39,253 nt of DNA, taken from positions 1 through 39,253 of IMG/VR virus record IMGVR_UViG_3300011116_001034; one strand, 5' to 3'. Both the position numbers and the translations under genes were made by a program. The notes beneath the pieces were generated by a model. It made no database searches. It was not told the DNA's origin and saw nothing but the letters and a program-made list of their open reading frames with translations. Of the stretch, positions 1 to 39,253 are shown piece after piece. Each line of letters opens with the position of its first letter. Within the stretch, counting starts at the first letter, position 1. Source of the stretch: a virus.

Positions 1-2
1 AT

Positions 3-302
3 GTAAACAATTCAAGTTTTACATCCGATGGCACGCATAGGGTATATGATCATCTCACACATTTCGTAGACACCTATAGGCAAAAAACGGGTATGAGTCC
101 AATGATTCAATACGATACCACGCATCCCAAGAAGGATCGTATATACCAAATGGCTGCCAAAAGATTGAATATCAAGGCGGAGAATGCAACAGGATGGGTT
201 GATCCTGATCTAGAGAGAAGTAGACCGCGTGAGAGAAGAAGAACGCACGACGAGGAACCGTGGATAGATCCGCCTCATCGTGGAGTGCATCAGAGGCCGT
301 GA
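3..302 (+). CDS. Hypothetical phage protein, 5' end outside the window
   Basis: The frame is open from the first bases of the window to the TGA at 300-302, giving at least 99 residues. The in-frame ATG at 93 lacks a clear ribosome binding site, so I read this as the C-terminal part of a longer gene. The visible protein is hydrophilic and charged. It has a C-terminal Arg/Glu/Asp-rich stretch (residues ERSRPRERRRTHDEE) and ends in a Pro/His-rich tail. I recognise no family. The next gene starts 41 bases downstream in the same direction. Confidence 0.6.
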   Translation, partial: VNNSSFTSDGTHRVYDHLTHFVDTYRQKTGMSPMIQYDTTHPKKDRIYQMAAKRLNIKAENATGWVDPDLERSRPRERRRTHDEEPWIDPPHRGVHQRP

Positions 303-343
303 GGAACAGACACAATTCATAGATAATACATCAGGAGAACCAC

Positions 344-871
344 ATGAGAAACTGGACACAACTACGCGAAACATACAAAGCAATACTAGAAGCAGAATTG
401 CTCAAGGGTAGAGCTGCAATACTGAGACAAGCTGAGCTAGCGAAACAAGGAAAACCACTTGCCGTCAAGACTCTGGCTCGTGACGAGAATCCGGGGCCAA
501 TGAGCAAATCCCAAGTACCCGGAATCAATGCCGCTCTACCAATAGAAGATCCAAAACAAATTCCTCCAGTATTACGCCTAGACGCAAAACAAGTAGCAAG
601 AGAAAAACTTCGTTGGGGTGGTGCTAGAGGTCGCGGAGGAGCGCAATATGGTGCAGTGGAAGAGCCATATGATATCGATAATATTGGTTTTAAAGATGCT
701 CAAATACAACCAACATCAACAAGACATCAGAGGGATGTAGGTATGCAGATTGGTTCCGGTGGTACATTATCACTAAGACCAAATCCACACTTTGATGAGC
801 CGATGAATAGGAAATCATCAGTCAAGATTCAAAGAGATCGCTTACAACATAGATTCCATAGCAACAGCTAA
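344..871 (+). CDS. Basic hypothetical protein, possibly virion-associated
   Basis: The gene encodes 175 residues. The ATG is preceded by a good Shine-Dalgarno (CAGGAGAACCAC then ATG). The N-terminus MRNWTQLRETYKAILEAE is amphipathic and contains an I-L-E tripeptide, which would fit the T4 prohead protease rule (I/L)-x-E. It resembles the MKTF-type leaders at 5131-7149 only loosely. The middle is Pro/Gln-rich and contains a Gly/Arg run (GGARGRGGAQYG). The C-terminus is strongly basic. No enzyme motif is visible. A capsid-internal or DNA-binding role is a guess from charge alone. Confidence 0.6.
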   Translation: MRNWTQLRETYKAILEAELLKGRAAILRQAELAKQGKPLAVKTLARDENPGPMSKSQVPGINAALPIEDPKQIPPVLRLDAKQVAREKLRWGGARGRGGAQYGAVEEPYDIDNIGFKDAQIQPTSTRHQRDVGMQIGSGGTLSLRPNPHFDEPMNRKSSVKIQRDRLQHRFHSNS

Positions 872-901
872 CTTCAGTAGTACTGTTGAGTGAACCGTGA
901 G

Positions 902-950
902 CAGGGGTGTAGAGAGGGTGTGGAGTGGGGGAAGGTGGGGTAGAGTGGGA
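902..950 (+). other. G-run tract upstream of a candidate structured RNA
   Basis: On the plus strand this stretch is almost free of C and carries five runs of three to five G separated by short A/T/G spacers (GGGG, GGG, GGGGG, GGGG, GGG). Such spacing could form a G-quadruplex. It lies in the 365-base gap between the gene ending at 871 and the start at 1237. No convincing ribosome binding site or gene is seen here. Confidence 0.4.
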
Positions 951-1081
951 AAGGCGCCATTTGTGTGCCATTTTGGGGGGTATCGGGGTGGCGCAGGCGG
1001 TGCGGAGCAAAAGGGTGGCGGGTAAGTGGCACTTAGCCCGTGCCAGAGACTTCCCCCGCCTCTGCGCCAACCCATTTCCCA
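946..1081 (+). ncRNA. Candidate structured non-coding RNA
   Basis: Three nested helices can be drawn by hand. The outer one is TGGGAAA (946-952) with TTTCCCA (1075-1081). The middle one is GGG/TGGCGCAG (about 986-996) with CTGCGCCAACCC (1062-1073), continued by GCGG with CCGC. The inner hairpin is GGGTAAG (1020-1026) with CTTAGCCC (1032-1039) and a one-base bulge. The region is GC-rich and has no believable reading frame. I do not recognise an RNA family. Whether it is transcribed is unknown; it could be the 5' leader of the next gene or an origin-like structure. Confidence 0.4.
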
Positions 1082-1138
1082 ACGGCATAACCACACGCAC
1101 AACGCCGTGCCGTGCCTATAAATCTAGGGATATTTCTC

Positions 1139-1167
1139 TTGCGTCCGATAACCTTATGTGTTATACT
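1139..1167 (+). promoter_or_regulatory. Candidate sigma70-type promoter
   Basis: TTGCGT (1139-1144) and TATACT (1162-1167) are separated by 17 bases. Transcription would start at about 1174. That base is an ATG, but the better start for the acidic gene is at 1237, leaving a leader of about 63 nt. Confidence 0.5.
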
Positions 1168-1236
1168 TTGACCATGATCGCAGCGAATAGCACCGTTGAT
1201 GACTTTGACGCAACCCTTACCTGTGAGGAGTACTAC

Positions 1237-1497
1237 ATGGAACGCGAGTGGGAGGACGAGGACGACGAGCTCGAGGATGACGAGGATGAGCTCGAGGACG
1301 ATGAAGACGAGGATGAAGACGACTCAGACGATGACGATGACGATGACGACTACGAGGACGATGATGGGTTTGACGATGACGATGAGTGGGAAGACATTGA
1401 AGATGATGTCACCGACTGCTTCGACTGTGATGGGACTGTGAGTGAAAACGGCTTTGCTCAACTGTTCGACATGGAACGCCGTGGATATTTCGCCTAA
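1237..1497 (+). CDS. Extremely acidic small protein (candidate DNA mimic)
   Basis: The gene encodes 86 residues. The start at 1237 is chosen because GAGGAG lies 6 bases upstream; an in-frame ATG at 1174 has no ribosome binding site. Roughly the first 60 residues are almost all Asp and Glu, in repeats of the DDELEDDEDE kind and one run of eight Asp. The C-terminal 25 residues are normal and contain the CFDC motif. Phage proteins this acidic include DNA mimics that inhibit restriction enzymes or nucleoid proteins, but low-complexity acid alone does not show that function. GAC/GAG/GAT repeats in the DNA suggest growth by slippage. It is followed 13 bases later by the next gene. Confidence 0.75.
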   Translation: MEREWEDEDDELEDDEDELEDDEDEDEDDSDDDDDDDDYEDDDGFDDDDEWEDIEDDVTDCFDCDGTVSENGFAQLFDMERRGYFA

Positions 1498-1510
1498 TAG
1501 GAGTTACAAA

Positions 1511-1771
1511 ATGAATCTGAAGAAGAATCAAATCAAGTTTCTTGAGTGGATTGCCGCGGAGGGCATTAACCCTACGCAGACCAGTTTCTCTCGCGCCTTT
1601 CTTCGCGTTGTCGCTCGTAAGAACGGTATGGCGTGGGCTCCGGCGTGGATCGTCAAGGACAAGGCACGAAACACCAATCGCGGGTACTACAGCATTCCCG
1701 AGTACGCAACTTACATGGCCTCGTATGTCACGGTGACTACGGGGCCCGCCACGGAAGCTGTTAGCGTTTAA
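1511..1771 (+). CDS. Small hypothetical phage protein
   Basis: The gene encodes 86 residues. The ATG at 1511 follows AGGAG at 1499-1503, so it is preferred to an upstream in-frame ATG at 1442 that overlaps the acidic gene. The N-terminus MNLKKNQIKFLEWIA looks helical. The centre contains a WAPAWIV motif followed by a basic, Tyr-rich segment. I recognise no family. The position suggests an early operon with the acidic gene upstream. Confidence 0.7.
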   Translation: MNLKKNQIKFLEWIAAEGINPTQTSFSRAFLRVVARKNGMAWAPAWIVKDKARNTNRGYYSIPEYATYMASYVTVTTGPATEAVSV

Positions 1772-1775
1772 AGAC

Positions 1776-1806
1776 CCATCTTCTCCCCTGAGTGGGGGGA
1801 GAGGTG
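1776..1806 (+). other. GC-rich hairpin between two genes
   Basis: The inner stem TCTCCCC pairs with GGGGAGA, extended outward by CCA with TGG and a bulge. There is no U-tract after it, so it is not a standard terminator. It could be an mRNA stability or processing element ahead of the gene at 1852. Confidence 0.4.
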
Positions 1807-1851
1807 GCAAAGCACTTTCTCCCCTCACTCGCTTTCAGAAAGACACGAACA

Positions 1852-2250
1852 ATGGCACGACCCAACACAATCGAAGTACTAATCAACGAAGGACGAGGAA
1901 CGCGCCTTTGGAAGTGGCATCCTAACCTCACGGAGCATGAGTTTCCGCTGTGGTGGGATTCGATGAAGGATGCTGACTTCATCAAGTTCTACTTCAACAT
2001 TCGTTCGCTGCCGGGCAAGGTGACGCCCTACAAGGCCATGACGAATGGCCGCAGCGACGCGCAGCGTATGCACGGAGATCCCTTGCACTACAGGCCGTTT
2101 TATTACTGCCATTTCAACGAGATGGACGATTCGTTCATCGCTATCGGTGAAAACACGCTGCGATACCGTCAGAGCGCCCGCCGAGATTGGCGAGAGCACT
2201 GGCGCGATTGGGTGATGAAGCGCGAACTGTCCCGACCAGTCGCATTCTAA
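1852..2250 (+). CDS. Hypothetical phage protein, Trp-rich
   Basis: The gene encodes 132 residues. The start at 1852 (MARPNTIEVLI) is taken because it follows an AGAAAGA sequence like the leaders of the next genes in this island. The protein is rich in Trp, Arg and His: WKWHP, FPLWWDSM and REHWRDWVMKRE. It has no signal peptide or membrane segment. I recognise no family. A strong terminator follows 25 bases after the stop, so this looks like the last gene of the unit beginning near 1139. Confidence 0.7.
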   Translation: MARPNTIEVLINEGRGTRLWKWHPNLTEHEFPLWWDSMKDADFIKFYFNIRSLPGKVTPYKAMTNGRSDAQRMHGDPLHYRPFYYCHFNEMDDSFIAIGENTLRYRQSARRDWREHWRDWVMKRELSRPVAF

Positions 2251-2275
2251 CGAATAGCGATTGGCACAGCAAATG

Positions 2276-2314
2276 CCCCTGCATTGCATAAAAGCAATGC
2301 GGGGGTATTTTTTT
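2276..2314 (+). terminator. Intrinsic terminator
   Basis: CCCCTGCATTGC pairs over 12 base pairs (one G-U) with GCAATGCGGGGG around a six-base loop, followed by TATTTTTTT. It ends the first early unit. Confidence 0.85.
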
Positions 2315-2512
2315 AGCAATGAATAGGCATATGTTTAGCAATGCACAACAATGCTATGCAATAGGCGCACAGAGTCCGATAACTAAACTATCATCGTCCC
2401 ATAACGGCACTATCATCAGGTGCCAATAATACCCTGCGCCGCAGCGTAGGGAAAGACTGTCCAATAATAACTTTATTTCTGATTGTATGGGTTTTGTACG
2501 GGTTCTCGAGCT

Positions 2513-2532
2513 CCCCTAGAATAACAGGGTTT
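2513..2532 (+). repeat. Operator-like repeat, copy 1
   Basis: CCCCTAGAATAACAGGGTTT occurs here and identically at 2554-2573. The start-to-start distance is 41 bases, close to four helical turns. The core CCCT-N8-AGGG is an inverted repeat, as expected for a dimeric repressor or activator site. Confidence 0.65.
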
Positions 2533-2553
2533 TCTGCGATAGGCGCCCAAATA

Positions 2554-2573
2554 CCCCTAGAATAACAGGGTTT
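2554..2573 (+). repeat. Operator-like repeat, copy 2, touching the -35 box
   Basis: This is the second identical 20-base copy. Its 3' end overlaps the candidate -35 box TTGCAG at 2572-2577, so a bound protein would compete with or contact RNA polymerase. Confidence 0.65.
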
Positions 2574-2600
2574 GCAGCGTTTGACCCCTTCGGGTATACT
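2572..2600 (+). promoter_or_regulatory. Candidate sigma70-type promoter, possibly giving a leaderless mRNA
   Basis: TTGCAG (2572-2577), 17 bases, TATACT (2595-2600). Seven bases separate the -10 box from the ATG at 2608, so transcription would start at or beside the start codon. There is no Shine-Dalgarno before that ATG. Confidence 0.55.
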
Positions 2601-2607
2601 GATATCC

Positions 2608-3243
2608 ATGAGCAAGACTCCTTTCAACCCTCGTTTCGTTCCCGTTCGCACCATCACGCACCCGGTCATGGGTCGCATCGATTGCTATGTGATTCGTCGT
2701 CGCCCGAAGTCTGATGGAATGGGCGCGCAGGCCACTTTCTTCCGCAACAACGCTCGCCCGAATATGAAGGGCGAGTACGGAATCAAGTTGTTCCCGACCC
2801 CCGCGGAAGCGTTCGCCGCGTATCAGCGTCAGAAGATCGCTGCCGATGCGGGACTCGCTCCGCCGGTGCGCCGCATGGTGCAGGTTCTCATGCGTGGCCA
2901 GTGCTGGTGCGACAATGTTGATTGCAAGCGTAAGGGAATGAAGTTTTGGTATGGGTATCAGACTTGCCTCGCTTACGGTATCGGAAAGATTGAAGTCCCT
3001 ACCATCGCTGAGTCCGACCGCAACCCCAAGTACATCGAAGAGAACGGAGTTCGTACTCTCTTCAAGGCGATCATTCGCATCAGCATTCAGGGAACGCAGA
3101 AGGATTTCGCTCCGCTCGGAAAGACTCACGGTAAGCGTGCGCCGCGTATGGCGAACGATCTCCATCAGGATAACCTCGGGTTCTGGCGCAAGCGGCCCGT
3201 CGTGATCGACTTCGGTTCGCACCTCGTTGGTGAATGCGCCTAA
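2608..3243 (+). CDS. Compact protein-kinase-fold-like protein
   Basis: The gene encodes 211 residues. Kinase-type motifs appear in the right order. YGIKLF with Lys60 fits the strand carrying the ATP-anchoring lysine. Glu67 in the following helix could be its salt-bridge partner. NDLHQDN with Asp184 and Asn189 matches the catalytic loop D-L-H-x-x-N of aminoglycoside-phosphotransferase-like kinases. VIDFG with Asp201 fits the DFG metal-binding motif. The His of the usual H-x-D is replaced (A-N-D), there is no clear Gly-rich loop, and the protein ends 10 residues after DFG, so it is a minimal or degenerate kinase with no activation or substrate lobe. WCDNVDC adds two nearby cysteines. It is early, first after the repeated operator sites, and followed 22 bases later by the GP88-type gene. 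The fold is an inference from motifs, and activity is uncertain. Confidence 0.6.
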   Translation: MSKTPFNPRFVPVRTITHPVMGRIDCYVIRRRPKSDGMGAQATFFRNNARPNMKGEYGIKLFPTPAEAFAAYQRQKIAADAGLAPPVRRMVQVLMRGQCWCDNVDCKRKGMKFWYGYQTCLAYGIGKIEVPTIAESDRNPKYIEENGVRTLFKAIIRISIQGTQKDFAPLGKTHGKRAPRMANDLHQDNLGFWRKRPVVIDFGSHLVGECA

Positions 3244-3265
3244 TCTCCTCTCAGAAAGAAACACA

Positions 3266-4024
3266 ATGACTACCTACTCTCTCGCCGTTCTCAACAATCC
3301 CGCACCCAAGACTCACTCGGCTACTTCGGATCTCCCGTATGCCGCAGGCCCCGATGAGGTCTACAATGGGGTGCTGTACTTGCACAACAACTGCACTTGG
3401 AAGCAACTCGAAGTGCTGACTGGCGGACTCTCTGCGCCCTCGAAGATGCCGTGCCATTCGTTCAGCATCAGCGCGAAGCGGTGCAATGTGGGTTCCAAGT
3501 TGCGTAAGGTTGCCGGTTCGACCTGCAACAAGTGCTACGCGCTGAAGGGTCGCTATGTGTTTCCGAATGTGGAGCGCGCCATGGAGCGCCGACTCGCCGC
3601 GATGCACTCCTCGCCTAATCAGTGGGCCGCTGCAATCGTCGCTAGCATTCGTAAGAAGGGCGAAACGCACTTTCGCTGGCACGATAGCGGAGACTTGCAG
3701 GGAATGAATCACCTGATGACTCTCGTCGTCATCGCCGAAGAAATGCCGGAAGTGAAGTTCTGGCTTCCGACTCGTGAGTACGCTCTCGTGCGTGATTACC
3801 TTCGGGAATACCATCGCTTTCCCTCCAACCTCACGGTGCGCGTGAGTGCGCCGATGATTGGTGCAGTCGCAAGCGAATGGGAGCATAGCAGCAGCGTCGA
3901 TGCTGCGCCTACTCCTCTCACCGCATGGGTCGATTGCCCTGCATCGAAGCAAGGAAACAAGTGCATGGATTGCCGCGCTTGTTGGGATCAGGATGTCGAA
4001 GTCGTCAACTACAAGAAGCACTAA
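3266..4024 (+). CDS. GP88-family conserved phage protein, cysteine-rich
   Basis: The gene encodes 252 residues. The start MTTYSLAV is preceded by CAGAAAGAAACACA. The order of motifs matches the phage 'gene product 88' family as I remember it: PCHSFSISAKRC, then GSTCNKCYALKGRY, then FRWHDSGDLQ, FWLPTREY, NLTVRVS, and a final CPASKQGNKCMDCRACW. The nine or so cysteines in C-x2-C style pairs suggest a metal or Fe-S site. The molecular function of the family is unknown to me. Next to the kinase-like gene it forms an early unit. Confidence 0.75.
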   Translation: MTTYSLAVLNNPAPKTHSATSDLPYAAGPDEVYNGVLYLHNNCTWKQLEVLTGGLSAPSKMPCHSFSISAKRCNVGSKLRKVAGSTCNKCYALKGRYVFPNVERAMERRLAAMHSSPNQWAAAIVASIRKKGETHFRWHDSGDLQGMNHLMTLVVIAEEMPEVKFWLPTREYALVRDYLREYHRFPSNLTVRVSAPMIGAVASEWEHSSSVDAAPTPLTAWVDCPASKQGNKCMDCRACWDQDVEVVNYKKH

Positions 4025-4061
4025 TCCATTCTCTCACCTCTCACCGAAAGGACTCTCACCT

Positions 4062-4274
4062 ATGAGTAACCCCAACACCAACACGAAGAAGCGCACCACG
4101 CACACCATCGTCGTCCTGCCGGATGGCGAAACTTGGAACACGATCAACGGATGCAGCGTCGTCGTGATCGATGAAGCGCAGTTCGAAGATCTCTGCACGG
4201 ATCGCGTGGACGCGCGCGACTTGATCCCCATCGTGGAGATCGCGCTGCACGACATGACGCCCCCGCAGGACTAA
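4062..4274 (+). CDS. Small hypothetical protein (MSNPNT leader)
   Basis: The gene encodes 70 residues. ATG 4062 is preceded by GAAAGGACTC. The N-terminus MSNPNT and its leader are repeated at the next gene (4294), showing a local duplication of the initiation region. The rest is a mixed beta-type sequence ending in an acidic and Pro-rich tail. No family recognised. Confidence 0.65.
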   Translation: MSNPNTNTKKRTTHTIVVLPDGETWNTINGCSVVVIDEAQFEDLCTDRVDARDLIPIVEIALHDMTPPQD

Positions 4275-4293
4275 ACAGAAAGGACTCAACCAA

Positions 4294-4512
4294 ATGAGCA
4301 ACCCCAACACCGAATCGTTCTACACTCCCCCCACTCTCGCCAACGGTGACCGCGACTGGCGCACCGAAGTCCAGGAGTGGGTGCAGCGTCGCAACAATGG
4401 GCATTGGTCCGGCGCCATTGATCTCAACACCATCGTCGTCATCGACAATCTTCTCGACGCTCTCGACGCTGCGCGCGCCGAACGCGACAACAACCGAAAG
4501 GCAAACTCCTAA
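4294..4512 (+). CDS. Small hypothetical protein (second MSNPNT leader)
   Basis: The gene encodes 72 residues, preceded by GAAAGGACTC as in the upstream gene. After the shared MSNPNT the two proteins diverge. The C-terminal half is an Ala/Asp/Arg-rich helix (DNLLDALDAARAERDNN). Its TAA overlaps the ATG of the next gene (TAATG), indicating translational coupling. No family recognised. Confidence 0.65.
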   Translation: MSNPNTESFYTPPTLANGDRDWRTEVQEWVQRRNNGHWSGAIDLNTIVVIDNLLDALDAARAERDNNRKANS

Positions 4513-4673
4513 TGAACATCAAGACCGAATCGAAGCGTTTCCGTCAGCACAAGTGGCGCGTTCGTAATCAGTGCTGCGTTGTGTGTGGCCGTACTCGCCC
4601 TCAGGGAATGGTGATGATTTGCAACCAGTGCAAGGAAAGGGCCAAGAATGCCGCAACCGAAGTTCGTGCATGA
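4512..4673 (+). CDS. Small zinc-ribbon protein
   Basis: The gene encodes 53 residues. C22-x2-C25 and C37-x2-C40 form a four-cysteine zinc-ribbon pattern (CVVCGR ... ICNQC) after a basic N-terminus rich in Lys, Arg and His. Such tiny ribbons usually bind nucleic acid or RNA polymerase, but nothing more specific can be said. The start overlaps the previous stop by one base. Confidence 0.65.
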   Translation: MNIKTESKRFRQHKWRVRNQCCVVCGRTRPQGMVMICNQCKERAKNAATEVRA

Positions 4674-4788
4674 CGCATTCGTACAGGGACAACGACTCCG
4701 TGCAAAGACATGGGGAAAGAAAACGAAATGTCCCCGCGCTCTTCGACGCAAGATCAAACAAGATCTGCGTAAGTCACTGAGCGTGTAA
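4648..4788 (+). CDS. Very small basic protein
   Basis: The gene encodes 46 residues and overlaps the end of the zinc-ribbon gene by 26 bases in another frame. AAGGAAAGG lies 7-8 bases before its ATG, which is the main reason to believe it. The C-terminal half is very basic (KKTKCPRALRRKIKQDLRK). No family recognised. It could be spurious. Confidence 0.45.
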   Translation: MPQPKFVHDAFVQGQRLRAKTWGKKTKCPRALRRKIKQDLRKSLSV

Positions 4789-4831
4789 CGAGTTCGCTCC
4801 ATCCGTTAGTTCGCTAGCGGTAATGCTCATA

Positions 4832-4867
4832 CCCTCACGATTGCTCACGCAGTCGTGGGGGTTTTTC
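4832..4867 (+). terminator. Intrinsic terminator closing the GC-rich early unit
   Basis: CCCTCACGATTGC pairs with GCAGTCGTGGGGG around TCAC (two G-U pairs), followed by TTTTT. It marks the switch from the GC-richer early island to AT-rich late sequence. Confidence 0.85.
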
Positions 4868-4921
4868 GTTTCCATGTGTCATGTGTCACGCTCTAGACAG
4901 GTCACAAAACAGTGTTTTCAG

Positions 4922-4941
4922 AAAATGGGGTCCCCCCTGTG
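4922..4941 (+). repeat. GGGTCCCCCC repeat, copy 1
   Basis: The element AAAATGGGGTCCCCCCTGTG is matched by AAAATAGGGTCCCCCCTATG at 5011-5030 with three differences. Both lie in the 260-base gene-free stretch between the terminator and the first capsid-targeted gene. Confidence 0.5.
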
Positions 4942-5010
4942 CAGGCGCTAGCGGAATAAAGCCGGCAAAGTCCCAAAAAGACCCCCACCCCTTCTCCAAG
5001 GAATTTTAGA

Positions 5011-5057
5011 AAAATAGGGTCCCCCCTATGATTCCCGGATAAAAAGAATTCTTAGGA
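5011..5057 (+). repeat. Composite repeat: GGGTCCCCCC copy 2 plus AAGAATTCTT copy 1
   Basis: The second GGGTCCCCCC copy runs into TATGATTCCCGG and then the palindrome AAGAATTCTT. The TATGATTCCC...AAGAATTCTT part recurs at 5089-5120, 62 bases further on. Confidence 0.5.
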
Positions 5058-5088
5058 TCCCCCTACCACCCCCCTATTGGGACTCCCA

Positions 5089-5120
5089 TATGATTCCCAC
5101 GGTAAAAGAATTCTTTAGAT
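5089..5120 (+). repeat. AAGAATTCTT repeat, copy 2, next to a late promoter
   Basis: TATGATTCCC is followed by AAAGAATTCTTT, a 12-base palindrome, ending against the GATAAATA box at 5118-5125. The repetition suggests a duplicated regulatory module. Confidence 0.5.
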
Positions 5121-5125
5121 AAATA
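5118..5125 (+). promoter_or_regulatory. T4-type late promoter, near-consensus
   Basis: GATAAATA differs from the T4 late consensus TATAAATA at one base. It lies 5 bases before the ATG at 5131, so the start site would fall on the start codon. Confidence 0.5.
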
Positions 5126-5130
5126 TTCCT

Positions 5131-5349
5131 ATGAAAACATTTAAGCAATACATTAATGAGATCTTTGACGAACGCATAGATTCTCAAATAGCTCAGAAAA
5201 CGGCAAAGCACTCAGAAGAACAATTAAATAAACATAAAAAACTTCTCTCAGTATTAAAAGTAGCAATGACTGATCCAAGAATGTTGAAATTAGATCAGCA
5301 AATAAAAAATCGTCAAAGAACACAAGAACGCCTATCTAAAAGGGCATAA
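5131..5349 (+). CDS. Predicted capsid-targeted internal protein 1
   Basis: The gene encodes 72 residues. The N-terminus MKTFKQYINE closely resembles the T4 internal-protein capsid-targeting sequence MKTYQEFIAE and ends in I-N-E, a prohead protease (I/L)-x-E cleavage motif, so the mature product would begin at residue 11. The remainder is a charged, basic helix (KTAKHSEEQLNKHKKLL). In T4 such proteins are packed in the prohead with the scaffold, trimmed, and injected with DNA. No Shine-Dalgarno is present; a late box sits 5 bases upstream. The effector function is unknown. Confidence 0.7.
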   Translation: MKTFKQYINEIFDERIDSQIAQKTAKHSEEQLNKHKKLLSVLKVAMTDPRMLKLDQQIKNRQRTQERLSKRA

Positions 5350-5352
5350 TAG

Positions 5353-5393
5353 AAAAAGGGGACCCCGGTTTGGAGTCCCCTTCTGAAAAAAAA
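5353..5393 (-). terminator. Terminator between convergent genes
   Basis: AAGGGGAC (5356-5363) pairs with GTCCCCTT (5375-5382). Read on the minus strand the hairpin is followed by TTTTTCT, so it best serves the minus gene at 5407-5688. Plus-strand transcripts would get the hairpin without a U-tract. Confidence 0.65.
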
Positions 5394-5406
5394 ATCTTAT
5401 TTGCTT

Positions 5407-5688
5407 TTAAGAAGTGGGTGGAGAAGGATCCTCAGTTCCAGTAAACGGAAATCTTGATTTGCCCCATATATCTTCAGGCTGTACCAATTCCCCTGTCTCA
5501 GTATTTCTAAATACTGTCCATCTTGGTATACTAGTCGGAACTGGTCTTTTTGGTGATTTTATAGATCCAGCAGGAACGACATTTCTTCCTCCACTATTAG
5601 GCAAAGGTTTCCAAGGTGTAAGAATACCCCCACCCGTTCCTTGATCCCATACACCGGACTCTGAGATATATTGCTTAAATGTTTTCAT
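5407..5688 (-). CDS. Predicted capsid-targeted internal protein 2
   Basis: The gene encodes 93 residues when started at 5688. GAGGAAAAG lies about 11 bases before this ATG, and the protein then begins MKTFKQYISE, the same leader as the gene at 5131 with cleavage motif I-S-E. The first bases of the two genes are nearly identical at DNA level although they lie on opposite strands, which points to copying of the leader module. The mature part is Pro/Gly-rich (PWKPLPNSGGRN, TGTEDPSPPTS) and probably disordered. Function unknown. Confidence 0.7.
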   Translation of the reverse strand: MKTFKQYISESGVWDQGTGGGILTPWKPLPNSGGRNVVPAGSIKSPKRPVPTSIPRWTVFRNTETGELVQPEDIWGKSRFPFTGTEDPSPPTS

Positions 5689-5739
5689 GAGTATGTTTCT
5701 TTTCCTCAATTTTATATATATGAATATCAAGGAGACATA

Positions 5740-5880
5740 ATGTTAGATAAGATTAAACACATCGTCAAGGATATTCAACCCATCACATGGATTCTGATTG
5801 CTGTAGGCGTTTTGGCTGCCGTCGTATTAATTGCCGCTTCACAACACGCACCTGCCGTTCCAACCGAAATCGTAAAGTAA
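5740..5880 (+). CDS. Small single-span membrane protein
   Basis: The gene encodes 46 residues. AAGGAGA precedes the ATG. Residues about 15-34 (TWILIAVGVLAAVVLIAAS) form one clear membrane helix, with a Lys-rich N-terminal side and a short Pro-rich C-terminus. It lies 12 bases before a coiled-coil protein gene. A membrane-anchor or lysis-related role is possible but unsupported by a specific motif. Confidence 0.7.
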   Translation: MLDKIKHIVKDIQPITWILIAVGVLAAVVLIAASQHAPAVPTEIVK

Positions 5881-5892
5881 AGGAAAATACAC

Positions 5893-6228
5893 ATGGATCA
5901 TCTCTTTCATAAAAACATTCTACAAGAAAAGCATAACCTCGAATGGCAATTAGCAGAGGCAAATAAAAAGATCGAACAATTGCAAAGAACCATTTCTTCG
6001 CTACAAGAGAAGAAGCAAACCATACCAACTTGGAAGCCATATAAGAACGCTCCGGGATATCCCGAACCAGTTCAAGGCAAAGATGGCAGATGGTATAGTC
6101 CAAACCCAAAACCTCGTCCTGAATCAGATGAACCGGCAATTGATTATCCAGAGGGAGAAGAGCCAGAGTTCCCGTTTGGCCTCGGACAGCCCGGAGATAT
6201 AGTTCCTTCGCATCCTGAGCGTGGATGA
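5893..6228 (+). CDS. Coiled-coil protein with acidic Pro-rich tail
   Basis: The gene encodes 111 residues. AAAGGAAAA precedes the ATG. Residues about 10-42 have coiled-coil heptads (LEWQLAEANKKIEQLQRTIS). The remainder is Pro/Glu-rich with a GRWYSPNPKP segment. It pairs with the 46-residue membrane protein just upstream and may oligomerise. No family recognised. Confidence 0.65.
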   Translation: MDHLFHKNILQEKHNLEWQLAEANKKIEQLQRTISSLQEKKQTIPTWKPYKNAPGYPEPVQGKDGRWYSPNPKPRPESDEPAIDYPEGEEPEFPFGLGQPGDIVPSHPERG

Positions 6229-6268
6229 ATAGTGGCCAAAAAAATTTAAAGGAAAACTGAAAAGTCAT

Positions 6269-6290
6269 CCCCCGTAACTGGGGGTTTTTA
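6269..6290 (+). terminator. Intrinsic terminator
   Basis: CCCCC (6269-6273) and GGGGG (6280-6284) around a six-base loop, followed by TTTTT and more A/T. It lies 40 bases after the coiled-coil gene. Confidence 0.8.
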
Positions 6291-6293
6291 ATT

Positions 6294-6301
6294 TATAAAT
6301 A
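6294..6301 (+). promoter_or_regulatory. T4-type late promoter, consensus
   Basis: TATAAATA, perfect to the T4 late -10 consensus, directly after a terminator and 5 bases before the ATG at 6307. The predicted start site coincides with the start codon, and there is no Shine-Dalgarno. Confidence 0.7.
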
Positions 6302-6306
6302 TTACC

Positions 6307-7152
6307 ATGAAAACATTCAAGCAATTTCTTGCAGAGGATATGCCGATTCTTCAGGACTATGGAAGAAGAGCACCTGGCTATTATTATTCTAAAAAAATAC
6401 AAGTACCTCGTCATATTGGAAAAATAGGACCATATACCGTATGGCACCATGAAGTACACCCGGAATTAGACTCGGAAGTAGTAAGCGTTCATCATGGAAA
6501 TAAGCAAATTGGTGTAGTTCCCTTTGAGCGTGTAGGCAAATATCGCGGTAAGGAAACGATACAACCAGATAATCCCTCATTTGATCGTGAACACAGAGGC
6601 AAAAAAGCAAAAGTAAGAAATCTTGTTCCAAAGGTATATTCGCTGATGGCAGATAATATTGCTCAGATGGAAAGTGGCGATTACCAAACACCTGGTTCTA
6701 GATCTGTATGGAAGAGATTGTCCAAAATGAGGCCAGTTAATGTTCGTGGTAGTTATTATGGTTCTCGTTCTCATGATGTTACTACTTACGGTCACGAAGA
6801 TCATCCCAATTTTACAATGGACTCCGCTGATTATTCGGACTATAAACGCAGACACGAGTATGCAACTAGAATATCAAAAAAACCAAGATTGAGCAATTTA
6901 GATAAAGGCAATTTGGATGCTGCTCTTTCCCGAATGACCGGAGCCCTGAGAGTAGGCGGAATGAATACTAGACGAATGACATCATTACAACATCTTCCAC
7001 ATCCAAGACAATTCAAGAAAAATTCATTACAAATAAATACGAGTGGAAGATATAATCCAGAAAAACACGATGCACTTGTGTATCATCCCGAAGAAGGCGA
7101 TATGTTTACTTTAATATTGCCATCAAGAGGAAAACGAAAGAAGAAGAAATGA
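6307..7152 (+). CDS. Predicted capsid-targeted internal protein 3
   Basis: The gene encodes 281 residues. The N-terminus MKTFKQFLAE ends in L-A-E, the prohead protease cleavage motif. The body is strongly basic and rich in Tyr, His and Arg, and ends in a Lys run (GKRKKKK). A segment near residues 120-140 (ESGDYQTPGSRSVWKRLSK) resembles a motif I associate with uncharacterised phage proteins, with QTPG and a Trp-x3-Leu spacing. The consensus late promoter just upstream fits packaging into proheads. It overlaps the next gene by 4 bases (ATGA). Enzyme function not recognised. Confidence 0.7.
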   Translation: MKTFKQFLAEDMPILQDYGRRAPGYYYSKKIQVPRHIGKIGPYTVWHHEVHPELDSEVVSVHHGNKQIGVVPFERVGKYRGKETIQPDNPSFDREHRGKKAKVRNLVPKVYSLMADNIAQMESGDYQTPGSRSVWKRLSKMRPVNVRGSYYGSRSHDVTTYGHEDHPNFTMDSADYSDYKRRHEYATRISKKPRLSNLDKGNLDAALSRMTGALRVGGMNTRRMTSLQHLPHPRQFKKNSLQINTSGRYNPEKHDALVYHPEEGDMFTLILPSRGKRKKKK

Positions 7153-8261
7153 AATCATTCATTAAATATTTAAGTGAAGCAAAGTTCGAACCAGGCGGCG
7201 AGGATCTAGGAAAACTGTTTGGTCCTAGAGGTAAGTTCTCTCCCAAAGCAAAAGACGCACCCAAAGAGCGCACAGCATTTCAACGATCCGTTCAGGCAGG
7301 TCGTATGGGTGTTGGTAAGTTCAATGCAATGATTCAGGGTATCTTTGGTCCTTCATCCGGCGATGTGAAAGAACCCGAGACTAAATCGCATGTAGATACT
7401 CTTCGTGATAAACTTCGTGATGCTGGTAAAGAGATGAAGAAGACTGATATTACACCAGATCTTCAAAAGAAGATTGATGCAGTGAAAAATATGCGCGGGG
7501 AAAAGGTCTTCTTCCCGCGTGGGAAGAAGAAAGATGGTAGTGGTAGACAAAAATTTACTACTGTTAGACCAACGCTTCCTTCTTTCTGGAATCATACAAT
7601 TAGAGCAGAACCAGGCAAAAGTACTAATCTACCAAAGTACATTGCTGCTAGTTTAAATGATCATTTGTCTAGACTTCATAATGAGTTCTTCTCGGACAAT
7701 AATAGAACACCAACACAACAAGAAGCAAAAAAGATAGCACATGAAGTTGTTGATGATCATTTTGATGGAGTGCAACGAAGATTAAAGATAGCAAAGTTCA
7801 CCAGTAAATCAGGTAAACCAGTTAAGATTACTCATTTTGAAAGCATGAGAGAAAATCCACATGGATTATATGATCGTGGAAACGATGACTCTGGTTTTAT
7901 GCCAGATGGAAGACATCTTGTTGTCCATTTTGATCATCATCACACGGGTGAATACAACATAAACAACGATCATAGTCATGCACAGCATATTGCAAAACAA
8001 TTGAAAGCAACAACTGGACACGATTGGTTCCATGTTCCCTATAACGAGGGAGCAACGATTCGTGAAAAGAAAGTTGTGTTCCGTGGAAATAAAAGTAGTC
8101 CAATGTTGTTTTCGACCAGCATGACACATCCTGATATTGATCTCGGTGACGGGGATGACATGGACAATAAGGGAGGGGATGGTGGTGGACCAGACGGACC
8201 AGACGAGCCAAGACCAATTGTTCCTAGACGCCCAAGAGGCAGAAAACCTCAGTTAGTCTGA
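7149..8261 (+). CDS. Predicted capsid-targeted internal protein 4
   Basis: The gene encodes 370 residues. The N-terminus MKSFIKYLSE ends in L-S-E, again the (I/L)-x-E motif. The body is basic up to about residue 210. It then has a His/Asp-rich domain (VVHFDHHHTGEYNINNDHSHAQHIAKQL, quoted in part: DHHHTGEYN and DHSHAQHIA) that could bind metal. It ends in an acidic Gly/Asp-rich linker and a basic Arg/Pro tail. The domain order suggests a real effector rather than filler. It is translationally coupled to the upstream gene, and a bidirectional terminator follows 7 bases after the stop. Function unknown. Confidence 0.7.
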   Translation: MKSFIKYLSEAKFEPGGEDLGKLFGPRGKFSPKAKDAPKERTAFQRSVQAGRMGVGKFNAMIQGIFGPSSGDVKEPETKSHVDTLRDKLRDAGKEMKKTDITPDLQKKIDAVKNMRGEKVFFPRGKKKDGSGRQKFTTVRPTLPSFWNHTIRAEPGKSTNLPKYIAASLNDHLSRLHNEFFSDNNRTPTQQEAKKIAHEVVDDHFDGVQRRLKIAKFTSKSGKPVKITHFESMRENPHGLYDRGNDDSGFMPDGRHLVVHFDHHHTGEYNINNDHSHAQHIAKQLKATTGHDWFHVPYNEGATIREKKVVFRGNKSSPMLFSTSMTHPDIDLGDGDDMDNKGGDGGGPDGPDEPRPIVPRRPRGRKPQLV

Positions 8262-8268
8262 GAATATA

Positions 8269-8294
8269 AAAAACCCCCCGAAAGGGGGGTTTTT
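8269..8294. terminator. Bidirectional intrinsic terminator
   Basis: AAAAACCCCCC pairs with GGGGGGTTTTT around GAAA. The A-run and T-run make it work on both strands, as fits the convergent genes at 7149-8261 (+) and 8318-8668 (-). Confidence 0.9.
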
Positions 8295-8317
8295 GTTTAT
8301 CAATTATAAACTATTGC

Positions 8318-8668
8318 TTAATATGCAATATAAGATAATGTTACGCCGTCTGTTATTGTTCCACTTGTTGTTTTGACCATGATTGTATTTAAATCGTTTG
8401 TTTTGAAGAATACATCTTGGCCTGATGGAAGAACAAAACCGTCAGTGTTTGCTGTGTTTGCTGTTCCTCCAGTTATACCATAAATGGAAATAACAGGAAG
8501 CGGGGTGGCGTTACCGCTATTGTATATTTGAACACCTTCTTTTAAACTAACCGATCTTCCTGCGGTTGTTGCGCCAGAACTTGGGTTTATTAAATACTTC
8601 CATCCTGAGACTGTATTGCCTCCGGTTATTCCTACTGTTCTAATTGCTACTGGGTTTCTAAATGGCAT
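8318..8668 (-). CDS. Probable virion decoration or fibre protein, small
   Basis: The gene encodes 116 residues, rich in Gly, Thr, Ser and Val with beta-strand periodicity. AGGAAGAGGAACC precedes the ATG. The end (DGFVLPSGQDVFFKTNDL ... ISYIAY-like strands) has the same layout as the C-terminus of the 422-residue protein at 17934-19202 (ADGYPLDAGESIFIECDAV), and both carry an ISIYGITG/ISIYGVTG segment, so they are probably paralogous. A perfect late box on the minus strand lies 21 bases upstream, supporting a late virion gene. Exact role unknown. Confidence 0.6.
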   Translation of the reverse strand: MPFRNPVAIRTVGITGGNTVSGWKYLINPSSGATTAGRSVSLKEGVQIYNSGNATPLPVISIYGITGGTANTANTDGFVLPSGQDVFFKTNDLNTIMVKTTSGTITDGVTLSYIAY

Positions 8669-8689
8669 ATTGGTTCCTCTTCCTTTATC

Positions 8690-8701
8690 TATTTATAAAT
8701 A
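8690..8701. promoter_or_regulatory. Palindromic bidirectional late promoter
   Basis: TATTTATAAATA is a perfect 12-base palindrome that contains TATAAATA on both strands (8694-8701 plus, 8690-8697 minus). It lies between divergent genes starting at 8668 (-) and 8716 (+), each with a ribosome binding site. Confidence 0.7.
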
Positions 8702-8715
8702 TCTATGGAGTATTT

Positions 8716-8907
8716 ATGAATTTCAAAGATCTACGAGTAAAATTAAAAGAAATGACTAGTAATCTAGAAGAGAAGTGGGTAGAATACAACTTCAATTTTG
8801 GCGAAGACAAAGCAGAAGGTAAACGAATAAATAAAAAGAATCGTAAAAGATTCGGCCAACCTTCAACTCTTCCCGGAGAAAAAGATGCCCCCAATCAAGA
8901 GAATTAA
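8716..8907 (+). CDS. Small charged protein, possible capsid-targeted
   Basis: The gene encodes 63 residues. GGAG lies 5 bases before ATG 8716, so this start is preferred over an in-frame ATG at 8662 that lies on the other side of the promoter. The N-terminus MNFKDLRVKLKEM is amphipathic and contains L-K-E, possibly a divergent capsid-targeting leader. The rest is charged with a Lys/Arg cluster (GKRINKKNRKRFG). It overlaps the next gene by 23 bases. Confidence 0.65.
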   Translation: MNFKDLRVKLKEMTSNLEEKWVEYNFNFGEDKAEGKRINKKNRKRFGQPSTLPGEKDAPNQEN

Positions 8908-9208
8908 TAGAGAATTAGTAGTAAAGTCACTTTTAAAGGGAACTTGTAAGGTGGTTTTCCGAAAAGTAACAGATGGTAGATTTAGAGCAATGTATTGTAC
9001 GCTAGATCGAAAATCGTTACCAAACAATACCGCAAGGTATATCAAAAACATCATGATGCCTTCTTCACAAGAAGATCTTGATTTGGTTCCCGTTTATGAT
9101 ATAATCAAAAGAGACTGGAGAAGTTTCCGTTTACAGAATGTTGAATATTTTTACGACACTAAAGAATTGATTCAAAGAAAGGAAATTGAAGATGAAGATC
9201 GTGAATAA
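8885..9208 (+). CDS. SH3-like barrel (WYL_2/DUF2693-type) phage protein
   Basis: The gene encodes 107 residues. CCCGGAGAAAAAG provides the ribosome site. The layout TCKVVFRKVTDGRFRAMYCTLD, then a variable loop, then VYDIIKRDWRSFRLQNVEYF (both quoted within limits as the two halves of the barrel) fits the small SH3-like family common in T4-like phages of aquatic bacteria. Family members are thought to bind nucleic acid or protein, with no established function. The C-terminus is very acidic. It overlaps the next gene by 17 bases. Confidence 0.6.
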   Translation: MPPIKRINRELVVKSLLKGTCKVVFRKVTDGRFRAMYCTLDRKSLPNNTARYIKNIMMPSSQEDLDLVPVYDIIKRDWRSFRLQNVEYFYDTKELIQRKEIEDEDRE

Positions 9209-9542
9209 CACAGGCGCCGATACAGAAAACATTTTAAATGGTTCTATGGTTTTTGAAGCAGAATTGTTCCATAGTGGAATCAATCCTAAGATTTCGTTTT
9301 TTAAAGACTCGGAAGGAAATACAAATCTTAATTTCAAAAATTGGGATACATTAGAAGCAATTGATTCTGTGACTCCTGATCAGGCAGAAGAAATGGTGAA
9401 TACCTTGGTCGAAGCAATTAATTTTGCTCGTCATTATGTACATGAACAAGAAGATTTATTTACCGCTTTATATAATCAACCACAGGAGATAGCAAATGTT
9501 CAATCGAACCAATCAACAGGCGGAGACACCCAAGGAGGATGA
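9192..9542 (+). CDS. Hypothetical acidic phage protein
   Basis: The gene encodes 116 residues. AAAGGAAA precedes the ATG at 9192 with good spacing, so the TTG at 9186 is rejected. The protein is acidic with a helical C-terminal half (TPDQAEEMVNTLVEAINFA) and a Gln/Gly-rich tail. It overlaps its neighbours on both sides, forming one tightly packed operon from 8716 to 9693. No family recognised. Confidence 0.65.
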   Translation: MKIVNNTGADTENILNGSMVFEAELFHSGINPKISFFKDSEGNTNLNFKNWDTLEAIDSVTPDQAEEMVNTLVEAINFARHYVHEQEDLFTALYNQPQEIANVQSNQSTGGDTQGG

Positions 9543-9693
9543 ATTTTGTTCAAAACTCATAGAATTATCGGCCGATGCTGTGCTTTCCTATGAGAAATAT
9601 CTTTTGGACAAAATTGATCACAAACAGCTTGCAAAGACAATGAAAACTTTGCGAGAGCATATAGAAAAAACAAAACACAATTTTTTCAAATAA
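9496..9693 (+). CDS. Small helical hypothetical protein
   Basis: The gene encodes 65 residues. CAGGAGATAGCAA precedes the ATG. It is mostly alpha-helical and charged ([20 protein letters not shown]), with no membrane segment or cysteine motif. It is the last gene of the packed cluster before the GMP reductase gene, 11 bases away. No family recognised. Confidence 0.6.
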
Positions 9694-9704
9694 CTTTTTA
9701 TATT

Positions 9705-10724
9705 ATGCATATTGATAATGAAATCAAACTTGATTACAGTGATGTTCTAATTCGCCCAAAGCGTTCAAGACTGAATTCACGAGCTGAAGTTAAAATCACC
9801 CGTGAATTTAGATTTCCACATTCGCCGCAAACATGGACAGGTGTTCCTCTCATGGCGGCAAATATGGATACCACAGGTACAATAGAGATGGCAAATGCAT
9901 TATCACAAATGCAAGCCATCACTTGTCTTCATAAATATATGACTAAGGAAGAAGTACCACTACTAAACGATAAGAATTTTGTTGCTCTTAGTTGTGGTTT
10001 GGATAATCCAAGCATAAATTACCTTCACGGAAATTTTGGTAATGGATTTAAGTTTATTTGTTTGGATGTTGCAAATGGATATTCTGAAAGATTTATTGAT
10101 CTAGTAAAGGACATGAGAAAAATATGGAAGAATGCAATCATAATAGCAGGAAATGTAGTTACTGCCGAAATGACGGAGGCCTTGATTTTGGCTGGGGCGG
10201 ATATAGTGAAGGTTGGTATTGGCCCTGGCAGCGTTTGCACAACAAGGAAGATAACAGGAGTTGGATATCCACAACTATCCGCAGTCATAGAGTGTTCAGA
10301 CGCGGCCCACGGTCTTGGCGGGCATATCGTAGCAGACGGTGGTTGCACTTGTCCCGGAGATGTAGCGAAAGCGTTTGCGGCGGGGGCGGACTTCGTAATG
10401 CTTGGTGGGATGCTAGCTGGCTCCGAAGAATCAGGAGCAGAGAAGTTTACAGACTCATCTGGCGTAGTTAAAAAGAGATTCTATGGTATGTCATCAAAAG
10501 AAGCGATGGATCGGTATTCGGGTGGCGTAGCAAATTATAGAGCGGCAGAGGGTAAGTCTGTAGAAATTGCGTATTCTGGTCCAGTTCATGGTATTGTAGA
10601 TGAAATTTTGGGCGGGATACGATCTGCCTGCACATATGTAGGTGCAAAGAGTATCAAGGATTTACCGAAGTGTACTACCTTTGTGAGAGTGAATCGTCAG
10701 TTAAATACAATTTTTGGAGGTTAA
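9705..10724 (+). CDS. guaC: GMP reductase
   Basis: The gene encodes 339 residues, close to the 347 of the E. coli enzyme, and is highly similar along its whole length from what I remember of that sequence. GuaC converts GMP to IMP and ammonia with NADPH. The motifs are DVLIRPKRS near the start, AANMDT (residues 51-56), [17 protein letters not shown], and the catalytic loop GPGSVCTTR with Cys178. The cofactor and IMP loop follows (SDGGC-like [16 protein letters not shown]), then [14 protein letters not shown] and YRAAEGK. No CBS domains are present, which, with [11 protein letters not shown] and RSACTYVGA, separates it from IMP dehydrogenase. There is no Shine-Dalgarno before the ATG. It would return guanine nucleotides to the IMP/adenine branch during infection. 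Confidence in the family is very high. Confidence 0.95.
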
Positions 10725-10725
10725 T

Positions 10726-10893
10726 ATGAATAGCAATGGAAGAAAAATGAAGTTAAAGAAGTCGCATAGAATGAAGTTGAAGAAGACAAAAATGCAACTA
10801 CAACTATTGAATGCGAAAAAGAAGACACTTGAACTACTGGATCGTGATGGCAAATTGCCACTAATTGTCAAGAAACAAAAGTTACGGCCATGA
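10726..10893 (+). CDS. Very small basic protein with MKLKK repeats
   Basis: The gene encodes 55 residues. GGAGG at 10716-10720, inside the end of guaC, lies 5 bases before the ATG. The stop overlaps the next ATG (ATGA). The sequence is Lys/Leu-rich and helical, with MKLKK occurring twice (residues 8-12 and 16-20) and AKKKTLELL later. Such a peptide could bind nucleic acid, but no family is recognised. Its position couples guaC to the downstream gene. Confidence 0.7.
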   Translation: MNSNGRKMKLKKSHRMKLKKTKMQLQLLNAKKKTLELLDRDGKLPLIVKKQKLRP

Positions 10894-11432
10894 ATATTTT
10901 TGTCTTGGATAGAAACCCAACAAACGCAGCCAAGATGATGTGCGATAAGCATGTCGTTAAGATGATTGTTGAATCATGTCAATTGTTGTCAACTGCCCAT
11001 CATGTGTTGGATGGGCAAGAAGTAACTATTGATTCCGGTAAGCGAAAGTACAAGACATATATTTGTTCGCAAAATAATATTTGCAAAGCAACCATGATTA
11101 ATCATCCATGCACAATATGGACGAGGAATTCAAGAGCAAATTATTTTTGGTTGTGGGAACATGCATATATGCTATGTGTTGAATATACCAATCGATATGC
11201 CAAAGTACATTCTATGCAAAAGATGGTAGAAGGTCCATTGAATGATCTACCGAAGAATATCAACACAGGCGGATTGACTGACTTTCCCCAAGCAATGCCT
11301 GATGCCTATAAGCACGAAGATGTAGTTGCCGCATATCGTGCCTATTACTTAGGCGAGAAGGCAAGATTTGCTAAGTGGCGTGTAGGAAATATTCCGAATT
11401 GGTGGTTGACAAAGAATGAAGTTGTGGTATAA
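10890..11432 (+). CDS. Conserved phage protein of CDKHVVK type
   Basis: The gene encodes 180 residues. I recognise the sequence type from many T4-like phages. It starts MNIFVLDRNPTNAAKMMCDKHVVKM, quoted here as MNIFVLDRNP and CDKHVVKMIVES. Later come NHPCTIWTRNSRANYFWLW and, near the end, FAKWRVGNIPNWW. The conserved Cys18, His21 and several aromatic residues look catalytic or metal-binding, but I know no proven activity. The start overlaps the stop of the small basic gene (ATGA). Confidence 0.7.
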   Translation: MNIFVLDRNPTNAAKMMCDKHVVKMIVESCQLLSTAHHVLDGQEVTIDSGKRKYKTYICSQNNICKATMINHPCTIWTRNSRANYFWLWEHAYMLCVEYTNRYAKVHSMQKMVEGPLNDLPKNINTGGLTDFPQAMPDAYKHEDVVAAYRAYYLGEKARFAKWRVGNIPNWWLTKNEVVV

Positions 11433-11612
11433 TTATCGGACATCCCTGATGGAGAACGAACATGATTAGTTAGATGTATTTTTTTATTAAGTATATGTTT
11501 TATTAACAAAACTGCCCCAACAGCCAAAACTGGGTAGGTTTAGGAATTTTGGATTGTCCGTAAACCGAGATTAGAATCCAGGCGTAATGCGAACCCGTCC
11601 ACTCGCAATTTT
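11433..11612. other. Gene-free stretch before the tRNA pair
   Basis: No gene is seen in these 180 bases. A weak promoter-like pair TTGGAT (11549-11554) and TAGAAT (11572-11577) with a 17-base spacer could transcribe the two tRNAs, and a TATTTTTTTATT run at about 11478 could be part of a weak terminator. Both are low confidence. Confidence 0.3.
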
Positions 11613-11685
11613 GCCTCTATAGCTCAGCTGGTAGAGCATTCGGCTTTTAACCGATAGGTCACAGGTTCGATCCCTGTTGGAGGCA
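11613..11685 (+). tRNA. tRNA-Lys(UUU)
   Basis: Length 73 nt. The acceptor GCCTCTA pairs with TGGAGGC (one G-U). The anticodon loop is CTTTTAA, anticodon TTT. The T arm ACAGG-TTCGATC-CCTGT is intact, the D arm AGCTC...GAGC is intact, the discriminator is A, and CCA is not encoded. It reads AAA/AAG. Confidence 0.95.
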
Positions 11686-11701
11686 TTTGAAAATTTGGTT
11701 T

Positions 11702-11773
11702 GCCGCCTTAGCTCAACGGTAGAGCAATGCTTTTGTAAAGCATAGGTTGCTGGTTCAAATCCAGTAGGCGGCT
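11702..11773 (+). tRNA. tRNA-Thr(UGU)
   Basis: Length 72 nt. The acceptor GCCGCCT pairs with AGGCGGC. The anticodon stem ATGCT/AGCAT holds the loop TTTGTAA, anticodon TGT. The T arm CTGG-TTCAAAT-CCAG and the D arm are intact; CCA is not encoded. It reads ACA. Confidence 0.95.
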
Positions 11774-11796
11774 TGGGAAAAATCGAACAAAGGGTA

Positions 11797-11825
11797 TTGA
11801 CAAACGATCAAGACTTTGTTAGAAT
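11797..11825 (+). promoter_or_regulatory. Sigma70-type promoter
   Basis: TTGACA (perfect), 17 bases, TAGAAT (five of six). It drives the HTH gene, with a leader of about 80 nt before ATG 11913. Confidence 0.85.
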
Positions 11826-11912
11826 AGGGACATAGTGATCGGGACTGAAACGCAACTCGCAGTTTCCGATGGTAACAAAAGGAGTGCAAACAAGTTTGAG
11901 GAAATAGTTAGT

Positions 11913-12179
11913 ATGAGCAATAGCAATCTTAGCAAGCAGCGTCAGGTCATTAATCATCTTTATCGCGGTTGGGGCATCGATGCCCGTGAAGCGCGTCTGA
12001 AGTACGGTGTGAAGAATCTTCGCGCCACCATGTCTTCCATTCGTGAACTCGTTGAGAAGTTTGGAAACTGGGAGATCGTGACTGATTCGAGCGGTCGTTA
12101 CTTCATGGCAGACACCCACCCCGGTGATCGCGCCTACAAGTTCCGCAAGGACGGTTCGCGTTTCCTGATGAACGCCTGA
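11913..12179 (+). CDS. Small helix-turn-helix (HTH_39-like) protein
   Basis: The gene encodes 88 residues. The ATG at 11913 has GAGGAA 9 bases upstream; an in-frame GTG at 11835 is less likely. The core QVINHLYRGWGIDAREARLK, followed by YGVKNLRATMSSIRELV, is a winged helix-turn-helix with the recognition helix NLRATMSSIRE. It matches the small phage HTH family with 'A-x3-G-I-x-N-L-x-A-x-I-x-x-L' spacing. The C-terminal wing is Gly/Arg-rich. It is transcribed alone from the strong promoter at 11797 and ends at a strong terminator. It is likely an early regulator; the target is unknown. Confidence 0.75.
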   Translation: MSNSNLSKQRQVINHLYRGWGIDAREARLKYGVKNLRATMSSIRELVEKFGNWEIVTDSSGRYFMADTHPGDRAYKFRKDGSRFLMNA

Positions 12180-12200
12180 ACAATTTGCTAATCTACTTCG

Positions 12201-12237
12201 CAGGGAAGTATTCCGAAAGGAATCTTCCCTGTTTTTT
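12201..12237 (+). terminator. Intrinsic terminator ending directly at the next ATG
   Basis: CAGGGAA pairs with TTCCCTG and ATTCC with GGAAT around a GAAA tetraloop, with one bulged base, followed by TTTTTT. The U-tract ends at 12237 and the next start codon is 12238-12240. The only Shine-Dalgarno-like sequence (AAAGGAA) lies inside the hairpin. Confidence 0.9.
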
Positions 12238-12600
12238 ATGAAAAACTTTCTAGCATACGCATATCCACTTTGTCTTGAGATTCCAAGGCAGAAAAAGCAT
12301 GTTAGCCTTGTTGTGCATCGTAACAGAGTAATTTCTGTTGGCAGAAATATGTTCAAGACTCATCCACGCGCCAAAGAGATCGGATATCCATTTGAAGAAA
12401 TGCATTCCGAACTTGATGCGTTCAGAAAAGTTCCAAGGCAATTTCGCGGATGTAAGTTGGATCTGATTAATGTTCGTTATAATAAATTTGGGCATATTCG
12501 AATGTCTCGCCCATGTGAACTTTGTATGCCTTGGTGCAGAGAAGTTTTTGACAAAATTTACTATACAACGGACGATGGAATTGTTAAACTGGAGGACTAA
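12238..12600 (+). CDS. Small CMP/dCMP-deaminase-like protein
   Basis: The gene encodes 120 residues. The zinc and catalytic motifs of the cytidine/deoxycytidylate deaminase superfamily are present: His56-Ser-Glu58 (EMHSELDAF), in which Glu would be the proton shuttle, and Pro92-Cys93-x2-Cys96 (RPCELCMPWC). The protein is shorter than typical dCMP deaminases (about 150-190), so it is a minimal core. It could supply dUMP/dTTP precursors or act on another base or nucleic acid; the substrate cannot be told. The start abuts a terminator. The stop overlaps the next start (TAATG). Confidence 0.75.
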   Translation: MKNFLAYAYPLCLEIPRQKKHVSLVVHRNRVISVGRNMFKTHPRAKEIGYPFEEMHSELDAFRKVPRQFRGCKLDLINVRYNKFGHIRMSRPCELCMPWCREVFDKIYYTTDDGIVKLED

Positions 12601-12863
12601 TGTATAGACTTTTCATTGATGTACCAATTGAAACGATGACGACTGAACAGGCAGCTGAAATTGCCGCAAAGATTGTTCATGCCTGTATTGAGTCCAATAA
12701 GAGTGAACTTATCGGACGTTCCATTGAACAAGTTAATTATCGGCTTGGCCACGATGAAGATCGGCAGCCGAGAAATTACCTCATTTTGGATGCCGCAGGA
12801 CACGCCGCAACCAAGAAGAGCAGAATTAACTTGAAAAATTTACTTGACACCGAGTCTCATTAG
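12600..12863 (+). CDS. Hypothetical phage protein
   Basis: The gene encodes 87 residues. Its ATG overlaps the stop of the deaminase-like gene by one base, indicating coupling, and GGAGG (12591-12595, within the deaminase end) supplies the ribosome site. The N-terminus MYRLFIDVPIETMTTEQAAE resembles a beta strand then a helix. The protein ends in a basic segment. No family recognised. The promoter for tRNA-Ile lies within its last codons. Confidence 0.65.
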   Translation: MYRLFIDVPIETMTTEQAAEIAAKIVHACIESNKSELIGRSIEQVNYRLGHDEDRQPRNYLILDAAGHAATKKSRINLKNLLDTESH

Positions 12864-12872
12864 TAGTATACT
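12844..12872 (+). promoter_or_regulatory. Strong sigma70-type promoter for tRNA-Ile
   Basis: TTGACA (perfect), 17 bases, TATACT (five of six). The start site would be about 7 bases before the tRNA 5' end at 12886. Confidence 0.9.
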
Positions 12873-12885
12873 TATGAGACAACTT

Positions 12886-12957
12886 GCGCGATGGGCGGAC
12901 GGTTTTCGCAGGCCGACTTATAATCGGTTCAATCAGGTTCGATTCCTGAATCGCGTA
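12886..12957 (+). tRNA. tRNA-Ile(UAU)
   Basis: Length 72 nt. The acceptor GCGCGAT pairs with ATCGCGT (one G-U). The anticodon stem GCCGA/TCGGT holds the loop CTTATAA, anticodon TAT. The T arm TCAGG-TTCGATT-CCTGA is perfect; the D arm is shortened (GCG/CGC). CCA is not encoded. It reads AUA directly without lysidine. The 3' end is only 3 bases before the ATG at 12961. Confidence 0.85.
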
Positions 12958-12960
12958 TTC

Positions 12961-13155
12961 ATGGCAAAGCGTATCATTGACAGCATTGATTTGGAAGCAG
13001 AGCGTGAGGGTTTCTTTGTTCGCAAGCACAATGCAACGGTTTGTAAGCCGTTCGGTTGGAACAAGGGAATTCTCAAGCAACGCAAGATGCACATAGACGG
13101 AGAAAAGCGTGTTGAATGTAAGACGATCAAGTTTCGATTTGAAAGGGCAAACTAA
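12961..13155 (+). CDS. Small basic hypothetical protein behind tRNA-Ile
   Basis: The gene encodes 64 residues. The frame is open upstream through the tRNA, but the first ATG after the tRNA (12961, MAKRIIDSIDLEAEREGFFV) is the sensible start. No Shine-Dalgarno is available because the upstream bases are tRNA; cleavage at the tRNA 3' end would leave a 3-nt leader. The C-terminus is basic and beta-rich (KRVECKTIKFRFERA). No family recognised. Confidence 0.65.
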   Translation: MAKRIIDSIDLEAEREGFFVRKHNATVCKPFGWNKGILKQRKMHIDGEKRVECKTIKFRFERAN

Positions 13156-13156
13156 C

Positions 13157-13381
13157 ATGGCCACAATGATCTGTTACTGCGACAATTGTAAAAAGCAAAT
13201 TCCTCAGGCTCGTCTTGAGGCACTTCCAAACGCAAACACTTGTGTAAAGTGTTCGGATGTGAAACCGATGGTCGGTTTCATGGATTGGTATCACAAGACT
13301 GCGCCAGAACTTGTGATGATTTCTTCAGGCGACAAAGAGAATCTGCGTAGGGCTCAGCGTATGAATGCCCGCGCACGATAA
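13157..13381 (+). CDS. DksA/TraR-type zinc-finger protein
   Basis: The gene encodes 74 residues. The start at 13157 is one base after the previous stop. C8-x2-C11 and C29-x2-C32 with IPQARLEALPNANTCVKC between them match the DksA/TraR C4 zinc-finger signature closely, including the I-P-x2-R-L-x-A-x-P core. DksA and TraR act in the secondary channel of RNA polymerase through an N-terminal coiled coil, but here only seven residues precede the finger, so that coiled coil is missing. The C-terminal part FMDWYHKTAPELVMI is the usual continuation seen in phage relatives. The family call is strong; a polymerase effect is inference. Confidence 0.8.
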   Translation: MATMICYCDNCKKQIPQARLEALPNANTCVKCSDVKPMVGFMDWYHKTAPELVMISSGDKENLRRAQRMNARAR

Positions 13382-13397
13382 TTACAAGGAAAGAAAA

Positions 13398-13757
13398 ATG
13401 GACTCAAAGGAAATTTTTGATGGCATCATTAAGGGTTGTTGTTTCGGGTTCGCGGGAATTTACGCAACTGCTGGCATGCTTTGCAATGCAGGATTTATGC
13501 CTTCTCTCACCCTTGCACATGGAACTAATTACTTGGTCACAGCTATTGTATTTTATGGGATTCCAGGCGTAATTGATCGCGTGGATCGCCATTTTGCAGA
13601 GAAGGTGAAGGCCAAGGTGCTTCCAATTCCGGCAAAGATTGATGTTTCCAAGTTCTTTGCAAAGGAAACTTCATATCAGGGAATTGGTGGAAATGACCGT
13701 CCTGTGCCAGCAAAGAAGAAGAAGTCTCGTAGGATCGTTCGTAAGAACACAAAATAA
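13398..13757 (+). CDS. Two-span membrane protein
   Basis: The gene encodes 119 residues. AAGGAAAG precedes ATG 13398. Hydrophobic segments at about residues 8-30 (IIKGCCFGFAGIYATAGML) and 38-58 (TNYLVTAIVFYGIPGVI) are separated by a short loop, giving a hairpin with both ends on the same side. The C-terminal half is basic and Lys-rich (KKKKSRRIVRKN). No family recognised. Together with the upstream zinc finger it forms a short operon ending at tRNA-Glu. Confidence 0.7.
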   Translation: MDSKEIFDGIIKGCCFGFAGIYATAGMLCNAGFMPSLTLAHGTNYLVTAIVFYGIPGVIDRVDRHFAEKVKAKVLPIPAKIDVSKFFAKETSYQGIGGNDRPVPAKKKKSRRIVRKNTK

Positions 13758-13767
13758 TTAAATAACT

Positions 13768-13841
13768 GCACCCATAGATTAACTGGTCAAATCCCCGCCC
13801 TTTCAAGGCGGTGAGTCGGGGTTCGAGTCCCCGTGGGTGTA
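13768..13841 (+). tRNA. tRNA-Glu(UUC)
   Basis: Length 74 nt. The acceptor GCACCCA pairs with TGGGTGT (one G-U). The anticodon stem CCGCC/GGCGG holds the loop CTTTCAA, anticodon TTC. The T arm CGGGG-TTCGAGT-CCCCG is perfect. The discriminator is A and CCA is not encoded. It reads GAA. The 3' end is 6 bases before the ATG at 13848. Confidence 0.95.
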
Positions 13842-13847
13842 TTCACT

Positions 13848-14162
13848 ATGCAAAACTTAGAACAAATTCTCGAAAATACCACACTCGTTGATTCTTTCCG
13901 CAGTCGTTACGGCGACAAGCGTGATGTTTATGAATGTAATGTCGAAAAAGGCACATTTTATCTGCTTGGTAAGAGTAGATATTATCGTGTAGGGGGCGAC
14001 AAAAACGATGTCGAATATATCGATTTTGAGGGTGGCCCCTTTGTAATGAATAATGATGTGTTTTTGGGGGAAAAAAGATCCTTCCCAAAGATCACAGATC
14101 TGGCAGTTGTGCCACTTCAAACAGAAGGATTCTTCTGTGTGAAATTCAAAGCGAACAGTTAA
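13848..14162 (+). CDS. Hypothetical phage protein behind tRNA-Glu
   Basis: The gene encodes 104 residues. ATG 13848 is chosen because the alternative GTG at 13833 lies inside the tRNA acceptor stem. No Shine-Dalgarno is possible in the 6-base gap. The protein looks like a small beta-rich fold (TFYLLGKSRYYRVGG, FFCVKFKA). No family recognised. Confidence 0.65.
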   Translation: MQNLEQILENTTLVDSFRSRYGDKRDVYECNVEKGTFYLLGKSRYYRVGGDKNDVEYIDFEGGPFVMNNDVFLGEKRSFPKITDLAVVPLQTEGFFCVKFKANS

Positions 14163-14170
14163 TATAAATA
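14163..14170 (+). promoter_or_regulatory. T4-type late promoter, consensus
   Basis: TATAAATA directly after the stop of the upstream gene and 15 bases before ATG 14186, with AGGAG in between. It fits a late gene with an ordinary short leader. Confidence 0.7.
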
Positions 14171-14185
14171 TCTCTAGGAGAAAAC

Positions 14186-14707
14186 ATGAAGACTCTTAGA
14201 GATATTTTAACACACCTAGTACTGAACGAATACTGGAACTACGAGTACCAAAGACCGAAGGCAGATTCACAGAAGCAAGCTGCCGGAGAAATTGCTAGGG
14301 AAAATAGAATGAAGATTGCAAATAAAACTCATCAGTCGATTATGGATTCCATAAAAAATGATGATAGTATTGCTGTTGTGTCTCATGCTGATTCTCCTGA
14401 TCTAGAGGGTTCTGTTTCAGATGCATATTTGATGAAGCACCATTGGGGTGGAGACATGGAACCGTCCTTGATGTATGTCACTCCATCGGGAAAGGCACAT
14501 CGTGTTGAAAGACTAGATCCAAGTCCGAGCGGATTCATAACAGTATGGGCACATGGGCATAGTGGTCGCGGGATAAGAAAACCAGTTGGTCATATTCGCG
14601 CCACAATGGGTCACCAAGAAAACATGGGAATGGTTTTGCCAAAGAGCAAACATCTCACAAAAGCATCTCGTAATGGTAAAAAATATACCATGAGAGTAGA
14701 AATTTAA
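14186..14707 (+). CDS. Predicted capsid-targeted internal protein 5
   Basis: The gene encodes 173 residues. AGGAG precedes the ATG, and a consensus late promoter lies just upstream. The N-terminus MKTLRDILTHLVLNE is a longer variant of the capsid-targeting leader ending in L-N-E. The remaining protein is basic with many His, Gly and Met residues (WAHGHSGRGIRKPVGHI, MGHQENMGMVLPK). The stop is one base before the tmRNA 5' end, so mRNA and tmRNA are probably one transcript cut by RNase P. Function unknown. Confidence 0.65.
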   Translation: MKTLRDILTHLVLNEYWNYEYQRPKADSQKQAAGEIARENRMKIANKTHQSIMDSIKNDDSIAVVSHADSPDLEGSVSDAYLMKHHWGGDMEPSLMYVTPSGKAHRVERLDPSPSGFITVWAHGHSGRGIRKPVGHIRATMGHQENMGMVLPKSKHLTKASRNGKKYTMRVEI

Positions 14708-14800
14708 AGGGGGCGAAATGGTATCGATGACATAATTAAGTATAAGAAAGCACGGCGAAGAAGATTGCAGGCTTCGTAAAAAGCAATCAAACTCACGACT

Positions 14801-14836
14801 GCCAATAATAATAACTATATGGCAATTGCTGCTTGA
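14801..14836 (+). other. tmRNA tag reading frame
   Basis: This frame encodes the 11-residue proteolysis tag ANNNNYMAIAA, ending in TGA. It resembles the E. coli tag ANDENYALAA in the N/Y part but ends AIAA instead of ALAA. The bases before the resume codon (CACGACT) resemble the E. coli AATAGTC position. Confidence 0.85.
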
Positions 14837-15055
14837 GTAACAGCGCACAGTGTACTAGCGATTACGCTATTAATGCGGGCTAGGACCGTCAGAAAGCATA
14901 GGAAAGGTATTCCGATAACTTTCCATGACTCAATTCGGATAGGATTGTGAAAGAGTTAGTAAACAATCCGAAACCCATACTGAACTCGACCTGTAGTAAG
15001 GAAGTGTCTTTGATTCCCCTACTTGTACAAACAAAGACTAACCGTGTAGCGTTCG

Positions 15056-15063
15056 TATAAATA
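15056..15063 (+). promoter_or_regulatory. Late promoter box inside the tmRNA 3' half
   Basis: TATAAATA occurs within the tmRNA, 49 bases before ATG 15113. If used, it would transcribe only the tmRNA acceptor/T arm and the following gene. Confidence 0.4.
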
Positions 15064-15112
15064 AATATGATCAGACGGGGGTTCGAATCCCCCCGCCTCC
15101 ATTCAAAACACT

Positions 15113-15463
15113 ATGTTAGCGCAATTAATAAATTATCAGGAACAAATAAGAATCTTTCATTGGCAAACTAAAAGTTTTGCCGAGCACAAAGCTTTAGGCA
15201 AACTCTATGAGTCTTTAAGTGATCTCATAGATCAGTTTGTTGAAGTCTATTTTGGAAAATATGGTAGAAGGAATGAGCCATTAGAATTTAGTTTAGAGAA
15301 TTACGAAGAAGGTATGTCTGTTCGTATTATTGACGAGGCAATAGGATTTCTAACAAACGAAGTGCCTATAACGCTTCAGACCCAAGATACTGACCTTCTA
15401 AATATAAGAGATGAAATGCTTTCTTCGTTAAATAGAACAAAATACTTGTTGACACTAAAATAA
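15113..15463 (+). CDS. DUF5856-like / ferritin-fold-like phage protein
   Basis: The gene encodes 116 residues. The N-terminal half IRIFHWQTKSFAEHKALGKL, followed by YESLSDLIDQFVEVYFGKYGR, is the signature of a small phage family I associate with DUF5856. It also recalls the Dps/ferritin four-helix pattern (HW ... H ... LY..L...ID...E). Ferroxidase-type residues are only partly present, so iron binding is unproven. It starts 11 bases after the tmRNA with no Shine-Dalgarno, so its mRNA 5' end may be made by tmRNA 3' processing. Confidence 0.7.
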   Translation: MLAQLINYQEQIRIFHWQTKSFAEHKALGKLYESLSDLIDQFVEVYFGKYGRRNEPLEFSLENYEEGMSVRIIDEAIGFLTNEVPITLQTQDTDLLNIRDEMLSSLNRTKYLLTLK

Positions 15464-15475
15464 AAGGAAACTATA

Positions 15476-15700
15476 ATGGCTGCAGAAAAGAAATTATATT
15501 TTACAAAAATAGAAATAGACGGCAGATGTGTCCCTATGCTCTTAACAGAAAAAGAAGTGTTAAGGGCAGGAGAAAGAGCATTAGAAGAAAAGAATGCTGC
15601 CTTCTTGGCGGATAACTTGATTGGTATTTGCTGGCCAATTGCAAAACCACCCAAGTGTTCTCTGTGGGATAGATTTATTGGAAAATGTGATTGTAAGTAA
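15476..15700 (+). CDS. Small hypothetical protein
   Basis: The gene encodes 74 residues. AAAGGAAA precedes the ATG. A helical centre (EKEVLRAGERALEEKNAAFL) is followed by a segment with CWPIAKPPKC and a C-terminal CDCK, giving four cysteines near the end. No family recognised. Confidence 0.65.
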   Translation: MAAEKKLYFTKIEIDGRCVPMLLTEKEVLRAGERALEEKNAAFLADNLIGICWPIAKPPKCSLWDRFIGKCDCK

Positions 15701-15722
15701 CAATTAACTTTTTGGTGATGTT

Positions 15723-15917
15723 TTGATTCATGAATTTAAAAATCCAATTCCAGTTATAACACCAATGGGAGATGGATATGCCATTTATGTGAGAGATGGC
15801 GGAACTTTTGAGAATGACATTTGGTGTGTTGTTTTGTCGGACAGTAGAATTATGCATTTTAGGGTTGATCAGATAAAGATGTGGAAGAATGCCACATTTG
15901 GTATAAAGGAAAATTAA
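15723..15917 (+). CDS. Conserved small phage protein (TTG start)
   Basis: The gene encodes 64 residues. The start codon is TTG at 15723; no in-frame ATG exists before Met15, and the first residues (IHEFKNPIPVITPMGDGYAI) match the beginning of a protein family common in aquatic T4-like phages, so the TTG is supported. The sequence continues YVRDGGTFENDIWCVVL and ends near NATFGI, also conserved. Probably a small beta-sheet protein. Function unknown. Confidence 0.7.
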   Translation: MIHEFKNPIPVITPMGDGYAIYVRDGGTFENDIWCVVLSDSRIMHFRVDQIKMWKNATFGIKEN

Positions 15918-15919
15918 TT

Positions 15920-16240
15920 ATGAGCAATGTAAAAATCGTGCGTCTGTTGAGTGGTGAAGAGATTATTGGAAACATTACCGAAGTCGATGGTGGATATCAA
16001 ATCAAGGATCCGACCATTTTGATTCCAACGCCAGAAGGCAAGTTGATGTTTGCTAAGTGGATGCCATATGCAGACACAAGCAAGGGCGTTCTGTTGGAAG
16101 CAAAGAATGTTATGTTTGTACTCAATGCCCAAAAGGAACTAGAAGATCATTTTACCACCGTGGTAGTAAATGGCCTAGTGGTTCCGGGCAAGAAGGTCGT
16201 TGAACCAATCAGCGGTTCAAACCTGAAACTTACAGTTTAA
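15920..16240 (+). CDS. Sm-like (Hfq/LSm-fold) phage protein
   Basis: The gene encodes 106 residues. GGAAAATTAATT precedes the ATG. The N-terminal part VKIVRLLSGEEIIGNITEVD is the Sm1-like strand pattern (L-x-x-G-x-x-I-x-G-x-I), and the later VMFVLNAQKELEDHF fits a second Sm strand plus tail. Sm-like proteins form rings that bind RNA. In phages the function is not established. The neighbours (tmRNA, tRNAs) make an RNA role attractive, but this is inference. Confidence 0.65.
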   Translation: MSNVKIVRLLSGEEIIGNITEVDGGYQIKDPTILIPTPEGKLMFAKWMPYADTSKGVLLEAKNVMFVLNAQKELEDHFTTVVVNGLVVPGKKVVEPISGSNLKLTV

Positions 16241-16243
16241 GGA

Positions 16244-16271
16244 TTGACAGATAGCGTTTATCTGTTATAAT
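16244..16271 (+). promoter_or_regulatory. Strong sigma70-type promoter for tRNA-Arg
   Basis: TTGACA (perfect), 16 bases, TATAAT (perfect). The start site would be about 5 bases before the tRNA at 16283. Confidence 0.9.
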
Positions 16272-16282
16272 AACTGAGTTGA

Positions 16283-16356
16283 GTTCCCGTAGCTCAGTTG
16301 GATAGAGCATTCGCCTTCTAAGCGAATGGTCAGTGGTTCGAGTCCACTCGGGAACG
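16283..16356 (+). tRNA. tRNA-Arg(UCU)
   Basis: Length 74 nt. The acceptor GTTCCCG pairs with CGGGAAC. The anticodon stem TTCGC/GCGAA holds the loop CTTCTAA, anticodon TCT. The T arm AGTGG-TTCGAGT-CCACT is perfect. The discriminator is G and CCA is not encoded. It reads AGA/AGG. Confidence 0.95.
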
Positions 16357-16371
16357 CTTTAAGGAGATTTT

Positions 16372-16665
16372 ATGTTTAATAAGAATGCGTTTGTTACCGT
16401 TTCTACAGCATCAGTGATTTCTTCGATTCTTGCTACTTCAGCAATTTACAATGGCAACACAAATATTGCTGTTGCTCTTCTCGCTGCTTGTGCAGTCATT
16501 ACCTCCCTCGTTTGTTGGGAGTTTGCATGTGCAACCAAGTCTTGTGCAGAGAAGCGTCTTGCGGAAGTGAACGCGGAGCGTGACAACGAAGCACTTTGGC
16601 GTGAACTGGATAAGCTCCATGAGCGTATCTCTGCCGCTGAGCAGAAGGTCACTGTAAAGCGATAA
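16372..16665 (+). CDS. Membrane protein with C-terminal coiled coil
   Basis: The gene encodes 97 residues. AAGGAG lies in the 15-base gap after tRNA-Arg. Residues about 7-25 and 31-50 are hydrophobic (VSTASVISSILATSAIY; IAVALLAACAVITSLVCWEF). From residue 55 a charged helix with heptads follows (EKRLAEVNAERDNEALWREL). No family recognised. It is cotranscribed with tRNA-Arg from the promoter at 16244. Confidence 0.7.
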   Translation: MFNKNAFVTVSTASVISSILATSAIYNGNTNIAVALLAACAVITSLVCWEFACATKSCAEKRLAEVNAERDNEALWRELDKLHERISAAEQKVTVKR

Positions 16666-16683
16666 ACAACTAAATATAGGCAA

Positions 16684-16905
16684 ATGTATGAAGTAACATT
16701 TGCTTATAGTTTTGATCTTTACAAAGGTAAGCCTAAAAGAGATTTAGAAAAACTTAACGGCTGTATAATAAAGGGTTACGGAGTTGTCAAAGACTCCGTA
16801 ACCCTTTGTATTTTAGTAGATTCTATTGAGACTCTTAATGAATTAAAAGATTTATTAAAATCAAAATATAAATTGAATCCTAAGAAAACCAAAAAATTAA
16901 AATAG
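16684..16905 (+). CDS. Small hypothetical protein containing an inverted repeat
   Basis: The gene encodes 73 residues. The alternation MYEVTFAYSFDLY ... CIIKGYGVVKDSVTLCILVDS ... LKDLLKSKYKL (quoted in parts) suggests a small alpha/beta (ferredoxin-like) fold with a Lys-rich tail. Codons 29-41 form a perfect 15-base-pair hairpin (16770-16807). There is no clear ribosome site. The gene is convergent with the minus gene ending at 16907, one base away. No family recognised. Confidence 0.6.
   Translation: MYEVTFAYSFDLYKGKPKRDLEKLNGCIIKGYGVVKDSVTLCILVDSIETLNELKDLLKSKYKLNPKKTKKLK
16770..16807. repeat. 15-bp perfect inverted repeat inside a CDS
   Basis: AAAGGGTTACGGAGT and its exact reverse complement ACTCCGTAACCCTTT flank an 8-base loop. 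It is followed on the plus strand by GTATTTTAG. It could act as a terminator for either converging transcript. Confidence 0.8.
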
Positions 16906-16906
16906 A

Positions 16907-17932
16907 TTATCTAAATGGCAGGTTTTGGAAATTTACAGTAGATATGCTTTGAACTCTGCTATCCATTTTAGATATTAATGTATTTTGTTGATCTATAATA
17001 GTTGATAACAAATCGGTTGATGTTTGTTCTTCCTCTATTGTGGTAGTACATGCTTTGGATTCTGTGAATCTAGTAACAAGAGATGTTGTTGATCTTAGTT
17101 CACACTGTGATGCTGTATTATTACTTGTGCAAGATATTATAATGTTATTTTGTAAGACCTCACATGCCCCTATTTTCTCATCGGTTATATCAACATCAAC
17201 AGTATTTTCATTTTTCTTTTCTACATATAATCCAACGAAAGTTTTAGTAGATATTCTATCTTCTTCTGGTATCTCGCCAAAAACTGTTATTACTTCTTTG
17301 CCTTCGCTATCTAAGGAATAATCTATAATTTCAAATTTACTTTGTTTGGATTGTAACTGAACATAATCTCCAACTTTTATTCCAAGAAAATTAAAAGAGT
17401 TTTTAGTATTCTTTCCTAAGTTATTAACTATAGATGTTAATGGTGTTGTCTTCTCTGGTTCTATTATTGTAGCTAAAGTAAATGTTGGTAAATTTGAAAA
17501 ATCGGTTTTGTTATATAAATTTATTGCAGTCGTAATACTTTCAACCGAAACAACATCGGCAAATACTACTAAATTTTCAATCGATGTGAATGTATATGTT
17601 CCTGACACATCATATTGTTGTTTGTTTGCGGGATTGATTAACTCACCATCTGTGATTGTGAAAGTCATTCCATCTATTATCAGATTCCAAAAAGCATACA
17701 ATTCGTCTGCACTAGTTGTATTGTTGTAATCGGAAAAGTCAATCATCACCTTGGTATTGTTATCATAAAACAAAAAATTAGGTGTAGATGTAATTCCCCG
17801 ATTAGAACTTACTTTTTCTTCTTTCACTTTCACATATTTTAGACCATATAATAGACCACTTCTGGCAAGAACTAAATTCTTGCCTTGTTTTTGTTTAGTG
17901 GATCTTGATCTAGAATAGTTGGAATTTGCCAT
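16907..17932 (-). CDS. Probable virion structural protein, unknown
   Basis: The gene encodes 341 residues. The N-terminus is basic and Ser-rich (MANSNYSRSRSTKQKQGKN). The middle is beta-rich with many Thr and Val, and the C-terminus has a helix with a coiled-coil look (LLSTIIDQQNTLISKMDSRV). Four to five cysteines cluster at about residues 255-295. It lies directly downstream of the fibre-like gene at 17934 on the same strand, with one base between them, so it is likely another tail or head surface component or its chaperone. No family recognised. Confidence 0.6.
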   Translation of the reverse strand: MANSNYSRSRSTKQKQGKNLVLARSGLLYGLKYVKVKEEKVSSNRGITSTPNFLFYDNNTKVMIDFSDYNNTTSADELYAFWNLIIDGMTFTITDGELINPANKQQYDVSGTYTFTSIENLVVFADVVSVESITTAINLYNKTDFSNLPTFTLATIIEPEKTTPLTSIVNNLGKNTKNSFNFLGIKVGDYVQLQSKQSKFEIIDYSLDSEGKEVITVFGEIPEEDRISTKTFVGLYVEKKNENTVDVDITDEKIGACEVLQNNIIISCTSNNTASQCELRSTTSLVTRFTESKACTTTIEEEQTSTDLLSTIIDQQNTLISKMDSRVQSISTVNFQNLPFR

Positions 17933-17933
17933 T

Positions 17934-19202
17934 TTATGATGTTATGAAATGTACTGTTTGCGTACCTTTCTCTGATCGGGCAAAAATTTTCGATACTGCA
18001 TCGCATTCTATGAAGATAGATTCGCCCGCGTCAAGTGGGTATCCATCTGCTTGAGATGTGAGTATATTCTTTCCACCAATATAAACTGTGCTGGTGTTTG
18101 TTGTTGGGCATTTTACATGCACGCCTACCTTTGCACTGATTGATGCTGTTGTCAAGGAAACTGGAGTTTCTGTTACTGACTTCTTACCGCTAGTAACAGA
18201 ACCCGGTCTTACAATTTCCGTGACCTTTGATTGCACAGTTCCATTGCTGAGTTTATCATTGATCGTAGAAATTACATTTGTGTTTGTCTTGATGCTGCTG
18301 AGGTTTGAAACTATTGGTTTGGATGTAGATTCCAATGAATCGATTATATCCGCATCATCTATGGTTACGGTGTTCTGAACGGCAACTGGCAAATTGCTAG
18401 TAGCGGAAACTTCAATTGCTCCACTGGCCAATGTGCCTTTGACTATTACCGGATGAGATGCGGTGTTTCCTGTACCACGAATCATCAATCCGACTATGCC
18501 GTCATTTGTAACACCAATACTTGCTGCTATTGTTACACCGAAGGTTATTCCTGTATTGGTTAGTGCTACCTTTAGCGCATCACCCGATACACCGAGTGTT
18601 GTTCCGTCCGAGGAGTACAGTCTAGTTAGAACCTTTCCTCCAAGATCAGAACCATATACTGCAACGCTACTTGTTGCTGCAGCCAAACCAATTCCACCGC
18701 TTATGCCAACATTTCCATAGACTGTAACGGAATCGCTAGAATATGCTAATCTTCTACCTCCGGTTACACCTACAGCAGTTGCGCCAGATATTCCATATAT
18801 TGCTATACCTGAACTTGCAATACTTACAGTTCCGGTGATACCTACTGGATATGCACCACTTACGCCCTGTATGGTTCCGCTGACGCCTACAGGAACGGTT
18901 GCCCATGTGGAACCACCAACCAACAGGTAACTTCCAGTAGAAGAGGAATTGACAACATTAAAATTACCGGAACCGGACACGGAACCACTTATAGGTAAAG
19001 TCGCTCCAGTTACTCCGTAAATTGAAATGGGAAGGGGTGCAGATGTACCTACTCTTTGGGTGGTGCTATCTGTACCATAAGATAATTTGAAAATTTGAAC
19101 ATGCGCTCCCGTAAAACCAGTTCCGCTTGTTCCATAATCTGTTGCAATAACTGCTGTATTGTCGTTGGTCGTTATAAGAATATTTGATCCTGTATCTGGC
19201 AT
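17934..19202 (-). CDS. Fibre- or decoration-type virion protein, Gly/Ser/Thr-rich repeats
   Basis: The gene encodes 422 residues, with AGAAGGAAAA before the ATG. The first two thirds are repeats with the pattern (I/V)-Y-G-(I/V)-(S/T)-G-A/G (ISIYGVTGA, IAIYGISGA, VTGGRRLA), typical of trimeric beta-structured fibres. The middle has a helix (IIDSLESTSKPIVSNLSSI). The last 85 residues form a compact domain similar in layout to the 116-residue protein at 8318-8668. The gene is late-type and AT-rich. Whether it is on the head or the tail cannot be told. Confidence 0.65.
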   Translation of the reverse strand: MPDTGSNILITTNDNTAVIATDYGTSGTGFTGAHVQIFKLSYGTDSTTQRVGTSAPLPISIYGVTGATLPISGSVSGSGNFNVVNSSSTGSYLLVGGSTWATVPVGVSGTIQGVSGAYPVGITGTVSIASSGIAIYGISGATAVGVTGGRRLAYSSDSVTVYGNVGISGGIGLAAATSSVAVYGSDLGGKVLTRLYSSDGTTLGVSGDALKVALTNTGITFGVTIAASIGVTNDGIVGLMIRGTGNTASHPVIVKGTLASGAIEVSATSNLPVAVQNTVTIDDADIIDSLESTSKPIVSNLSSIKTNTNVISTINDKLSNGTVQSKVTEIVRPGSVTSGKKSVTETPVSLTTASISAKVGVHVKCPTTNTSTVYIGGKNILTSQADGYPLDAGESIFIECDAVSKIFARSEKGTQTVHFITS

Positions 19203-19243
19203 AAATTTTCCTTCTTAAACTATATATAATGTAAATAAATAGC

Positions 19244-19271
19244 TTTACAATCCACCCAAAGGTGCTATAAT
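19244..19271 (+). promoter_or_regulatory. Strong sigma70-type promoter for gp33, leaderless geometry
   Basis: TTTACA (five of six), 16 bases, TATAAT (perfect). Seven bases separate it from ATG 19279, so the mRNA would start at or one base before the start codon. Confidence 0.8.
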
Positions 19272-19278
19272 TTCAAAC

Positions 19279-19509
19279 ATGATCCTAGAAATAACAAAAG
19301 AAGACTTTTCTAAAAAAGTAGAAAATAAAATAGCAAAGAATAAAAACACCTCATATATTGATGCAGTAATTGCCGTTTTGGAGGAACATTCTTTGGATAT
19401 TACGGTGGCACAAAAACTATTAACACAACCTGTTTTAGAAAAGATAAAACAGGAAGGGCAAGAATTAAACATTTTACCCAAAAGTAAAAATGTTTTACCT
19501 TTCTCTTGA
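19279..19509 (+). CDS. 33: gp33-like late transcription coactivator
   Basis: The gene encodes 76 residues (T4 gp33 has 112). The pattern EITKEDFSKKVENKIAKNKN, then TSYIDAVIAVLEEHSLDI, then VLEKIKQEGQELNILPKS and a final LPF matches gp33 of T4-like phages as I know it, and its place just upstream of gp32 fits. gp33 bridges the sliding clamp and host RNA polymerase carrying the gp55 sigma factor at TATAAATA late promoters, several of which are present in this window. No Shine-Dalgarno is present; the promoter geometry suggests a leaderless mRNA. Confidence 0.75.
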   Translation: MILEITKEDFSKKVENKIAKNKNTSYIDAVIAVLEEHSLDITVAQKLLTQPVLEKIKQEGQELNILPKSKNVLPFS

Positions 19510-19534
19510 CTGTATATTTAGATTATGGTAAACT
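19506..19534 (+). promoter_or_regulatory. Sigma70-type promoter for gp32
   Basis: TTGACT (five of six), 17 bases, TAAACT (four of six), giving a leader of about 65 nt before ATG 19607. Confidence 0.7.
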
Positions 19535-19546
19535 CTGTTGTAATGT

Positions 19547-19600
19547 GGTGGGGAGTTCCCACCGTTACTTTTTAGTCCGAAGGAGATCTTCGGGGAAGGA
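19547..19600 (+). promoter_or_regulatory. Structured gp32 leader, candidate translational operator
   Basis: Two hairpins, GGTGGG/CCCACC (19547-19563) and CCGAAG/CTTCGG (19577-19593), precede the ribosome binding site GGGAAGGA. T4 gp32 represses its own translation by binding its leader; this arrangement could serve the same purpose but is not the T4 pseudoknot sequence. Confidence 0.5.
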
Positions 19601-19606
19601 TAAGTT

Positions 19607-20506
19607 ATGGGTTCATTTAGCGATTTTAAGAAGAAGTCGAAGTCAAGCATCGATCAGTTGGTTCAAAAGATCCAACAAGACAATACCAAGAACGATTACA
19701 AGGATGATCGTTTTTGGCGCCCAAAGCTTGACAACGCAAAGAACGGGTTTGCAGTAATTCGTTTCCTGCCAGCAATTGAGGGTGAGGACATTCCTTGGGT
19801 TAAGTTGTATTCTCATGCTTTCCAAGGCCCAGGCGGTTGGTATATCGAAAATTGTCTAACCACTCTTGGTCAGAAGGATCCAGTTTCTGAGATGAATACC
19901 CAACTATGGAATAGTGGTATTGATAGCGATAAGGATCTTGCTCGTCAGCGTAAGAGGAAGCTCAATTACATTTCTAACATTTATGTTGTCAGCGATCCTG
20001 CTGAACCTTCAAATGAAGGAAAGGTTTTCCTGTTCAAGTATGGTCAAAAGATCTTTGAAAAGATTCAGGAAGCGATGCAACCGGAGTTTAAGGACGAGGA
20101 TCCGCTTGATCCATTCAATTTCTGGAATGGTGCAAATTTCAAGTTGAAGATTCGTCAGGTTGGCGGATTTGTCAATTACGACAAGTCAGAATTTGATTCG
20201 TCAACGCCGCTTCTGAATGGCGAAGATGTCAAGTTGGAGACTGTTTGGAAGTCACAACATGCTCTCAAGAGTTTTGTTGATCCGACCAACTTCAAGTCCT
20301 ACGACGAACTGAAGCAGAAGTTGTTTGATGTTCTTCGTGGAGATATCCGTGGAAGTGGTACAGGATCTACTCGTACTGCTGAGGATATCGATGAGGAGGA
20401 TATGAAGGAGAAGAAGCCTTCTATCCGCTCAAAGCCGCCAGTTGAGGAACAGGTGGATGAAGAGACAGATGCTCTTGATTATTTCAAGAAGCTTGCTGAA
20501 GACTGA
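19607..20506 (+). CDS. 32: Single-stranded DNA-binding protein gp32
   Basis: The gene encodes 299 residues (T4 gp32 has 301). The basic N-terminal B domain (MGSFSDFKKKSKSS) mediates cooperativity. The core contains KNGFAVIRFLP, WVKLYSHAFQGPGGWYIENC and FNFWNGANFKLKI. The acidic C-terminal tail (DEETDALDYFKKLAED) recruits replication partners. In T4 zinc is held by His64, Cys77, Cys87 and Cys90. Here His70 and Cys83 are kept with the same spacing, but the C-P-V-C pair reads D91-P-V-S94, so two ligands are lost. Codons are more host-like (CGT, AAG, GGT) than in the virion genes, fitting high expression. It is monocistronic with its own promoter and terminator. Confidence 0.92.
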   Translation: MGSFSDFKKKSKSSIDQLVQKIQQDNTKNDYKDDRFWRPKLDNAKNGFAVIRFLPAIEGEDIPWVKLYSHAFQGPGGWYIENCLTTLGQKDPVSEMNTQLWNSGIDSDKDLARQRKRKLNYISNIYVVSDPAEPSNEGKVFLFKYGQKIFEKIQEAMQPEFKDEDPLDPFNFWNGANFKLKIRQVGGFVNYDKSEFDSSTPLLNGEDVKLETVWKSQHALKSFVDPTNFKSYDELKQKLFDVLRGDIRGSGTGSTRTAEDIDEEDMKEKKPSIRSKPPVEEQVDEETDALDYFKKLAED

Positions 20507-20525
20507 TATACATAATATCAGATAC

Positions 20526-20546
20526 ATCTAAGAGAGCATCTTAGAT
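20526..20546 (+). other. Hairpin before the gp32 terminator
   Basis: ATCTAAGA and TCTTAGAT form an 8-bp stem with a 5-base loop, 19 bases after the gp32 stop. It may stabilise the mRNA 3' end. Confidence 0.5.
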
Positions 20547-20549
20547 CCG

Positions 20550-20585
20550 ACGACCCCCGATTCCGGTAGGGGGTCGTTTCTTTTT
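20550..20585. terminator. Intrinsic terminator between convergent genes
   Basis: ACGACCCCC pairs with GGGGGTCGT, followed by TTCTTTTT. It ends gp32. The minus gene stops at 20584 just beyond, so its transcript would also run into the hairpin. Confidence 0.85.
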
Positions 20586-22020
20586 ATACCGTACTTTGTC
20601 TCCACGAAGGAAGTGCATTTGTTGACGGCGCAAATTGTTTTATTCCCCTAGTGGATGTTATTTTTTCTACGCCAAGTACGGTTTCTTCTGGGGTTTCAAG
20701 TTCGTTTGAAGCTGCCATTGGTTTTGGTTGTTTTTTATCGGCATTTTTAATAGTTCTCATCTGTTCCATTTCTTCTTTTTCTACTTCCAATAGATTCTTT
20801 GCTTTATTGTTTTGATCTATTGATTTAAGTGCAGGAAGAGATGATATATTTCCTTGATCAATAAACGAATTAATTTTTTTATTGATTTTTGTTTTTTCCA
20901 TCGGACTACTATTCGAACTTGTAAGTAGATTTGGAAGAATACTTTTTGGTATTATTACTTCTGGTTCTTTTTCGCCAATCATTGCCAATGTTGGTTTTGA
21001 GACTATACCGCCAGATTCAAATGCAGGAACATTTGTAACATTATTAGATTGTAGATAATTTGATATTGTTCTATGTTGTAAGACATTTTTAATAGAACTA
21101 AATCTGTTTATTATTGGTTGATTGATTTCAGACGATAAATCAAAGTATTTTGGTTCTTTGAAAAAAGTCACATTATTATCAATAAATGCATTGTTGTTTG
21201 AAACATCTTGAACTATTGCATTTGTTGTGTTTACTGTATTTTTTTCAATTCTAGTACTATTGTTGGTGACCGGATTGCTTTGGTTTGTGATGGTACTATT
21301 GTTGGTGACCGGATTGCTTTGGTTTGTGATGGTACTATTGTTGGTGACCGGATTGCTTTGGTTTGTAATATCGGAATTATTGGTAATATTATTTTCTGTC
21401 CGCAATACCACATCATCGCTATTTGTTAAAAATGTATATGGTTTTATGAAGAAATTATTTAAAACTTTATTTTCTTTTTGAATATAATTCTCATTTGGTT
21501 TTGTATTGGATTTGTAATTTTCGATAATTTTAACATATTCTTTTATGAAATTATTTTTAACATTTGAAACTTCTGTAGTATTGTTTTTGTTTACTACTTT
21601 GTTTTCGTTGAATTGTGGTGAATTTATATTTGTATTTTGAATTCTATTAATTCCGTAATTAATAAAATTTACAGGTTTTACTAATTCCGGTGTAACATGG
21701 TCTTCGTATGAATTATTGAAATACAGTTGAAGCGGTATATCATTTTTTTTTATATCAATGTTATATGATTTGTTATTTTTCAGAGATTTTACAGTTTTTT
21801 TGTAATTTCTCGTCTTTTTGTCTTGAGGCAAAGCAATTGTTATATTGATATCTTCTGGTTTTTCTGTTGCAACTCCTGTACCATTTGGTAATGGAGCAGT
21901 ATCCGTGTCCGTAGGAAGTATAACATTGGACGGAAGACTGACATTAGAAGATAAAGAAAGAGAACTTCCAAATAGTTTAAGAATTTCTTTTTTAAGTTTT
22001 GGTAAATTTTTTTCTTTCAT
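20584..22020 (-). CDS. Tape-measure-like virion protein with Asn/Thr repeats
   Basis: The gene encodes 478 residues, with GGAAGATAA before the ATG. Near residue 340 the motif FESGGIVSKPTLAMIGEKEP matches the C-terminal motif found in many tail tape measure proteins. The middle is Asn-rich and low in complexity, with three 13-residue repeats (NQSNPVTNNSTIT). The protein is shorter than typical tape measures and lacks obvious long hydrophobic helices, so it may be a hub, tape-measure-related or chaperone-dependent tail protein. Downstream of gp26 in the same minus operon. Confidence 0.5.
   Translation of the reverse strand: MKEKNLPKLKKEILKLFGSSLSLSSNVSLPSNVILPTDTDTAPLPNGTGVATEKPEDINITIALPQDKKTRNYKKTVKSLKNNKSYNIDIKKNDIPLQLYFNNSYEDHVTPELVKPVNFINYGINRIQNTNINSPQFNENKVVNKNNTTEVSNVKNNFIKEYVKIIENYKSNTKPNENYIQKENKVLNNFFIKPYTFLTNSDDVVLRTENNITNNSDITNQSNPVTNNSTITNQSNPVTNNSTITNQSNPVTNNSTRIEKNTVNTTNAIVQDVSNNNAFIDNNVTFFKEPKYFDLSSEINQPIINRFSSIKNVLQHRTISNYLQSNNVTNVPAFESGGIVSKPTLAMIGEKEPEVIIPKSILPNLLTSSNSSPMEKTKINKKINSFIDQGNISSLPALKSIDQNNKAKNLLEVEKEEMEQMRTIKNADKKQPKPMAASNELETPEETVLGVEKITSTRGIKQFAPSTNALPSWRQSTV
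21255..21366 (-). repeat. 39-bp tandem repeat, about 2.9 copies
   Basis: The unit begins TACTATTGTTGGTGACCGGA on the plus strand and is 39 bases long. Two full identical copies and 34 bases of a third lie at 21255, 21294 and 21333. The unit is in frame and encodes 13 residues on the minus strand. Confidence 0.95.
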
Positions 22021-22185
22021 TTATCTTCCTCTTCTGCTGTTCATTGCCCTCATCATATTCTGCTTGTTCATAAGTCTTAGATTTTCTTCTTCTATATACT
22101 GCCTCAGTGACTCCACATAAATGTCTCTTTCCCAAGGTATCATTGATTCTAATTCTGTCAATGAGTAGTTATACATGTGTATCAT
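22021..22185 (-). CDS. Small baseplate-region protein downstream of gp26
   Basis: From the first ATG (22185) the protein has 54 residues (MIHMYNYSLTELESMIPWER ...), ending in a basic tail RAMNSRRGR. The Y-S-L-T-E-L-E-x-M-I-P-W-E-R-x-I-Y motif is familiar from small proteins following gp26 in T4-like phages, possibly the gp51 position. The frame stays open upstream for about 20 codons with family-like residues (SLNTYFDLTFK) but no ATG, GTG or TTG. An ATA overlaps the gp26 stop and could be an unusual start. The stop is one base from the next start. Confidence 0.6.
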   Translation of the reverse strand: MIHMYNYSLTELESMIPWERDIYVESLRQYIEEENLRLMNKQNMMRAMNSRRGR

Positions 22186-22232
22186 TTTGAATGTTAAATC
22201 AAAATAGGTATTGAGACTATTGTGGCTGAGGC

Positions 22233-22937
22233 TTATCCGAAAAAATCACGAATACCTCGTAACACTACCTTTCTTTCCGCTCCATCACTTGTTGTATATG
22301 CCATTTCTTGCTCAATTCTTGGCATTGTTGCAAAAAATTCAATTATCTTGTCAAATTGGACTTTTGACATATTATCTACGAATTCTTTTATCTCTTCTTT
22401 ATTCTTGCTTTCACATTCTATTCGTTCTGTCGGCGTTTCAATATAATCGACACAGGATACTGCAAGATCGTAAAAATCCATAAGAGACATATCGGATGTT
22501 TCGTTTTCTATAAACATATTAAGTGATGGATATTTCATACAAACAAACAAATCATCATTTAGTTTTAATTTATTTGTATGGGATTTGAAGGTTTTAACTT
22601 TAATCTTATCCAAATCAATTACCAATTTGATCTTTTCATTTGTGTGCGGACAAACCAGAAATGGTTCCACAATTTCTCCTACCGACTTTGATCTTAGTTT
22701 TAAAAACAAATATTCTAAATCAAATATTGGTATACTTCCCGCGTCTTTCAATTCAAAGCAGGACTCCACCAATTCTTTAACTGCCATTAATATTTCTTTT
22801 TCTTTTCCCGTTTCCTGTACCATTAATAAAGTTTTTTCATCTTTAACCAAAAATGGCCTAAACCATATTTTTTTGTTTGTCGATGGTACGGTTTCTGAGT
22901 ATTTCGGTCTATTTGTCAATAAGTCAACTAATTTCAT
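22233..22937 (-). CDS. 26: gp26-like baseplate hub protein
   Basis: The gene encodes 234 residues (T4 gp26 has 208), with GGAGATATT before the ATG. The opening PKYSETVPSTNKKIWFRPFL then VKDEKTLLMVQETGKEKEI, followed by FDLEYLFLKLRSKSVGEIVE and a Cys-Pro-His near residue 100, is the usual order in the T4 baseplate gp26 family. The C-terminal half carries MSLMDFYDLAVSCVDYIE and MSKVQFDKIIEFFATMPRI, also typical. gp26 takes part in assembly of the central hub of the baseplate. It overlaps the small downstream frame. Confidence 0.8.
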   Translation of the reverse strand: MKLVDLLTNRPKYSETVPSTNKKIWFRPFLVKDEKTLLMVQETGKEKEILMAVKELVESCFELKDAGSIPIFDLEYLFLKLRSKSVGEIVEPFLVCPHTNEKIKLVIDLDKIKVKTFKSHTNKLKLNDDLFVCMKYPSLNMFIENETSDMSLMDFYDLAVSCVDYIETPTERIECESKNKEEIKEFVDNMSKVQFDKIIEFFATMPRIEQEMAYTTSDGAERKVVLRGIRDFFG

Positions 22938-22948
22938 AATATCTCCAA

Positions 22949-23602
22949 TTAAATAAATTCATATTCTTTGAATGCAAAAATTACAACAAATGTAGTATAT
23001 CCTGTCGCTTCCGAAGACATTTGTGTTGGTGTTATAGTCAATGGGAATGCATTTTTCAATGTAATGGTGCAAGTTTGATTGCTTTGACTTTCTACCGCAA
23101 GAGGCCAAATTTTAATAGTTCCGGTAAAATTATTGAAACCATTCGTATAATCTGAATATTTTGTTGTTTTTATTGTTCTATTTGCACCAGTTAAAATATC
23201 AAATATATTACCAACGGATGGGCCTCCCAATCTTTCTAAAATATTTACACCTACTTCGTCTGCTTCTTCCGTTGATTTGGGCGGAATAATGGTATCCATC
23301 CAATTTTCAAAAAATCTTCTTTCTGCCCAATCTTGATAAATGATAAAGGACATTGCACACTCACCATATTCTCTTCTAACTGGTAATTGTAAAATTGGGC
23401 CCCAAGGACTATATGGTGCTGTGCTGAATGATCTTTGTGGTAAAGTAACTGATTCAGGATAACAGGTCAAAGTATTCAATTTACCGTCAGACATAGAAAC
23501 ATAATATTTTCCCGGTTGCTGAATACCTTTTCTTGCAATTACACCATTTCTAAATTGTGTAATAGTAGATGCTTGTGCATCTGGAAGTTTAATATCTGAC
23601 AT
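22949..23602 (-). CDS. Tail-tube-fold baseplate or tube protein (gp19/gp54 type)
   Basis: The gene encodes 217 residues. The phrases YYVSMSDGKLNTLTCYPESV, TLPQRSFSTAPYSPWGPI, YGECAMSFIIYQDWAERRFF and the C-terminal TLKNAFPLTITPTQMS match the phage tail-tube fold family of T4-like phages. Two roles are possible: tail tube gp19 or tube initiator gp54. The length is between the two, and the neighbours (gp26 and gp4 on the same strand, gp48 across the divergent gap) favour a baseplate-tube junction protein. The start is one base from the stop of gp4. Confidence 0.65.
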   Translation of the reverse strand: MSDIKLPDAQASTITQFRNGVIARKGIQQPGKYYVSMSDGKLNTLTCYPESVTLPQRSFSTAPYSPWGPILQLPVRREYGECAMSFIIYQDWAERRFFENWMDTIIPPKSTEEADEVGVNILERLGGPSVGNIFDILTGANRTIKTTKYSDYTNGFNNFTGTIKIWPLAVESQSNQTCTITLKNAFPLTITPTQMSSEATGYTTFVVIFAFKEYEFI

Positions 23603-23603
23603 T

Positions 23604-24035
23604 TTAGAATAGATCCTGTTCTGTTAGAATTTTAAATATTATTCCTTTTTCGGTGCAATAATTTTTTGCTGCTTCCCACTTTGCAGTATTTATTGCATAG
23701 GTCAAATTCTCCATTAATATTGTTTTTTTACGCTTTTTATTGTGTTCTGGTTGCTTTGTTTGTTTTAATGGTTTTATTTCTATTAACATAGTTTCAACTA
23801 TTCCCTCTTTGTTTTTTGCTTCTATAAGGAAATCTGGGATATAGAAGTGAACTTTATTGTCCATTGGGGAAACATAAGGTATTCGTATTGCTTCAAATGC
23901 CCATCTTACTATGTTTTTATTGGTATCCAGATACTTACAAAATCTTCTTTCCCAAAGAGAACGGCATAAAATTGAATTAATATTACCTATATATTTTGTG
24001 GGATTATTAGGTATGTATTTAGTCTTATATGCCAT
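23604..24035 (-). CDS. 4: gp4-like head completion protein, nuclease fold
   Basis: The gene encodes 143 residues (T4 gp4 is about 150). The start MAYKTKYIPNNPTKYIGN, then CRSLWERRFCKYLD, VRWAFEAIRIPYVSP and the end AKWEAAKNYCTEKGIIFKIL closely follow T4 gp4. Glu29, Glu48, Asp68 and E86-x-K88 form a PD-(D/E)xK-type nuclease constellation (PDFLIEA ... LIEIKP). gp4 acts late in head maturation, probably trimming or sealing packaged DNA before tail joining. The promoter must lie in or beyond the 21-base gap to the divergent gp48 gene. Confidence 0.88.
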   Translation of the reverse strand: MAYKTKYIPNNPTKYIGNINSILCRSLWERRFCKYLDTNKNIVRWAFEAIRIPYVSPMDNKVHFYIPDFLIEAKNKEGIVETMLIEIKPLKQTKQPEHNKKRKKTILMENLTYAINTAKWEAAKNYCTEKGIIFKILTEQDLF

Positions 24036-24056
24036 ATTAAATATATAGGAGCAACA

Positions 24057-24941
24057 ATGCCCGGAACAGAAGCACTTTTTTCTTCAACTAAAATATTCCC
24101 AACCTCCCCGGAGGATCAAAAAAAGATCCCTTTGTGGTTAAAATTCTTTTGTTACGACTACACCGATAGCTCTTTATTGAGGACATCTGCAAGTCTTGGA
24201 ATAGGTCCAATGTTGAAATGTATTATGTTGCCCGCTCCAAAAGAATTCGTTACAAAGACAGACAATATTTACGATACAGGTATACTTCCGGTCAATGTCA
24301 CTCAAGCAGATCCGCAGAGTTATTATAACGATGCTGGTAAAGTTATGGCAAATTATGCAGCTGCAATTGCAGACACCACGGAGCTGACTTTATCCGCACC
24401 TACTTGGGCCGCCGAAAATCTAGGAATTGGCGCAAAGATCGATATGGATATGTCCGATACCAAATTTAGAGGAACTAATAAAAGAGTCTATGGATTTAAA
24501 ATAATTCTAGCAGCAAGAAGCACAGAGGATTCAAATGCTGCATCGGAAATATGCGAAATATTTGAATCATTTTCCTTGCCACAAGCAAGAAGCGGATTAT
24601 TTTCACGGTTTGTGTGTCATCCGCCTTTATGGTTGTTCGGTATAGGGCCAGGTCAAAATGCAAATATAGACCGTCAATGGTCAGGTCAACCACAATTGTC
24701 TGTTCTTGATCAAATCACCGTCAGTAAATCTGGATTTCAAGATACTTATGGTATTGCCGATGAAAATGGGGAAATAAAACCACTAGCACAAACAATTAAT
24801 ATGACATTTGTTGAATTAGAACCCGCATTACGCAGTTCTTTGATACAGAGTAGCACAATAGTAAACAGATCAACCTCATTTTGGACATTTGGCGGTGCCG
24901 GGGAAATTGCTAGCGATATTGCTGGTCAGATTATTAGATAA
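24057..24941 (+). CDS. 48: gp48-like baseplate tail-tube junction protein
   Basis: The gene encodes 294 residues (T4 gp48 has 364), with TAGGAGCAAC before the ATG. The segment RGTNKRVYGFKIILAARSTE then DSNAASEICEIFESFSLPQA is a conserved region of the gp48 family, which caps the baseplate and starts the tail tube. The C-terminal half carries HPPLWLFGIGPG and LDQITVSKSGFQDTYG, consistent with the tube-like fold. It is the first gene of the long plus-strand baseplate operon. Confidence 0.72.
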   Translation: MPGTEALFSSTKIFPTSPEDQKKIPLWLKFFCYDYTDSSLLRTSASLGIGPMLKCIMLPAPKEFVTKTDNIYDTGILPVNVTQADPQSYYNDAGKVMANYAAAIADTTELTLSAPTWAAENLGIGAKIDMDMSDTKFRGTNKRVYGFKIILAARSTEDSNAASEICEIFESFSLPQARSGLFSRFVCHPPLWLFGIGPGQNANIDRQWSGQPQLSVLDQITVSKSGFQDTYGIADENGEIKPLAQTINMTFVELEPALRSSLIQSSTIVNRSTSFWTFGGAGEIASDIAGQIIR

Positions 24942-24955
24942 AAATAGGAAATATA

Positions 24956-26029
24956 ATGTACTTCGACTATTTTCCAACACTTGAATATAAATTCCAAAAC
25001 GGTAATACTTTAGAATTGGTTGATATTTTTAGAAAAGTATCATTTACCCAGACCACACTAGCAAATGATTCCATTTTTGACACCTATTATGTAACAAATG
25101 GTGCAAATGCAGAAATCACTTCTTTCAATTTGTATAGCAGCAGTCAATATTCGTGGGTACTGTTTTCTTCGAATAGAATGCTAAATCCCCATACTGACTG
25201 GCCTAGGGAATATACATCCTTTCTTACGGAATTAAATTCAAAATATAACGGAACTGCATATTACATATGCAGAATACCGGATTTGCTTCCGGGTGATGTT
25301 ATGATGAAAATAACAAAAACTTCTTGCTCTGCCACAACCGCCAATGAAGTTTATACCAGTTGTGTTTTTTCATATGAAAGTCCTATATCCACATATAAAA
25401 TAGTAAAGGAGTGGAATCAAAAATTTAGATATTTGGTAGCAGTCGGTGGCGGAAGTGGTTCTTTTTCTGTAAATGATACATTTGCAATTCTTAGAAAAGA
25501 TTCAAATGGTGATTATAAAGCAGTAAATTTCAGAACACCAGATCCTGATGTAAATTATACAAGCAAAGTAACAGGCCCCGATGGTTATACTAATATAAGC
25601 ATCGATGGAAATGAATTCACTATATTCAGAATAGCAAAAATAGTTGAAGAGAAAAACGCAGCAACACAATTTATGAATGGCGGTGCAGTAGAATCACCCT
25701 ATAGAAAAGTCAGTTCACTTAATACTGCCGGATCTCTTACTGCATACTATTCAAATTCAAATACTAATATTAATAGTTACCAATCAACTACTCCTGTATT
25801 TGCAAATGCAAATGACTTTTCTGGTACTTTATTGGATGCATATGTTCGCGGTGTATTGCCTTCATCAATAACAGTAAAGACACCGTTGATTCTTCAATTA
25901 GAAGAAAACGAAAAAAGATATTCTGTTAGGGCATTGAAACCCAGATACCTTGAGGGTACGATTGGTTTATTTGAAAAAGCGATAAATAGTAATCAAGGAA
26001 GAGTTCTTTCTATAGAACTAAATGTATAA
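24956..26029 (+). CDS. 53: gp53-like baseplate wedge protein, extended
   Basis: The gene encodes 357 residues; T4 gp53 has 196. The first 110 residues match gp53: MYFDYFPTLEYKFQ, VDIFRKVSFTQ, SIFDTYYVTNG, SSSQYSWVLFSSNRMLNPHTDW. The remainder is an extra domain with beta-rich and Ser/Asn-rich parts, as in larger gp53 homologues of aquatic T4-like phages. gp53 joins neighbouring wedges around the hub. The stop overlaps the next start (TAATG). Confidence 0.8.
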   Translation: MYFDYFPTLEYKFQNGNTLELVDIFRKVSFTQTTLANDSIFDTYYVTNGANAEITSFNLYSSSQYSWVLFSSNRMLNPHTDWPREYTSFLTELNSKYNGTAYYICRIPDLLPGDVMMKITKTSCSATTANEVYTSCVFSYESPISTYKIVKEWNQKFRYLVAVGGGSGSFSVNDTFAILRKDSNGDYKAVNFRTPDPDVNYTSKVTGPDGYTNISIDGNEFTIFRIAKIVEEKNAATQFMNGGAVESPYRKVSSLNTAGSLTAYYSNSNTNINSYQSTTPVFANANDFSGTLLDAYVRGVLPSSITVKTPLILQLEENEKRYSVRALKPRYLEGTIGLFEKAINSNQGRVLSIELNV

Positions 26030-29000
26030 TGCCTGAACAAAATATTGAATCTTTAACATCCGGTTCTCGTACCCCATCTTTTTTAGTCGGCGTTACCATA
26101 GAAAGAAAAGATGGAAAGGGAATATATGATTTGTTCTCCAATCAAAGCATGGGAAAAGGAAATGAACTATTAACTGAAATTAAAATAGTTCAAAGTATCT
26201 TCAATCCCTATATTTCCGGTTATATCGAATTATATGACAAGGGCGATTGGATAGGTGAATTAAATATCACTGGGTTTGAAACACTAACCCTTAAATTTGG
26301 TATAGATGCACAATCACAAAAAATCAAAGAAGTAAAAGCAAGAATCTACGAGATAAAATTAGTAAATGATTTATCTCGTTCACCTAAATTAAATGTTATT
26401 GAAAAAGCAAATTTGTATAGATTAGAGTTCATATCCGAGCAGATATTTGATTCTCAATTTACAGAAAATTTCTTAAAGAATAAAGATTTCGTTGGATTGA
26501 TTTCCAAATCAGAAGAATCCAGTTCTGAGATAAAAGGATTGATAAATGAAATTTCAGATAAGTATGATTTAAAACCAATAGAAATCCAAGAAACACAAAA
26601 TGGAGTTTGGATTAAAAAAGACGAAATAGCAAATTCTTCGGGTAATGAAAAAGGACAGTTTGAAATTGTTCATCTATTGAATTATGTTACAAATTATGCC
26701 ATTTCTTCAAACAATCCCTATGCTGTTAATTTCTTTTTCTGGCAAGATACAGATGGTTGGCATTTTAAATCAATAGAAAAATTAATAAATGAACAAAAAG
26801 ATAAAGGTGATGACGAACTAACTTATTTTGTTCTTGGAACCGAAGATGAAGTAGATCCAAAAAGAGTAAGATCAATGGTTGTCAACAACCAATATAATTC
26901 TTTAAGTTTATTGAAGGACAAGACTCTTACCAGTTTTTATAAAAGAATAGAACCCGACTTTACTAACCCATATTCTGATTTCTTGAGTTCTTCTGATGGA
27001 TTCACATATGGTATTATAGACTATGACTATCATCGGGATTTCAATAAAGTATCCCACATAGAATCTAATAAATTAGTATCTGAGTCACTAGATACTAGAT
27101 CATTACAGCACGGTGCATATAATTCTTTAAATCGTTTGTATGATGATGTTAGTTCATTTTATAGTAGTTCAAAGTACAATACGCCATTTCAACATTGGAT
27201 ACAGCAATCTGCCGAGCGCGGATTTGGTGCAAGACCAGACCAAACAGCAACCGTTTGGTGGGATTATCTGGGAAGAACTGCCGATTCTAGATGGTCAAAT
27301 GTGACATGGCAATCTCAATTTGATATATGCGAGTTGGATTTCTTAAAATTTAATGACATATACACAAAAATAAGAGAACCACTTAAGAATAAACGGGAAC
27401 TGTTTAATCATAAAAAGAACATAAAAAGAAAATGGGAAGCGTATAGATGTGCAGTCTGTTGTCTTGGATCTTCTAATTATGGTGGAACAGGGGATATCAA
27501 ATTACTGAATGAGTTCCGAGATACAAGTGGAATTACTTTTAATATTTTATTCGGTGCTACTGGTATATTTTCGGATGTTGGTACTGAGTATAAAATTGCT
27601 GCGGCGGGATCATTTACCGATGCGGTTAACTATGATATCAGAGATACTAAGAGCGAAAATGGTCTGACTCTTTCTTATGATTTTACCAAGGAACCATACA
27701 ATAAAACAATTGGTGAATTCTATAATATCAAAGAAGAAATACCAAACTTTGTTAAGTATTCATTGGAACAAAGTATTGCTCTTTATGACCAAGCAATTTC
27801 TTTTTATGACAAAAGAATACAAATAATTCAATCGTTCTTAGATAATGCAGATGATTATATTTCTTCTGCAAATTCTTATATTGCACAGAATACAAAGAAC
27901 AGTGAATCGACATCTGCACCAACTGATCCGACGGCCGGTCCAACCCTTCAAACTACATGGAAAGGTCCAAGCGAATTTCCATTCAATCCAGAACCACCTG
28001 TATTTTATGCTCCTTGGATGAATGGAACGCCGTTTCCATATAGACAACTACAAGAGGGAACCTCTCTTTCATCATTCAATTATGTTGAAGGGTTGGAATA
28101 TGTGTATAATGACAAGCTTGAAATTATTGGTATAAAAAATAAACCAACCAAAGCAATACCTGATTTTGTTAGTAGATGTTCTAAAGAAAAATATATGCCA
28201 GGAAAGGCACATATTGTAAGAAATTTAGATACATTTAGACTCACAAACTACGGATCACAAGAAACATCTGATGAAGTTTTCTTCTTAGAACCATTAAAGT
28301 ACAATATTTCATCTAATGGTGTTTTAGAAGGAATATATTATAATCAACTAAATAATGATCCCTATTCCGTACCAGATGGAATAGAATCGCAATACGAGGA
28401 AGCAGCCAAGAGTTTAAGACAATGCATTGACGACGGAAATTGTTTCAACACATTGTGTTTTGAACCATTAATAATAGAAATTCAAAAACGAATAGGTGAG
28501 CAGGAAATACAAATTGTAAAATTTGAAAGAGATTTGTATGTTTATCTGAGAAATTTGGTAAAAGATACCTTCATACCAAAATGGAAAGAAATGTATTCCG
28601 AGTGGTGGAATAGAAAAGCATTCTTTATTTCTAAACCTGTAGGAACAAGTATTTTTACTGGAATAACAGGCGGAAGAAAAAGTAAATTAATTCAACCGCT
28701 TTCACTGCAAAACATAAAATCAATAAAAAGAAAAGAAATAAAGGGAAGCAGATACGAAATACTAGCAAAATCCAAATTGGGTATAACTGGTGCTTCGGCT
28801 GGTCAGTGGTTATATGATATTTACTTTGCAAATAATGCCGAAAATAACCCAAACGAATATAAACCAGAAAATGGAAAAACATGGTGGGAAAAAGAAAATA
28901 ATCACCCATATTACAGTCAGGGATATGACACCCGATACGGAAAATCTGCATTCGTAACAAAAAGAAAATTAAATTATTGGTATGAATATTATGATGCAAA

Positions 29001-31053
29001 TCCATTAAATAATAAACCATGGCAGACCGATAATGTTATACCACTAAGCGACAGACAACAAAAGCAAACCGCCTTTGTTATAGCAACGGAAAAAGAAATG
29101 GAAGGTTTGGATTTAAATATCACAAACTTGGGATATGCATTAACTCATTTAGAATATATGCAACCTGTGGTTGAAGATGATTTTATAAATGCATTTAATA
29201 TTTTTGATGAAAATATATCTGAAAAGAAACCACCTAATATTAAAAAGGAAGAGATAAGTTCATATGTAAGAATAGAATTTATTAGTCCAATAGGTCTAGA
29301 TCGAATTGCAGATTTCCCGGATGGATTTGTTCGTGATTCTGGTTCTGAATATTTCTTACCATATCTTGTTCAGTTGACTGCTGGACCAAATGGAAGACAA
29401 ACAGTAAGAAATAACATTGCGATCATCGGTATGGATCCATATGGATTTGATGTTGCAATTAAGAAACAAAAAATAGAAAATAGATACGAAGCAAGAGAAT
29501 ATTCTTGGTGGAATAAATACTCACCGATTAATTTTGGTTCTGATTTGAGTGATGCCGGCATGGATCTTTGGCCAGAAAATGGATTCAATGTAGAAACACC
29601 ATACTATACAACAGATATAGAAACAAGTATACCGCAAATCAAAGATGGATATTCTTTTGAATATTATTATTGGGAACGCGGCGGTCCAAATTCAAAAAAT
29701 CCGGGATTCGAATCAAAGGGGATAGACTCAGAATATAAGCAAACTGCTCTTGGTAGTGGATATTTGATGTCTTCGCACAAAAAAATAAAACCACATAGAT
29801 CTTGGTGGTCTTTCTATATTCCAACAAATCTATTCGTTAAAAATAAACTATTCAATCCAAGTCTTGGATATGCAAGTGGTACATTAAATCAATTTTCTTA
29901 TAGTAGTTTTTATGGTTATAATTCTGATGCTTGGTTTGGTCTAGGATCATATAGAGGTCCTCTGTTAGATTATTCTGTTTGCAAAAATACTAATAGTTAT
30001 GGATATTGGTACAATGCCAGTATAAACGATCAATCAACTAACAATAGCAATCGTTTTGATTCTCGCTGGATTGAACTCAATTATGGTGGAGATACTATAC
30101 AACTATTGAACGACTATGATCTTAATGGTAAATTCATTAAGAATAGAGCACTTGACGGACAATCCGAAAATATATTACCACACACAGATGCTTCTATAGA
30201 AGACAGATATCCTGAACTCAAGCAGTATTTTGCTAATGATGTTTTGCATTGGTTGTCTGCCGATTATGCCCTGTATAGACCCGGTTTAGTTACAGAAGAT
30301 CTATGGAAATACGATTTGAGCGGTGAAACAGATTATGGAATAATTACACCACCCATAAATGAACCCAATTATGATCTCTTTGATCAAAATTTTGCTGCAC
30401 AATTCATGGTCTATGCAAAGACAAATAATCTCTGCAATAAGTTTACCTGTGCAAATCCTCTGGGAATTACCGATTCTTCTGGTTGCTCGGAAGATGATCC
30501 ATATTGCAATTGTCCGGCACAAGACCAAATGCCAATAGAACCAGAACCCACATATCTGGAACTTTATAGTCTATACAATGAAATAAGGGAATGTGATTTA
30601 ATTGAAGAGAATTTAGGCAAAGATTATTTGGGTTGTATTTGGTCAGATCCGAATAACCCATGCAGTTGCAATTGTCCAGAAATAGGCAAAAAATTTGCAG
30701 AATATCTAAAATATACAAGAACTTATGCCACTTTCTGGGGAACTCCAGCACATGTACCATTAAATAGAATTGCTCTTATGAATCAGTTGGCCAGTCAACA
30801 AATGTCAATAACAGTTGCAGCAACAGATACAGTTAAGATTGGTGACATAATTCGCATATATCACGAAAATCCACAAACGCCAACCCTATATTTAAATAGA
30901 GAAAAGGTGTTAAGTGGAAAGTGGATGGTTGTTGGTATGAACTATAAGTTCTTGAGAGAAACTGTACAATACTTGGAATTGATCTTGAGCAGAGATACAT
31001 TACCCGTTTCCCCCGACATCGGAATAAGTCCAATAACGGCATTTAAGATATAA
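26029..31053 (+). CDS. Giant baseplate hub-type protein (gp27-like N-terminus)
   Basis: The gene encodes 1674 residues. The first 330 residues resemble the gp27-type hub: LTEIKIVQSIFNPYISGYIE, LYDKGDWIGELNITGFETLT, LLNYVTNYAISSNNPYAVNF and WHFKSIEKLINE. The middle (about 400-1400) is a large insertion rich in Tyr, Trp and Asn with no known domain visible. The C-terminus (TVKIGDIIRIYHENPQ ... LSGKWMVVGMNYKF) returns to a hub-like beta domain. About twenty cysteines occur, with a dense cluster at 30430-30680. No lysozyme or peptidase motif was seen, though the insertion might hide one. It links gp53 and gp25 in the operon. Confidence 0.65.
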   Translation: MPEQNIESLTSGSRTPSFLVGVTIERKDGKGIYDLFSNQSMGKGNELLTEIKIVQSIFNPYISGYIELYDKGDWIGELNITGFETLTLKFGIDAQSQKIKEVKARIYEIKLVNDLSRSPKLNVIEKANLYRLEFISEQIFDSQFTENFLKNKDFVGLISKSEESSSEIKGLINEISDKYDLKPIEIQETQNGVWIKKDEIANSSGNEKGQFEIVHLLNYVTNYAISSNNPYAVNFFFWQDTDGWHFKSIEKLINEQKDKGDDELTYFVLGTEDEVDPKRVRSMVVNNQYNSLSLLKDKTLTSFYKRIEPDFTNPYSDFLSSSDGFTYGIIDYDYHRDFNKVSHIESNKLVSESLDTRSLQHGAYNSLNRLYDDVSSFYSSSKYNTPFQHWIQQSAERGFGARPDQTATVWWDYLGRTADSRWSNVTWQSQFDICELDFLKFNDIYTKIREPLKNKRELFNHKKNIKRKWEAYRCAVCCLGSSNYGGTGDIKLLNEFRDTSGITFNILFGATGIFSDVGTEYKIAAAGSFTDAVNYDIRDTKSENGLTLSYDFTKEPYNKTIGEFYNIKEEIPNFVKYSLEQSIALYDQAISFYDKRIQIIQSFLDNADDYISSANSYIAQNTKNSESTSAPTDPTAGPTLQTTWKGPSEFPFNPEPPVFYAPWMNGTPFPYRQLQEGTSLSSFNYVEGLEYVYNDKLEIIGIKNKPTKAIPDFVSRCSKEKYMPGKAHIVRNLDTFRLTNYGSQETSDEVFFLEPLKYNISSNGVLEGIYYNQLNNDPYSVPDGIESQYEEAAKSLRQCIDDGNCFNTLCFEPLIIEIQKRIGEQEIQIVKFERDLYVYLRNLVKDTFIPKWKEMYSEWWNRKAFFISKPVGTSIFTGITGGRKSKLIQPLSLQNIKSIKRKEIKGSRYEILAKSKLGITGASAGQWLYDIYFANNAENNPNEYKPENGKTWWEKENNHPYYSQGYDTRYGKSAFVTKRKLNYWYEYYDANPLNNKPWQTDNVIPLSDRQQKQTAFVIATEKEMEGLDLNITNLGYALTHLEYMQPVVEDDFINAFNIFDENISEKKPPNIKKEEISSYVRIEFISPIGLDRIADFPDGFVRDSGSEYFLPYLVQLTAGPNGRQTVRNNIAIIGMDPYGFDVAIKKQKIENRYEAREYSWWNKYSPINFGSDLSDAGMDLWPENGFNVETPYYTTDIETSIPQIKDGYSFEYYYWERGGPNSKNPGFESKGIDSEYKQTALGSGYLMSSHKKIKPHRSWWSFYIPTNLFVKNKLFNPSLGYASGTLNQFSYSSFYGYNSDAWFGLGSYRGPLLDYSVCKNTNSYGYWYNASINDQSTNNSNRFDSRWIELNYGGDTIQLLNDYDLNGKFIKNRALDGQSENILPHTDASIEDRYPELKQYFANDVLHWLSADYALYRPGLVTEDLWKYDLSGETDYGIITPPINEPNYDLFDQNFAAQFMVYAKTNNLCNKFTCANPLGITDSSGCSEDDPYCNCPAQDQMPIEPEPTYLELYSLYNEIRECDLIEENLGKDYLGCIWSDPNNPCSCNCPEIGKKFAEYLKYTRTYATFWGTPAHVPLNRIALMNQLASQQMSITVAATDTVKIGDIIRIYHENPQTPTLYLNREKVLSGKWMVVGMNYKFLRETVQYLELILSRDTLPVSPDIGISPITAFKI

Positions 31054-31056
31054 ATA
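31049..31056 (+). promoter_or_regulatory. T4-type late promoter, consensus
   Basis: TATAAATA overlaps the stop codon of the hub gene and lies 6 bases before ATG 31063 of gp25. The start site would coincide with the gp25 start codon. Confidence 0.65.
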
Positions 31057-31062
31057 TAAGAA

Positions 31063-31449
31063 ATGAAAATAATACAGAACAATTTTTCAGATCTTCCGAT
31101 GTTTTTAAGTAAAAATTTCTTTACTAATGATATAAATTTGAAAAAAGATGCAATGGCTATCAAAGAATCTGTTAAAAATATCATATTAACAAGATCCGGC
31201 GAAAGGCCATTTGATTTGAATTTTACCGGATATATCTACGATCTATTGTTTGAAAATATTATAGATTCCCAGTTGGCACAATACAAAGTACATATAGCAA
31301 ACATAATTGGTCTATATGAATCCAGAGTTAGCGTAACTGATGTCATAATAGAAAGCACAAATTTTAATGTGGATATAGAGATAATATACAAGATTATAAA
31401 TTTTGAGAAGATAGATAGCGTCAAATTAAGCATTGAGAGGACTCGTTAA
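31063..31449 (+). CDS. 25: gp25-like baseplate wedge protein
   Basis: The gene encodes 128 residues (T4 gp25 has 132). The features LKKDAMAIKESVKNIILTRS, GERPFDLNFTGYIYDLLFEN and YESRVSVTDVII are the gp25/GpW-like family core, including the conserved E-R-P-F motif. gp25 is part of the sheath-like wedge clamp with gp6 and gp53 that holds the baseplate in its pre-contraction state. The stop overlaps the next start (TAATG). Confidence 0.92.
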   Translation: MKIIQNNFSDLPMFLSKNFFTNDINLKKDAMAIKESVKNIILTRSGERPFDLNFTGYIYDLLFENIIDSQLAQYKVHIANIIGLYESRVSVTDVIIESTNFNVDIEIIYKIINFEKIDSVKLSIERTR

Positions 31450-33194
31450 TGGCATATCCAAACACATCACCGCAATTAGGAGCATTGGATTTCGATAGCA
31501 TAAAATCGAATCTTACTTCTTATCTAAAACAACAACCAGTAATCAAAGATTATGCATTTGAAGGTTCTGCAATGCAGACTTTGATAAATCTTTTGGCATA
31601 TAATACATTCTATTATGCATATTACATGAACATGGTTTCTAGTGAAATGTTCCTAGATTCTGCACAGAGATTGGATTCCATAATTTCATTGGTTAAACCG
31701 CTTGGTTATACCGTACCTGGCCCAACCACAGCAAAGTCTAAATTGATACTAACGGGTGTAACATCTACCGTTATAGGTAAACACCAGACATTTAGCGCAA
31801 TAACTTCAGATGGCGTCAATTATACTTTTTATACATTAGAAGATTATAATGTCAATACAGATGGTGCGGCAGAAATAGAAATATATGAAGGAAAAGAATT
31901 AGTTTATCTAGACAATCAGGGTAACGGTTTTAATGTTGAAACACTAGTTGATCTCACTCAACAAAAATATTACATACTAAACAAAAATGTAGATTTGTCT
32001 ACTCTGAAGGTTGAGGTTAAAAAAGACGGAGAAACTTCTTTCTATGAATGGAAACTTTCTTCTAATATAGGATCACCTTATGATGTAGATCAAAAAATAT
32101 ATTTTGTGGAACGGTTGAGTGATGGATTTGCAATACAATTTGGCAAAAATAATCAATTAGGATTGGCATTAGAACAAGGGGATAAGATAAAAATAAGATA
32201 TTTGACTTCAAGTGGTTCCAAAGCAAATGGTATTTTTATATTCAATGTAACTACTCCCAATTTCACTTACGGCAATTTAGTTGTCAATTTGGTCAATTCT
32301 TCTGAAGGTGGGTTGGATGAACCATCTTTGGATTTGATTAAATACCTAGCACCAAAATTGTTTTCTGCTCAAGGCAGAGCAGTCACTAAAAATGACATAA
32401 AGGCACTATTGATTGAAGCACAAAAAGTCAATAGTATAAACGAATTTTCTGTATTTGGTGGAGAAGAACTATATCCTCCTAGATATGGAAGAGTATTTGT
32501 TTCTTTGCGACCCGGTACTTCCCAGACTTCCATTCAAGATATTTTGGATTTCCTAAAGGAGAGATGTGTTATAACCATTCTACCTGAATATGTTGAACCA
32601 AAACAGTTCAATTTATTCATGAAATATACTTTTAATTATAATAACAAATTTGCAAGTCAAAACGATAGAGAAAGAAAATTAGAAGAAGTAAAAACATATG
32701 TGAGTAATAATTTCCTTGAAAACAATATTTTCAATTTCAATTTAAATTTTACGGATATAAAAACAGAAACAGATAGTAATATATCTTCTGTTAGTTTAAA
32801 TTCGGACTCAGTTGAATTATATTTTAGAGAAACAAAAAGTCCATCCGATGGTCAATATTCCTATTCATTTGGAAATGAAATTAAAGCAAATCTAATAGAT
32901 GATTACGATATCACTTCTGCCTTTGTATTCAAGAATGGTCTTTCGGGAACATTGAGAATCAAAGTCAACCAAACATCATCTAGAACTTCTTTCATTCCAT
33001 TACGAGCATTTACTACTACAGGAAACGAAATTGAGGGAGATTTTGGAAGAGTAAATATTTCTAAAGGTACAATTGAGATTTACGATATTGCACAAACTTC
33101 ATATGTTTTGACACTTCCTTTCAAAAATAAGAATTTCAATTCTACATTGAATAACATAGTGAATGTCTATCAAGAAGGAATATCAATAACATGA
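31449..33194 (+). CDS. 6: gp6-like baseplate wedge protein
   Basis: The gene encodes 581 residues (T4 gp6 has 660). The N-terminus LGALDFDSIKSNLTSYLKQQ then FEGSAMQTLINLLAYNTFYY and SAQRLDSIISLVKPLGYTV matches the gp6/J-type wedge family. The later GGLDEPSLDLIKYLAPKLF, SAQGRAVTKNDIKALLIEAQ and GRVFVSLRP are also standard. gp6 forms the inner ring of the wedges with gp25. The stop overlaps the next start (ATGA). Confidence 0.92.
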   Translation: MAYPNTSPQLGALDFDSIKSNLTSYLKQQPVIKDYAFEGSAMQTLINLLAYNTFYYAYYMNMVSSEMFLDSAQRLDSIISLVKPLGYTVPGPTTAKSKLILTGVTSTVIGKHQTFSAITSDGVNYTFYTLEDYNVNTDGAAEIEIYEGKELVYLDNQGNGFNVETLVDLTQQKYYILNKNVDLSTLKVEVKKDGETSFYEWKLSSNIGSPYDVDQKIYFVERLSDGFAIQFGKNNQLGLALEQGDKIKIRYLTSSGSKANGIFIFNVTTPNFTYGNLVVNLVNSSEGGLDEPSLDLIKYLAPKLFSAQGRAVTKNDIKALLIEAQKVNSINEFSVFGGEELYPPRYGRVFVSLRPGTSQTSIQDILDFLKERCVITILPEYVEPKQFNLFMKYTFNYNNKFASQNDRERKLEEVKTYVSNNFLENNIFNFNLNFTDIKTETDSNISSVSLNSDSVELYFRETKSPSDGQYSYSFGNEIKANLIDDYDITSAFVFKNGLSGTLRIKVNQTSSRTSFIPLRAFTTTGNEIEGDFGRVNISKGTIEIYDIAQTSYVLTLPFKNKNFNSTLNNIVNVYQEGISIT

Positions 33195-34414
33195 TTGTAA
33201 TCAATCCAAATCCTGAAAATATAAATCACGCAATACGAACGCTTTCAACAGCAATTGCTGATGAATTATTTGATTTGGATATCAAGTATAACACGAGAAA
33301 CGAAATTGAGTCTATTGGGCCCACGCAAACAACTAGCACCTCTTCCAATCAAAATCAAAATCCAAATTTAAATTATTCATTGAATTCTCAATTTTGCGGA
33401 ACTAATTTTGATATTAGTCGGTATATCCCCTTATGGGTTGTTTATGAAAAGCAAGAAAGAATAAGCAACGGAGAAACGACCCCAATAAGTATTTTTGACT
33501 TCTTGCAGAAATACTATAACTGGTTGTATTGCGATCTTGAGGGGGGTGGTCAATATGATTTATCGCAAGCACTAATAGATCTAATTGATATAGAAAAAAC
33601 CAAAAGAGAATATTATAAAAGATTTTTGTTTTCCTTTGTACCGGGTGTTGAGGAAACCGTTCTTGATAATGTAACAGATGCATCATTTGAAAGATTCATC
33701 AAAGATATACGAAAGAATCTTTATTTAAGAAAGACAAATGTAGATTCCATCATCTATTTCTTCAAAACACTTTTTGAGGTAGACGAAAACAACATTAAAA
33801 TATACTTCCCAAAAGAGAATATTTTAAGATTAAATGGTGGTAAATTCTATAGTGATCTTTTCTCTTTTGGAGGAGATACCGGAAACTACTCATCCATTAA
33901 TAATTTGGGTGGTAGTTCTTTAAATTTGGCAAGATTACAGGACAGCGATTGGATACAAGACTTCTCTTATCTACTTAAAACTGGTTTAGAAAAAGATGTC
34001 TATGTGGATATGTACAAAGAAACCTTACATCCGGCGGGATTGAGGGTTGTATTTGAAAAGGAAATCTCTGATTACGCTGGACCAGGTGAGGGAGAAGATA
34101 CCAATCTTATCTGTGAGTTTCCTGCTCTCAAGAACTATACCCCATATAGATTAGGCACAACTTATAGCACATCAATTGGAACCCTGACGGGAATTACCCT
34201 GTATGGTCTTACTTGCTGTAATGGGTTTAGTTCTGGGTTTACTTTAGGGTTCACCGGGCCCACATATCGCTTTCCAAATTGGAATGGCTCCTCGGGATTG
34301 TATCGTTTTGATGATATAAATATATTCGACTTTTTTACAATGTGTTTTATTGGTGGATTTACTAGTCCGAATGAGGGAGTAACTTGTACCTCAAGCAGTT
34401 GTAGCGGTTCCTAA
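33191..34414 (+). CDS. gp7-like baseplate wedge protein
   Basis: The gene encodes 407 residues; T4 gp7 is far larger (1032). The middle IFDFLQKYYNWLYCDLEGGG, then ERFIKDIRKNLYLRKTNVDS, IIYFFKTLFEVDEN and IYFPKENILRLNGGKFY follow the first domain of gp7-like wedge proteins in aquatic T4-like phages. The C-terminal 90 residues are rich in Gly, Phe, Thr and Cys (LTGITLYGLTCCNGFSSGFT) and end CTSSSCSGS. It lies between gp6 and gp8 exactly as gp7 does in T4. Confidence 0.7.
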   Translation: MIVINPNPENINHAIRTLSTAIADELFDLDIKYNTRNEIESIGPTQTTSTSSNQNQNPNLNYSLNSQFCGTNFDISRYIPLWVVYEKQERISNGETTPISIFDFLQKYYNWLYCDLEGGGQYDLSQALIDLIDIEKTKREYYKRFLFSFVPGVEETVLDNVTDASFERFIKDIRKNLYLRKTNVDSIIYFFKTLFEVDENNIKIYFPKENILRLNGGKFYSDLFSFGGDTGNYSSINNLGGSSLNLARLQDSDWIQDFSYLLKTGLEKDVYVDMYKETLHPAGLRVVFEKEISDYAGPGEGEDTNLICEFPALKNYTPYRLGTTYSTSIGTLTGITLYGLTCCNGFSSGFTLGFTGPTYRFPNWNGSSGLYRFDDINIFDFFTMCFIGGFTSPNEGVTCTSSSCSGS

Positions 34415-34426
34415 TACGAGATTAAA

Positions 34427-36151
34427 ATGGCAGAAAAAAAATCAAATTCAGTTAAAACATATTTAAATAGAATAGCAACCAAGGAACAACTTTACTTGCT
34501 GCTTGGATCTACACAATCCACGATTCAAGCAAATGACACAAATGATGCTGCCCTTACTATGTGGAAGGACTCCGAAATTGCGTACAAAATTTCCAGAGGA
34601 GATACGGTTGCGGTTGTTCCCAATTACACATGGGCAAAAAGCAATGTTTATGTTCCTTGGTCATCAGTAAAAACCAATTCTTCGAAATATTATGTTTATA
34701 ACAAAACACACGGAATTGTTTATCTCTGTATATCTAATAACAATTTAAACAGAATAGATTTAGAAACAAAAAACGCTTCGACTTCAATACCAAATCATGA
34801 ATTTGGCACATCTCGTTACGAAGATGGATACGAATGGCTTGCTCTATTTAAGATAACCCCATCATTATTGCGGTTTGTATCTACAAATTGGATTCCTGTT
34901 GTCTCTTTGGATGATTTCTCGGAAGATGAATCACTGAGTCAATATGGGGAACTTTCCAATTTCTGCAATCAAGCACCAGCAAATACCGGAAATTGTGGCG
35001 TATATTTCAAAGAAAACTATAGAGTACCTTTTGACTCAATAAGCGATACGGTATATGCACAAGGTGACCTATATGCTACATTAGAAAACATGACATGTTC
35101 GCAGTGCTATATGCTCTTCCAAGATCCTGAAAGTTTATATGTTTCTGAGTTTTTTGGTTCTTCTACCCCCGATAGCACAATATCAATTACAACGACACAA
35201 TCAAAAGTTAAAGATTTGATTGATAGAAGCATACTTTCTTCTGCATCTCCCTATTATTGGTTGTATTATTCTACAGAAAATGGCGTAGAAGATGGTGCGA
35301 TAGTTTCTTGTTTAATAGATTTGAGTAGTTATAGTGAGAGTGATTTGTATGTTACTTCTGCAAATCCATCCTTGACTATAACAAGTAGCACAGGAACCGG
35401 CGCAACTATTAATTTAAAAACATATGTTAATTCGTTAGGTGAATATGTAATAGAAGGCGTTGAATTGACAAATAGAGGGTCTGGTTATAAAGATATCAAA
35501 TTGGAAGTACCTTCCGGTGTTTTGAAAAACATAAGTTCGTCTACTTTAATATCATCAATAGAAATCAATTTGGATGAAGTAGATGGTCTAGGAATCGATC
35601 CAGTAAAGACACTAGACGCAAGACATGTATCAACCAGTGCAAGAATTTCACTGACCGAACTAGCAAATAGCGATATATCCGTACCAAGCAGCATAAATTT
35701 CTATGGAATAGTAAGAAATCCATTGGAAAGAATTTCAAATACAACCACTACCGCAGGAACCTCTGTTGGTAAATATAAATCATCAGTTTCAGAAACTGTT
35801 GTAAAGGTTACAGTTAGTGGTTTGGCAACAATACCACAAGTAGATGAGACTGTATCCCTTTCTTCGCTTTCTGATGATGCATTTTCAATAGGTGATGTTG
35901 TAGTTGCTGGCACAGAAACAGGATTTGTCGATACAACAATAAAATTAAAAACAATAGATGATCGCGGAATCGCTAATATGAATGTATTGACATATGATGG
36001 TGACGATTACACCATTACTGGGTATGAATTACCAGATTTAGTATTTTATAGTGGTTCTACCGAAACCGTAAAAAAAATAGATCCAATATCCGTTGGAACC
36101 GATACAGAAAATACTAAATATTTTAGTATAACATCAATCAAAGCACTATAA
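34427..36151 (+). CDS. 8: gp8-like baseplate wedge protein, extended
   Basis: The gene encodes 574 residues; T4 gp8 has 334. The first part carries ALTMWKDSEIAYKISRGDTV, YTWAKSNVYVPWSS, YLCISNNNLNRID and EDGYEWLALFKI, the last matching the D-G-Y-x-W of gp8. From residue 240 on, extra beta-rich repeats (SLTITSSTGTGATINLKTYV and similar) extend the protein. gp8 is a dimeric wedge protein binding gp7 and gp6. The position after gp7-like supports the call. Confidence 0.75.
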   Translation: MAEKKSNSVKTYLNRIATKEQLYLLLGSTQSTIQANDTNDAALTMWKDSEIAYKISRGDTVAVVPNYTWAKSNVYVPWSSVKTNSSKYYVYNKTHGIVYLCISNNNLNRIDLETKNASTSIPNHEFGTSRYEDGYEWLALFKITPSLLRFVSTNWIPVVSLDDFSEDESLSQYGELSNFCNQAPANTGNCGVYFKENYRVPFDSISDTVYAQGDLYATLENMTCSQCYMLFQDPESLYVSEFFGSSTPDSTISITTTQSKVKDLIDRSILSSASPYYWLYYSTENGVEDGAIVSCLIDLSSYSESDLYVTSANPSLTITSSTGTGATINLKTYVNSLGEYVIEGVELTNRGSGYKDIKLEVPSGVLKNISSSTLISSIEINLDEVDGLGIDPVKTLDARHVSTSARISLTELANSDISVPSSINFYGIVRNPLERISNTTTTAGTSVGKYKSSVSETVVKVTVSGLATIPQVDETVSLSSLSDDAFSIGDVVVAGTETGFVDTTIKLKTIDDRGIANMNVLTYDGDDYTITGYELPDLVFYSGSTETVKKIDPISVGTDTENTKYFSITSIKAL

Positions 36152-36160
36152 GGATTATTA

Positions 36161-36823
36161 ATGCCATTTCCATTTAATTCCAATTTACCTTTAAAAGTTA
36201 GTCCGTATTATAGCAGAGTTTCAGATTTAACTGCAAATAGCGCAACTCCCTACAATTATCCTTTAATTGCATTTACTCCCGGATATGCACTTCAAGCATC
36301 CGAATTAAATGAAATACAAGAAACCTTTTATCTTCAGCAATCACTCACACAGGGAATGTTTGCCAATTGGCCGCTTACAGGAGAGGTCGGAAAAGTTGGT
36401 GCAACCTTAAAATATCCAATGTGGAATGGTGCTGTACCATACGATCCAAATAGTGTAACTTATGCAAATGGTGTAGTTACCGTTAATGCGGGTTGGTATC
36501 TTGTAACTACAGGAACTTCATTGAAGTATTGGTTATATAATAATAATACATTAACAGCAGTTGCAACTACTGGTCAACAAATTGGGTTTAGTCTTACTTT
36601 TCAGTTTATTCCTTGTAGTGAATCACAAAGTGCCGAAGGTTATGTATTTACCGACAATTCTGCTGGTTATAATAATGGCAATTCATGCGGCGCGCACAGA
36701 TATAAAGTAACAATAAGCAATACATTAGATGTTGGAACAAATCCATCCAGACCAATAGCAGAACTGGTAACAGTTGGAACAACTACAGTTTGTCAGTACC
36801 TAAATAATCTTAAAATAGGATAA
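36161..36823 (+). CDS. Conserved baseplate or fibre-attachment protein, unknown
   Basis: The gene encodes 220 residues. AGGATTATTA precedes the ATG. Near residues 30-60, PLIAFTPGYALQASELNEIQ then ETFYLQQSLTQG is a motif shared by T4-like baseplate proteins near gp8-gp10. The remaining part is a beta-rich domain with VTVNAGWYLVTTG. It probably sits at the wedge periphery and connects to fibres. No T4 number can be assigned safely. Confidence 0.6.
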   Translation: MPFPFNSNLPLKVSPYYSRVSDLTANSATPYNYPLIAFTPGYALQASELNEIQETFYLQQSLTQGMFANWPLTGEVGKVGATLKYPMWNGAVPYDPNSVTYANGVVTVNAGWYLVTTGTSLKYWLYNNNTLTAVATTGQQIGFSLTFQFIPCSESQSAEGYVFTDNSAGYNNGNSCGAHRYKVTISNTLDVGTNPSRPIAELVTVGTTTVCQYLNNLKIG

Positions 36824-36826
36824 TAA

Positions 36827-39100
36827 ATGCCAGTAACGAATAACACATATGTAATACCGACTCTTCAGGGAAATACCACCTTTTACGATTGGTATGTAAA
36901 AGAGAACAATGAAATAATTGCAAAATTAAATCTTTTGCAGGTATATAGTGCAACCGGCGGTGATGGTATTCTTGCTTCAACCAATACGAGTGGATTATTA
37001 AGTCTCAGTATTGGTGGAACTTCTGGTGTTATTCAATCTGGTTTGACATTTAATGGTGGAGTCAGTTTCAAAGGTCTAGTGGATCTTCCAAATGTTAGTT
37101 ACAAAATAACGGGATTAACTTCCGGTACATCTGGTATAAGTTTTGGTATGCCTGTAAGAATAACAAGTACAGGATACACCGCCGGAAAAGCAAATAGTCA
37201 AGCGGCCGCAGAAACAATTGGAATAATTTCCAATCTTGATGCATCTGGTGTATATGTAACTATATTAGGAAAAGTAGATGGTGATTTTACTTCAGTGAAT
37301 GCAGGAGCAACTCTTTCCGCAGGATGTTTCTATTTCCTTTCGCCTAGTGTAACCGGAGGCATAACAACAACCGAACCAACTACAACTGGTCAAGTTTCCA
37401 AACCAATTCTTCTGGGTCTTGGTGCAACTTCTGGTATGGTGTTGCCATATAGAGGACATTATTTAGATTCAAGTGCATCTGGCGTTTCCGGTGCTACAGG
37501 ATTAAATCGAATATATGCTCTTATACCTACGGCATCTGCAGCTCAATTCACAGTAGGTCGAGCAATTTCCTATAATCCAAAATTATCAGAAGCAATTCCA
37601 CTAGATACTGATTCGAATAGAAATTATGTCAGTGGTTGGTTCCTAAGCAAATCAACAAATAGTTCTGGTATCTCTGGATTGAGTTATGAAGATGACTTTG
37701 TTGTTGGTCTAATTGTTGGAACAAGCACAGATGGTTCAGGAAATACATTACTAGAAATTGCAACAAATGGTGATGTTGCTAGAAGTTCCACTGTTGGTGT
37801 ATATTACATAAAAACAGATTTTAATGCGACTACAGACACTACCAATTTGGTATCAGAACAACCCGGATATGGTGGAAAATTATTCGGTATTCAATACGCA
37901 GCAGATAGATTTACAGTAGTAAACAATCCCAAGAAAGCATCAGGATTTATTGGAGCAGCTGCATTAGCAACTTCTTCATCAGGATCCGGTCAAGGAGAAA
38001 ATCTAGTAGTAAATGGAGACTTTGCTATATGGCAAAGACCAAGCACCGGAAGAGACTCACAGTATACTGGCACAGGAAGTTTAGTGTTTGCTGACATGTG
38101 GAGAAGACATGACGGTGTATCTGGTGGAACTGCAACAAAGTCGTATTACATACAAAGACAAACATTTGCTGATATACAATCGGATGTAGAAGGAAATCCC
38201 AAATATTATGTTGACATTAAGGCACTAGGACTTAGTGGTGGTACTGGAGCGACATATGGATTTGGTAAAGATTATCTAACTGTTGGACATGTTATACCAA
38301 ACGCAAAAAGTTTAGATTCTCAAACAATAACTTTTAGTTTCTATGCAAAATGTTCGTATAGCAACTATTCACTTACATCTTATATTTCAAGATATAATGG
38401 TGCAAGTTTAATAGACTATAATGAAATAGAAGAACACGGGTTAAATACAACATGGTCAAAATATGTTGTTCAATATACCGTCCCAACCTTACCAAATCCG
38501 GGAAGTGCTCTAGCAGATGATTATTTTGAAATTGGATTTAATTTTAAACCATTAATAAATGATGCAAATACAAATTCAGTTTCCTTGGGAACCAATCTAT
38601 ATGCAAGTATTGCATCTGTCTGTGTTTATCTGGGAAGTCAGACCTTGCCATATGACACGCATAAATCCCTACAAGAGAGATTAAATATTTGCAGAAAATA
38701 TTATTACTCAACTTATGCATTAGATCAGACCCAAGGTTCGACTACTATGATAAATACAGAAGAACCAACATATAATACAGAACATCATATGGTTCTTCCG
38801 AATGGTCTATGCAGATTCCTTCAATGGCCATTTGAACTGAGAACAACACCCACCGTGACAATATACTCCCCAAGTACAGGAACCGCAAATGATGCATATA
38901 ACAGATCTTCTAACCGAGATCTTAGAAATAGTTCAGGTACTATTGGTTATGGTTCACAGAACAGAGTTGCGCGTTTAGGTGTTGATACTCTACTCAAGGA
39001 TGCAACAAAATACGGATTAAAACTTTGTGTTTCTGGTGGTGCTGTTGATTATGATAATATATTTTATCACATAGTAGCGGATGCAGACTATCCAATTTAA
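36827..39100 (+). CDS. Tail fibre or receptor-binding protein
   Basis: The gene encodes 757 residues. The N-terminus (PTLQGNTTFYDWYVKENNEI) probably attaches to the baseplate. Residues 50-370 are Gly/Ser/Thr-rich beta repeats. At about residue 387 GENLVVNGDFAIWQRPSTGR begins a jelly-roll, carbohydrate-binding-like domain common in phage tail fibres. It continues with TFSFYAKCSYSNYSLTSYIS and YDTHKSLQERLNICRKYYYS. The last 100 residues form a tip. It likely determines host recognition. Confidence 0.75.
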   Translation: MPVTNNTYVIPTLQGNTTFYDWYVKENNEIIAKLNLLQVYSATGGDGILASTNTSGLLSLSIGGTSGVIQSGLTFNGGVSFKGLVDLPNVSYKITGLTSGTSGISFGMPVRITSTGYTAGKANSQAAAETIGIISNLDASGVYVTILGKVDGDFTSVNAGATLSAGCFYFLSPSVTGGITTTEPTTTGQVSKPILLGLGATSGMVLPYRGHYLDSSASGVSGATGLNRIYALIPTASAAQFTVGRAISYNPKLSEAIPLDTDSNRNYVSGWFLSKSTNSSGISGLSYEDDFVVGLIVGTSTDGSGNTLLEIATNGDVARSSTVGVYYIKTDFNATTDTTNLVSEQPGYGGKLFGIQYAADRFTVVNNPKKASGFIGAAALATSSSGSGQGENLVVNGDFAIWQRPSTGRDSQYTGTGSLVFADMWRRHDGVSGGTATKSYYIQRQTFADIQSDVEGNPKYYVDIKALGLSGGTGATYGFGKDYLTVGHVIPNAKSLDSQTITFSFYAKCSYSNYSLTSYISRYNGASLIDYNEIEEHGLNTTWSKYVVQYTVPTLPNPGSALADDYFEIGFNFKPLINDANTNSVSLGTNLYASIASVCVYLGSQTLPYDTHKSLQERLNICRKYYYSTYALDQTQGSTTMINTEEPTYNTEHHMVLPNGLCRFLQWPFELRTTPTVTIYSPSTGTANDAYNRSSNRDLRNSSGTIGYGSQNRVARLGVDTLLKDATKYGLKLCVSGGAVDYDNIFYHIVADADYPI

Positions 39101-39113
39101 AAGAGGTTAAACC

Positions 39114-39253
39114 ATGCCTTGTTCAAGCAGCAGCAACATAAGATCATCACAAACTCTAGTAACAGTAACACAAGGCGGTTCTCGTCTGACTGCAAGTATA
39201 CCATCTGCGAGTTATGCAGCAGGTATAACTGCGGGAGATGTAATTTTTTATAA
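39114..39253 (+). CDS. Virion protein, truncated by the window end
   Basis: The first 46 residues (MPCSSSSNIRSSQTLVTVTQ ...) are visible with AAGAGGTTAAACC before the ATG; the frame is still open at the last base. The composition (Ser, Thr, Gly) fits another fibre or structural gene of the same operon. No family can be named. Confidence 0.6.
   Translation, partial: MPCSSSSNIRSSQTLVTVTQGGSRLTASIPSASYAAGITAGDVIFY

Follow-up and report, generated by a model that had tools for sequence, protein, structure and literature searches.

The window analysed here (IMG/VR record IMGVR_UViG_3300011116_001034, 39,253 nucleotides) carries a 211-residue gene whose product, judging from its predicted model, is most likely a cut-down protein of kinase-like fold, referred to below as the mini-kinase. 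It belongs to a family from IMG/VR phages whose members share the loss of the HxD His and stop abruptly past DFG.

The mini-kinase gene and its family

Comparison of the gene with its homologues in contigs L001 and L043 (81-83% identical) revealed a dN/dS of about 0.2, identifying the ORF as a real gene under purifying selection. An overlapping antisense frame is open at 2557-3264 (-); the substitution pattern agrees with the + strand as coding rather than with this frame. The kinase-type motifs pointed out in the earlier note, namely GIKLF with Lys60, Glu67, D184-L-H-Q-D-N189 and D201-F-G, were all confirmed in the ORF at 2608-3243 (+), as were two oddities: the H of H-x-D is replaced, with Ala182 at position -2 from Asp184, and almost nothing follows DFG, the count being 8 residues. 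The features of the gene are given below, with the evidence in brackets.

2608..3243 (+), mini-kinase gene, 211 aa, residue 1 at 2608 (ORF and homologues; dN/dS as above)
2716..2745 (+), G37-x-G39-A-Q-A..F45-R46, a glycine-containing turn and then a strand, G39 invariant; possible glycine-loop equivalent, by a putative role (alignment)
2785..2787 (+), Lys60, beta-3 lysine, invariant in 18/18 sequences (alignment and AF2 model)
2800..2847 (+), alpha-C helix, residues 65-80, with invariant Arg74-Gln75 (AF2 model and alignment)
2830..2832 (+), Gln75, probable stand-in for the alpha-C glutamate (spacing from Lys60)
3157..3174 (+), D184-L-H-Q-D-N189, catalytic-loop equivalent (alignment, profile comparison)
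3208..3216 (+), D201-F-G motif (alignment, profile comparison)

The mini-kinase protein itself had no match in Pfam, PHROGs, phages or plasmids and did not match the phrog_4301 profile; one close IMG/VR homologue was found. A tblastn search of phages and plasmids returned only Stenotrophomonas phage Bhz59, at E=3, where the matching 151-aa protein is a member of phrog_4301; relatives of that protein occur in 92 phage records, in some cases under a kinase annotation. A degenerate DNA scan of viral contigs for D-L-H-x-x-N-x-G-x9-D-F-G yielded 26 stretches, and the D-Y-G version added 14. Contigs L069, L070 and L076 were added by searches independent of the catalytic motif, and blast added a divergent paralogue in L045, in opposite orientation. 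The latter lies at 4296-5198 (-), beside the kinase gene of that contig, and retains DMHGGN and DFG. Most new matches of an N-terminal DNA pattern scan were unrelated frames and were set aside.

Pfam gave no kinase family at E<=1, including PF00069, RIO1 and APH/choline kinase PF01636, for any of 17 members, and NCBIfam and PADLOC scans gave no meaningful match; matches to DUF6485 and GajB were discarded as weak. The phrog_4301 profile matched 10 of 17 homologues weakly, with a best E of 0.0026. The family has no convincing match to curated Pfam, NCBIfam, PADLOC or PHROG profiles. Pattern scans of genome contigs, made with limited patterns, revealed no cellular relatives, and tblastn with the members in L042 and L048 gave no isolate relative.

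In the 18-sequence alignment, the invariant residues were found to be G39, K60, R74, Q75, Y117, D184, L185, H186, N189, D201, F202 and G203. Because many members had been fetched with the catalytic motif, part of the invariance in the catalytic-loop and DFG columns follows from the selection itself; the N-lobe columns are unaffected by this bias, and D..N..DFG is also kept in the members obtained without the motif (L001, L069, L070, L076 and the L045 paralogue). The proposed set of kinase motifs therefore largely holds, with Lys60, Asp184, Asn189 and Asp201-Phe-Gly kept throughout; Glu67 is the exception, a wrong assignment given that the position is E in only 11/18 sequences. Gln75 fits the alpha-C partner better. 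It is the invariant alpha-C residue (18/18) and stands 15 residues past Lys60, a typical Lys-to-alpha-C-Glu spacing (13 residues in Bhz59), which makes it the likely partner of Lys60. Judged from this spacing, the usual Lys-Glu pair is probably replaced by Lys-Gln.

Position 182 is occupied by A, G, V, R, S or C in the alignment and never by His. Among phage ORFs with D-L-H-x-x-N-x-G-x9-D-[FY]-G, 41 of 41 have 2-46 residues after the motif. When compared with a canonical protein kinase, the family has the beta3 Lys, the catalytic Asp, the Asn and the DFG Asp, and is without the activation segment, APE and helices alpha-F to alpha-I. The signature near the C-terminus offers a simple way to detect phage mini-kinases.

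Even shorter kinase-like ORFs, both annotated as hypothetical, were seen in Escherichia phage JS10 (L016 490-858, 122 aa, ending DYGSK) and Shigella phage Moonfish (L015 490-867, 125 aa, ending DYGV). A 498-aa phage protein in L049 (9157-10650) and L062 has DLHxxNxGx9DYG ending at its C-terminus.

Predicted fold and comparison with known kinases

Structure prediction and a fold search, the check proposed in the earlier note, gave the expected type of fold. AF2 on the 18-sequence alignment produced a confident model (pLDDT 87.6, pTM 0.86), the pLDDT being 31 when two sequences only were supplied, and the order of its elements (strands, alpha-C at 65-80, strands, helix, catalytic loop, hairpin) is kinase-typical. 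Kinase-like folds, including pseudokinases and APH, made up 50/50 listed Foldseek PDB matches and 50/50 listed VIA-align matches, with MK2, PKR, RIO2, PRPK, OspG, HopBF1, MLKL and APH(2'') among those listed. The best Foldseek PDB match had an E of 3.5e-3, with TM-scores of about 0.4 and a high rmsd; VIA Z values were 7-9, the top match reaching 8.7 over 134 residues at 3.9 Å, a range termed common by VIA itself. As these scores are modest, the strength of the case for a kinase fold lies in the unanimity of the matches together with the motifs.

Model residue 211 (or 210) was aligned by VIA 8-9 residues past the DFG Asp of CK1, PKR, MK2 and RIO2, when read with the literature residue numbers of this Asp in those proteins; Asp201 is thereby placed at the DFG Asp within about one residue. 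Sequence-profile matches in the PDB were to kinase domains only, KSR2 with alignment A2 and TGFBR2 with alignment A5, and were individually insignificant. The BFVD matches listed include annotated phage and giant-virus kinases, a Lacusarx phage protein and an S-CBWM1 RIO-like kinase. The model, the kinase-like matches and the conserved Lys, Asp, Asn and Asp support the claim that the protein is a compact kinase or pseudokinase of unusual type; the end after DFG, by contrast, turned out not to be peculiar to this protein, being the norm in this and other phage mini-kinase families.

The nearest known proteins are those of phrog_4301, which include Pseudomonas phage YuA gp39, an AN14 'serine/threonine-protein kinase', a Pan1 'cyclin-dependent kinase-like 5' and the Bhz59 protein. 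Like the mini-kinase, they are short, have the beta3 Lys and D-[LTVI]-[KH]-x-x-N-x-G with an equal 10-residue spacing to D-[FY], lack the HxD His and mostly end soon after DYG/D-[FY], as the mini-kinase does after DFG. The N-lobe sequence of the mini-kinase family differs from theirs, and the stretch leading up to its catalytic loop is longer and variable; phrog_4301 proteins have a G-x-G-x-x-R loop, and their alpha-C residue is a true Glu (E61 in Bhz59), against Gln in the family. Comparison of the two by hhalign gave a probability of 94.9, and of 95.7 when the motif-unbiased subset was used; none of 60 shuffles exceeded 1.9. The similarity is limited to the C-terminal 35-64 residues, comprising the catalytic block and the end after D-[FY]-G, and the N-lobes alone gave no hhalign match. 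A comparison of alignments A4 and A6 was not counted as evidence, both being partly selected by the identical motif.

RIO2, PRPK/Bud32 and APH(2'') are structural matches of the model, and the D-L-H-x-x-N of the mini-kinase resembles the HGDLHxxN motif of APH/choline kinases; unlike these proteins, the mini-kinase has no C-terminal helical subdomain, and the family has no Pfam RIO1 or APH match. OspG and HopBF1, minimal effector kinases of bacteria (VIA Z 7.7 and 7.1), are likewise small and without the usual C-lobe, and HopBF1 has been described as a minimal, atypical kinase fold (PMC9950578). They differ in acting in eukaryotic cells; no sequence relation to the mini-kinase, with its 8 residues past DFG, was found.

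Virion-associated kinase-like proteins have been reported from the cyanophages S-CRM01, S-TIM5, S-CBWM1 and S-CREM2, which are myoviruses (PMC10665884). While those kinases were found in virions, the mini-kinase, as read here from sequence, shows no evidence of packaging; a sequence match to them was not obtained, the phage collection yielding only Bhz59. Kinase-like phage proteins were thus already known, both as phrog_4301 annotations and from cyanophage virions, and the mini-kinase is accordingly a new variant, with a probable Lys-Gln pair, an N-lobe of its own and an extreme C-lobe truncation. No description of phage kinases that end at DFG was found in the literature searched.

Expression signals and phage context

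The following features surround the mini-kinase gene.

1852..2250 (+), upstream 132-aa gene, function not assigned, recurring beside the kinase gene (no Pfam or PHROG match)
2271..2310 (+), intrinsic terminator between the upstream gene and the kinase gene (-29 kcal/mol, z -6.6)
2513..2573 (+), 20-bp exact direct repeat CCCCTAGAATAACAGGGTTT, copies 2513-2532 and 2554-2573, upstream of the promoter (sequence)
2571..2600 (+), sigma70-like promoter TTTGCA-18-TATACT, -10 ending 7 nt before ATG, position conserved in homologous loci (sequence)
3266..4024 (+), GP88 gene (PF17338) downstream, which related contigs often carry close to the kinase gene (Pfam profile)

A -10-like hexamer, read by eye, lies 6-9 nt before the start in 9 of 15 homologous loci, and the corresponding promoter of L076 has TTGACA and TACAAT. 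With the -10 only 7 nt from the ATG, the kinase mRNA is probably leaderless. The conserved sigma70-like promoter suggests transcription by host RNA polymerase and lends indirect support to expression that is probably early. The core of the direct repeat is conserved in L001 and partly in L043.

The contig, derived from environmental DNA, is T4-like: it has gp32, and its baseplate protein is closest to those of cyanophages (about 33-37% identity). A gp32 gene is present in 9 of 19 kinase-bearing contigs, the window included; the others may be fragments or other phages. G+C is about 46-57% over positions 1-5000 of the window and 35-42% in the next 7 kb. A chimeric contig was ruled out as its source by the identical gene order in L001 and L064; since L001 shares this order, the GC-rich stretch is natural, and it is perhaps a horizontally acquired module.

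Four ORFs of the window have starts of the form MK[TS]F..[YF][IL].E, at 5131-5349 (+), 5407-5688 (-), 6307-7152 (+) and 7149-8261 (+), reading MKTFKQYINE-, MKTFKQYISE-, MKTFKQFLAE- and MKSFIKYLSE-, in this order; similar starts occur in L063, L064, L067, L068 and L076. These starts resemble the T4 capsid-targeting sequence or propeptide, and the four products are candidates for internal head proteins that enter the host by injection. The mini-kinase has no start of this type and so gives no sign of its own packaging. An ORF at 9705-10724 (+) looks, by eye only, like an IMP dehydrogenase/GMP reductase.

Proposed function

The reading we favour, and hold to be moderately probable, is that of a stand-alone mini-kinase acting as an ATP-Mg-dependent phosphotransferase without an activation segment or helices alpha-F to alpha-I. 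From the gene, its family, the conserved residues and the confidently predicted fold, we infer the following with regard to ATP binding, catalysis, timing and target. The protein would consist of an N-lobe and, of a C-lobe, just the portion with the catalytic loop, beta7-beta8 and DFG. It would be produced intracellularly, a host-sigma70-like promoter of its own driving expression that is probably early, and would probably bind ATP-Mg through Lys60, Asn189 and Asp201; Asp184 would serve as the catalytic base, and phosphate would be passed to a host or phage target. With no activation segment to turn it off, and lacking a canonical substrate platform, it would probably rely on the variable insert of the family (residues ~120-180) or on a partner protein to hold the target.

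With the alpha-C Glu and the HxD His absent, and without helices alpha-F to alpha-I, kinase activity cannot be assumed. The main rival, which we consider unlikely, is a pseudokinase or nucleotide sensor, a kinase fold that may bind ATP and that blocks or scaffolds a host protein with no phosphotransfer. The Gln in place of the alpha-C Glu in 18/18 sequences, the HxD His that is never present, the missing activation segment and alpha-F, and the presence of two pseudokinases, KSR2 and MLKL, among the matches are in line with it. Yet Lys60, Asp184, Asn189 and Asp201 are invariant even in divergent members, whereas pseudokinases usually lose one of these, and other kinases can do without the HxD His.

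Still less probable is a split kinase, the missing C-lobe or substrate platform of which would come from a partner, for example the 132-aa protein encoded next to it. The 132-aa gene adjoins the kinase gene in the window, L001, L043, L047 and L076 and is the more constrained of the two (98% protein identity and dN/dS of about 0.03 in L001), but only 6 of 19 kinase contigs, which are fragments, were found to carry it, and in G007 it is distant from the kinase gene; moreover, its product has no detectable kinase resemblance, and the strong terminator lies between the two genes. That the protein has no kinase fold at all, its motifs being coincidental in a phage protein of other function, is very improbable: the modest fold scores and the want of anything significant in Pfam, NCBIfam and PADLOC are outweighed by the confident model with its uniformly kinase-like listed matches, by the four catalytic residues conserved in order, and by a single occurrence of the strict pattern D[LIVM][HK]xxNxGx9D[FY]G in 200,000 shuffles of the protein.

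In textbook kinases, the segment past DFG, including alpha-F, is needed to build the active site and to hold substrates. Phage families that consistently end right past DFG with all catalytic residues kept are a test of the minimal size of a kinase. As a tentative proposal, which we regard as possible rather than probable, phages would hold a large class of kinases, mostly undescribed so far, that are active although they have neither the activation segment nor the alpha-F scaffold regarded as essential to kinase catalysis, the mini-kinase family moreover using Lys-Gln for Lys-Glu and perhaps needing a phage or host partner or carrying out another transfer, e.g., AMPylation. The host-takeover role suggested in the earlier note is conjecture; mini-kinases are nonetheless unannotated candidates for host-takeover or counter-defence enzymes. 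The mini-kinase is one of a widespread phage set of cut-down kinases, which may phosphorylate some target during infection.
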